Origin: Tillus elongatus
Lineage: Eukaryota > Arthropoda > Insecta > Coleoptera > Cleridae
Direction of reading: 5' to 3'
DNA length: 64,000 nucleotides
NCBI GenBank assembly: GCA_964006375.1
Contig: OZ023262.1
Span: 200,160,778 to 200,224,777, forward strand
Shown here: piece by piece, positions 1 to 64,000 of the stretch
Layout of the letters: the number at the start of each line of letters is the position of its first letter
Position numbering within the stretch: position 1 is the stretch's first letter
Notes under the pieces: generated by a model
Seen by the model: the letters and a program-made list of their open reading frames with translations, nothing else
The model's database searches: none
Told to the model about the DNA's origin: nothing
Made by a program: the position numbers and the translations under genes

Positions 1-394
1 AATGGTATAATGCTCTTACCAATATAGTACATAAAAATGTGTCTGTTAAAAATAGTGTTTTCACAATAAAATGACGTTGTGACTATTGCTAGAAAATACA
101 TTCCTTACAGATTATGCACTTATATTTTCCACGAGTACACATAAGTATATTACACGCACAAAATTATGTCTTGCTTGGCGGTATTAGGCACATACACATA
201 CACATACACATACACATACAAAATACACATAACCTAACTTTTTCATTACAGTATACCAGCACTGCGCAGGATCAGTTGGTCACGGTGAGACGCGTGCTTA
301 ATAAACACATAGTATGGAAACTTTTAAATTTTAACTAGAACTACACAATTGCGGTAATTGGTCGAGAAGTCTAAATATTTATATAACTCCACGA
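1..394. other. No gene seen; short ACATAC microsatellite
   Basis: No coding or transposon signature was recognised. A short hexamer microsatellite with unit ACATAC lies at about 186-228. Confidence 0.5.
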
Positions 395-765
395 CTACTT
401 TCTGGCGTCCCTCAGTCTTGTGTTGTAGGTCGTTAGGGCATGTGTATATTCATCCCATGCTCCCGAACTTGAACTTTTGGCCGCGTTAAAGAGCTTACGA
501 ACCTGCGTCATCCTTTGTCTGAGGCCCTCGTTCCACCACGGGACATTCCTGGTGGACGTGCTCATTTTCAGGGGGCAGTTGACGTTATAGGCCGAGGGGA
601 TTGCGTCTCGCACTTGGGCTGCTGCAATCTCGAGGTCTATTGAATTGTCTATGGTACTCTTAACTCCCGTAGTTTCACTGCTAGGTCTGCTCTGTAGGCT
701 TCCCAATCCGCCTTGCGAGGGTTCCAGTACAATACCGTTTGTCTTTCGACTTTAAGAAATATTAG
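395..765 (-). pseudogene. Jockey-type LINE fragment (endonuclease-RT linker)
   Basis: On the minus strand the conceptual protein has the signature of the segment between the AP-endonuclease and reverse transcriptase of jockey-clade non-LTR retrotransposons. It reads RKADWEAYRADLAVKLRELR in one frame near 640-715. After a frameshift, an open stretch at 395-706 contains VPWWNEGLRQRM and DEYTHALTTYNTRLRDARK. The W-W-N-E-x-L-x-x-R and Y-N-x-x-L-R-x-A-R-K spacing is typical. Neither the endonuclease nor the reverse transcriptase core is present, so this is a short, 5'- and 3'-truncated relic with at least one frameshift. It has no neighbouring parts of the same element. Confidence 0.7.
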
Positions 766-981
766 TAATCATTCAAGCACGCAAATTTGCTCTAATTGAC
801 TGCATGGTTTGGTAATCTGTCATAAAACTTCTAGCTACTTACTACATATTATGTAGGTATGTGAGGAAAAAGTATTTGTGTAATATATAATGAATTTATT
901 ATTAAATATATATTGAAAAAAAATATGCAATATTGGCTTTATATTGTTGCTGTGTCATGAAGTGCTACCCCCTCCTTAACG
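725..981. other. AT-rich flank of the BEL insertion
   Basis: No gene. The stretch at 880-955 (CAATATT/TATTG-rich) resembles 5020-5100 on the far side of the BEL element, suggesting BEL inserted into an older AT-rich repeat. Confidence 0.4.
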
Positions 982-1539
982 TGTTTATAGAACAGAAAGC
1001 TATATAAAAGGGCATTTCCAATCGTGAAAATATATTTGTTAATATCATTCAATTTATAATTAAAATTTAGTTATAGGAAAATTTGCTACAACAATTAATG
1101 TAATATTTCATGTAGTAGTAGGTCACAGCTGTATCAATAACATTGGCATTGAAATAATATTACATATTTATCTAAATAATAAACAAGGTGAAAATGCAGC
1201 GTACAGTACAAGGAATGCTGACTGCTGAGGTCTGCAATTATGTATTATGCAGACCAAAGCAAGGTTATAAGTAGCTTTGTTGATAAACATTAAGATACTT
1301 GTGATTTTAATTATGTAGAGATAAGTACAGACTTTTGCTTTGAAAATGTAGTGACTAATATCAGAAAATTTTCAATTAAGATTCAGTATGTAAAGATTTC
1401 GGCTTTAAAATTAATTCGGTTAAATTAGTTGTAAGCATTGTTAAAGTTTAGTTATTTAATAAAGTTTATTACATCGTTACAAAGTCTAAATTCGCCTAGT
1501 TCGACAAGTTATTCCCGAAATATCCTCCGCTCCATAACA
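982..1539 (+). repeat. BEL/Pao 5' LTR
   Basis: It carries a TATA box (TATATAAAAG, 1001-1010) close to its 5' end and a polyadenylation-type AATAAAG at 1458-1464. A TGGTCCTTCGGCG sequence follows at about 1540, where a primer-binding region would lie. Confidence 0.85.
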
Positions 1540-1687
1540 TGGTCCTTCGGCGAAAAAGTAACCAGTGCCATTGGAAATACAGTGCTCACTAAAAATCAAA
1601 ATATCCTTATCACACATCCTTAAACCCAAATCTCCAAATACCTTTTATTTCAGGTAAAAGCAATCAAGGACACAAGCGTACAAATTT

Positions 1688-1935
1688 AAAGCAACTATAC
1701 AGGGTCAAATCAGGACAGAAGCGTCCAGGAAAGTACCAAAATAAACTCAGTTCCAAATAAAGCACCTATACAGGGTCAAATCAGGACAGAAGCGTCCAGG
1801 TAAGAACCAAAATAAGGTCCGTTCCAATTAAAGCACCTATTCACGGTCAAATCAGGACAGAAGCGTCAAGGAAAGTACCAAAATAAGGTCAGTTCCAAAT
1901 AAAGCGCCTATACAGGGTCAAATTCAAAGGAATCA
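1688..1935 (+). repeat. 71-bp tandem repeat in the BEL leader
   Basis: Unit starts marked by AAAGCACCTATACAGGGTCA fall at 1688, 1759, 1830 and 1901, an exact 71-bp period. Three full units and one partial unit differ by a few substitutions. They lie between the 5' LTR and gag, in what would be the untranslated leader. Confidence 0.9.
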
Positions 1936-2089
1936 AGGATACAAGCATCCACAAAAAGCACCAATACAGGGTTAAAGGCAAAATATATGTCACAGGCGAG
2001 ACCAATAAACAAAATCAAAAAAGAACTAGGCATCAGACAAGGTAACAAAACTACGAATATTCATTAAATCAATTAAAATTAAGGAAGCA

Positions 2090-3045
2090 ATGGAGGAACT
2101 AAAAATAAAAATCACAAGACGTTCGAGAGAACTAAAATTACGGGTAAACCACTTTATCAAAAAATTAAAAGAAGCAGATATGATGAAAGATAACGATAGA
2201 CTTAGCAAGTATGCAATTATGATAGAAATATTAGATATGCAATGGGAAAAAATTGAAGACAACATAATGGATATAAATATAATAACAGAACAGAAATTCT
2301 AGACGGAGCTCATTTGACGCTAAGCCAATGGTACGATAACGCCATGGTCAATCTGAAAAGAGCAATTAAGAAACAAACACACCACGATTCAGGGGATAGG
2401 TTTCCAGCATTTAAACTGCCAAAAATAAAAATACCAATCTTCACATGCAAATACAAGGAACGGACAGCATTCCAAGAGCGAGTTCAAAAGGCAATAGACT
2501 TAAATGTTGAGGAATGCTACACTAAAACAGCGTTAAAAAGCAAAGATGAAAAACTTAATTTAAAAGTTGAAGTTCCATTCGAAAACGAGGCACCAGAGAT
2601 AGAAGAAGCCAAAAACGAGCAAGAAATATTTAATATAAATTTGAGTAAAGAGGTACCAGAGGTAGGAGAAGCTAGAGACGAGCAGGAAATATTTAATTTA
2701 AAAATTTATCCAGATAATCTTCTATCTGGAGCCGAATCAGTGGCGCATATTAAAGCAAATGTAAGTAGGCAAAACAATTTATCAATTTTTGAGACGTCAA
2801 TGACAAAAGTGAAGAAAGAGTTACAAGAGGTAGAACAAGCATTAGTACAAACAGAAAAATTTTCAATAGAAACGAAGATCGAAAATGAAGATTTTTATAT
2901 GGAGAATATTCAATCTGGAACGGAACCAAAGCAACAAACAAAATTAGTACAGACAGTACTCAACGAAACGATCAGATCAGGTGGGTTCAATTTGAGTAAA
3001 TTGTCCAGCATCAAATCGCAGATTATTGCAAAACTACCAAAATAA
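2090..3045 (+). pseudogene. BEL/Pao gag-like region (DUF1759 signature)
   Basis: Two adjacent frames (2090-2302 and 2314-3045) read as an N-terminal charged helical part followed by a gag core. The core contains FPAFKLPKIKIPIFTCKYKE followed by RTAFQERVQKAID, the pattern of the DUF1759 domain in BEL/Pao Gag polyproteins (usually L-P-K-x-x-L-P-x-F-x-G-x-x-x-x-W-x-x-F). Downstream is an acidic, low-complexity stretch with repeated NEQEIFN/DEQEIFN blocks about 37 residues apart. No zinc knuckle is visible. A stop and a frame change separate the two frames. The calls follow from the family signature; particle function is inferred and is unlikely in this degraded copy. Confidence 0.7.
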
Positions 3046-3351
3046 TTGCAGAATGAAAACCTATTGCAGATACCAGACAATGAAACAGACAAATCGCTTG
3101 GTATCTACAGGACGCCAAGGGAAGATACATTCAAATTAAAACTAGAATCAAAAAATGCAGAGATGGTAACAAAAAGGGCAATATTATCAGCAATAGCCAA
3201 GTTGTTTGACCAATTGGGGCGGCTATCTCCGGTGGTAATCGAAGCCAAGCTGAAAATTCCCAAATTATGGATGAATCAACCAAGGTGGGAAGAAACAGCG
3301 ACCACATCAGAAGTAAGAATTAATGGTTTGACCGATGCTTCCAAGGAATAA
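3046..3351 (+). pseudogene. BEL/Pao pol remnant (RT-RNase H junction)
   Basis: The frame contains SLGIYRTPREDTFKLKL, then TKRAILSAIAKLFDQLGRLS followed by PVVIEAKLKIPKLW, and ends near INGLTDASKE. This matches the conserved segment after the reverse transcriptase palm in BEL/Pao Pol (T-K-R-x-I-L-S-x-I-x-x-x-F-D-P-L-G-L-x-x-P) and the G-x-x-D-A-S start of the RNase H-like region. The normal FDPLG is FDQLG here. The palm with its catalytic aspartates is missing upstream and a stop follows DASKE. Confidence 0.75.
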
Positions 3352-3415
3352 ATGGCGAAACAGTTGATTCAGAACAGTAAGACGTACAACCACCCAGGTA
3401 TTTACACACACTGGG

Positions 3416-3973
3416 GTGGAGTATGCAGGTCAGATTCAGGTACGAGATAAAATGGACAGAGGCCACAAATTATACAAGGACCATCCAGTAAAAATGGGAG
3501 GCTCACGAACAAAACAAACTCAGCAATATTGTTGGGACGCCGGATATAAGGTAAATGTTCGCCAATGGAAGCATGGGTTTAAATGGAAGTTTAAGAAGAA
3601 GAGGGTACACGCAGGGCACATGGTATCAACCAAAGAATGGCCGCTGCGTAGTCAAATCAAGGCAAGTTTAAAAGAAAAAACACTCAAAAACGACTCAGGG
3701 TCGACGAGGCTGGATTTTGTGGAATTGGAAGAGCTCTGCAAGCAAAGCAGAATCAATTCTTCAAATCATCTGTTCAGTTACGTCACAAGGACAGAGATAA
3801 CAGACAATGAAGTAGCAATCAGCATCCCAATCTCCAAGAAGCTATATGTGTATTCCCCAGCCATGGTAGAAAGCATGGAGAGCAACCACAACTGCATAAT
3901 AGATGAGATATGCCAGACAGAAGACAAAATTACGTGTCCAATCCATCACCAGAAAGTCAAGTCGACAATATAG
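3416..3973 (+). pseudogene. Unassigned frame in 3' part of BEL element
   Basis: A 185-codon open stretch that is basic in its first half (KFKKKR) and has cysteines in its last part. I do not recognise a domain. By position it would be late pol or an additional 3' frame of the BEL element, but no integrase HHCC or D,D-35-E pattern is visible. It may be partly out of frame with the original protein. Confidence 0.35.
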
Positions 3974-4143
3974 AAGCAACTTTCTACTGAAAACTCATGG
4001 AGAATCTAGAATTGCAATCACATGTAAAGGCCAGATGGAAGAAGCTATGGTAAGCAGTATGGCAGAATATCCATCTCCCAAGACTGTATCTTCGAGACAA
4101 AATGGGCATATATTATTAGATCATTTAAATTATCCTTACTTTA

Positions 4144-4350
4144 ATTATCATCCTAGGGTTGTATACACATTAATATTATTTAATTATTATTATTCCGATT
4201 ATCATCCTAGAGTTGTATACATATTTATATTATTTTAATTATTATTATTTCGATTAGCATACCTAGGGTTGTCTACATATTAATATTACTTTAATTATTA
4301 TTATTTCAATTATCATCCTAGGGTAGTATACAAATTTATATTCTTTCAAC
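4144..4350 (+). repeat. About 55-bp tandem repeat next to BEL 3' LTR
   Basis: Units starting ATTATCATCCTAGGGTTGTA recur at 4144, 4198, 4253 and 4309 (periods 54, 55 and 56). Each ends in an ATT-rich run. They lie about 90 bp upstream of the 3' LTR. Confidence 0.85.
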
Positions 4351-4438
4351 TATTATATTGCCAAACTTGGGGCAAGGTAAATTAAACCTTCAGGTCAGAG
4401 GTATCCAGAGAGTCGTCATTCCTTTCGACTCGGCAGTA

Positions 4439-4997
4439 TGTTCATAGAACAGAAAGCTATATAAAAGGGCATTTCCAATCGTAAAAATATATTTGTTAAT
4501 ATCATTCAATTTATAATTAAAAATTTAGTTATAGGAAAATTTGCTACAACAATTAATGTAATATTTCGTGTAGTAGTAGGTCACAGATGCATCAATAACA
4601 TTGGCATTGAAATTATATTACATATTTATCTAAATAATAAACAAGTTGAAAATGCAGTGTACAGTACAAGGAATGCTGACTGCTGAGGTCTGCAATTATG
4701 TATTATGCAGACCAAAGCAAGTTTATAAGTAGATTTGTTGATAAACATTAAGAGACTTGTGACTTTAATTATGTAGAGTTAAGTACAGACTTTTGCTTTG
4801 AAAATGTAGTGACTAATATCAGATACTTTTCAATTAAGATTCAGTATGTCAAGATTTCGGCTTTAAAATTCATTCGGTTAAATTAGTTGTGAGCATTGTT
4901 AAAATTTAGTTATTTATTAAAGTTTATTACATCATTACTAAGTCTAAACTCGCCTAGTTCGACAAGTTATTTCCGAAATATCCTCCGCTCCTTAACA
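4439..4997 (+). repeat. BEL/Pao 3' LTR
   Basis: Direct repeat of 982-1539 with about 27 differences by eye. The TATA box is at 4458-4467. CGGCAGTA immediately precedes the TGTT start. Confidence 0.85.
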
Positions 4998-4999
4998 TA

Positions 5000-5600
5000 A
5001 GGGGAAACTAATATTTCTACAATATTAGCCAAATATAATGTTACAATATTTAATATATACCGAAAAAAGATATTAAGCAATATTTATATTGTTCCTGTAC
5101 ACTGACTTTCTGTCACCTCATTGAACGAAAACCAATATTTCTTTAATATTACCTTGATATAGTGATTTCAATATTTCTTATATAGCGACAAAAATATTCA
5201 TACAATATTGGCTTGGAATTGCAAATGTTAAGCTAATAAAAAATATTGAATCAATAAAGGCCCAATATTGTGTTGCTACATAGGATCGCAAAAAAATTGA
5301 AACACTATGAGGGATTTAAAAACATATATATTAAAAATTGGTTTGGAATCACCCCAAATAAGTACCAAGTTTGGCTGAAAAAAATGCCCACTAAAATGTT
5401 TAAGATATTAATTAATTTTAATCAACTTTATTCGGAAAAAAATTAACAAAAGAAATAAACAAGAAACGGTAGAAAATAAACATAACATTTTAAATTAAAT
5501 AACGGTTTTATCCAGTAGATCGTCATGTAATAGTAGGTAGGTACCATTTAATAATAGGTAATAGACATTCTTCAATTTTTTTCAACTATTATTTACTACC
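5000..5600. other. AT-rich, no gene
   Basis: Rich in CAATATT/AATATTG motifs up to about 5270 (an old repeat shared with 880-955). The rest is unassigned; the part near 5280-5600 may be the end of the mariner relic that follows. Confidence 0.4.
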
Positions 5601-5604
5601 TACT

Positions 5605-6230
5605 CTACGTAGGTAATTCAGCTGGTGTAACCTCCCGACAAGCTTGGGTTATTCTGTCACAAAATTCTTGCAAATTTTGTAGCTTCGTTTTGTACACTTC
5701 TGCTTTAGTATTGCCCCATACATGAAAATCGAGAGGAATGGGTCTGGATATCTGTTCGGCCAGAAAATTAAAGGAGTGTTTCGACCTATTCGCCCTCGTT
5801 GGACGTTTTGATTTAGCCATCGTCTGACTATCAGTGCATGATGAATTGGTGCTCCATCTAGTTGAAAACACATATCCTGACGCGCTTGAATTGGAAGTTT
5901 ATGTAATGTATACCAAAGCTTATTATTTAAACACTCTAATAATTGGTCAGCATTCAAATTGTAATTGAAAAAGAAGAGCTCTGTCATTCAGTCACCTAAT
6001 GTTCCACATTATACATTAATTTTCTGAGAATAGGTACTGCTTGCTGCAATTAAAAACCCAGTGTGGATGCTCAATAGACCGATGGCGGCAATTTTGTGGT
6101 GATACCACAACATTTGTTGAAAGGTAGCCTTGTCTGTATACAGAATATTATTAAGAAAATTTATGTCAATCAAATAATTCCATTGGCTCTACAAGCAATA
6201 TTTCAACCATCTTTTATTGTCACCTTGTTC
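5605..6230 (-). pseudogene. Mariner-type transposase, C-terminal two thirds, frameshifted
   Basis: Reading the minus strand from about 6200 downward gives FLNNILYTDKATF, the first catalytic D block (normally TDEATF). QKINV follows with a stop and GTLGD, then FQLDGAPIHHALIVRRWLNQ with the second catalytic D, RGRIGR, and after a frameshift IPLDFHVWG with the third D and CDRITQACREV. The second-to-third D spacing is about 41, as in D,D41D mariner relatives. Internal stops and the frameshift near 5760 rule out activity. It points away from the next transposase remnant, so these are two separate insertions. Confidence 0.75.
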
Positions 6231-6304
6231 TGTCCAACAAAGACAAAGGGCATGCACAATAAGCCAAAGGCTGAGGTGCTATCAGGGCAGCAAAGACGTG
6301 GATG

Positions 6305-7089
6305 AGCCCTAGGGAAAAAAAGTGTTCCGAATTCTAAAGGATTTTAAGCTACATCCCTACCACGTAGTTCTATACTAGGCCCTTTTTGATACCAATTTTG
6401 ACAGGCGGCTGAATTATTTTTATTGGTTAAGAGATAGATTCGCCATGAAAATCGCCAATTTCTCTCCCAGATTCTTTGGACTAGCCAAGCAATTTTTACC
6501 AGTTAAGGCAAAGTTAATAAAACAATATGCGTTACTGGTCAGAAACAAATACTGATTTCATGCGAGAAGTGGTTCACCAAAATAGGTGTGTGGTGCTGAC
6601 TTTTGGAAGGCACAATTATTGGACTGTTTATCCTTGATGGGCATCTAAATGGCGACTTGTACTTAAATTTTGTATGAAATAACCTGCCTATTCTTTTAGA
6701 AAAATGTGGTTCTTGATATAAGAAGATTCTTATGGTATCAACATGATGGATGCCCGGCATATTTCTCACATTGAGTTCGTGATTTTTCAAATGCCAATTT
6801 CCCAAAACATTGGATTGTAAGGGGTAGTTTGTTTCCGTGGCCACCTAGATCCGCGGATCAAACAGTGCTAGATTTTTACTTGTGGGAAAAAGTGAAAGAG
6901 ATTGTGTATCAAACACGACTAGCCACACGGAAGAATATGATTGATAGAATTCGAAGTACCACAATCATGATTTCACGAGCTATAATTGAAACTGCCGTTT
7001 ACAGCGTTAAAAACACCTATAATAGTTGTATTTTGCAAAACGGTGGTTATTTTAAACATTTACAAAGTTCCTGTTTGGCGTTTGTTTAA
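6305..7089 (+). pseudogene. Mariner-type transposase remnant, D,D41D spacing
   Basis: Pieces in several frames read VFRILKDFKLHPYHVVL (the linker after the helix-turn-helix) and NFDRRLNYFYWLRDRFA. Further on come GTIIGLFILDGHLNGDLYLN and YQHDGCPAYFSH with the second catalytic D. VRDFSNANFPKHWI follows, then WPPRSADQTVLDFYLWEKVK with the third D, and a C-terminal tail to the stop at about 7089. The second and third D are separated by 41 residues. The N-terminal DNA-binding part is mostly lost, and several frameshifts and stops are present. Confidence 0.75.
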
Positions 7090-7291
7090 CAAGCTTTCTA
7101 TTTGATAAATAATGTTTAGGTGTTTGAAATTTGTCCGTTGTTCTGGCCCGTTGGCCTTTAAACACTCTTTAAATCTTGTGCCTGGCATCGTTTGGACCAG
7201 TCCTAAGCTTAGATATAGTGTGAAGGAGGACACACAAAGGAGACACAAGAACAAGACAACAGATAAAAATAACTGATGAGTGTGAAAAACT

Positions 7292-8399
7292 CTGGACGCA
7301 GCAAGTGCGTTATGATAGTGAATTTTCATAAAAATGTTTTTAATAACAAATATGTGTGTTTTTTAAGAAAGCAGGCATCAAATTTGGTTACCAGTATAAC
7401 ATATATAGTAAAAACAATGTGCCATGTTTCATCAAAATAACTTTATTGTGTGAAAATGTAAAAAAATTTCCAAAAGTAAACTTAAAGTGTTCCCGAAAAA
7501 ACACGTTTCTTGGTCAACCTTATAGGTTAATAGCAAATTGAGCTGTTCAAATATGAAACATTTGATAAAAATTAGCTACCATAACGCACTTTCTGCGTCC
7601 AGAATTTCTTTTCTTACAAACATGCATTATATTTCGATGGAAAATGCAAAAATGCAATAGCATAAGGCGTGTTTGATTAAAAAAAAAGGAAATTTGTATC
7701 AACAACGACTTATGGGCCACCCTGTGATTGTAGAAATATTATTTTAAGATGTAGCTCAAGACACCCTATAATTAATATATACAAAAATTTTTCATATCTT
7801 ATATAATAACGGATATATTGAGCTTTATTGATTTTTTACGAAAATTCGACAAAAATTATATATCATTAAACAATAAACTCTATAGCTAAGGCTACTGCCA
7901 AGCATCAGAGAAAGGGTCTATTTGAAATGAATTTTCTGGAAACATTTTAGTAAAATGAAGGACAATGACGGTTGAAACTAAGACTTCAGGGTTTGTAAAA
8001 CATTCTTCTTGAGACATTTTATTTCTATAGCCCGTATTAGATTCAAGTTATTTGCCTAAATGTTGCCAATTTTGACATTTTAAATCGCCACTTTGACGTT
8101 TTGAGGAAAACCCCAATTTATTTTTCTTTAAATGCCTATAACTTTTTTGTCTTTTGACCTACATAGCTAAGTTTTGGTAGGTAACTTACCTATAAGTATG
8201 TAGACCTGCGTACCAAATTTGGTTGCCCTTTCTTTTTAATTCCGGAGATATAAATTTTTTTCGAAAGAAAACACAAAATTTTCCGGGAAAACCTGGGCAG
8301 ATTTTTCTGGCTAACGAACTTATCCAAGCCATTTGCAAAAGGAATTTTTGCACCAAATTTAATTAAAATCGGCCCATTATTTTTTGAGTTATCGGTGTG

Positions 8400-8495
<96 letters not shown>

Positions 8496-8637
8496 ATATG
8501 TATAAACATATAAAAATTGAAACTGACCCCGGATATGTTTTCTGCGGGGCCTAATTAGCGCTCATTTGAAGAAATTTTTTCAAAATTCAAAAGTCGGGAT
8601 CTCCTCATTAGTGAATTTTTTTAAGAAAATTCACTAA
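7292..8637 (+). mobile_element. GCAG-family repeat, full-length copy A
   Basis: Reference copy of the commonest repeat in the window. It starts TCTGGACGCAGCAAGTGCGT, then TAGTGAATTTTCAT. An inverted copy of this start lies inside at 7573-7602, so the first 310 bp fold back on themselves. A unique core of about 800 bp follows, then a (TA)n tract (8404-8492), a conserved GACCCCGGATATG-type block, and a 3' terminal hairpin whose arms are TTAGTGAATTTT and AAAATTCACTAA. No coding region is visible, so it is non-autonomous. Subterminal inverted repeats, a microsatellite core and a 3' hairpin are the layout of DINE-1/HINE (Helentron-dependent) elements; that assignment is inference. Confidence 0.8.
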
Positions 8638-11285
8638 AAATATAATAAGTTAAAAGATGGAATTACTATCAAAAAGTGCACGGTTACGGAAAACTGTATT
8701 ATTTGTCATAGCACGCTTGACTACGGACCTTTTGGAACAATTGTTTTTCATAAATTAACATTAATCATTCTTTTGGCTCCGAAACTACTGGAGATATCCC
8801 AAGCAACAAATTAAGGGATGTTAACCAGCAATCGAGTCCAAATAATCTATCCAAGTTGTAATTTAGTCATAATTAACCAAAGTGTTGGCTTCGCTCATAA
8901 TCACTACAAATTTAAGAATGCAGATCCCAACTAATCTGTTTTTGACTACTAAAATTACTGCAGTCAGTAACTTACAAATAACTAAATTGGGAAAAAGTTG
9001 GATCAATTTTACCTACAAAATATACTTAAATATACTTTTGAGTTTCAATTCTACAATTGGTAATTTTTAGGTGGAGCTGTTGCCTAAATTGGACTGAAAA
9101 CTAACTACCAAGTCCAGATACCTTAAGTACCTATTTTTAAGGTAATTTATTACCTAATGTTGGCCTGCAATACGTCTCTGTGGTACAGCAAAGGTATTTT
9201 TATGAAGTCCGGATTCCATATATATTACCAATTTAACTGCAATACAGCACAGGAAATACTTTGGGCACTAAGCTAACATAAAATGGCTTTCCTATTGCCC
9301 ATATAGTAATAATTACTGGAGAAATGGTCTTCGAAGTCAAATTTCCTACATCAGAATTGAAAATACTTGTAAAATCTGACTTGAAATAAAAATTCTCCCC
9401 AAAGTTCAATGTGTACAGCAGTAAAATAACATTGTGAATGTTGATAGTGTTTTAGTTGCTAAACTTAATTAATAAATGTTTTGTTCTTCAATAATATTCT
9501 GCGTAAATTCTAAAAATGTATGGTAATTTTATCGGCTACTACTATATGGAACTAAAGCTAAATTTCAATTTCATGCTGATTTGAAATCAGCACGCTTCCC
9601 TCTTCAATATAATACATCCCTTTTTATGCCAATGGAATGAAGCATTGGCAACATGTTCAGCTATCGTATGTTTATGTTTATTTACTTATTTTCTCTCTAT
9701 TAATGTCTAATAGATTATGTAATCAAAAATCAAACGCGCTATACAATCATTCGTATATGTCTCTCTGGTGTCCAATACATGAAAATGTAGGATTCCTAAT
9801 AAATTCAACCAAAATTCGTTTACCATATGGTTGAGATTCCCATAATAGGACAAGATACTTTCAAAGTTTGGTTAGTTTGCCCTATCATTGGGAATTGTGA
9901 CATATAGATAAAAAATAGAGGAAAATTAACTTTGATGTCAATAATCCTACAAAGGTAGCCATATTAAGCTAATTTTGCGGTATCCATATTGATTGTATTG
10001 GAAAATTAAAAACCATTTTGTGTTGAATTTATTGTAATCCAATTTTCGTTTGAAAAAAACATAAAATAATGTTTGTGTACAATGTGTTACACCGATGGTT
10101 TTGTGTTGTTTACATCACCAATCCTCAAAATCAGAATTTGAAAAATTTTAAACAATGTTTAATTTTAACTAATTTTACTTTTTACAGAGGCGGTCGAATT
10201 TTATCGAAGCATCATAATCATGTTAACAGAAAAAACCTAACCATAGTGGTTTTTTCTTTTATACCGTGTGAATCACCTTTATCATTGATCCAAATATTTA
10301 AAGTAAGTTATTTGATGTTTCAACATGTTGTCATTTTTGAACAAAGATGGACATACCTAGTTGCTAATATCTACTGTTTATTTTTACATATATAACCACA
10401 GATTCTACAGAATAATTTCACATGCGCAGTTCCTCGTTGTTAAGAGCGTCACGGCACTCGGCTCCTAGATCTTGGATTCGAGTTAAAACGTTGGACCAAT
10501 TTACCGATAAATTACGTCCATTGGCCCAAAGTTGAATGAAAATGCCCTAAATATACCTAAAACGCGTTGGTCGAAATGCTTTTCTGAACCTGTTATCGAC
10601 TTCCATATTATTTTGAGTTTATTCCCACATTGGTAATATACACTTATATTTTACTTGAAAATGACCTGTAGTGGTTTGTTCGCCGACCTATTGTTAGGGC
10701 GATCTTATGTGAAATTGACTTTAAATGTTGCTTGGTAATTGGATCTTTCACGTATGCGCTTGAAAATATATTCTTCTTGCCGGTTATGATATAATAACTA
10801 TATGTCATTCTATTTAAGATTTCGAAGAAAAATTGAAAAGAAAGCATGTTTCTCAAAGAGCGTCTTCTGGCGAGGCCAGCGAAAATCAATGTGACTTAGC
10901 TATCATCTCGCTTCAGCTATCAGAGTTTCCTTTCTTTAGCAAGACGCAGTTGATCCAATTCGGTTGAGCAAAACCAAAATTATGTACACATTTCCCCTCC
11001 CCTCCTGCCCTAATTATACGACTTACATCAAAAAGTGGTAAACCAAAAAGATGTAAAATTTCAGCAAGATTAATACTGTATTATTTTTTTGATAGCTTTT
11101 ATGGGAGCATTTCCCCTGAAATGCCTTCTTTCAGATGACTATAGCAATTACGCCCCCTAGCGGTAGAGTTAGGATCTTAAAAATTATTTTCAGTATTTTT
11201 TCTTAGCCATTTTCCTTAACAGGATTTTTTCGCAGATCTCCTGGACCACCCACTCCTGAGATATACCTCTTCACCCTTAATAAAA
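8638..11285. other. Long AT-rich stretch, nothing recognised
   Basis: No gene, transposon protein or strong repeat was recognised over about 2.6 kb. Open frames are short and show no family signature. A weak tRNA-like B-box (GGATTCGAGTT) occurs near 10485. Confidence 0.4.
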
Positions 11286-13449
<2,164 letters not shown>

Positions 13450-13532
<83 letters not shown>

Positions 13533-13946
13533 ATCGATAATCCCATAAAACAAGAGACCAATTTTGCTGAAACTTTGTTTGTTAGCCAGAAAAATTGGAC
13601 CAGTTTTTCGGGAATATGTTGTCCTTCGGAAAATTTTGGTATCTCCGACAATAACGAAGTTATAGCAACCTAATTTGTTACCAAGTTTACGTTATAAAAA
13701 GTATACTATGTGCCAAAATTTAGATCTTTAAGTCAAAAAAAAAAAAAGTTATAGACATTAAACTAAAAAATAGGTTTTCGCTGGAGGTCTGAGCACAAGA
13801 CCAAAATAATGTGCGTGATAAGCAAAGTAGATCAAAAATTAAAGGCAAATTTTAATTTTTCTGTGTGTATATATAATTTTCGTAAAAAATTGCGTACGTA
13901 GTTTCCATGAAAATTGGCAGACAAACGCACTTGCTGCAACCAAACT
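13450..13946 (-). mobile_element. GCAG-family repeat, truncated copy B
   Basis: A (TA)n tract (13450-13529) is followed by TCACATCGATAA and a diverged minus-orientation core with the GGTTGTTAGCCAGAAAA-like and TATCTCCG motifs. Most of the middle is missing. A degraded family start (ACGCACTTGCTGCAACC) lies near 13925-13945. Confidence 0.65.
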
Positions 13947-14557
13947 TTCATTGCATTAAATTATCTTTATCCATTCTACATACGCCATAAATATAAATCA
14001 TATGTTTAGCCAAAAATAAATCTAGGGAAGAATTCATACTGATAATATATAGTATCCAGATCAATTGTTTATTGGTCTGCGGCACCAAACCTGGGAGCTA
14101 CAGCGAGGTGTGCGAGACTTGAATACTGCGGACCCACACTGAGAATATCACTGCGGGTATCTTATTCATTCCGGGCACTTCCAGGTCTTTACTTTTAACG
14201 GCGAAATTAATTAATAAACTCGCCATCAACTGTAATACAAAGAATTGCATCGTAACATTATGCACTCGCCTTGCCATTACAATAAATCATAACATAACGC
14301 TTCGTAATTTCGGATTAAGATATTATGATCGCTCTTGCAGAGCGGAGTGCTTACACAAAAATGATATCTTTATTCGGGGTATTCTTAAGTCAATGAAGTC
14401 AAAATAATAAACGTCAGACAGCAGCAAATCCTCAAGTAGTTGCTATCAAATTTTGGTATTAATAGATAAAGTGATTATAATGCTCCTGCATACTTAGTGA
14501 CTTAGAGAATAGAACATCTTGTAGGTACCAACTACTTTATTTACATAAGGTTATATA
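13947..14557. other. Unassigned single-copy-looking DNA
   Basis: No recognised gene or repeat. Part of it (about 14080-14180) is locally less AT-rich than the surroundings. Confidence 0.35.
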
Positions 14558-14722
14558 CTGGGTGAGGATTTCAAAGTGTTACAATCGGATAACTGAAAAA
14601 CCGCTAAGTGTATTGTGCTAAAAATTTCGTGATAAATGGTCCGGGAATATTTTGACATTTATCCATCCTTTCCAATTTTAAGGGACCGGTGTCGCGTTAT
14701 AAATGTTAAAGGAAATGGCGTT
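14558..14722 (+). repeat. Solitary mariner-type terminal inverted repeat
   Basis: It starts after TATA with CTGGGTGAGGAT and ends near GCGTTATAAATGTTAAAGG. The complement of 22445-22617, the right end of another mariner remnant, aligns along its length (shared CGGATA, CTAAAAATTT and GGGACCGGTGTC blocks). No transposase lies beside it, and the GCAG copy C starts at its inner end. Confidence 0.6.
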
Positions 14723-14723
14723 T

Positions 14724-16060
<1,337 letters not shown>

Positions 16061-16098
16061 TAGAACCTTAAAAGTATAAGGAATTAAACCATTGATAT

Positions 16099-16810
16099 TG
16101 TTACAAAGCACCTCAATAGATGTAGTTGCGATGTTGCCACATCTCCAGAACTTCCCCAACATCTGCGAATTTTTGCACAACCTGGCAACACCGCCTCCAC
16201 ACCCTCCTGGGGGTACCTAGGGTGACCCCCCTCAGGCGAAGTCTCAACTCTCTAGGACCAGAAATAACGAAGTTACCCACTTGTACCCCGTCGGAACGGA
16301 TAACTGAGGTCTGCACATTCCGAACGCCCTGTATGCGCAGAGAACCCTTACACCCTGTATACGCAGAGAGATCTTATATTACGAGAAACACCTCTTGTGT
16401 AACATAGGAGTGATGACCACATTTGGATCAACCTGTATATACATCCCCCTGTATACACACGGGACCGATCTGTATTCACAGAGCGTTCTAGCAAAAGAAG
16501 GTCCTGGAATATTCTGGAATGGAACGCTCGCGAAACAAGGTATGACGTGTATATAAAGGCGAAAACAGTACAGGACAGTTCAGTTAGATAATGTTGAAGT
16601 GACTGGAAGAAGCAGCAAACAGTGTGAAGTGTTATAGAGTATCGACTGTAGTACCAGTGTAGAGACTTGTGTGCAGATTAGTAATTGTAAGGCTAGACAG
16701 TAAATTAAGTGTTTTGTGAGAGAGACATTGTAGAACTTTTATTGTATCCATATTTAGAGAGTAAATAAAGTTGTTTTGTTAAAATTTAAAGAACCCGGCG
16801 AAACGTAACA
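16099..16810 (+). repeat. Gypsy-type 5' LTR
   Basis: A 712-bp LTR bounded by TGTTAC and GTAACA. The U3 part has four loose repeats of CCTGTATRCRCAGAG (near 16331, 16353, 16449 and 16469), then a heat-shock element and TATA box. R/U5 has AATAAAG near 16764. The last 225 bp (from TTAGATAATG at about 16585) recur in the 3' LTR, which has about 17 extra bases near 18090 and otherwise few differences. Confidence 0.85.
16506..16558 (+). promoter_or_regulatory. Heat-shock element plus TATA box in the LTR
   Basis: GGAATATTCTGGAAT at 16506-16520 is a perfect run of three alternating 5-bp units (nGAAn nTTCn nGAAn), the heat-shock factor trimer site. A further GGAAC unit follows at once. TATATAAAG lies at 16550-16558, about 30 bp downstream. 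The match is seen directly; heat inducibility is inference. Confidence 0.7.
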
Positions 16811-16812
16811 AT

Positions 16813-16830
16813 TTGGTGTCAGAAGTGTGG
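16813..16830 (+). other. Primer-binding site, tRNA-Leu type
   Basis: TTGGTGTCAGAAGTGTGGG starts 2-3 bp after the LTR. It closely resembles the complement of a tRNA-Leu 3' end (TGGTGTCAGRAGTGGGA), with one extra base. It would prime minus-strand DNA synthesis. Confidence 0.65.
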
Positions 16831-16870
16831 GATAAGTGAGTGAATAAGTGAACAAGTAAGCTAGCTGTAG

Positions 16871-17935
16871 ATGGTAAACACCAGATCGACCGACTACGAC
16901 GAGATGGCTGAAATCAAAGTGTTGATGGTTTTACTCAAGAAGCAACGCGAGGAAGACAAAGAAGACCTCAAGAAGCAACGCGAAGAAGACGAAAAGAGGC
17001 GTCTTGAAGATAAAGAAGAACTCAAGAAGCAACGCGAAGAAAACAAAGAAGACCTCCGAAGTATGTTCCACAATATGAAAGTCGATGTAAAAGAAGAAAT
17101 TGAACAGATCAACGAACAAATAGAAAATGTGGACAAGAAAGTAGAAAATGTGGAAAATACAATAGGAGTGGTAAACAGGAAAGTAGAAAATGTAACAGAG
17201 GATTTGAACAGGCGATGGGAAGAAGTGGAGGGGTTGAAAGAACAAATAAAGATGATGGTGAAAGGCACAGAAGTCAGACATAGAGAACTGACAGAACAGG
17301 TGATGGGCCAGACTGATAGAACTCAAGCAAGAGGAGTTACTGGAATGTCCCCAGTTCAAAATCGTCCGAAAGAAGATATGCCAGTCGTGCAGCAGCCTCA
17401 TGGAACCTTGAAGCCGCCGACTTTTGACGGAGAAACATCGTGGCCCATGTACAGGAGGCAGTTTGAGGCGGCAGCTCTCAGCAATGGGTGGAGCGAACAA
17501 CAGGCAGCAACTGCTCTAATTCTCTCTCTTCGAGGTAAAGCCCTAGAAATCCTCCAGAACATCCCGGAGTCGAAACAGCAAAACTACTTAATAGTGATAC
17601 AGGCCCTAGATTTGAGATATGGTAACAATTACATGAGCCAGGTCTACCAGACACAACTAAAGACAAGGGTCCAGAAGCCAAATGAGACTCTGCAAGAATT
17701 TAGTGCCGAAGTGGAGAAACTTGTGCGACTAGCATATCCCCAAGCCCCAGAAGAATTTGTCAACCAGATCACCGTCCAAACCTTCATCGATGGAGTACTT
17801 GACAATGAAATGCAACAAGCTTTAAGGCTCGGAAGGTTCAAAACACTTACAGACTGTCTCATTTATGGCTTGGAATTTGAATTAGATAATGTTGAAGTGA
17901 CTGGAAGAAGCAGCAAACAGTGTGAAGTGTTATAG
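16871..17935 (+). CDS. gag: Gypsy-type Gag, C-terminally replaced by LTR sequence
   Basis: A 354-codon open frame starting with ATG 60 bp after the LTR. Residues about 15-115 are a very charged coiled coil made of repeated KKQREED/KEDL units and VENVEN heptads. Residues about 185-330 are a retrotransposon Gag capsid domain: LKPPTFDGETSWPMYRRQFE, then ALILSLRGKALEIL, RYG, and the FIDGVLDNEMQQALRLGRF segment. Gag would build the particle that packages the RNA. No CCHC knuckle and no protease follow. At 17883 the frame runs into LTR sequence and ends with 17 LTR-encoded residues (to CEVL). The frame has no internal stop or frameshift, so a protein could be made; function without the nucleocapsid is doubtful. 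Confidence 0.85.
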   Translation: MVNTRSTDYDEMAEIKVLMVLLKKQREEDKEDLKKQREEDEKRRLEDKEELKKQREENKEDLRSMFHNMKVDVKEEIEQINEQIENVDKKVENVENTIGVVNRKVENVTEDLNRRWEEVEGLKEQIKMMVKGTEVRHRELTEQVMGQTDRTQARGVTGMSPVQNRPKEDMPVVQQPHGTLKPPTFDGETSWPMYRRQFEAAALSNGWSEQQAATALILSLRGKALEILQNIPESKQQNYLIVIQALDLRYGNNYMSQVYQTQLKTRVQKPNETLQEFSAEVEKLVRLAYPQAPEEFVNQITVQTFIDGVLDNEMQQALRLGRFKTLTDCLIYGLEFELDNVEVTGRSSKQCEVL

Positions 17936-18122
17936 AGTATCGACTGTAGTACCAGTGTAGAGACTTGTGTGCAGATTAGTAATTGTAAGGCTAGACAGTA
18001 AATTAAGTGTTTTGTGAGAGAGACATTCTAGAACTTTTACTGTATCCATATTTAGAGAGTAAATAAAGTTGTTTTGTTAAAATTTAAAGTCTCAATTATC
18101 CAGAACCCGGCGAAACGTAACA
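17883..18122 (+). repeat. Gypsy-type 3' LTR, 5'-truncated
   Basis: Matches the last 225 bp of the 5' LTR from TTAGATAATG to GTAACA. An extra CTCAATTATCCAG-like block before AACCCGGCGAAAC is absent from the 5' LTR. The U3 part, promoter and heat-shock element are missing, so only R/U5 with its polyadenylation signal remains. Confidence 0.85.
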
Positions 18123-18130
18123 ATATAGTC

Positions 18131-18690
18131 ATACTTGGTGACCTATCCTGGCGTCGAACTGTCCTGTAGAAACTGTTTGAAGTTGGAAAATGTAAAAGCT
18201 TAGGCAAAATTGCATCGAGAACCAACTGCAGTGGTCCTTCTTCTGTAGAGGTCGGTCCACCAGTTTTTAAAATCGATAACTTCTTTGTATGTTATGGTCC
18301 TCACACTAACCGGGTTCTTTCCTCTGCACACTAACATCATGTCTTCATTCTTCTCGTGAGTAAATCCAGCCATGACGCCTTACTAATTAAATGTTGAATG
18401 TTCCGAAATCCCTGTTACAACGGGAGAATAGTGATATATTTTCTTGAAACGCCGAGATCTCTCTAGTACCAGAAGGAATCGGACCACAGTATTATTACGA
18501 TTCGGTCCTGGACATTCATCAGAAAAGATGTGTAGTTCGGTACTATCGGCGGAAATGTGAGATTGTATGTAATCGTTTACAAAGGCACATACTTCATTTG
18601 GTCTCTTCCGAGTCTGACCTTCATAATAAGTAAAAAAGATAGCAGTATTATCTTTCATATTATGGATCTCGAATGCATACACCTACAGCT
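18131..18690 (-). pseudogene. Repeat-encoded protein fragment (SDxCxGxNRNN motif)
   Basis: On the minus strand the open part (18383-18682) reads MYAFEIHNMKDNTAIFFTYY, then STELHIFSDECPGPNRNNTV and VRFLLVLERSRRFKKIYHYS. A further stretch downstream on the same strand gives DFKNWW (about 18250-18270). This resembles a large set of uncharacterised, multicopy insect proteins with a (S/T)D-x-C-x-G-Q-N-(K/R)-N signature followed by an HYFP and an FK-W-W segment. I take it to be a transposon-derived nuclease-like fold, but I cannot name the family with certainty. The copy is truncated and frameshifted. Confidence 0.5.
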
Positions 18691-18699
18691 GTCGAGTTG

Positions 18700-19630
18700 A
18701 GTTGAACTACTTTTATAATTCCAAAGTGGCTCAAATTAGAATGCAATGTTATAAAGCGGGATGAAAGGAAAGACCACAGTTATCTGAGAAAACCGGCTTA
18801 TATTGTTGTGAAGACCATTTTAATGTAGCCCCTCCTGATTTTCACAATGAATATTAGTTATATAAGGTTAAAATTCTTATCACACCTTATTATGTTAGGT
18901 TGTGACTTCGATGTGGTCAAGGTATGCTTATCCGTACATATTAAGTATTAACTTTATATTACTCTTAGTATTAACAATCGGCAAAAATCATGTTTATTAA
19001 TTAACGAGATTATTGGGTTTTCTTCCATTAATTATCTGTAATTAATTAACACAACATTGTTCAATCAAAAACATATGATAGATTTGAGGTTATGTTATTG
19101 TCATGTACTTAACTTTATTCAAAGCAAAATATATTACAAATAGCATGAATAAGTATACGATATACTTGGCTAAATATGTCTTCAACAAACATTGACTTAC
19201 TAACACATATGTTACAGGTTTTGCTCCTTTTATTACAGCATTTATGAAGTCTGGATTTTCCACAAGGATGATGTCATCATAAATGTATCAATTCTTGGCA
19301 AATTATCTAAATGCGCTTGTTGAAAACCTTTGTCTCCGATTTTATTACGAAAACTTCACACTATTCAATCAGAAGAAACACAATACCCTAATACAATTCA
19401 CCAACATGTTGAGAAACAAGCGACCATACTTATCATACCATAAGGCAAATGTAAACACGATATTTATTTACTGTCCAACTACATCATGACCAATAGCAGA
19501 ACGTTCTTGGTTACATGATAATAATTCGAATTTTGTTGATTTTTAAGTCTTTTTCTGCCCACTACATATATTTTCGGATATTTGCATGCATGTAGTAATG
19601 TTCTATGTATAAAAAACTATTAGCTAAATT
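18700..19630. other. AT-rich, nothing recognised
   Basis: No gene or repeat family identified between the fragment above and the Penelope-like element. Confidence 0.4.
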
Positions 19631-19689
19631 GTTAAAGGGAATAAATGAAAGGCTTTACTACGAGACAATCTTTTTAATTCTCAACCCTA

Positions 19690-19738
19690 CGCGTTTCGGC
19701 TGCTTTTATTGAGCCATCTTCACAGGTTTTTGACCTAA
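19690..19738 (-). ncRNA. Decayed hammerhead ribozyme in Penelope-like LTR
   Basis: Minus strand: TGAAGATGGCTC, an A-rich loop, CAGCCGAAACGCG and TAGGGTT. Stem II (GGCT/AGCC) and GAAA are kept, but the first core base is G where CUGANGA needs C, so activity is doubtful. The right-hand copy (about 21176-21215, plus strand) keeps CTGAAGA but has lost GAAA. Confidence 0.55.
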
Positions 19739-19809
19739 AGTGTAACGAGCTTAATGTTATTAAACGATCAGCCGTAAATAGCGTATCTACTGTTAGCTTA
19801 GTAGACAGA

Positions 19810-20379
19810 TTGATAAGAAAAACGAGCCGTCAGCACTTGAGGAAAACAAGCTCCAATCTCTCGTCCGCTCAGCCTGAGAGCCTTTCATACTTTCCTCTCA
19901 CATACTGCGGCCCCATCACTGCTGCATTCCCTCGTGTCCCTAAGAGAGATAACATCAAGTTCGCATACAAGTCAAGAGATACCATTAAGAAAATCTTGGG
20001 TCACAACAAGTATTATATTCCTCACCTCAAAAAGTCAGAGCTTTATTGTCTCACCCGCGGTGACCCGCAATATAACACCGTTTATATATGAAGAAAAGGA
20101 GGAGCACTGAGTACCAGAGTCTCTGAACATCTGAGAAGCAAAAGCAATGCTGACAACACCACTTCAGTCTTCGGTTGCCACCTTAGAGAAGGCAGCCACA
20201 TCTTTGACAAGGAAAGCGACGCCAGAATACTTCACCTATTAAGTTTTGGCACCGAACAATTCATCCTGGAGAAAATTGAGATTTACAAGTACATAAATGG
20301 CTCCAATAGCAATGTTCTCAATGTTTCCAGCACCTGTGCCATGAACTTTTCTTTCTTATACAGAACCCTGATTGAGTAG
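19810..20379 (+). pseudogene. Penelope-like ORF C-terminus (linker plus GIY-YIG), frameshifted
   Basis: The first frame reads SYFPLTYCGPITAAFPRVPK, then DNIKFAYKSRDTIKKILGHN and LYCLTRGD, then NTVYI, where a stop interrupts. The next frame continues LSTRVSEHLRSK, then FGCHLREGSHIFDKESDARI, LSFGTEQFILEKIEIYKYIN and FLYRTLIE before a stop. This is the Penelope linker followed by the GIY-YIG endonuclease: KSGVYKLTC and VYIGQTGR in intact proteins, degraded here to LYCLTR and VYI-stop. The R-x-x-E-H and the C-terminal E (LEKIEI) are kept. The enzyme would nick the target for target-primed reverse transcription; this copy is dead. Confidence 0.8.
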
Positions 20380-21389
20380 ACTTTCAATAATAGTGCTGCG
20401 ATTGACCTATGATCGATTCCAACCACGGAGCAAAACGCGACTTTTTTGGTTCTCTTTCCGTGCCGTTGACAGTTCTCCACTGGCCACAGTTCATCTGCCA
20501 CTTTTGGCTCTTATGTCACCTGTCACTTGTTCTTCTCAGTCTTCATTCAGGTTTTACCAGGTCCAGACTTCATTTTGCTGTCTGATAAAATAATAAATTA
20601 AGCGTCCTTTATATTCATCCTCTAGCTAATTAAAGTCTAGTGATGTTCTTGTTTTCTTGTTCTATGCTATTTTCGTCTGGAAATCTCAAGACAATAGATC
20701 AAAAACTAAAATATTGTCAACATTTCATATAGCTCCTTTCTGTAAAGAAGACAGAAATCTAGTAAGTATTAATCCCTAGCGGCATCCACTTTCTTTTTAG
20801 CTTTCTTTCTTTTTTCGCTTGTTAAGATGTTCTCGGGGTATTCTGCTCGGCAGTTCAGCCTGAGTTGCTTTGCTTTTTATGCTGTGATTGTCCATTTGCT
20901 TTTACATAGTTGATTAGTTTGTCTTTCTAACATGTTAATTTAGCTCCATCAGAGTAGTGTTCTTTTGTGGGACTGTGTTCCTGTTTTTAGATATATATTT
21001 CGTAGAAATATTTTATAACTCCTGACACACCTGTCAGTTTAATTTTTGCAGGGTCGTTAGGGCTTGTTTTGATGTCTTGACATCAGCTATTGCTGCTGTA
21101 GTCATTCGCATGTTAGACCTACCAAAAGGGTAGGTTCTGACAACCAACTTTTTACATTTCAGGTCAAATACCTCTGAAGATTGCTCAATAAAAGGAGGGT
21201 AGCGTAGGGTTGAGAATTAAAAAGATTGTCTGGTAGTAAAGCCTGTCATTTATTCCCTTTAATAATGTCAAACCCAAACGTATTGACGTTCAGAAATAAT
21301 ATTGGGTAAATGTAAAATTAATTTAATGGAAAATCCATGCAAATTGTCTATAGTGGGCTATAAACTTTCTTGGCACTCCAAAGCATCAT

Positions 21390-22330
21390 ATGGCATTTAA
21401 TCGATTAGAAGACCGGGTACGCAATACCAGGAATCTCCGTGCCAGCAAGGGAGCTCGAAGACAAACAAAAACCAATGATGATATGGCCGTTGGAGTTTTG
21501 GGTGAAGCTTCTCTAAATCCACACGTCAGTTCCAGACAACTTGCTACTAATTCGGGAATGTGTCAAAAATCTGTACTGAATATCCTATACTCATACAATT
21601 TTCATCCTTATCATATTTCTCTGCATCAGGAATTGCACGGACAAGATTTTCAAAATCGTGTACCATTTTGTAACTGGTTGAGAGTTAAGGCTCAATAAAA
21701 TAATGATTTTAAGAAGGGTGTTTTTTTCGGATGAGGCTATATTTACGAATCCTGGCCAAGTAAGTTTCTTTACTACGAATTTTTACTTCAGTTCATTGTA
21801 ATTTTCCTGCCTTTTGAATTTAAAATAAACAGACACAATACGCATTATTGGTCATCTTAAAATCCACATTGAATTAGAACTGTTGTCAATCATCATCCTT
21901 GGGGAGTCAATACTTGGTGTGCTATAGTCTGGAAAACAATCATTGGGCCACATTTATTTAAGGCTACCTAAATGGGGAGATGTAGAATGATTTGTTTAAG
22001 TCACAATTTACCTTAACTTCTGAACAACGTAGAAAATCAACCAGAAGGGGTTTGGTTTCAGCAATATAAAACCCCGCAACACTTTACTTTAGAGACCCTA
22101 AATAACATGTTTGAAGACATATGGATTGGTTGAGGTGGCCCGGTAAACTGGTCCGCAAGGTTTCCTGATCTCACGCCTTTAGATTTTCTCTTTTGGGGAC
22201 TTATAACATACAAAATTATGCCTATAACAACAACCTCGGCAGAAGATATAGGGACCTAATTGGACAATCACGTACGTTAACCCCCGAAATGTTGAAAAAG
22301 TGCGTTGAAGTTAAGATATTTCATGTTAGT
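21390..22330 (+). pseudogene. Mariner-type transposase, frameshifted
   Basis: An open N-terminal part (21390-21698) carries the helix-turn-helix region ending SVLNILYSYNFHPYHISL. Downstream pieces in other frames read FFSDEAIFTNPGQ (first catalytic D), WGVNTWCAIVWKTIIGPHLF, FQQYKTPQHF (second catalytic D replaced by Y) and WIG. NWSARFPDLTPLDFLFWGL then gives the third D. Several stops and frameshifts follow. It lies just right of the Penelope-like element, which may have removed its left end. Confidence 0.75.
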
Positions 22331-22444
22331 TCTTACTCTAATTTTAGGTATTAGAAAATTCATTAATATGCAACCACTAGAGCAAATGCAACGATTTTCT
22401 ACGTACGTACGCAGTTATTCACGGAGAATATAATTTTTGAAAAA

Positions 22445-22617
22445 AAAAAACATTTAATTTGACATTTGTAACGTGACACCGGCCCTTCAAAATGGGGAGG
22501 ACGGGTAAATGTTAAAAATATTTAAAAACGTGTCCCACAGCCTACTTATCATCTCACAAATTTTTAGCAAAATTCTCCGAGAACTTTTTAGCTATCCGTT
22601 TAAAAACTCTTACCCTG
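22445..22617 (-). repeat. Right terminal inverted repeat of the mariner remnant
   Basis: It ends ACTCTTACCCTG followed by TATA. Its complement aligns with the solitary end at 14558-14722, which defines a terminal repeat of about 165-170 bp for this family. Confidence 0.6.
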
Positions 22618-22744
22618 TATATAAAGCTAGTACTTTTAGTTAACATAATAGCATATTTCTAAATTAAATCAATTAAATGCGATGTCATCACAGTCTAGAG
22701 GCAACGTGCCCAGACGTTGAAACTATGATACATTGTCTCCAGCA

Positions 22745-23555
<811 letters not shown>

Positions 23556-23559
23556 GCAA

Positions 23560-24770
23560 TCCCATCGTCTGGCTTAAAAGCACAGCATACATTTTTAGTT
23601 AGGCTGTTTTTAAGTCTGGAATCATAAGAGTTTAACAGCTATTTTGAGCTCCACAATATTTACCGAAGAAGAGATCATATAAGCGGATCACATGCTTTCT
23701 AATTAAATATAAAATGACAATAATAAAGACCATAAATGAAACATTACATTAAGTAATCCTGGTTTTGAAAATTACTCGAAAAGGTGCATGAATAGAATAG
23801 AAGGCAAACCAGAGCCCAGAGAATAATGGTCACTACACAACAATAGTAACATCTTTGAGGTAACGCAACATACTCTCAGGCAACATAAAACACTAACATT
23901 ACATTCAAAGAAACTGGTAAATTATTGTAAATTTAGCTGAAAACAGTAAAGAAACTTATTCTTTTATTCTCCTACACGTTGCATAATAGCCGTGAGACAG
24001 TGTATAGTCGTATGACCGCTTAAATAACTGTGTCATCGAAATGACAAGGCGGCATCCGGAAAATGATAGAGAACTCCACTTATCTATCAGTGTTTACGAA
24101 AAGACGACTAATGAATACAGAATTTAAGCTAATGACACTAACCTGGCAATTATTAGGCTCATTTGTAAAATTCTCATGAATGAAAGGGAGTACAATATGA
24201 ATTCTTCGAAAACAGTAGCTTAATGACAAATGATAATTAGAATTGTCCGCAAATAAGGTCACGAAAACGAACGAAATCTATCAAGAAAAATTTATTATTC
24301 TTTATTAACTTCAATCATTTAATATCAGCCTTATTATTGCTTATTATGACATGTCAAGACGTAGAGAGAATGGCAAATTGTTGCTCTTATTAAAAATATA
24401 TAATAAATGACAGAATTATTTTCAACTCTATAAAATAATAAATAATATAAATAAAGTGGGAGGCTTCAAAGAAATACATAAAACTAAAATAACACTATAA
24501 CAATTGCTATTCTTATATTACTGTTTTTTTACTCTACCATCGTTGTTTCTATATTGGAACCTGTAAAGAGTGATTAACTTCTGAGTTTGCTAATTTATAA
24601 ATTAGAAAAACAAGGTTCATAGAGAAGCGGTAGGTACCTCAGTTTATTAAATTGTAGAGAAAACAATTTAAATTGGCGAAATTGAGCTATAGTCTTTTTA
24701 AACACTGCTGTACTATTAACAGCTCTGTAATTTACTTTTTTAGCGAATTTTTATATAAAAATTGCACATG
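23560..24770. other. AT-rich, nothing recognised
   Basis: No gene or repeat family was identified over 1.2 kb. Confidence 0.4.
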
Positions 24771-24771
24771 T

Positions 24772-26740
<1,969 letters not shown>

Positions 26741-26744
26741 TATA

Positions 26745-27264
<520 letters not shown>

Positions 27265-27963
27265 AAACGTCGGTCTATTTCCGCGAGAATCGCCAACTCT
27301 AACTATAAATAAAACAAATCCCGATTCAACACCCAAGCCCGCTGACTAATGGGTTAAGTAAGAGAAGCAATAGTAAGAATAGACCATTCGTGGATGGGTA
27401 ACCCACTAGGACCAACTCAGCAAACAGCCACCTACCAATATCACCTTAAACACAGCAAACTCGTGCGGAAACTGCCTTTCGATCCACGCCCCACCAATGA
27501 CTATATAGAGAAGTATCCAGACCACGGACAAGCATTCCTACATTGTTATTGCTTGAGTCTCATTTAACTTGTCATTTTATTGTATCTTGGGTATTTATAA
27601 GTCAATAAAGTATTTTTAAAATTCAAGTGCGTTAACAATAAAGTTAACTCGCGACTATGGCCACACACCTACGCCAGTGAGAAGTTTCACCTCACTATAC
27701 TGGAAATTTTGCCGAACCCCTGCCTTTCTCTAAGAAGGCCAGGAATCTTAAACGCGCTCAACATAGCATGGACACGGGACCGACGGCTTTACGCCTCCTT
27801 CGAATGGCGGAACGTGCAGACATTTAACTCGCTTTAATACAATACCACGGCCTCGGTTGTTGTTAATTTAGAGTATGTACTGAAAAAGTGAGAGGGGGAA
27901 TCTAACCCACAGTACCCTTAGACTCAGAGGCACACGTTCTTACCGCTGGACCACCGAGGCTCT
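27265..27963 (-). repeat. tRNA-derived SINE, copy 1, split by an insertion
   Basis: Read on the minus strand from 27963, the head is GCCTCGGTGGTCCAGCGGTA (A box TGGTCCAGCGGT), then GTGGGTTAGATTCCCCC (B box with a paired T arm). A body of about 220 bp shared with 28960-29276 follows. The body is interrupted by 27287-27649. RNA polymerase III would start in the tRNA-like head. Confidence 0.75.
27287..27649 (+). mobile_element. Candidate solo LTR inside the SINE
   Basis: A 363-bp sequence absent from the second SINE copy and flanked by CGCGA on both sides (27282-27286 and 27650-27654). It starts AGAATCGCC or GAATCGCC and ends GTTAACT. It contains CTATATAGAG (TATA-like) followed downstream by CAATAAAG. 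The insertion is seen directly by comparison with copy 2; the solo-LTR reading is inference. Confidence 0.55.
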
Positions 27964-28029
27964 CAAAAATGAGGCGAAACACGTTTCCTAGAATTCTCAA
28001 TAAGTGTTAATATCTTAAAAAACTTGGCC

Positions 28030-28485
28030 TGGCATTTTTGGTGACCCTAATGTTGGTCGTCTTTTCTTACCTGGTAACGTGAGTAGATATGTACTTGAAG
28101 TTGTTGGAAAACACGACTGATCCAATGTTGACTATATTATCGGGAATGATGAGGATTATTTTGAAGACAAGTTGGTATTTCAGCAGGATCCAGCTCCTCT
28201 ACACTACGCTTTCCCTGCTTGACAATCCTCGCCCACAAATTTCCAAATCGGTGGGTTGAGGGAATAAGTTTCATATACTGGTACGCACGATATGTCACCC
28301 CTACATTTATTTTTGTGGGGGCATATAAAATTTATTCTACTTGCCCCGATTCCTTATCAAATTTATACCAGCATAATCTAAACAAATGCCGCCGGTTTAC
28401 TCCAGAAATGTTACAGAATGTGCCTTGACGTAACTTGTAGTATTGTATGAAGGCTGGTGGTTTAAATGTTGAACATTTGATAAAC
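28030..28485 (+). pseudogene. Mariner-type transposase, C-terminal half
   Basis: The sequence reads DPNVGRLFLPGNVSRYVLEV, YIIGND, then FQQDPAPLHYAF with the second catalytic D. RWV and IYWYARYVTPTFIFVGAY follow, with the third D lost, then LQNVP-stop and a tail CMKAGGLNVEHLIN just before 28480. The tail resembles that of the 41-42 kb transposase (CMEAGGQQFEHLLN). A stop and frameshifts are present. The segment after it (28495-28800) probably holds the element's right end, finishing near TGGCCACCTGTATA. Confidence 0.65.
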
Positions 28486-28959
28486 TGACATGTAACTCTT
28501 CGACAAGTAATTTACTCAGTATTAAGAGTAAAGTTCTCAAAACCTGCTGCCTCAATTTAAAACATAAGGTACGTTGAAAATGATTTACACCAGCTCTAAA
28601 ATGATATGCTACTTGACCCCCTTGTCATCTAAGATTTTAGAGGTCAATCGCACCACCGTCTAAGGGTTGGTATTACTATGTTGAAAATATGCCTAAAGGT
28701 CTTTCCCCTTGAAAGCAAAATTTACCACTTTGAGAACTTTTCAAGAAAATTACGATAATTGCCCTATAACGCGCCTGTTTCGGTTTCAAGTGGCCACCTG
28801 TATAAAATAATATTTTTCAATCCAAATTGTCGAATGATTTTTAGGTTTACAAAATCAATAAATGTGTCTTCACTTTTCTTAAATTTCCTTAAAATTCAAA
28901 ACACGCTTATCGCTTTCAGACCTGAAAATTACGTAATTATGAGAGTGTTTTGTTTCTTT

Positions 28960-29276
28960 AACGTCGTCCTATTTCCGCTACTTTGGCCAATTACCGATGC
29001 CAGTGAGCAGTTTCACCTTACTATCCTGGAAATTTTGCCGAATCTCTGCCTTTCTGTAAGGAGGGTAGGGATCTTTAACGTGCCCAACATCGCATGTACA
29101 CTTGCCCGACAGCTTTACGCCCCCTCCGAAGGCCGGAACGTGCAGACATTCAACTTGTTCAAACACAATGCCATAACCTGTTGACGTTTATTGTACAGTA
29201 TGTACTGAAAAAGTGAAAGGAGAACCCAGTACCCTTCGGTTCAGAGGCACACGTTCTTACCACTGAACCTGACTCT
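28960..29276 (-). repeat. tRNA-derived SINE, copy 2
   Basis: Uninterrupted counterpart of copy 1, on the minus strand. The head lies at about 29215-29276 (GGTTCAGTGGTAAGAACGTG) with a weaker B box, followed by the shared body down to 28960. The low-coordinate end, which would be the tail, is not poly-A. Confidence 0.7.
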
Positions 29277-29279
29277 AAT

Positions 29280-30100
29280 TATCCGAGTGATAAATGCTTA
29301 TGACTAAAATCATGTTAATCAGCAATTCCATGCAAACCTCCACACTATTAATGTGCTAATATGATAACTAAGTGATGTTTAAACAGTAGCTGCAATGATT
29401 AATTGGCAAACTAATTAATCTACCAGCAGAAAATGCTGCGTTTTGAAAGCCACGAGTAAGTCTTGGTTGTAAATATCTGTTTGTATATGATTAAAAACGT
29501 CTGAAAAACATACTTTATTATTACCGAAGTCAATGGCTTGTGACTAATTTGATAGGATGTAAGCAAGATAATATCTTTCAGTGGTAGGTATATGAACTAT
29601 TTAATGATTAATTAAAATCATGTTTGCTTATTACTTTCAGAGCAATAATAAAAATTTATTAAATAAAATACATACTGAATTTAAATGACACCTGAGATAT
29701 TTATTTATTTATTCAAATACCCAAAAAATAGAGTTCCCAATATAAGATATTATAGACAAAACAAAATGTGTGTGTATTGTATTATATCTTTGTGATCGTC
29801 AAACCACTCGCACATTTCTCAAAACAAAGTAAGGTAAGTAACATAAATATGGGAACCCCTAAGCATTTTATAGATTAATACCTTTATTATTAAAGACTAA
29901 ACCAACGAAAAAATAATGTTTATTCTTCAGGTCATAACCAATACAGAGTCATAGGAAAAAATGGCGAAACCCATTTTTATATTTCCAAAAAGTCACACAT
30001 AAAAAATTAATCAGGTGCCCATATTAGGAACATTATGTTCTAAATAGGGACACCCTTAAAAACTTAAGAGAAACGATTTATTAAGTTGCATAAATGAATG
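29280..30100. other. AT-rich, nothing recognised
   Basis: No gene or repeat family was identified over 0.8 kb. Confidence 0.4.
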
Positions 30101-30103
30101 TAT

Positions 30104-31510
30104 TTAGTCACCGTCTTTGCATGTTAGGCACCTAAAAGAGGGTGTGACATCTTTGGCTATCAGTCCACAGCATTCTTCGTGAAGCCAAGTCTGGTAAACA
30201 GTACACTGCATCATGTCTTTCTGCTCATCTTCCCTACAAATGGGACAGTATAAAGATTCTTTCTGAGGAATTGAAATGCCAATGCACGTTGCTTTATCTA
30301 AATTACCTGTTTGACGTTTGGACCGAGGCACTTTTTTCTTGGTAATTGAGGACATTTTATCCAAAAGAGTACTTTTCCGCAAACAAAGATTTTGCAACTT
30401 TGACAGATCGAGAGTTTAATGCCTTTTTTGGTGAACCTTTGGACTTGGCAGATAGTTCTGATGTTTTCTGTCTGATGGCTCACTGGTTTCAGAAAAAGAC
30501 TCTGATGGTTGCCATTCATTCTCATCATCTGAACTGCCATTATATGAGACACATCGGAGCTGTTTTTGATGAGGGGGGCTGGTCGAAGCCGCTAAACTAG
30601 ACGTACCTGGACCATCAGTCACTCGTTCCTTTGTCAGTTCTAAGTCAGCATTAGAGGGTATTGGTGCAGTTAAAGTTGCAGGAGGATTTGCGTTATTTTG
30701 GTTTTCTGAGGGTCTTTGTGATGGTGTTGAAGGTGCAAAACCCGTTTCTGATATGACTGTTGGGTTAAAAGGGTATATACCAGTTGCCCGAAATCTTGAT
30801 GACACCTTAGATGGGGTTGTGCCAAACTTTTGAACTTACAGAATCAAAACTAGATATTTCTAAATTTCTACGGGAATTAAGATTGCAATACCGCTGTAAT
30901 TCATCGTCCCATTGCACCCATTTATTCGTTTTATGAGTTGAAATGACAGGTTCCCTACGAATTGTTAATTGGCCACTTTTTTCGTCCATATTTAAAATTA
31001 GCTGAGGCTAATCCATAACATCCAAGTCGGTCATTAGAGTCCTTAATGTCCTGAAATAATCTTCAACAATAAATCTGTTTAGCTTCGCATCTCGTGCTGG
31101 GTTAACGTTTTGAGATTTTCTCTGAGCATCCTCAGGATGTCTTCTTAAAAATAGTTTGTCATTTCATACCAATCATTGGAGAACTATGTTTTGTGGGCGG
31201 AAAACCAACGTTGTTTTCAGTGCAAAAAGTGGAAACACGTCTTACAATTTTAGATGTAAGCGGCATTCCTATATCGGCAAGTCTGAATATTCGATAACAC
31301 TACTCGATTTCCTGGACGTTAGTTGAAAAAGATTTTTTACACAAACGTTTAACTGTATTACCACTTCAAGCACGGCGTTGCAAAGTGCTTCGTGGAATAT
31401 CAAAATTAATTGCGGCACGTCTTATCTTTATTCCACCCCGAATTGCAGCAAATGCAGCTTTGAGGGAGTCAGAACTCCATTGCGCATACTTTTGTGGTGG
31501 CATAGTTCCT
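30104..31510 (-). pseudogene. Pogo/Tigger-like transposase with psq HTH and PHD finger, DDE core deleted
   Basis: From 31510 downward on the minus strand the reading gives KYAQWSSDSLKAAFAAIRGG and IRRAAINFDIPRSTLQRRA (a psq-type helix-turn-helix), then DIGMPLTSKIVRRV. NPARDAKLNRFIVEDYFRTL follows in another frame. Next come KWVQWDDELQRY and a block ending SSKVWHNPI, then SSRFRATGIYPFNPTV, the usual segment after the DDE_1 domain. The end reads YCPICREDEQKDMMQC, HEECCGL and FRCLTCKDGD, a PHD-like Cys/His zinc finger. The catalytic DDE region between LMTDLDVMD and MDEKSGQL is missing, and stops and frameshifts break the rest. It is a dead copy of a family common in insects. Confidence 0.8.
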
Positions 31511-31706
31511 CAGCTTCAATTTCGTGTGTAGTAACAATTAATTTCTGTATATATTTTTTACACAATTATTTAAAACCTACTTACCGAAAACTACAACATC
31601 ACTTTACACATCTAACGACTTCTGATTAAAACTATTACTAAGTGCCCTCTAGCGAATCATAAGGGAATTTTTGGCCTATTTGCAGTTGCATAAGATCCCT
31701 GCTAAG

Positions 31707-31957
31707 GCACATGCTACCGTCTTTTGCTACAATTGGTTACTAACTTTATTAAGTACGATTTGGATAACCCATTCATCACAATATAGTTTTAGGACCTGCC
31801 GGTTGCTTCAACAAAGTTTATTCATCCCTCTGATGATGCTAACTTTGTTAACGAAACGATCGTCAGGTTTAATAACTGTATTATGATGAATTGGGTTCTC
31901 CAAATTGTACTTATCAGGGCTCATCACAGGTTCTAATCTTCACTTATTACTAATGAT
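31707..31957 (+). repeat. 251-bp hammerhead-bearing repeat, unit 1
   Basis: First of two tandem 251-bp units that appear identical base for base (starts GCACATGCTACCG at 31707 and 31958). The ribozyme lies in the middle. Sequences flanking it (AACCCATTCATCAC near 31766 and GATGAATTGGGTT near 31885) are complementary and could extend helix I. Confidence 0.9.
31827..31868 (+). ncRNA. Hammerhead ribozyme (type I), unit 1
   Basis: All core parts are present in order: CCT (helix I), CTGATGA (31830-31836), T, stem II GCTAAC-TTT-GTTAAC (one C-A mismatch), GAAA (31853-31856), a one-pair helix III with C-GATC-G, then TC with cleavage expected after 31864, followed by AGG (helix I partner of CCT). A very short helix III and one base between CTGANGA and stem II are known for hammerheads in Penelope-like elements. 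Confidence 0.8.
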
Positions 31958-32208
31958 GCACATGCTACCGTCTTTTGCTACAATTGGTTACTAACTTTAT
32001 TAAGTACGATTTGGATAACCCATTCATCACAATATAGTTTTAGGACCTGCCGGTTGCTTCAACAAAGTTTATTCATCCCTCTGATGATGCTAACTTTGTT
32101 AACGAAACGATCGTCAGGTTTAATAACTGTATTATGATGAATTGGGTTCTCCAAATTGTACTTATCAGGGCTCATCACAGGTTCTAATCTTCACTTATTA
32201 CTAATGAT
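31958..32208 (+). repeat. 251-bp hammerhead-bearing repeat, unit 2
   Basis: Direct tandem copy of unit 1. The sequences left of unit 1 (CCCTGCTAAG) and right of unit 2 (ATTTTATGAC) do not continue the repeat, so there are exactly two units. Confidence 0.9.
32078..32119 (+). ncRNA. Hammerhead ribozyme (type I), unit 2
   Basis: Identical to the unit 1 motif, 251 bp downstream: CTGATGA at 32081-32087, GAAA at 32104-32107, cleavage expected after 32115. Cleavage at both sites of one transcript would release a 251-nt RNA. Confidence 0.8.
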
Positions 32209-32367
32209 ATTTTATGACTAGTGCCCATATTTGGGGGAGTGCGCATACTTGGTTAAGGTACCTTACATAATATACTCATAGCCAGTGAAGAAATACAAAT
32301 TTATGAAATAGCACTATACAAATAATTAAAAAATAACAATGAATCATATCCTATATAGATTATAAAA

Positions 32368-32916
32368 GTGTGAACGCAGCAAGTGCGTTATGGAAGTCAA
32401 TTTTCATTAAAATGTTTCTACTAGCAAATATGTCTCCCTAATGCAAGCAGACATCAATTTGGTTACTGGTATAGCCTGGATACTAAAAACAATGTACCAT
32501 ATTTTATCAAAATTGCTTATTGTTTGAAAATGTACAAACATTTTCCGACAATAAACTTAAAATGTTTTCGAGTAAACTCGTTTCCTAGCCAACAACGCTT
32601 AGGTTAATAGCAAGTTGGGTTATTGACATTTGAAGGATTTAATGAAAATTCGCTACCAAAACGCACCTACTGAGTCTCAATTTTTTTTCTTACAAACATG
32701 CATCATATTTCGATAAAAAAAATGTATTAATATAAGGGTGTTCGAAAAAACAATTTTAGGGATCACCAACGAGTTATGGACCACCCTATGATTGACAAAA
32801 TATTTTTATAAGATGGAGCTTAAGACACCCTATAATTAACTAATTAACGTATACAACTTTTTCTCGTATCTTGTATAATAACAATTATATTAAGCTTTAC
32901 CGTAGAAATGTGTCCC

Positions 32917-32985
<69 letters not shown>

Positions 32986-33594
32986 CATGTATAAAAATAA
33001 AAATTAAAATGTCGCGGTCTCCTCTTAACGGATTTTTTCTACTAAAATTGGCTAAAAATAATTATAGACCGTCAAACCCTTAACTTAACTAAGCCTACAG
33101 CCAACGCATCAGCTTAACTAAACCTATAGCCAAAGCATCAGAGAAAGGGTCTACTTGAAATTAATTTTCTGTAAATAGTGTAGTAAAGTGACGGACAATG
33201 ACGGTTGAAGCTTAAACTTAACGGTTTGCAGAACACTCTTCTTGCCACATTTTGTTTACATAGTCCGTATTTGTTTTAGGTTCTTCGCCTAAATGTTGTG
33301 AATTTTGACGTTTCAAATTGCGACTTTGACGTTTTGAGGAAAACTTTACATTTTTCTTTAAAAGCCTACAACGTTTTTGCCTTTTAACTTACAGACCTAG
33401 AGTTTGGTACGCGGTCACTATTTATAATGCAAACACGCATACCAAATTTGGATGTTCTTACTTTGTTATTTCCCGAGATATAAATTTTCCGGGAAAACCT
33501 TGGCCGCTTTTCCTGGCTAGCGAACTTATCCAAGCCTCCTGCAATAGGAGGGTACTCAGAAAATTTGATCAAAATTGGCCTATATATATATATA

Positions 33595-33691
<97 letters not shown>

Positions 33692-33811
33692 TGAAAAAGA
33701 CCGTGGATATGGGGCCTAGTTCGCGCTTGTTTGAAGAACTTTTTCAAAATTCAAAAGTCGGTATCTCCATATTAGTGAATTTTTTTTAAAAGAAAATTCA
33801 CTAAAGTAGAA
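32368..33811 (+). mobile_element. GCAG-family repeat, copy E (two-module form)
   Basis: Starts GTGAACGCAGCAAGTGCGTT. Module 1 ends with (TA)n at 32922-32981 and a GGTCTCCTCTTAACGG block. Module 2 runs from about 33064 to a second (TA)n (33582-33687), GACCGTGGATATGGGGCC and the terminal hairpin TTAGTGAATTTT...AAAATTCACTAA. A short duplication (CTTAACTAA...GCATCAG) occurs at 33076-33136. Confidence 0.8.
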
Positions 33812-34376
33812 ATTATAATTACTATAAACAGGTAACATAATTATAGCAACTTAAATAAGGTAGCGATATTAAAGGATTGGACGTAAAACAAAGCTTAAAA
33901 TATAGTTCATTGAATCCGCATTAATATCAAAATTTTAACATATGTTGTTAAAGTTAGACGTTATAAAGTAAATAGGAGATCCAAGAATGAGACTGGACAT
34001 AGCTTCCCTTGCGAACAATACGATTAGAATAAACATGAATATGTAGAATTAAATCGGGGCGTAAGCATGGAAATCTGAGCCAAGGTATCTGAAGCGAGAA
34101 TCCTACCATGCCGGGTACCGTAATATACCTTTAAGGGTGGAATAGTTCTGTGGCTTAGTATTTTTTTTTAATTAAGTGTAGTAAAATACTTTCTTCAGAT
34201 ACAACTCTTGGGGGATAAACTATATGAATTTTGTGGTTAAGGTATTTCATAAAACGTCAATTTATTTTTTTCAAGGGTGGACATATGGTACCTGTAATAA
34301 GCAATTCACTCAATGTGGGAGTATTCAAGCTTAGACCTAACGTATGCATAAAATAATGCTTGTAGAGGCTTCGCAC
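33812..34376. other. AT-rich, nothing recognised
   Basis: No gene or repeat family was identified. Confidence 0.4.
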
Positions 34377-34454
34377 TTGTAAAATGACTAAAATTTCTCA
34401 TTAGCGAATTTTTTCGACGAAAATTATAAACTACTTAACCATAAACTCAATAAT

Positions 34455-34592
34455 TTACTCACTAAGTGAAAATTTGAACCTGTGATGAGCGCTGATAAGC
34501 ACACTTAGAGAATTTGACGCTAACTTGGTTAGCGAAACTATCGTCAGGTTTTTAAAAATGTGTTGCTGTGATTTGGATTCTGCAAGTGTGCT
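34455..34592 (+). repeat. Hammerhead-bearing insertion in copy F
   Basis: The left part (CCTGTGATGAGCGCTGATAA, then GCACACTT) is complementary to the right flank of the other hammerhead copies. The right part (GTGATTTGGATTCTGCAAGT) is the direct homologue of the segment after the ribozyme in the 31-32 kb units and, on the minus strand, at 46.3 kb. Confidence 0.65.
34513..34549 (+). ncRNA. Hammerhead ribozyme, degraded core
   Basis: Stem II GCTAAC-TTG-GTTAGC is perfect. It is followed by GAAA (34534-34537), C-TATC-G and TC, then AGG. The CTGATGA box is reduced to TTTGA, so this copy should not cleave. Confidence 0.7.
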
Positions 34593-34819
34593 TACTACTG
34601 CCAAAGCATCAGGGAAAGGGTCTATTTAAAATGGCCTTTCTCGAATTATTTTAGTAAAATGAAGGACAATGAGGGTTGAAGCAGAAACTTAAGGATTTGT
34701 AAAACATTCTTCTTGCGACGTTTTCTCTAGATAGCCCGTATTCGTTCAAGGTTCTTTAACCAAATAACTAACTTTAACGTCCCAAATCGCGCGACTTTGG
34801 CGTTTTAAGAGGAAAACCC

Positions 34820-34903
<84 letters not shown>

Positions 34904-35029
34904 TTGCTTTAAATGCCTATAGCTTTCTTGTTTTTTAATTTAGAGATCTAAATTTTGGTACATAGTTTACTAAGAGACTAAGTTTGATTGACATCTGCTG
35001 AATATTTTTTGAGCTTTCGGTGTGATTTA

Positions 35030-35131
<102 letters not shown>

Positions 35132-35271
35132 AACATATACAAATTTACACTGACCCCGGATATGTGTTCTAGGGGGCCTAGTTTTCACTGATTTGAAGAA
35201 ATGTTTCGAAATTCAAAAGTTCTAACTAAAACCCTATAATTATCATCCACTTTAAGACTTTTACATGGACG

Positions 35272-35274
<3 letters not shown>

Positions 35275-35341
<67 letters not shown>
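35275..35341. repeat. (TA)n microsatellite
   Basis: About 33 TA units just beyond copy F. Confidence 0.95.
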
Positions 35342-35346
<5 letters not shown>

Positions 35347-35760
35347 ACCCATATTTAGATAAAAGGTATCCGACTCTGTCAAGCAAAAGACTCACCTGTA
35401 AAATGGGAACAAATAACTGGTTATACTAATACGATTTAATATATTACATTTTAACATAAAATATCGATCTTGTAAGAGATGATATATGTAACATATTAAA
35501 TGCAGTCAATAAATTGTTGAATATTGATGAAAAGTATACCTACCCAATCTTATGCGGTCGGCAGAAGCTTTACAATAAACTTTACAAGTTGTAGTCGTTT
35601 CTCAATTATAAATGTGAGAACACAAACTATCGTATATGTTTATCGGTTTAACAGGATAAAGCAAGGTTCACATTAAAGCAATCGTGCATAATATACGGGG
35701 TTCGATTGAAATTTTTTAAACTCTTGCTTTAAAACCTCGATGCGATTTAACTTCAATTTG
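35342..35760. other. AT-rich, nothing recognised
   Basis: No gene or repeat family was identified. Confidence 0.4.
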
Positions 35761-35761
35761 C

Positions 35762-36415
<654 letters not shown>

Positions 36416-36427
36416 ACTAAAAAAAGT

Positions 36428-37670
36428 CTAGACGCAGCAAGAATGTTAGGGTAATGAATTCTCATAAAAATATTTTTAATAACAAATAAATCCTTATGTT
36501 TTTTTTTTTAAGAAAGCAGGCACCAAATTTGATTACCAGTATAACCTTTATAGTAGAAACAATGTACCATATTTAATAAAAATAACTTTATTATTTGTAA
36601 ATGTACAAAAATATGCCAAGAATAAACTTAAAATATTCCCGAATAAACTGGTTTCCTGGCCAACGAACCTTAGGTTAATAGCAAATTAAGCTATTGAAAT
36701 CTGAAGCATTTAATGTACGTTCGATACCATAACGCACTTTCTGCATCCTAAATTGCTTTTCTTACAAACATGCATTATATTTCGAAAAAAAAAATGCAAA
36801 AATGCAATAATATAAGGCGTGTTAGATTAAAAAAAAAAGAAAAAATTTGTATCACCAACGACTTATGGTACCTCGTGATTGTAAAAGCGATTTGAAAAAT
36901 GCAGTTCAAGATACCCTATAATTAATGTATATAACTTTTTCTCGTAACTTTTTCTCGTAAAAACGCGTATAAATGCGTCATGCTGTATATATGAAATCAG
37001 ATAAATACCTAAACTAACTCAGGATATGGGTTCTAAGGGGCCTAGATCGCGCTCATTTAAAAAAATTGTTTTAAAATTTAAAAGTGTCGGTCTCCTCATT
37101 TTTGCAACGGATATTCGCTAAAAATTATAGACCATTAACGGACAAACTCTATAACTAAGACTACTGCCGAAGCACCACGGAAAGGGTATATTTAAAGTGG
37201 ATTTTCTGGAAATAGTTTAGTAATTTAAACTACAATTACGGTTAAAGCTGAAACTTAAGGGTTCGTAAAATACTCTTCCTGTTGCATTTTTTTCTACATA
37301 ATGCCTATTCGTTTCAGGTTCTTTGCGTAAATGTTGCCAATGTTGACCTTTCAAATCACGACTTAGAAGTTTTAAGAGGAAACCCTCTTTTTTTTTAAAT
37401 GCCTATTACTTATTTACTTTTACGTTACAGATCTAAATTCTGGTGCATGACTTACACTTTATGAGGTGGATCCACGCACCAAAGATGGTTGCCATAGTTT
37501 TGTTATTTCCGGAGATATAAAAATGTTACGAAAGAAAATACAACATTTTACAGGAAAAAAACAGGCCAATTTTCCTGGCTAACGAACTTTTCCAAGCCAC
37601 TTGCAAAAGGAAGGTACTCATCAAATTGTATTTATTTTAGCCCATTATTTTTTAAATTAGCGGTGTGATA
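36428..37670 (+). mobile_element. GCAG-family repeat, copy G2 (two-module form)
   Basis: Opposite orientation to copy G, abutting it. Starts TCTAGACGCAGCAAGAATGT. Module 1 ends near 37135 (GGGGCCTAGATCGCGCTCAT, then GGTCTCCTCATT). Module 2 continues to TTAGCGGTGTGATATA at about 37670 and is cut before a (TA)n tract or hairpin. Confidence 0.75.
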
Positions 37671-38244
37671 TATACACACGGTATGATAATGAGAGGATAT
37701 ATAGCAACATATAGGAAATAATATGTAAATATAGCAGTAGTGTAACAGAAATTTGTAATTATCGGTTTTTAGGTGATCCTCTGCAACTTTGTAAACCTTT
37801 TGTTGTTATGCCTTGTCAGTTTGTCTGAACTCGTCCTGAAGGGCCCCTGGACGCAAAAGTGTCCCTGTCTATCCCATATACATCATTAAAAAAAACAAAA
37901 AAAAAAAGAAAAACAAAGAAAGAAACAAAAATAAAAAAAGAAACAAAAACAATCAAAAAAAAGCAACATTCTTTAAAAAAGTAAAAAACTTTAAAAACAA
38001 AGAAAAAAAGAAAAGAAAAAGAAATAAGAGGAAAAAAGAAAAGAAAAAAGAAAGCGAACATAATAATATGTATAAATAAGTTTAAATATTTTATATTTGT
38101 ATATAGGCAACATAATTCTGTCTTCTAGATTATTAATACAACATAATGTGTAGGTATTTGTATATATAAAATATCAAAAGTCTGTGGCTGATGGAATTAC
38201 TGTTGCAAGGTCATAAATACCTCCACCACCACCATACATATACA
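37671..38244. other. A-rich tract and unassigned DNA
   Basis: Between about 37887 and 38055 the plus strand is almost pure A with scattered G and C. It follows GGGCCCCTGGACGCAAAAGT, so it may be the poly-A-like tail of a retroposon. No coding sequence was found. Confidence 0.4.
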
Positions 38245-38555
38245 TGGTGGTCTATTGAAAACGAGCTGGCAGCCATAACTACCAGGAAAAGATTTTGTCG
38301 AAAAAACCCATAACATGTTATGTTTGCTTGTGAGCGGGACAACTTTTGACGTAAAAAGTATAGTTTATCCTCCTAAGCGGGGTGTCATCACTCAAATGTT
38401 TTCAAATAGGAATAGGGGTCACGTGATAGTTCGTTGGAAAGAGCTTTTAATTCCCTATACACTGCTTTTTTATTTTTGAAATATTCGTTTAGAAGATATG
38501 GATTTTTGAAATATCACTAACGCATTTTCCGGCAAATTATTAATTGCTTGAGTTG
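38245..38555 (+). repeat. Solitary long terminal repeat of a mariner relative
   Basis: It starts TGGTGGTCTATTGAAAACGA and follows, at low identity, the terminal repeat of the 40541-42434 element (GTGAGCGGGACAACTTTTGA; GGGGTGTCATCAC; AGAGCTTTTAATTC). No partner arm or transposase was found nearby. Confidence 0.5.
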
Positions 38556-38603
38556 AGCCTCACCAGCGTCCATTACGAGATAAAAATCTTGTTAAAGGTT
38601 TGC

Positions 38604-38717
38604 GTAGGTAATAAAAAGTCATTTAAATTAATGTGTTCAAAAAAAAACCTCAGCAAAATATGTCTTGCTGAGGTTTTTTTGGAGCACCTTAATCTAAATG
38701 ATTTTTTATGCGTTAAT
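38604..38717. repeat. Strong hairpin, 16-bp perfect core
   Basis: AAAAAAACCTCAGCAA (38641-38656) and TTGCTGAGGTTTTTTT (38665-38680) are perfectly complementary around an 8-nt loop. The pairing continues imperfectly to arms of about 53 nt (AAAGTCATTTAAATTAATGT with its partner near 38690-38710). Confidence 0.8.
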
Positions 38718-38875
38718 CCCTGTGTTATAAAAGGAAAGTGGCGATGCCGGAAATTTAAAAATCGCATTTTTTTTCTCCACAATCTCTATGTAGGTATAAC
38801 ATATGCGTTTACTAGGGCTGCTAGAAGAAGACAGTTCCTAGCCAGGCACGAGTGGTCGCCAATATAGAATCTTTT

Positions 38876-39775
38876 CACCAACCAAATTTGGTAAATAGGT
38901 AAATAATGTACCAAAATTTAGTTCTGGAAGTTAAAAGACAAACAGGTTATAGGCACCAAAAGAAATATAAATTGGGGTTTTCCTCAAAACGTCAAAGTCG
39001 CAATTTAAAACGTCAAAATTGGCAACAAAGAACCTATACTATAATATGGGCCATGGAAAGAAAATGTCATAAGAAGGATGTTTTGCAAATCCTGAAGTCT
39101 TAGGTTCAACTGTCATTGTCATTTTATTAAAATATTTCCAGAAAATTTATTTCAAATAGACCCTTCTCTGATGATTTGTCAGTAGTCTTAGCTATAGAGT
39201 TTATCCTTTATTGGTATATAATTTTTGTCGAATTTTGGTAAAAAATATCAATAAAGTTCACATATCTGTTATTATACAAGATACGAAAAAAAATTGTATT
39301 TATTAATTATAGGGTGCCTTGAGCTACCTCTTAAAAATATTTCTACAATCACAGGCTGTCCCGTAAGTCGTTGGTGATACAATTTTTTCAACCGAACACG
39401 GCTTGTATTATTGCATTCTTCCATTTTTTATCGAAAATAATGCATGTTTGTAAGAAAAGAAATTCGGAACGCAGCAAGTGCGTTATGGTAGCGAATTTTC
39501 CTCAAATGCTTTAAATTTGAATAGCTCAATTTCCTAGTAACCTATAAGGTTGGCCAAGAAAACGTTTTTTTCGGGAACACTTTAAGTTTGCTTTCGGATT
39601 TTTTTTTACTTTTTCAAACAATAAAGTTATTTTTATAAAACATGGCACATTGTTTCTACTATCTAGGTTATACTGGTTACCAAATTTGATGCCTGTTTTC
39701 TTAAAAAAACACACACATTTGCTATTAAAATCATGTTTATTAAAATTCACTACCTAACGCACTTGCTGCGTCCAG
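38876..39775 (-). mobile_element. GCAG-family repeat, 3'-truncated copy H
   Basis: Minus orientation. The core runs from ACCAAATTTGG near 38880 through GGGGTTTTCCTCAAAACGTC, the inner GGAACGCAGCAAGTGCGTTA (near 39467) and the family start, ending CACTTGCTGCGTCCAGCATT. The (TA)n tract and 3' end are absent. Confidence 0.8.
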
Positions 39776-40440
39776 CATTTTTTATTATAGTGGAAAATTA
39801 TTTTCGGATGTTAAGTTCGTTGGCCAGTTCTAAAAGTCAAGTTTTTCTAATGAAAATTTTAAATTATCTTCTCGAAAATGCTATATATCTTTGAAACGGG
39901 TCAATTGATTTTTACGAAATTTAACTTACATATCTCCATCAAATTACAGACGCAATGTTACAAAATCATTTTTGTTAAATAATTATAATCTAACTTTTTC
40001 CAGAATTAAATATAACAGACTTTGGAAATTGCCGCGAATTATATTCCTTGTTAGATACTGTTAGTTACTGTGCGGTATAAAGTTAAATAGAATAAACAGA
40101 GATGGGTATATTTAATTATCTAGTCGTTGTCGAGGGGGAAATAACTTTAAAAAAATGTACACTAAAATTCCCCTTTGAGAAACGATATTCGATATTACCC
40201 AAAATTCTTTAAAATTCCCCGAGATACCCCTCAAGTTTAGAAATGCCCTAAAAATTCCTTTAAGAGGTCTGCAATTTTCCAAAAATCCCACGAATACCAG
40301 GCAATTCCCCAAAAATTCCCCGAAATTCCATGCAATTCCTCAAAGAGCTCGTGAAGTTCACAGCAAAACTCAATTAAGTTTGTGACGTCATAACTGTTTC
40401 AACTGTTATTTTGTGTTAAAAGGCAAATGAATACATATAC
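39776..40440. other. No gene; CCCCGAAATTCC-rich low-complexity block
   Basis: At 40140-40350 short, irregular repeats of AAAATTCCCCGA-like words occur, similar in composition to the 20-bp minisatellite at 45.4 kb. The rest is unassigned. Confidence 0.5.
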
Positions 40441-40443
40441 ATA

Positions 40444-40448
<5 letters not shown>

Positions 40449-40540
<92 letters not shown>
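40449..40540. repeat. (TA)n microsatellite abutting a transposon end
   Basis: About 46 TA units directly left of the next element. Confidence 0.95.
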
Positions 40541-40541
<1 letters not shown>

Positions 40542-42432
40542 CGCATTAAAAACGAAACAGACCGATTTGCGCCCAGAGATTTTTTTTTTGAGAAACTCTG
40601 AAACACGTTAATTTTAATATTGAGTGGGACATGTTTTGACATAAAGCTCAACTTTGTCACGTCAACCCCTTAAGGGTGGTGATAACAACCCTTATATTTT
40701 AAATAAGGAACATGGGTCGAGTGTTACGTCATTTGAAACCTCTTTCTTTTCTGAATTCACCACACTAACTGTTTGGAAGCTTTATCAACTCGTTTGAAAA
40801 TTATTCACAGTTGAAGATGCAAAAACGCATTTTACTCATTCCGATAAAAAATATGCTGATAGTCAATGTTTTGTTGGTTTGTAAACAAGACATTGACTAT
40901 CAGAAAATTTGTTATCGCAATGAGGGAAATGCGGTTTATTATTTCAGTTTACCGGTCGGTTTGATACTATGATAGAAAGAGTTGAAATAATTACTATTTA
41001 AAAAAAAACAATGACTGTGCCAACCGTACCGCAAATTTGTTTAATGAACGACATCTGAACAGACATGTTAACAGAAAACACAGTTTGGAGTTAGTTGCAA
41101 AGTTTCGACAAAGTGGTTCTGTAGCCAACAAAAAACGGGATCCTGAACGTGAATTTCCGGTTAGAAATGAGATTACTGAGATTGAAGTTTTAGGACAAAT
41201 CGCTGCAGACCCAACTTTGAGCACCAGAGAATTGGCCACTGTTTCAAACATCAAAAGAAGAACTATTCAGAGAATATTGAAGCATCATAAATTTCAACCG
41301 TATAAAATCCAGCTTGTACAACAACTGAATGAAGATGATTTTGATCGGCAGTTGGAATTTTGTGAAGTTATGACTGCACGAATAGCTGATAACAGGAACT
41401 TTCTGTTCAATATCTGTTTTTCAGACGAGTGTTCGTTTTTATTAAACTCTACAGTCAATCGTCATAATTGTCGTTATTGGGCAGATAATAATCCAAGAAA
41501 TTTTCACGAAGTCCACACTCAAACTCCACAGAAATTGAATGTCTGGACTGGCACTTTTTGAGACCGTTTAATCGGACCAATTTTTCTTGATAGCAATTTG
41601 AGTGGCGAAACGTATTTGGAGTTACTAGAAGATATCGTTTACCCTCTACTAATTGACATTGTTGAAAATGATGATCGCTATTAAGAAAATCAAATTATTG
41701 TTTCAACAAGATGGAGGTCCTCCGCATTTTTCACAACGTGTTGGGGAGTTTTTGAACAGAGCGTTTCCAGGACAATGGATTGGGCGTAGAGGTGCAATTG
41801 AGTGCCCCGCTAGATCACCGGATTTAACTCATTTAGACTTCTTTCTATGGGGCCATTTAAAGAGTGGAATTTGCGCAACAGGACCGAAGTCTCTGGAAGA
41901 ATTACGACGACGCATTGTTGAAGAATGCGGTCTAATAACTCCACAAATGCTCCAGAATGTCAGGGCTTGTTTTGAACAAAATCTGTACTTTTGTATGGAA
42001 GCTGGTGGTCAACAATTTGAACACTTACTTAACTGAATAAACATTTTTGAACGTTTGGTTGTGTTTTTTAGTTTTTTTTAACGAAGAATTGACTAATTAG
42101 TGCATTTCTTATCACAATTAATGAAAAACGTTCTTGCAACTCCAACTGTAAATAATTTTTAAACGAGTTGATAAAACTTCCAAAAAAATTTGTGAAAAAA
42201 ATTAGTGTGCTGAATTATAAAAAGAAAGAGCTTTCAAATGATGTAACACTTGAACCATGTTCCCTATTTAAAATATAAGGCTTGTTATCACCACCCTTAA
42301 GGGGTTGATGTGACAATGTTGAGTTTTATGTCAAAACATGTCCCCCTCAATATTAAAATTGACGTGTTTCAGCGTTTCTTTAAAAAAAAGTTCTCTGGAC
42401 GCAAATCGGTCTGTTTCGTTTTCAATGGACCA

Positions 42433-42434
<2 letters not shown>
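40541..42434 (+). mobile_element. Long-TIR mariner relative, nearly complete
   Basis: Left arm 40541-40850 (ACGAAACAGACCGATTTGCG...) and right arm about 42130-42434 (...CGCAAATCGGTCTGTTTCGT, then TTTCAATGGACCACT) are complementary at about 85-90% over some 300 bp. (TA)n lies outside both ends (40449-40540 and 42436-42499). The left outermost dozen bases have changed or been lost to the TA tract. One transposase gene sits between the arms. Confidence 0.85.
41007..42036 (+). pseudogene. D,D41D mariner-type transposase, one stop and one frameshift
   Basis: The best-preserved transposase in the window. N-terminus: NDCANRTANLFNERHLNRHV to AKFRQSGSV (first helix-turn-helix), STRELATVSNIKRRTIQRIL (second helix-turn-helix), FDRQLEFCEVM. 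Catalytic part: FSDECSFLLN with the first D, LNVWTGTF then a UGA stop at about 41560, IGPIFLDSNLSGETYLELLE. After a frameshift near 41680, FQQDGGPPHFSQRVGEF gives the second D, WIGRRGAIECPARSPDLTHL leads to DFFLWG with the third D, and the tail ends CMEAGGQQFEHLLN. There are 41 residues between the second and third D, as in rosa/visitor-type D,D41D elements. No clear ATG start is visible. All three catalytic D are intact. Confidence 0.85.
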
Positions 42435-42435
<1 letters not shown>

Positions 42436-42502
<67 letters not shown>

Positions 42503-43210
42503 GGTATTTGTTAAATACTAGATATTATTATCGAAAATTTATTAAGAAATAAAATTTAATGTCAGAGATTAAACTTTTATTTACCTTAAATTAAGAACAA
42601 AACAAACTCACACAACAACACAACACAAAATTTTCTTAAGCAAGAAATAAAACTAAACTTATATCGAAACTGATATAAAATAGATGCTTTGGCTCTCATT
42701 TGTTAAAATGTAATTCTTTAACAAACCCTCGTAAAAACTTATAAAAAATATAAAACACATCGCAAAATATATGTCGTATATTATTATAGAGATCATTATC
42801 CTCTCTAACTCTAGAAACCAAAAAATCTCTTAAAGATGTATTAACCTTTCCGTGACATTGTGGGATTCTTTTTGTACTGCAATCTCCGTTTCTGCATCTA
42901 ATTTTTTAACACATTTTTGCAGTCTTCGCATTTTATGTTATCCTAAAGAAATGTATTTAGTTACTTTTTTAAAGGTAACATTGATGAATTTTTCTTAATT
43001 AAAATTAAAAAATATATAGGCGGTGTACCGCGGTTACCCCCACGGGAGTTTATGTTACCGGTTATACATCGATACATATAGGTACATACCTCCCAGCAAA
43101 TCTTCTTTTCTTCTTTCCTCAAACAGAGTATGCAGTAATATACACAGTTTAACAAAACTCAAAAACAGAATAAAATTTAGTTTCATGATCCTTAAATAGT
43201 TATGTTACAT
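42436..43210. other. (TA)n, then AT-rich DNA without genes
   Basis: TA run at 42436-42499. Nothing recognised in the remainder. Confidence 0.5.
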
Positions 43211-44565
<1,355 letters not shown>

Positions 44566-44810
44566 AGTTTTTTTTAATTCAAATATTCAAATACATCATT
44601 TCCTTTTCCTACTTGCTAGTATTAATTTGAATATTACATTGTATTATATAAAATCTAATTATTTCCTCGGGGTACCTCACTTACACGGCACCGCACCGTC
44701 CTCGGCATGGTCTAAAACCTAAGTTATTTGGGCACGGTCACGAAAAGGTTAAAAGGTCAGTAAAATGCCCTTTATAAAGTAAACAAATAAATGCACACAT
44801 GTCGTCAAAT

Positions 44811-45216
44811 AACCGAAATGCTCCGAAATGTTCGTTCGGAAATCGAACAAAGATTTTCTAATTGTATGGAAGTGAGAGAAAACAATTTGAATATTTAATT
44901 AAATAACATTCTTTCATTCATTGATACTTTGTCTTATTCTTGGTTGATGATTTTATTGCCATATCCAAACAAAAAAAGTCGTATGTTGTCGTGAGCATAA
45001 TTGAAAATGTTTTAAATGAGGTATCACTCAACATAGGGTGCCATTTAAAATTTAAAGGTACTTTACGCCACTGCCTAAGGGGTAGGTTCCAAGACACCAC
45101 AACTTATGCCATCATATGCCTGCCCTGAAAACAAACCCAAAGCATCTTTTTTTTTTCTTTTTCTTATTCCGATATTTTCCAGGTGGAAATTTTTAATCGG
45201 CACGCCCTGTATACTA
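44811..45216 (+). pseudogene. Right end of a mariner relative (transposase tail)
   Basis: EMLRNVRSEIEQRFSNCMEV then ENNLNI and a stop match the C-terminal tail of mariner-type transposases (M-L-x-N-V...C-x-x-x-x-G-x-x-F-x-x-L). The non-coding part after it ends CGGCACGCCCTGTATA, a typical mariner terminus. Everything upstream of the tail is missing. Confidence 0.55.
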
Positions 45217-45371
45217 ACTTACTTGTAATGTCACCAAAAAATTTTAGACAACAACGTAAATTTGTGAATGTGGCACGTTGCATCAGCATAATGGCTGCCC
45301 GGCGACTTTTAATAGAACTTTGCCAAATTGTGGAAGATTTTATGAAATATTATGCAATATACGTTTATAAT

Positions 45372-45545
45372 GCCCCAAAACACCTCGAAATTCACCGAAA
45401 TACCTCGAAGTCTCCTCCCCAAAATACCTAGAAATTATCTGAAATACCTCGAAATTCCCTGAAATACCTCGAAATTCCCCGAAGCACCTTGACGTTGCCC
45501 GAAATACATAACAATGTCCTGAAATACCTCAGAATGCTCCGGGAA
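45372..45545 (+). repeat. 20-bp minisatellite
   Basis: About eight units of roughly ACCTCGAAATTCCCYGAAAT with drift between units. Confidence 0.85.
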
Positions 45546-45565
45546 TTCCTTACCTTATGGTGCAA

Positions 45566-45628
45566 GGTAAATCACTGAAGTATTTTAATGTACAATGCTT
45601 GTCCACAAAATGCCTCAGTGATTTACCC
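45566..45628. repeat. Short inverted repeat
   Basis: GGTAAATCACTGA and TCAGTGATTTACC enclose about 35 bp. Function unknown. Confidence 0.7.
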
Positions 45629-46279
45629 TCCGATCGTTGTCGTCAGTTTTTCTAGCGAACGGAATGTCGTACGATATGGCTTTTCATATTGAAATGACAG
45701 AAAAAATATCAGAAACTTTGGAGTGAATAGTTTATAAAAATTATATACTTTTAAGATAAGGTAAGTTGCGATATGAATTATAAAACCTATAAAAGTTCGC
45801 TACCATAACGCACTTGCTGCGTCCCGACTTCTTTTCTTTTGCAACAGTGTGTGAGACTTTCATTGATATTTGAGACAAAATCGAAATTTGAATATCCCCG
45901 ACAAAAATTATTATACTTGCGTTAATGGTGGACATCGCTATAACTTCGTTGGCGAAAGTGATGATATAGTGGGCATTAATTGAAACTAATTATCATTTCC
46001 GAGATTTCACAAGGTATCGTCTTACATCATAAATTGATACATCAATGTTTATTCAGAGATTAATTTACATATTTAATAATGTAAACGTTGTTGGTAAATT
46101 CGTAGTAGGTATGAAACAACCGCCCAATAACACAAAATAATTATTAAATTAAATATTATAAAGAATACTTTCCAATGTTTATAAACTTTCCAAACTATAG
46201 AGAAATATGTAAGACTGTTATTCTCATTAAAATTCAGTTTTTGTACGGTAAAATTTTATATAAAATGCTAAGCGAAGAT
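45629..46279. other. Mostly unassigned; GCAG-family scrap at 45788-45828
   Basis: CTACCATAACGCACTTGCTG followed by CGTCCC is the start of the GCAG family in minus orientation. Nothing else was recognised. Confidence 0.5.
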
Positions 46280-46346
46280 TGGAACATCTGATCAGCACCG
46301 ATAAGTACACTTGGACAACCCAAATCACCACAACTTTTTAAAAAAA

Positions 46347-46386
46347 CCTGATGAACATTTCACTAACCAAGTTAGTGTCATCAGAG
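46347..46386 (-). ncRNA. Hammerhead ribozyme (type I), complete core
   Basis: Minus strand: CT, CTGATGA (46384-46378), C, stem II ACTAAC-TTG-GTTAGT, GAAA (46361-46358), U-GTTC-A, UC with cleavage expected after 46350, then AGG. Compared with the 31-32 kb units, the single helix III pair changes from C-G to U-A and stem II changes in a pairing-preserving way. Confidence 0.8.
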
Positions 46387-46584
46387 AATGGATAATATAA
46401 AACATCTTACAGCTACAACTCTACTAATATTTTTGTGCGGACAGTCGGTCCATAACATATTAGCATATTTTGTTTGGCAGAAAGACCTGAATTATTTTAT
46501 TATCTATCGGACATGCCTCTGTCAACCGACTCACCATAGGCAGTAAGGTCAAGGTCATACAGTTTTTATTATTACTATATTAAG

Positions 46585-46823
<239 letters not shown>

Positions 46824-46924
46824 TTTTAATCAATTTTAGATTCTTCTAATCTATGTGGTGATTATTATCCCAAATATGGTGGGAAACGGAAGATCTATCT
46901 ATACTACCGTATCTTAATTGTGCT

Positions 46925-47695
46925 TAATGTTCATTAAATTGAATTTCAATACATCCTTTTATTTGTCAGACGTATCTAAGATTACAATCTCTACAACTTG
47001 TTTCATAAATTATCTACATTTTAGCGATACTATCTTTGTCTTTTGAATTACCTAGCAAGTTTTTTATAGTATTTTTGTCGAAAAAGTGAGTGGAAAATTG
47101 GCTTTTTTTAAAATGTCATCTAGACCTCTCGTAACTCGTGGTTTAAATGGTAAGCGAATAAAGCTTTTTTGGCTTTCTCTCTTCTACAAGTCGACGATTC
47201 CGCTAACATTTTCTTTGTTTTCTGTTTGTTGATAATTCCTGCACTAAGCAAGCAGTATATCAGTTATATTCGGCCACGTTCTTATTATACCTTATTCTTT
47301 GGCATATCTATTTTTACTTAAATGAAAATTAATTACCCTGTTTACTAAAAAAAATCCGACTGGCCATTTTTTGTGCGTATGTATGATGTGAGTCATTCAG
47401 AATGTAACTTAGAGTGATGGTTTCCTTCCTATGGACATTTAATTCTGAAGCGTCATTATTTTTTATAACTAGTACACCTAGAAAGTGTAATTTATTATTA
47501 ACTTCTAATTCGTGGGTAAATTTTATAGAATCAAATTGATTGTTCAATTTGGCAATAAAATCGTCTTTTTTGCAAATGATTGTGGTAAACACTGCGAAGA
47601 TATCATCCACATAACAAAGTCATACTCTAGAAAAATACTCATTTTCACTTTTAAGATCTATTTCAAATCTACCACCACTCTGAGTTAGATTCCGA
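46925..47695 (-). pseudogene. Penelope-like RT C-terminal part and GIY-YIG remnant
   Basis: Minus strand: CYVDDIFAVFTTIICKKDDF holds the Y-V-D-D active-site box. FDSIKFTHELEVNNKLHFLG, SYILNDSHHTYAQKMASRIF and, after stops and frameshifts, NVAEYN follow. Then come NTIKNLLGNSKDKDSIAKM, IIYETSCRDCNLRYV, IKGCIEIQFNEH. The last part is a degraded GIY-YIG nuclease (intact form: C-x-x-C-x-x-x-Y-I-G-Q-T). The order RT-linker-GIY-YIG is diagnostic for Penelope-like elements. Several stops; not functional. Confidence 0.8.
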
Positions 47696-47960
47696 ATGAC
47701 TCACATCATATGTACGCAAAAAAAGGTCAGTGTGAATGTTTTAGTAAACAGGTTAGTTAACTTTCCTTTAAACAAAAATATATATACCAAATAATTGGGG
47801 TATATTAAGAACGTGGCCGAATATAACGCATACGCTGCTTGCCTAGTGAAGAAATTAATTAACAAAGAGAAACAAAACAAAATGTTAGCGGAGTCAACGA
47901 CTTTTAGAAGAGAAAAAGCAGAAAAGAATTTTGTTTGCTAACTATTTGAATCAAGAATCA
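47683..47960 (+). pseudogene. Second Penelope-like RT fragment, inverted
   Basis: Plus strand: SHHMYAQKKVSVNVLVNRLV, NFPLNKNIYTK, then LGYIKNVAEYNAYAACLVKK and ESTTFRREKAEKNF. It covers the RT C-terminus and linker and is an inverted, diverged copy of 47110-47410. The two fragments therefore lie head to head around about 47545. Confidence 0.75.
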
Positions 47961-47990
47961 CGAGTGGTCTAGATATTATTTAAAAAACTC

Positions 47991-49637
<1,647 letters not shown>

Positions 49638-49912
49638 AAAAGACATTTTCGACAAAAAATACCTGATAGGTAACCCAAAAACAAGGATAGTAACGTTAAA
49701 ATGTCGGGAATTTTTGACATAAGTTAAGATTGTGATCCTAAATACATCGGATAAAGAAAAAGATCTATTGAAATTAGGTTTAATGTACATTTGGCACAAT
49801 TAAGATACGGTAATGTAGATAGATCTTTGGTTGCCCGTTATTTGGGATTATAATCACTATCTATATATAATGTAAATATAAATAATATTTTACTTAAATT
49901 ATACAAGGTGCC
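49638..49912. other. AT-rich spacer, nothing recognised
   Basis: No gene or repeat was identified between GCAG copy K and the next transposon. Confidence 0.4.
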
Positions 49913-50479
49913 CCATAATTAATTGGACATTAGCTCAGTGGTAATAGCTGCCACAAAAATAAAGCGGCTGTGCTCAACATGCCTTAGTAAAATGTTACTC
50001 GTTTTAGTTTTACGGGGTGTTTAAATATTTTTTCTTAAAATTATATGTTCAAATATCTTGAAAGTGGTTCAACGTATTATTATGAAATTTAACGTGGTAT
50101 TATTAGGCCTCATGCGTAATACGATGACGCTATGAATTTCACAACTGCCGCTTGGTGGCGCCACCGACAGCTACACTGGTCCATTAATATGGTCATAATT
50201 TTTTGTCCACATTGTATGTACAATTTCGAACAAAAATAAAGAAAGCCCATTTAGTCTCATACAAAAAAAGTATACTTCTTTAAAGTCGTAAAAGTTGACC
50301 GTTTCCAAAATAAACGTATTTTTCAATGGAAACCGAAAATCTGTATTATTTACTTTGTGGCTAAGTATGTTATGGCATCAACTAAGAACTTGTTAACTAT
50401 AAATAGTCAAAATCGATTGACTTTCATTGTCACTTTATTCTTGTTATTTGCGTTAAAGTGCCGCGTCATAATGATTTTT

Positions 50480-51842
50480 CAAATTCACAAATGCGAGATA
50501 TGGCTTGTCCTTATGCCCAGGGAAATTTTTGTTCGCGCAGAGCAACACAGCGCTATTTTTAGCTTTATCCTGATAGAAGGCAACCAAACTATAAAACTTT
50601 TAGAGCACTGTACGATAGATTAGGTAAAACATTTCATCTCAAAAACAGAAATGCAGAAAGACCGAGTGTAATTGATGCTGATGTCGAAGACGAAATCATA
50701 GTTCGTATTGTAGAAGACGCAGAAACTAGAACGAGACGTGTTAGTGCAACAACGGGTATGAGCAAATCTTCGGTGTCCAGAATCATACGCAAAGAAAAGC
50801 TGCATCCGTATCATTTTACTCGAGTTCAGCAGCTTTTACCGCAGCACTTACCAAGAAGACTTCAATTTTGCCAGTTAATGAGAGAACGCTATTTAGAGGA
50901 TCCAATGTTCGACAAGAAAATTGTATTTATTGATGAAGCCTTATTCACCAAAAGAGGTATGTTCTATTTGCGGAATAGCCATACCTATGCGATTGAAAAT
51001 CCTCATGCTATTCGCGAACATCATTTTCAACATGAATTTTCAAGGAATATTTGGTGTGGAATTCTTCAAAATTGTATTGTGGGACCATTTGAACTTCCAC
51101 CTAGACTTAACGGAGCAACGTACCTCTTGTTTTTGGGAAAGAATTTACCGATACTTTTCGAAGATGTACCTTTAACTTTAAGGACTGACTCTTGGTTCAT
51201 GCATAATGGTGCCCCAGCACATTACATCCGAGATGTGCAAAATTATTTAGATGAAATTTACCTAAGGGTAGATGCATTCTCACAACAATTAGAACCATAG
51301 ACCGGTTTCGCTCTAATTAGAGCTAGTCGGTACCGTACTGACGAGCTTTAATTAGAGCGAAACCGGTTTACGGTTCTAATTGCTGTGAGAATGCATCTAG
51401 CCTTACATATTTTGTCCCTATATTAGGGTATAAAAGGGCCAGGGCTGACAATTTATTAAATTGTTAGTTGGTTGTATACAGTCTCTATTTTTTAACATTG
51501 TTTGGAGCTGGCGTGACAACATACTACTTGATTCCGCAACTAGGTGGAGACACACTCACCACTCACTTAGTGATGAAATTTACCCTCAAAGGAAGATTGG
51601 CAGAGGTAGTGTGCACCCATGTCCAGCGCGTAGTCCTGACTTAAATCCGCGATATTTTTACTTTTGGAGTTATTTAGAGTTACTGACCTACAAAGATCAA
51701 ATATATAACCGCCAGCAAATATGAGAAAAGATCGTAGAGATCAGAACTCAACAAAATTCATTTTTTAAAGTAAGAGATAATTTTAATAAACGGGTGAGAA
51801 AATGTATTGCTGTAAATGGTGAACATTTTGAGCACTTACTAT
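50480..51842 (+). pseudogene. D,D41D mariner-type transposase, interrupted
   Basis: N-terminal pieces in two frames: YPDRRQPNYKTFRALYDRLG, DEIIVRIVEDAETRTRRVSA and SKSSVSRIIRKEKLHPYHFT (helix-turn-helix and linker). Catalytic part: IVFIDEALFTKRG with the first D, NIWCGILQNCIVGPFELPPR and FMHNGAPAHYIRDVQNYLDE, where the second catalytic D is N. After the insertion: IYPQRKIGRG and CPARSPDLNPRYFYFWSYLE, where the third D is Y, spacing 41. The tail ends KCIAVNGEHFEHLL. With two catalytic residues changed it was dead even without the insertion. Confidence 0.85.
51263..51571 (+). mobile_element. 309-bp insertion with long hairpin and TATA box
   Basis: It splits the transposase cleanly and is flanked by the 13-bp duplication GATGAAATTTACC (51250-51262 and 51572-51584). 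The first 143 bp form a near-perfect hairpin (arms of about 66 bp, e.g. GATGCATTCTCACA and TGTGAGAATGCATC). Then TATAAAAGGGCCAGGGC (51429) looks like a core promoter. There is no poly-A, no recognised tRNA boxes and no coding sequence. Family unknown. Confidence 0.75.
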
Positions 51843-52557
51843 GATTTTTTGTTGTTTTGCATCTAAAGTAGCAGTTTAATTTTAGATTAATTTAATTAGG
51901 TAGATTAATTCAATTTGTAAAAATCTTTCGGATATCCATTTTGGTAATTATTTCTTTTTAACTAATAGTTTTATACATGTTATTTTATTGAATGGCTTTG
52001 TTGAATCCGTATTAAAAATGTTTCTTTCGATAACGTACATTCTATTGTGCTAAAAAGTATCTACAACAGATACACATAATTTGCACTAAGATCGAAGCCT
52101 TCGAGAATACATAATGTTTGCGCATAATCGTTAATTTAATTTCATTGAAAAAGTACGTTTATTTTCAAAACAGTCAACTTTTTCGACTTCAAAGAAGTCT
52201 ACCTTTTTGTGTGAAGCTAAATGGGCTTTCTTTAATTTTGTTCGAAAATATGCATACAATGTAGACAAAAAACTATGACCATATTAATGAACCAGTGTTG
52301 CTGTCGGTGGCGCCACCCAGCGGCAGTGGTGAAATTGATACCGTCATCGTATTACTCATTATGCCTAATAATACCATGCCACATTCCATAATAATATGTT
52401 GAACCACTTTCAAGATATTTGAAAAAATAGTTTTACGAAACATTATTTAAACACCCTGTAAAACGAGTAAGATTTTGCTAAGGCATGTTGAGCCCAATCG
52501 CTTTATTTTTGTATTAGCTATCTATCACCCCTTAGTAATGTCCAATTAATTATGGGG

Positions 52558-52561
<4 letters not shown>

Positions 52562-52639
<78 letters not shown>
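52562..52639. repeat. (TA)n microsatellite between transposon end and palindrome
   Basis: About 39 TA units. A second run at 52849-52922 lies on the other side of the palindrome. Confidence 0.95.
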
Positions 52640-52643
<4 letters not shown>

Positions 52644-52844
52644 CCCCATAATTAATTGGACATTACTAAGGGGTGATAGATAGCTAATACAAAAATAAAG
52701 CGATTGGGCTCAACATGCCTTAGCAAAATCTTACTCGTTTTACAGTAAAACGAGTAAGATTTTGCTAAGGCATGTTGAGCCCAATCGCTTTATTTTTGTA
52801 TTAGCTATCTATCACCCCTTAGTAATGTCCAATTAATTATGGGG

Positions 52845-52848
<4 letters not shown>
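52640..52848. mobile_element. Perfect 209-bp palindromic MITE
   Basis: Arms 52640-52743 and 52745-52848 (104 bp each) are exact reverse complements around a single A at 52744. The right arm also appears identical to 52458-52561, the outer 104 bp of the right end of the neighbouring mariner relative. It carries both terminal sequences and no coding sequence. Confidence 0.9.
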
Positions 52849-54240
<1,392 letters not shown>

Positions 54241-54249
54241 TGCCAATAA

Positions 54250-54905
54250 TTAACTATCAAATGCGATTCTCTCGACTACCCCTCCGTCTATTCGAATACA
54301 TTTTTCGATTCTTTGAGGATTTTGTTTTGCTACCCGTTTAAATTCCGGGATCATGATGTCTTGATACGCTTGCCTTATTCTGGCACAAATTATATCTCGA
54401 TTTTTGGGCCTTGTTTTATAAACTTTATTTTTTATCATTCTCCAAAAATAAAAATCGAGAGGTGTAATATGGGAAGACCTTGGAGGCCACAATTCAAAAG
54501 GACTGTTTCTTCCTATCCAGCTCATATTTGGTTCAACCATTGACGAACAAATCTTTGAATTTTAGATGGATGTAGGATCTAGCTGCAAGTACCTACATAT
54601 CTTGTTGCACACTAGGAGGAATATTGTGAATTGCATCCCAAAATGCCCATTCAAAGAAGTTAACTAACCGATCACCATTTAATGGTTGATTAAAGAAAAA
54701 AGAACCTATTATTTGATCTCCTAAAATCCCACACCAGACGTTGACTTTCTGGGTATATTGATCTTGAATAATGGGAGGAAGTTGGGGATATCTCAACTTA
54801 AACTCTGCAGCAACTTCTCTGTTACTACGAACATGATCACTAAACAACCGGATTATTTCGGACAATTTTTCTTTCTATAGAACACCTTATATTTTCCTTT
54901 AATCT
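54250..54905 (-). pseudogene. Mariner-type transposase, internally deleted (duplicate 1)
   Basis: Minus strand: MSEIIRLFSDHVRSNREVAA, EFKLRYPQLPPI (N-terminal helix-turn-helix start) joins directly to QYTQKVNVWCGILGDQIIGS. IPPSVQQDM (second catalytic D) follows, then SWIGR, LWPPRSSHITPLDFYFW with the third D, and a tail KCIRIDGGVVERIAF. About 560 bp present in duplicate 2, encoding the second helix-turn-helix and first catalytic D, is missing here. Confidence 0.75.
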
Positions 54906-55385
54906 GAAATAATCAGCTCTACAATACCGTTAAGAGACCTAAAGCCAATTAGAGGAGCTGGGCGGTGTAAACAAGCTGCAAAGAAGCTAGACCTGCTAAG
55001 TGTAAAAAAGGTCACCTTACAGAAGTCCAAAGAAATAATAGTCCCTCCACCAACCGTTAGTGGTCACAAACCTACCACTCTGTTTTTTACACAAAAAACT
55101 CTCAGTTTACCTAATTAAAAAAAACTAGGAAAGGAGGAAACTATACCACAAAACAAAAAGTCTGGGCACACCAAGTGCGTTATGGTAGTGAATTTTTATA
55201 GAAATGATCTGGCACTAAACATTTTTTATAACTTTTTTCTGTAACATAGAAATTTATATTTTGGTATATAGTTTTCTTTTAATGACATAAATTTGTGTAC
55301 CAAATTTGACTACCATAGCTTCTTTATTTTTTCCGAAAGGAAGCCCAAAATTTTCCCGTAAAACCTTGTTGGCTAACGAAATTGG
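54300..55385. repeat. Tandem segmental duplication, unit 1
   Basis: Contains the transposase C-terminal part (minus strand), a unique spacer and a GCAG-related fragment (55161-55385, TGGGCACACCAAGTGCGTTA). The whole order recurs at 55395-57330. Confidence 0.8.
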
Positions 55386-55394
55386 AACTACGTT

Positions 55395-56570
55395 TTTCGA
55401 TTATTTGAGAATTTTGTTTTGCTACCCGTTTAAATTTCGGGATGCTGATTTCTTGACACGCTTACCTTATTCTGGCACAAATTATATCTCGATTTTTGGG
55501 CCTTGTTTTATAAACTTTATTTTTTATCATTCCCCAAAAATAAAAATCGGGAGGTGTAATATGGGAAGACCTTGGAGGCCACAATTCAAAAGGACTGTTT
55601 CTTTCTATCCAGCGCATATTTGGTTCAACCATTGACGAACAAATCCTTGAATTTTAGATGGATGCAGGATCTAGCTGCAAGTACCTACATATCCTGTCGC
55701 ACACTAGGAGGAAGATTGTTAATTGCATCCCAAAATTCCCATTCAAAGAAGTTAATTAGACGGTCACCATTTAATGGTTGATTAAAAAAAAGGAACCTAT
55801 TATTTGGTCTCCTAAAATCCCACACCAGACATTTTCTTTCTGGGTATATTGATCTTTATAGTTATAGTATAACCCAGTGAGAATTATCGCTGAAAAATTT
55901 TCTACAGTTTTGGGACGATGCAGACCCATTAGTGGTGAATGTAGCCTCATAAGTAAACATAATGTTCTTCAAAAAAAATTTGTCATTGTAAAAGTTGTCT
56001 TTTACTATTATCACCTTCTTTCAATGTATGTAAGAACTTTGGTTTACAGGGCTTGATCTTGTGACGCATAAAATATCTTCTGATTTTATCTTTACTAATA
56101 TTTATTTCAGACGATATCTGATTTTCTAATAACAATGATATATCACACGATACGATCACATCTTACCTGATATTAAAATTTGCAAAAAATCGCTTCTACG
56201 AAGAGTGATTTCTAAGGGACGCCACTAATTTGTTTAGTGATCCAAATATTGATAGTTCAGCCTAACTTTGATGTTTATAGCATTTCTGTACATGTATTTG
56301 TCCGAATTGCCGCCAATATATCGTTATCCTGAGGATGTGGGTGTATTCGACGATGATCATTCTGATGGATTTTAATAACACTAAATAACTAAAAAAAGCA
56401 TTTATTTATAGCGTCTGCTTTTCAATGAATAATGGGAGGAGGTTGGGGATATCTCAAGTTAAACTCTGTAGCAACTTCTATGTTACTACGAACATGATCA
56501 CTAAACAACCGGATTATCTCAGACAATTTTCCTTTCCATAGAACAACTTATATTTTCCTCCAATCTGAAA
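55395..56570 (-). pseudogene. Mariner-type transposase (duplicate 2), more complete but decayed
   Basis: Minus strand: an N-terminal piece like EVATEFNLRYPQPPPI, then a middle part absent from duplicate 1 with SSEINISKDKIRRYFMRHKI and KPKFLHTLKEGD (second helix-turn-helix and linker). A block equivalent to TDEATFTTNG is degraded to TYEATFTTNG, so the first D is lost. NVWCGILGDQ-like sequence and the WPPRS...TPLDFYFW-type end follow. Many stops and frameshifts. It shows what duplicate 1 has lost. Confidence 0.7.
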
Positions 56571-56825
56571 TAAAAATTTAAAGTAAATTGACAGGAATGT
56601 TTTCTTTGCACACACTGGTTAAGATAGGTAAATGTATGCAAGACGGAAATTTCATTTAAAGCTAAAATGACGAAGAGAACTTTAGTAAAGATGCTGGAGC
56701 TGGTTCTATTTTATTATTAATAATGTTTATAGGTAAATTTGCAGACTAGCGCAAGTTCCGATTTTCTGAAAAAAAATCAGCAACATGCTTGGAATAACTC
56801 ATCTATGCATTTACTGTCAGACGAA

Positions 56826-57044
56826 TGGTGTTCTATCAACTCCACAATACAGTTAAGATACCTAAAGCCAATTAGAGAAGCTGGGCGGTGTAAACAAGCT
56901 GCAAAGGAGCTAGACATGCTAAGTGTAAAAAAGTCACCTTACAGAAGCCCCAAAAAAGAAGGGACCCTCCACCAACCGTTAGTGGTCACAAACTTACCAC
57001 TCTGTTTCTTTACACAAAAAAACTCTCAATTAAAAAAAAACTAA
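56826..57044 (+). other. Spacer of the duplication, small frame of unknown meaning
   Basis: An open stretch gives LRYLKPIREAGRCKQAAKEL then DMLSVKKSPY. The counterpart in unit 1 (about 54930-55060) reads RDLKPIRGAGRCKQAAKKLD. No family recognised; it could be non-coding. Confidence 0.3.
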
Positions 57045-57672
57045 GGGAAGAACAAACTATACCACAAAACAAAAAGCCTGGACACAGCAAGTGCGTTATG
57101 GTAGTGAATTTTTATATAAATGATCTGGCACTAAACATTTTTATAACTTTTTTTCTGTAATATAGAAATCTAGATTTTGGTGTATAGTTTCCTTTTAATG
57201 TCATAAATTTGTGTACCAAATTTGATTACCATAGCTTTTTTATTTTTGGCGATCAAATTTTTTCCGAAAGAAAACCCAAAATTTTCCCGTAAAACCTTGT
57301 TCGATTTTCCTGGCTAACGAACTTAGAACTAGGGTGTTCAAGATTTTTTGTTTATTTCAAATTTCTCCAGAACGACTGTAGTAGCAAACCGAATGAAATT
57401 TTGAGGGTGGCAGTTATTTAAACTAGTACAGATTTTACTGCTAAAAAAAGTGTGCAGCTTCAGCAGGGCTGTGCGTATGTGCTATCACTGCAATAATTTT
57501 AAAAAACCTGTGCACCACTGACCTTTTTCTTTTGTTAGCACAGTTATGTAGGTCGTTTAGTCCCTGTTAATAGTTACCTCTTGATATTTTCTCGATTTAG
57601 ATCTCTTTTATGATTTAAATGAAATCATGTTGTCTTATGCAGTGTATTGAATATTGTTTGAATCAAATAAGA

Positions 57673-58042
57673 CTGGACGCAGAAAGTTCGCTATCGGAGT
57701 GAATTTTCATAAAAATGTTCTGCCACCAAACATTTTTATATTAACTGCTTATAACTATATTTTCTTGTAACATAGAGATATAAATTTTGGTATTTTGGTA
57801 TATGGTTTACTTTTTATAACGCAAACCTACTTCCCAAATTAAGTCACTACAGCTATGTTATTTTCAGTTACACATTTTTTTTCAAAGGAAACCCAAAATT
57901 TTTCCGAAAACCCTGGTATAATATTCCTGGCCAAGGAACTTTGCCAATCCAATTACATCCCAGGTTTAATTGAAATCGGCACATTAATATTTTAATTATC
58001 GGTTTGAACATACATACCTACGCACATACATACATACATACA

Positions 58043-58134
<92 letters not shown>
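57673..58134 (+). mobile_element. GCAG-related fragment with (TA)n
   Basis: Starts CTGGACGCAGAAAGTTCGCT and resembles the shorter copies at 55161 and 57077 (shared CTGGCAC/CTGCCACCAAACATTTTTAT). It ends in (TA)n at 58045-58134. The 3' end is missing, cut at the inner mariner. Confidence 0.7.
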
Positions 58135-58136
<2 letters not shown>

Positions 58137-59418
58137 GGGTGTTTTTAGAGGCGGAGAACTTTAAATTGGCAACACTATTTTCTGTGGCTGTCGATTTGAC
58201 AGTTCTCGGTTGTTTAGAAGTTAGTTTGGTTTGGAAATTCATCATGAATACACTTACGCTGGAGCAACGTTTGAAAATTGTTGAAATTTATTTTGAAAAA
58301 TACGGTTCAATTCGATAAACACATCGAGCACCACGTGCGTTTTATGATGCTCATAATCGTCCGTCCGGGCGATTAATTCGAGAAACTATGGATCTCCTTC
58401 GCAATACGTTTACTCTAAACGATAATACGCATCCCGTAAGACATAGTACAATGCGCACACAACAAGCGATTGCTGGTGTGCAGCGTGTGTTGATGATGAT
58501 CCAGTTGTGTCAGTTCGTCATAGTGCTCAAAGAAATTTACGTCCATCCATTTTATGGAAAATTCTGCGTAATAATCTTGACTTACGTGCTTACAAGATTC
58601 AACTTGTGCAGAAATTGATGTCACACGATCATTGTTCGCGCCGTACATTTGGTAAATGGGCCAAAGGAAACATTGCCGTTGATCTACAATTCCATTTGAA
58701 AATTTTGTTGAGTGATGAAGCACACTTTTGGTTAAATGACTACGTCAACAAACATACTTTCCGAATTTGGAGCATGATAATCTACAAGGCATTGTCGAAA
58801 CACCATTACATCCAGAAAAAGTCACCGTTTGGTGCACTTTATAGGCCGGTGTAATCATTGGTTCATATGTTTTCCGAAATGGTGATGGTCGGAACGTTAT
58901 AGTCAACGGTAAGCGGTACAAAGACATGATTACAAACTTTTTCATGCCTTAATTGGAAGCCATTAATGTTGCAGACATGTTTCAGCAGGACGGCGCCGCA
59001 TGCCACACAGCGTGCGATACAATTTATTTACTGATGGAAGCATTTGACCAACGATTAATTTCACAATATAGACCTGTTAACTGACCACCTGGTTTGTACC
59101 ATTTGGCGCTAGATTATTTTCTTTAGATATATGTAAAGTCGCATGTCTACGTCGATAAACCCGAAACAATTGAGTACTTGGAAGCCAACATTCGACGCGT
59201 TATCGCCGAATACAACCTGATTTACTGCGAAGACTGTGTAAAAATTAGACCTTCAGATTACGCCATGTACGCGCCTGTCATGTCGACTACATGCCCGAAA
59301 TCAAATTCAAACATTAATGCCAAGAAATTGTCTTTTAAATAAAGCCAATTTTATGGATATTAAAAATATTTGTCTCTTTTTTATTTCAATTTAAAGTACT
59401 CCGCGTTAAAAAAACACG
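58137..59418 (+). mobile_element. Complete 1.28-kb mariner with short TIRs
   Basis: The ends GGGTGTTTTTAGAGGCGGAG and CTCCGCGTTAAAAAAACAC are imperfect inverted repeats of about 30 bp, each flanked by TA (58135-58136 and 59419-59420). Length and layout are standard for mariner. It inserted into the end of the (TA)n tract of the GCAG fragment. Confidence 0.85.
58244..59317 (+). pseudogene. Mariner-type transposase, multiply disrupted
   Basis: ATG at 58244: MNTLTLEQRLKIVEIYFEKY, then a TAA at codon 25. In shifting frames: THRAPRAFYDAHNRPSGRLI, RSAQRNLRPSILWKILRNNL, AYKIQLVQKLMSHDHCSRRT, LLSDEAHFWLNDYVNKHTFR with the first D, FQQDGAACHTACDTIYLLME with the second D, LALDYFL with the third D, and a tail ending YMPEIKFKH. 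The DGATCH-type second block and VNKQNCRIW-like block define a family widespread in insects. AATAAAG follows at about 59338. Confidence 0.85.
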
Positions 59419-59439
59419 TACCGACGAACTGTTCAAGGT

Positions 59440-60170
59440 GAAGAGTCAGTTGGCTCACAATTCAGTGGAACGTAACCCCACTACAAGTACCAGAATGGTT
59501 TCTAACGAATTAAGAATTATTTCCATATTGTCTGTACACAGAATCTGGCAAGAGCAAGAATTATACCATTTCACTACACACATGTGATTATGGGCCTAGA
59601 TAAGAATTTTGTCAATTGTTTTTAAATAAGACGAAGCATCATTTACAACAAAGGGAATTATAAATTTCTATGACCCACTTAACTGGTCTGAGGAAAATCC
59701 CTATTCACTAAGAGTAGCAAACTCGTAGTATTAGTTTTCTGTAAATATTTGGACAGGTGTTATTGGAAATCAAATTATTGGTCAAATTATTCTTCCACAT
59801 AGACTGAATCATGTGTCATATTTAAATTTTCTGATTAATGATCTGCCCGAATTATTTACAACACGATGGTGCACCGCCAAATTTGTGATTGATATTAGGG
59901 AATACCTCTCGGAAACATACGGTCATCGATAGATTGGTCGTGGTGGTCCAGTACCACGATACCCTGATTTAAATCTTTTATATTTTATCCATAGGAAGTC
60001 GTTTACAAAACATCAATACAATATTTGAAAAAAAATTTTAACGCATAGAACCAGCATTGGTAGAGTTCAGCAAAATTTTCGCATTTGTGCCAGAGTAAGA
60101 GTTTTGCACGGACGATTGGAGGTTTGTAATGAAGCTGCAGGTGGCCATTTTCAACACTTGCTGTGATTTC
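59440..60170 (+). pseudogene. Transposase remains of the outer long-TIR element
   Basis: DEASFTTKGIINFYDPLNWS holds the first catalytic D block; FSVNIWTGVIGNQIIGQIIL follows. Then come HRLNHVSYLNFLINDLPELF, a damaged second D block, IGRGGPVPRYPDLNLLYFIH with the third D changed to Y, and the tail EAAGGHFQHLL. The N-terminal half is absent; the nested insertions occupy its place. Confidence 0.7.
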
Positions 60171-60728
60171 AATCAGGTACTTTCAACTAGTAAATAGTCT
60201 AAATTAAGGATTCTAAACATGTAAAATAAATAATGTACTACATAACACAACATAATTGCATTTATCTCATAAAAAAAAAATCAAACTCGACCAAATATCA
60301 AGAGGTGGCTTTTAACAGGCACTAAGTTACATACATAACTCTGCTAATTAAAAAAGTAAGTGGTGCGCATGTTTTTCTATTAGACACTGATAGCACATAC
60401 GTACGGTCCTAGTGAAGCTGTACACTCATTTTTAGCAGTAAAATATGTACTGGTTTAAATAACTTTCACACTGAAAATTCCATTCGGATTGTTACAGTCG
60501 TTTTAGAGAAATTGGGGATAAACGAAAAAAAAAAAACTTTTAACGCCCTATAGCTACGAAACGAAGCAAAATCGGACCTATCTTAATATAAAAAAATCAA
60601 ATTTTTATGAGAGGAATCTAACCAAGAGCGATGGCACATGTTTTTTGAAACACCTCGTGTAATAATAGATTTTGTAAAAAAATATTCAAGATGTAAATTT
60701 TTGCTTTTGCATTACCAATATTTCTTTT

Positions 60729-61160
60729 AGTGGATTTCCTTTAAAAGTTAAAAAAATTATATATAAATATCACATCGATAACTCAAAAAATAAAGGGCCG
60801 ATTTTGATAAAATTTGGTGATTTTATATCTCCGGAAGTAACAAAGCTATGGCAACCACATCTGGCAAGCTGGTATATCTTCTAAGTCAAACGATGCACCA
60901 AAATTTCGGTCTCTATGTTGAAAGGAAAAAAATTATAGGCAATTAATGAAGCAAAATTTTAGTGCCACTAAAAGTCAGAGAAGACGCAATACCATAATAT
61001 TATATGTGTTAAACAAAATATACTAAATAGTACAGACAACGTTTATCTTTTCATGGCACAAAAAGTTCAGGAAGTAACAGAAAGATTACTTTGAGAACTT
61101 TACAATTTTTCTCCTGTAAATGTCAAACTAGAGATTTGAAACGTGACAATAAATATAAGC
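60729..61160 (-). mobile_element. GCAG-family repeat, diverged copy M
   Basis: It starts with a weak TTAGTGGATTTCC hairpin arm, has only a short TATATATAAATAT in place of (TA)n, then CACATCGATAACTCAAAAAA and the TATCTCCGGAAGTAACAAAG core. It fades after about 61160. Confidence 0.65.
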
Positions 61161-61350
61161 ATTGTGGCTTATAAATGGTAAATATTGCATAAAATGTATA
61201 TGAAAATGTTTTAAATTTATGCTACACTTCTCATTTGTTAAAATAACTCTACACACAATCTGCCTCTACAGATTTTTCATATTACAAATAAATAACTTAA
61301 GACCATTATCGGTTATCTACCTCCCTTCATTGCAGTTTGTCGGGAGGTTT
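61161..61350. other. Unassigned
   Basis: Nothing recognised. Confidence 0.3.
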
Positions 61351-61432
61351 ACGTGGTGTAATGATTAGTATCCCTGGCTGATGAGCGTAGGGACGTGGGT
61401 TCAAATCTCACCAGTGACTGAATTTCTCTTTT
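61351..61432 (+). repeat. tRNA-like SINE head or tRNA pseudogene
   Basis: GTGGTGTAATGATTAGTA fits an A box and GTGGGTTCAAATCTCAC a B box with a 5-bp T stem. The acceptor stem does not close and a T-rich tail follows, so it is not a working tRNA. Confidence 0.55.
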
Positions 61433-61796
61433 AATTATTTTTTTTACTTTTTTGTTTTGTTTTTGATTCCATTTTAACGTTATCTGATCAGATTCTGTAA
61501 TTCCAATATTTTTTAGCGACTTTTTGTTGAAAATGAAAGATAAGCACTTTTAAGACTTTTAATTCAAGTTTAATAGTAGCTGTTGTTGCTCTTAGTTGGT
61601 AAAACCGTGCCACAGTTAACATAGACGTAAAGACATGAAAAGAGGTTCTTTTCTTCTATATAACCGGATTCAATTTTTACAGCATCCACAGGCAAAAGAA
61701 TTTGCTCTGTGAAGCCAGAGAAAAAAGTATCTAGTTTTGCAGTTAGATCAGATTTTGAATATTGTTTAATTTATTAAATTTATTTCTATTTCTATT

Positions 61797-62613
61797 AGTT
61801 AATTTTCTTGTACAAAATGTTCTTTTAATAGCGAATTTCCTTATACATGAATTTAACGAATTTTCTTTAAAGAAACGCTTGTTGCGAATTTTTGTATGAA
61901 AAAGTATTCAATTTATGTAACATTTTTTGAACGAAATTGATCGAAAATAAGGTTTTAATGGATTTTCGTGCAAACAAATTATTTTATTTTCAATTTTAAT
62001 TACAGATTAGGTATATAATTTGAATTTTATATATTTTGTGTAAAAAGATATTTAGCCAGTTTTCACAGAAATTTTTTTGTGCTTCGTAGAAATAATTTTT
62101 TGTAAGATGTTTTTGTTATATTTTGGTAAATAATCATAAATGTTTAATAATATATTATAAAAAAATGTTTACCGATTTTCTTAAAAAATTGTTTGCAAAT
62201 TTTCATGAAATTTTTGTTATGTCGTCGAAAAAGTTTTTGTGAAAAATTATATTCTGGTAGGTGGGTAAATAACATGTAATGGTTGGTTGGCCAGGAAAAT
62301 CGGACCAGCTTTTTTTATTTATTTAATTTATTTATATTAGCGAATTTTCTTGTACAAAATGTTATGTTAATAGCAAATTTTCTTATAAATGAATTTAGTG
62401 AATTTTCTTTGAAGAAACAGTTGAGAATTTTTGTATGAAAAATTATTCAGGTGATGGAACATTTTTTAAATGAAATTCGTCGAAAATAAGGTTTTAATAG
62501 ATTTTCGTGCAAACAAATTATTTTATTTTCAATTTTGAAAACAGATAAGGTACATAATTTGAATTTTATGAATGCTTTTAGCAGAATTTTGTGTAAAAAA
62601 TATTTAACCAAAT
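61797..62613. repeat. Direct duplication, 542 bp apart
   Basis: 61797-62062 and 62339-62613 are diverged direct copies (both contain TTTTCTTGTACAAAATGTT and GATTTTCGTGCAAACAAATT). The intervening 62063-62338 is AT-rich with a GCAG-like GGCCAGGAAAATCGGACCAG near 62291. Confidence 0.7.
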
Positions 62614-62706
62614 TTGATGCCTGCTTTCATTAAAAAAGACATATCTGCCATTAAAAATATTTTTATGAAAATTCACTACCATAACGCACATGCTGCGTCC
62701 AGACTT
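62612..62706 (-). mobile_element. GCAG-family 5'-end fragment, copy N
   Basis: AAATTTGATGCCTGCTTTC to CACATGCTGCGTCCAGAC is the first 95 bp of the family in minus orientation. Confidence 0.75.
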
Positions 62707-63520
62707 TTTCATTTCTATTAGCCTTTTCCGTAGGTATACTAGTTACAGCCCTACAAAAAGGACACTTGTACTGAGTTGTTGCGGAAGTATACCTGCTAAA
62801 CCAGGTAGATTATTTTTCTGAAATTGCCCTTTTGTTCACAATAGATAATTAATGCAAATCTATTTATGATGCTTATGTACCTATCATTAACACGATACTC
62901 AAATAATTACTGTGTAATTTGTGTGAATACTCAAACACACGCAAATGTGATCTTTGCATGAAGTCTTTACCTGTTAATGTTGCATTTCTTTCTGCACATA
63001 AGGATTTGTACTATAATTATCTGTACATATGTGTAAGTTATGCCTACTGATTCATCAAGATTATTCTGCATAGCATCCATATTTTACAATAAAGTGGTTA
63101 GAAAATGTTATACATAGACCCATTATTTTTTCAGGAAACAAGAGTACTGTAAAATCTATTGTATTATTTAGCTTTGTTATGGTTTGAAAGGCTGTCCAAT
63201 GTGATGCCGTGGTTTGCAAATTTGCAGCCAATGTAAAATGGCACCTTTTAGTCTGAAAATGAGAATCAGATTAAGCAATCAAGCCCTTATATAGGGTGGA
63301 AAAAAAGTGTGGAATATTGCCAATATTTCTAAAACTACTAAACATATTTTTTGAGACTTGGCATATGGATGTATTTAAGTTCAATACAGTTTTAACAAGA
63401 AAAAATTGTGTGTAACCGTACAGGGTGGCTCAGTAATAATACGAACCTTTTTATTTAAAATGAAACATTTGTATGTTTCTGCGTTTTCTCAATTTACATC
63501 TAATTTAAGGTCTAATTGTA
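62707..63520. other. No gene; possible mariner end near 63420
   Basis: ACAGGGTGGCTCAGTAATAA near 63420 resembles a mariner terminus, but no partner or transposase was found. The rest is unassigned. Confidence 0.35.

Positions 63521-64000
<480 letters not shown>

Follow-up and report, generated by a model that had tools for sequence, protein, structure and literature searches.

A tandem hammerhead dimer in Tillus elongatus, best explained as a duplicated stub of a Penelope-like element

Structure of the dimer and extent of its relatives

Two adjacent units on the plus strand of the window (the whole stretch of DNA that was analysed, 64 kb long), at 31707-31957 and 31958-32208, each carry a hammerhead motif. 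They are very probably the product of one solo insertion of a Penelope-like element (PLE) with inverted pLTRs (31750-31950, second copy 32001-32201), which was later duplicated along with ~50 bp of flanking host DNA. Copies of this PLE stub, whose hammerhead is unusual, are very abundant in the genome. The anatomy of PLE inserts is already known from the literature, and no description of the hammerhead-bearing PLE family of this genome was found in open-licence papers.

The dimer is exact, as had been claimed for it: the second unit repeats the first at 251 of 251 positions with zero differences, which amounts to 2.0 copies. In the 1.72-Gb host genome 12,325 places (6102 + 6223) match the family core exactly, and none matches its reversed control; the sequence patterns had 0 matches in a viral contig collection and in a genome contig collection. 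A genome search with the unit found 4724 candidates, of which 40 were scored; these gave 86 match rows. The 40 leading rows besides the dimer cover unit positions ~44-242 at 81-94% identity, and the relatives as a whole align to ~44-244, with position 35 as the earliest start when the dimer's own rows and one row in locus L039 are set aside. This exceptional row (71% identity) spans the unit junction and is heavily gapped, with 21 nt against the unit's 54. Four of the 86 rows extend 1-6 nt beyond the unit end, and the ~50-bp flank is near-absent from the scored relatives. Since the relatives align only to unit ~44-244, the 251 bp is not the length of the element; the unit is best read as an insertion that was duplicated in tandem with ~50 bp of neighbouring host DNA.

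The tandem arrangement would then be a later duplication at the DNA level, with the insertion first and the 251-bp duplication afterwards. The dimer's own ends share no common word above 6 bp that could serve as a target site duplication (TSD), and the 6-bp word sits off the ends. Similarity between the dimer flanks and the unit is not above that of shuffles. Microhomology is absent from the breakpoints of the 251-bp duplication, and we count this against our explanation. Alternatively, the second unit could have been put in by the assembler. The zero differences over 251 bp between the units would fit such an artefact, which we nevertheless consider unlikely given that the contig is chromosome-scale (337.7 Mb), the sole point counted against it.

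The anatomy of the insertion was compared in 39 fetched loci that represent the best-scoring relatives of the unit. Sixteen were classed as FULL (match over 180 bp, small palindrome), 20 as HALF (one arm in a 1.7-2.3-kb stretch) and 3 as complex; L033, L039 and L042 were excluded from the tables of ends, TSDs and promoters. The insertion in the window has the anatomy found in 16/16 tabulated small palindromes. Its left arm (31750-31798, copy 32001-32049, minus strand) is inverted, with a truncated inner end and a short outer end without tail at reference position 99. The right arm (31815-31950, copy 32066-32201, plus strand) contains the hammerhead, runs from reference 0 to 136 and has the long end with a tail of ~35 nt; it begins where the promoter sits just upstream in longer copies. 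In the 16 FULL loci left arms end at reference 96-105 and right arms at 129-140, and the inner starts of the right arms lie between -9 and +8. One arm is longer by ~35 nt, the PLE tail, in 16/16 FULL loci, which were picked by likeness to the unit and thus to its own unequal arms. Arms of unequal length, one short and one long, were also seen in loci found without the unit, namely in 6/6 two-armed RT loci and, among the first 10 core-pattern loci, in the 4 pairs that lie head-to-head.

Candidate copies of a TSD, TTACTAA (score 7), lie on the plus strand at 31737-31743 (also 31988-31994) and 31947-31953 (also 32198-32204), the second overlapping the tail end. With only 7 bp this TSD is weak on its own: 10.8% of mismatched pairs attain a score of 7, and TTACTAA is found at 31 places on the two strands of the window. 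TSD scores of at least 8 (9-13 bp) were obtained for 9/16 FULL loci versus 2.5% of 240 mismatched pairs, and a convincing TSD is absent in 7/16; this, like the short TSD of the unit, speaks against our explanation. Twelve of the 20 HALF loci have a TATAAATA box (at most 1 mismatch) 30-33 nt upstream of the arm start, and six have the initiator TCA[CG]T.

Linkage to a Penelope-like reverse transcriptase

The dimer had originally been tied to a Penelope-like reverse transcriptase (RT) at 46-47 kb, and the genome-wide comparison upholds this link. The minus strand of the window encodes an RT fragment of an older PLE copy (47332-47619), which is 71-81% identical to 149 other genome places; in total 150 places were scored of 17,451 loose candidates, and some have open frames of more than 700 aa. 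The pLTR with hammerhead of this older copy (46266-46393, minus strand) has an ACTAAC/GTTAGT stem II and a T-A helix III, and the distance from the RT fragment downstream to the start of its hammerhead is 937 nt. In 9/10 of the best RT loci, the window's own (L072) included, a hammerhead on the same strand starts downstream of the RT match, at a distance of 787-949 nt; judged by its position, the hammerhead motif thus belongs to the PLE itself. In the tenth, L076, no downstream hammerhead is present in its stretch. At 46583-46820 of the window, in the interval that separates the RT fragment of the old copy from its hammerhead, lies a (TA)n array whose two flanks, TGTTAGACAACCGTGACATCT... and its complement, are inverted relative to each other.

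The 96-aa RT fragment of the window matched no RT model in Pfam and nothing in PDB. Because the fragment alone matches no Pfam RT model, its name rests on its relatives. Seven of 14 longer stretches match the fragment, and RVT_1 was found in L076 (E 2.6e-12), L079 (E 2.8e-10) and L081 (E 1.2e-11). L060 holds a whole two-armed copy, of which the minus arm reads RT and, by eye, GIY-YIG (GIY...YVG). Matches to the GIY-YIG model stayed below the cut-off of 22.6, as L076 scored 21.6 bits (E 2.7e-4) and L079 13.6 bits. The best of them is in the only one of the ten RT loci that lacks a downstream hammerhead, and we count both points against our explanation.

The window contains several other repeats. 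A family of ~1-1.7 kb with long (TA)n arrays, starting near ACGCAGCAAGTGCGTTATG, has copies on the plus strand at 32360-33814, 36420-37679 and 47980-49647 and on the minus strand at 44571-43211 and 39783-38899, with main alignments between copies that are ~68-81% identical. A decayed palindromic relative lies at 34461-34600, without assigned strand, and has lost CTGATGA but retained stem II and GAAA. At 34594 this decayed hammerhead copy adjoins a truncated part of the ACGCAGCAAGTGCGTTATG/(TA)n family; three other copies of that family share upstream sequence different from that at 34594. Lastly, broken Tc3/mariner-like transposase frames are found at 40986-41561 and 50563-51300 (Pfam HTH_Tnp_Tc3_2, below cut-off), and a 354-aa gag-like frame at 16871-17935 (Pfam PNMA, 26.1 bits with a cut-off of 25).

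The hammerhead motif, its conservation and its predicted fold

Each unit had been said to carry a complete hammerhead, and the motif is indeed there, though not quite in the form that was described. The type I motif at 31827-31867 (copy 32078-32118, plus strand) reads CCT-CTGATGA-T-GCTAAC-TTT-GTTAAC-GAAA-CGATCG-TC-AGG; CTGATGA begins at 31830 and 32081, and GAAA, GATC in the short helix III, GTC and CCT/AGG are found in both units, with cleavage predicted after C31864 and C32115. The motif is, however, not canonical, as it has one extra nucleotide (T) between CTGATGA and stem II, and stem II of the dimer hammerhead holds a C.A mismatch. A type I descriptor that permits 0 or 1 extra nucleotides after CTGATGA recovered three motifs in the window (31830, 32081 and, on the minus strand, 46384), whereas 60 dinucleotide-shuffled sequences, 64 kb each, gave none. 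The original prediction was right in seeing here a type I motif with very short helix III within a mobile element that is tied to a Penelope-like RT.

In a check with the Rfam covariance models, which had been suggested for the motif, no family reached its gathering score in a search of the whole window, no hammerhead model appeared at E up to 10 on a 1101-bp slice around the dimer, and none was listed by Rfam for the slice around the 46-kb copy. Hammerhead_1 (RF00163) appeared only on an 81-bp slice, with 17.2 bits (E 0.048) and a cut-off of 34. The window motif resembles this model in CTGATGA, GAAACG..CGTC and the short helix I, and differs from it in its score and in the additional nucleotide that follows A9. 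An unpaired nucleotide at the corresponding place occurs in some plant satellite RNAs. Core insertions in hammerheads can reduce activity or be tolerated, as shown in excerpts of PMC3088659.

Conservation was assessed in a 60-row alignment (A2; 58 distinct sequences). Its source was 78 hits with almost complete coverage of the core; duplicates and the second, identical window unit were dropped and the 46-kb copy was added, and the alignment leans to intact motifs. None of the 13 core nucleotides is altered in the window unit or in 32/60 rows of A2. The extra nucleotide before stem II is present in 59/60 rows (C 36, T 22, A 1, absent 1). Hammerhead pairs exceed shuffles, which are lenient because the A2 sequences are related, in pairing (2/500), both-side cells (1/500) and score (1/500), but on the stricter measures only modestly (11/500 for pairs with both-side changes and 42/500 for pair types). 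The pairs of a plain hairpin do not exceed shuffles on any of five measures (130, 290, 342, 258 and 241 of 500). Core conservation is modest, with a mean column identity of 95% for core and 91% for non-core columns; between the unit and the 46-kb copy 13/13 core columns and 81/126 other columns are alike. In a subfamily with CCCTTGATGA (L036, L037, L060 and L019) the first helix I pair has changed from U-A to C-G on both sides, and core C3 has changed to T.

The unit is an imperfect palindrome, of which positions 44-207 match their own complement at 73% identity, and it is predicted to fold as a rod (-79.5 kcal/mol, z -9.9). In the folded dimer no hammerhead pair exceeds a probability of 5e-8, and in an 81-nt piece the maximum is 0.08; for the unit as well as the 46-kb copy, a plain hairpin is favoured over the hammerhead by ~12-15 kcal/mol. 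Since the predicted folds bury the motif, hammerhead activity seems doubtful. A plain hairpin in place of the hammerhead was considered and rejected: it is more stable, but its covariation is not above shuffles. The palindrome gave no clear RNA-strand signal, with G.U in 10/86 pairs on the plus and 7/84 on the minus strand.

Alternative origins and comparison with known elements

The original prediction took the 251-bp unit for a retrozyme-like element. On this reading, an animal (non-LTR) retrozyme would be transcribed as tandem units, which its hammerheads cleave to 251-nt RNAs; these would form circles and return to the genome as copies made by an enzyme of a PLE or a LINE. The type I motif, a dimer of suitable size, the low GC content and the presence of PLE in the genome all agree with excerpts of a description of such elements, and so does the highly self-paired predicted RNA (PMC7229834). 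This reading was rejected after the genome search had given the extents and orientations of the relatives, and we now regard it as very improbable. Firstly, apart from the gapped L039 row, relatives begin at unit 35 or later, and a 251-nt RNA cut at both sites would hold ~50 nt of flank that is absent from the scored relatives. Secondly, neighbouring copies are mostly head-to-head: among the first 100 listed of 12,325 core matches, this applies to 4/4 neighbours closer than 500 bp, so no direct pair was found there, and to 13/16 closer than 3 kb, the others being 2 direct and 1 tail-to-tail. The 11 close arm pairs in the 39 loci comprise 7 head-to-head, 3 direct and 1 tail-to-tail. The same-strand neighbours (2/16) and the direct arm pairs (3/11; L033 twice, L028 once) speak for a retrozyme, and the 4/11 close pairs that are not head-to-head count against our own explanation. 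Lastly, TSDs border the ~200-bp palindrome and not the tandem, and the core is sequestered in the predicted folds. Two loci break the head-to-head rule: L033 has two same-strand hammerhead arm pairs at 1054-1393, one of them ~86 bp apart, and L028 has one close same-strand pair at 801-1267.

A chance resemblance to a hammerhead in a MITE, or in some other foldback element of the DNA-transposon type, is barely credible: the strong inverted repeat, the greater stability of the plain hairpin (~12-15 kcal/mol) and the miRNA models that score best on the unit would suit it, but those matches are far below cut-off and arise because the unit is palindromic, and it is contradicted by the RT linkage, by the fixed arm asymmetry and promoter, and by the hammerhead pairs that exceed (lenient) shuffles where hairpin pairs do not.

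The duplicated solo PLE insertion that we prefer could have arisen as follows. A PLE with a hammerhead in its pLTR would have left only a ~135-nt stretch, spanning approximately from the presumed RNA 5' end to the start sites of reverse transcription, as two head-to-head cDNA arms. Of two start sites separated by ~35 nt, the inner would have served one arm and the outer the other, and the arms would meet near the presumed RNA 5' end. The product would be the ~200-bp imperfect palindrome at 31750-31950 with the short target duplication TTACTAA, after which the 251-bp block of insertion and ~50 bp host flank would have been duplicated in tandem. The data establish that the insertion belongs to the family, its anatomy, the linkage to the PLE RT and the near-absence of the flank from relatives, whereas the two-armed target-primed mechanism, the position of the RNA 5' end, the sequence of the two events and the DNA-level character of the duplication are what we infer.

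More speculatively, the ~12,000 hammerhead copies of this genome could be fossils left by a PLE that inserted through two-sided target-primed reverse transcription, in which extension of the two target strands from the inner versus the outer start site leaves exactly one tailed arm. Abundant dispersed hammerheads of animals whose origin is unexplained would then largely be such stubs, and the hammerhead with the conserved extra nucleotide between A9 and stem II would be a working, perhaps protein-assisted variant. We hold this to be a tentative idea and rather unlikely, and gave it slightly less weight than before because, in excerpts of PMC11167929, both target strands were extended in vitro with no strand difference in start site. 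The results correct an attractive but wrong circular-RNA retrozyme reading and show that a tandem hammerhead dimer can arise from a PLE stub duplicated with host flank. In addition, the family is large enough to test PLE insertion with respect to which end is tailed, at which point the arms end and whether the hammerhead is maintained by selection.

Among known systems, the closest likeness is to Pen2a_Av of Adineta vaga (PMC3846280) and PAc of Anolis (PMC11167929), compared here by excerpts of the two papers. PLE inserts are described there with inverted pLTRs, of which one bears a 31-bp tail, with a 9-bp TSD and with a promoter that has TATA and TCACT, and their palindromes were explained by self-priming (PMC3846280); the tail was assigned to the stretch between two internal RT start sites, and the hammerhead needed the protein (PMC11167929). 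The present family shares with these elements the RT frames and a candidate GIY-YIG-like frame, a pLTR with TATA box (here with the initiator in a minority), and the head-to-head inverted pLTRs with a tail of ~31-35 nt on one arm and a short TSD; with PAc it shares in addition a hammerhead at the pLTR. It differs in its many solo arms of ~200 bp, its very high copy number and perhaps the extra nucleotide before stem II. The animal non-LTR retrozymes of Acropora, Mytilus and Ambystoma, for which PLEs were named a strong candidate helper when these elements were defined, are alike in the type I hammerhead, the low GC content and the self-paired RNA according to excerpts of PMC7229834, and the axolotl retrozyme also in a short helix III with palindromic tetraloop. 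In contrast to these retrozymes, the period in the window is not an element monomer, the arms are mostly inverted and the family is linked to an RT frame.
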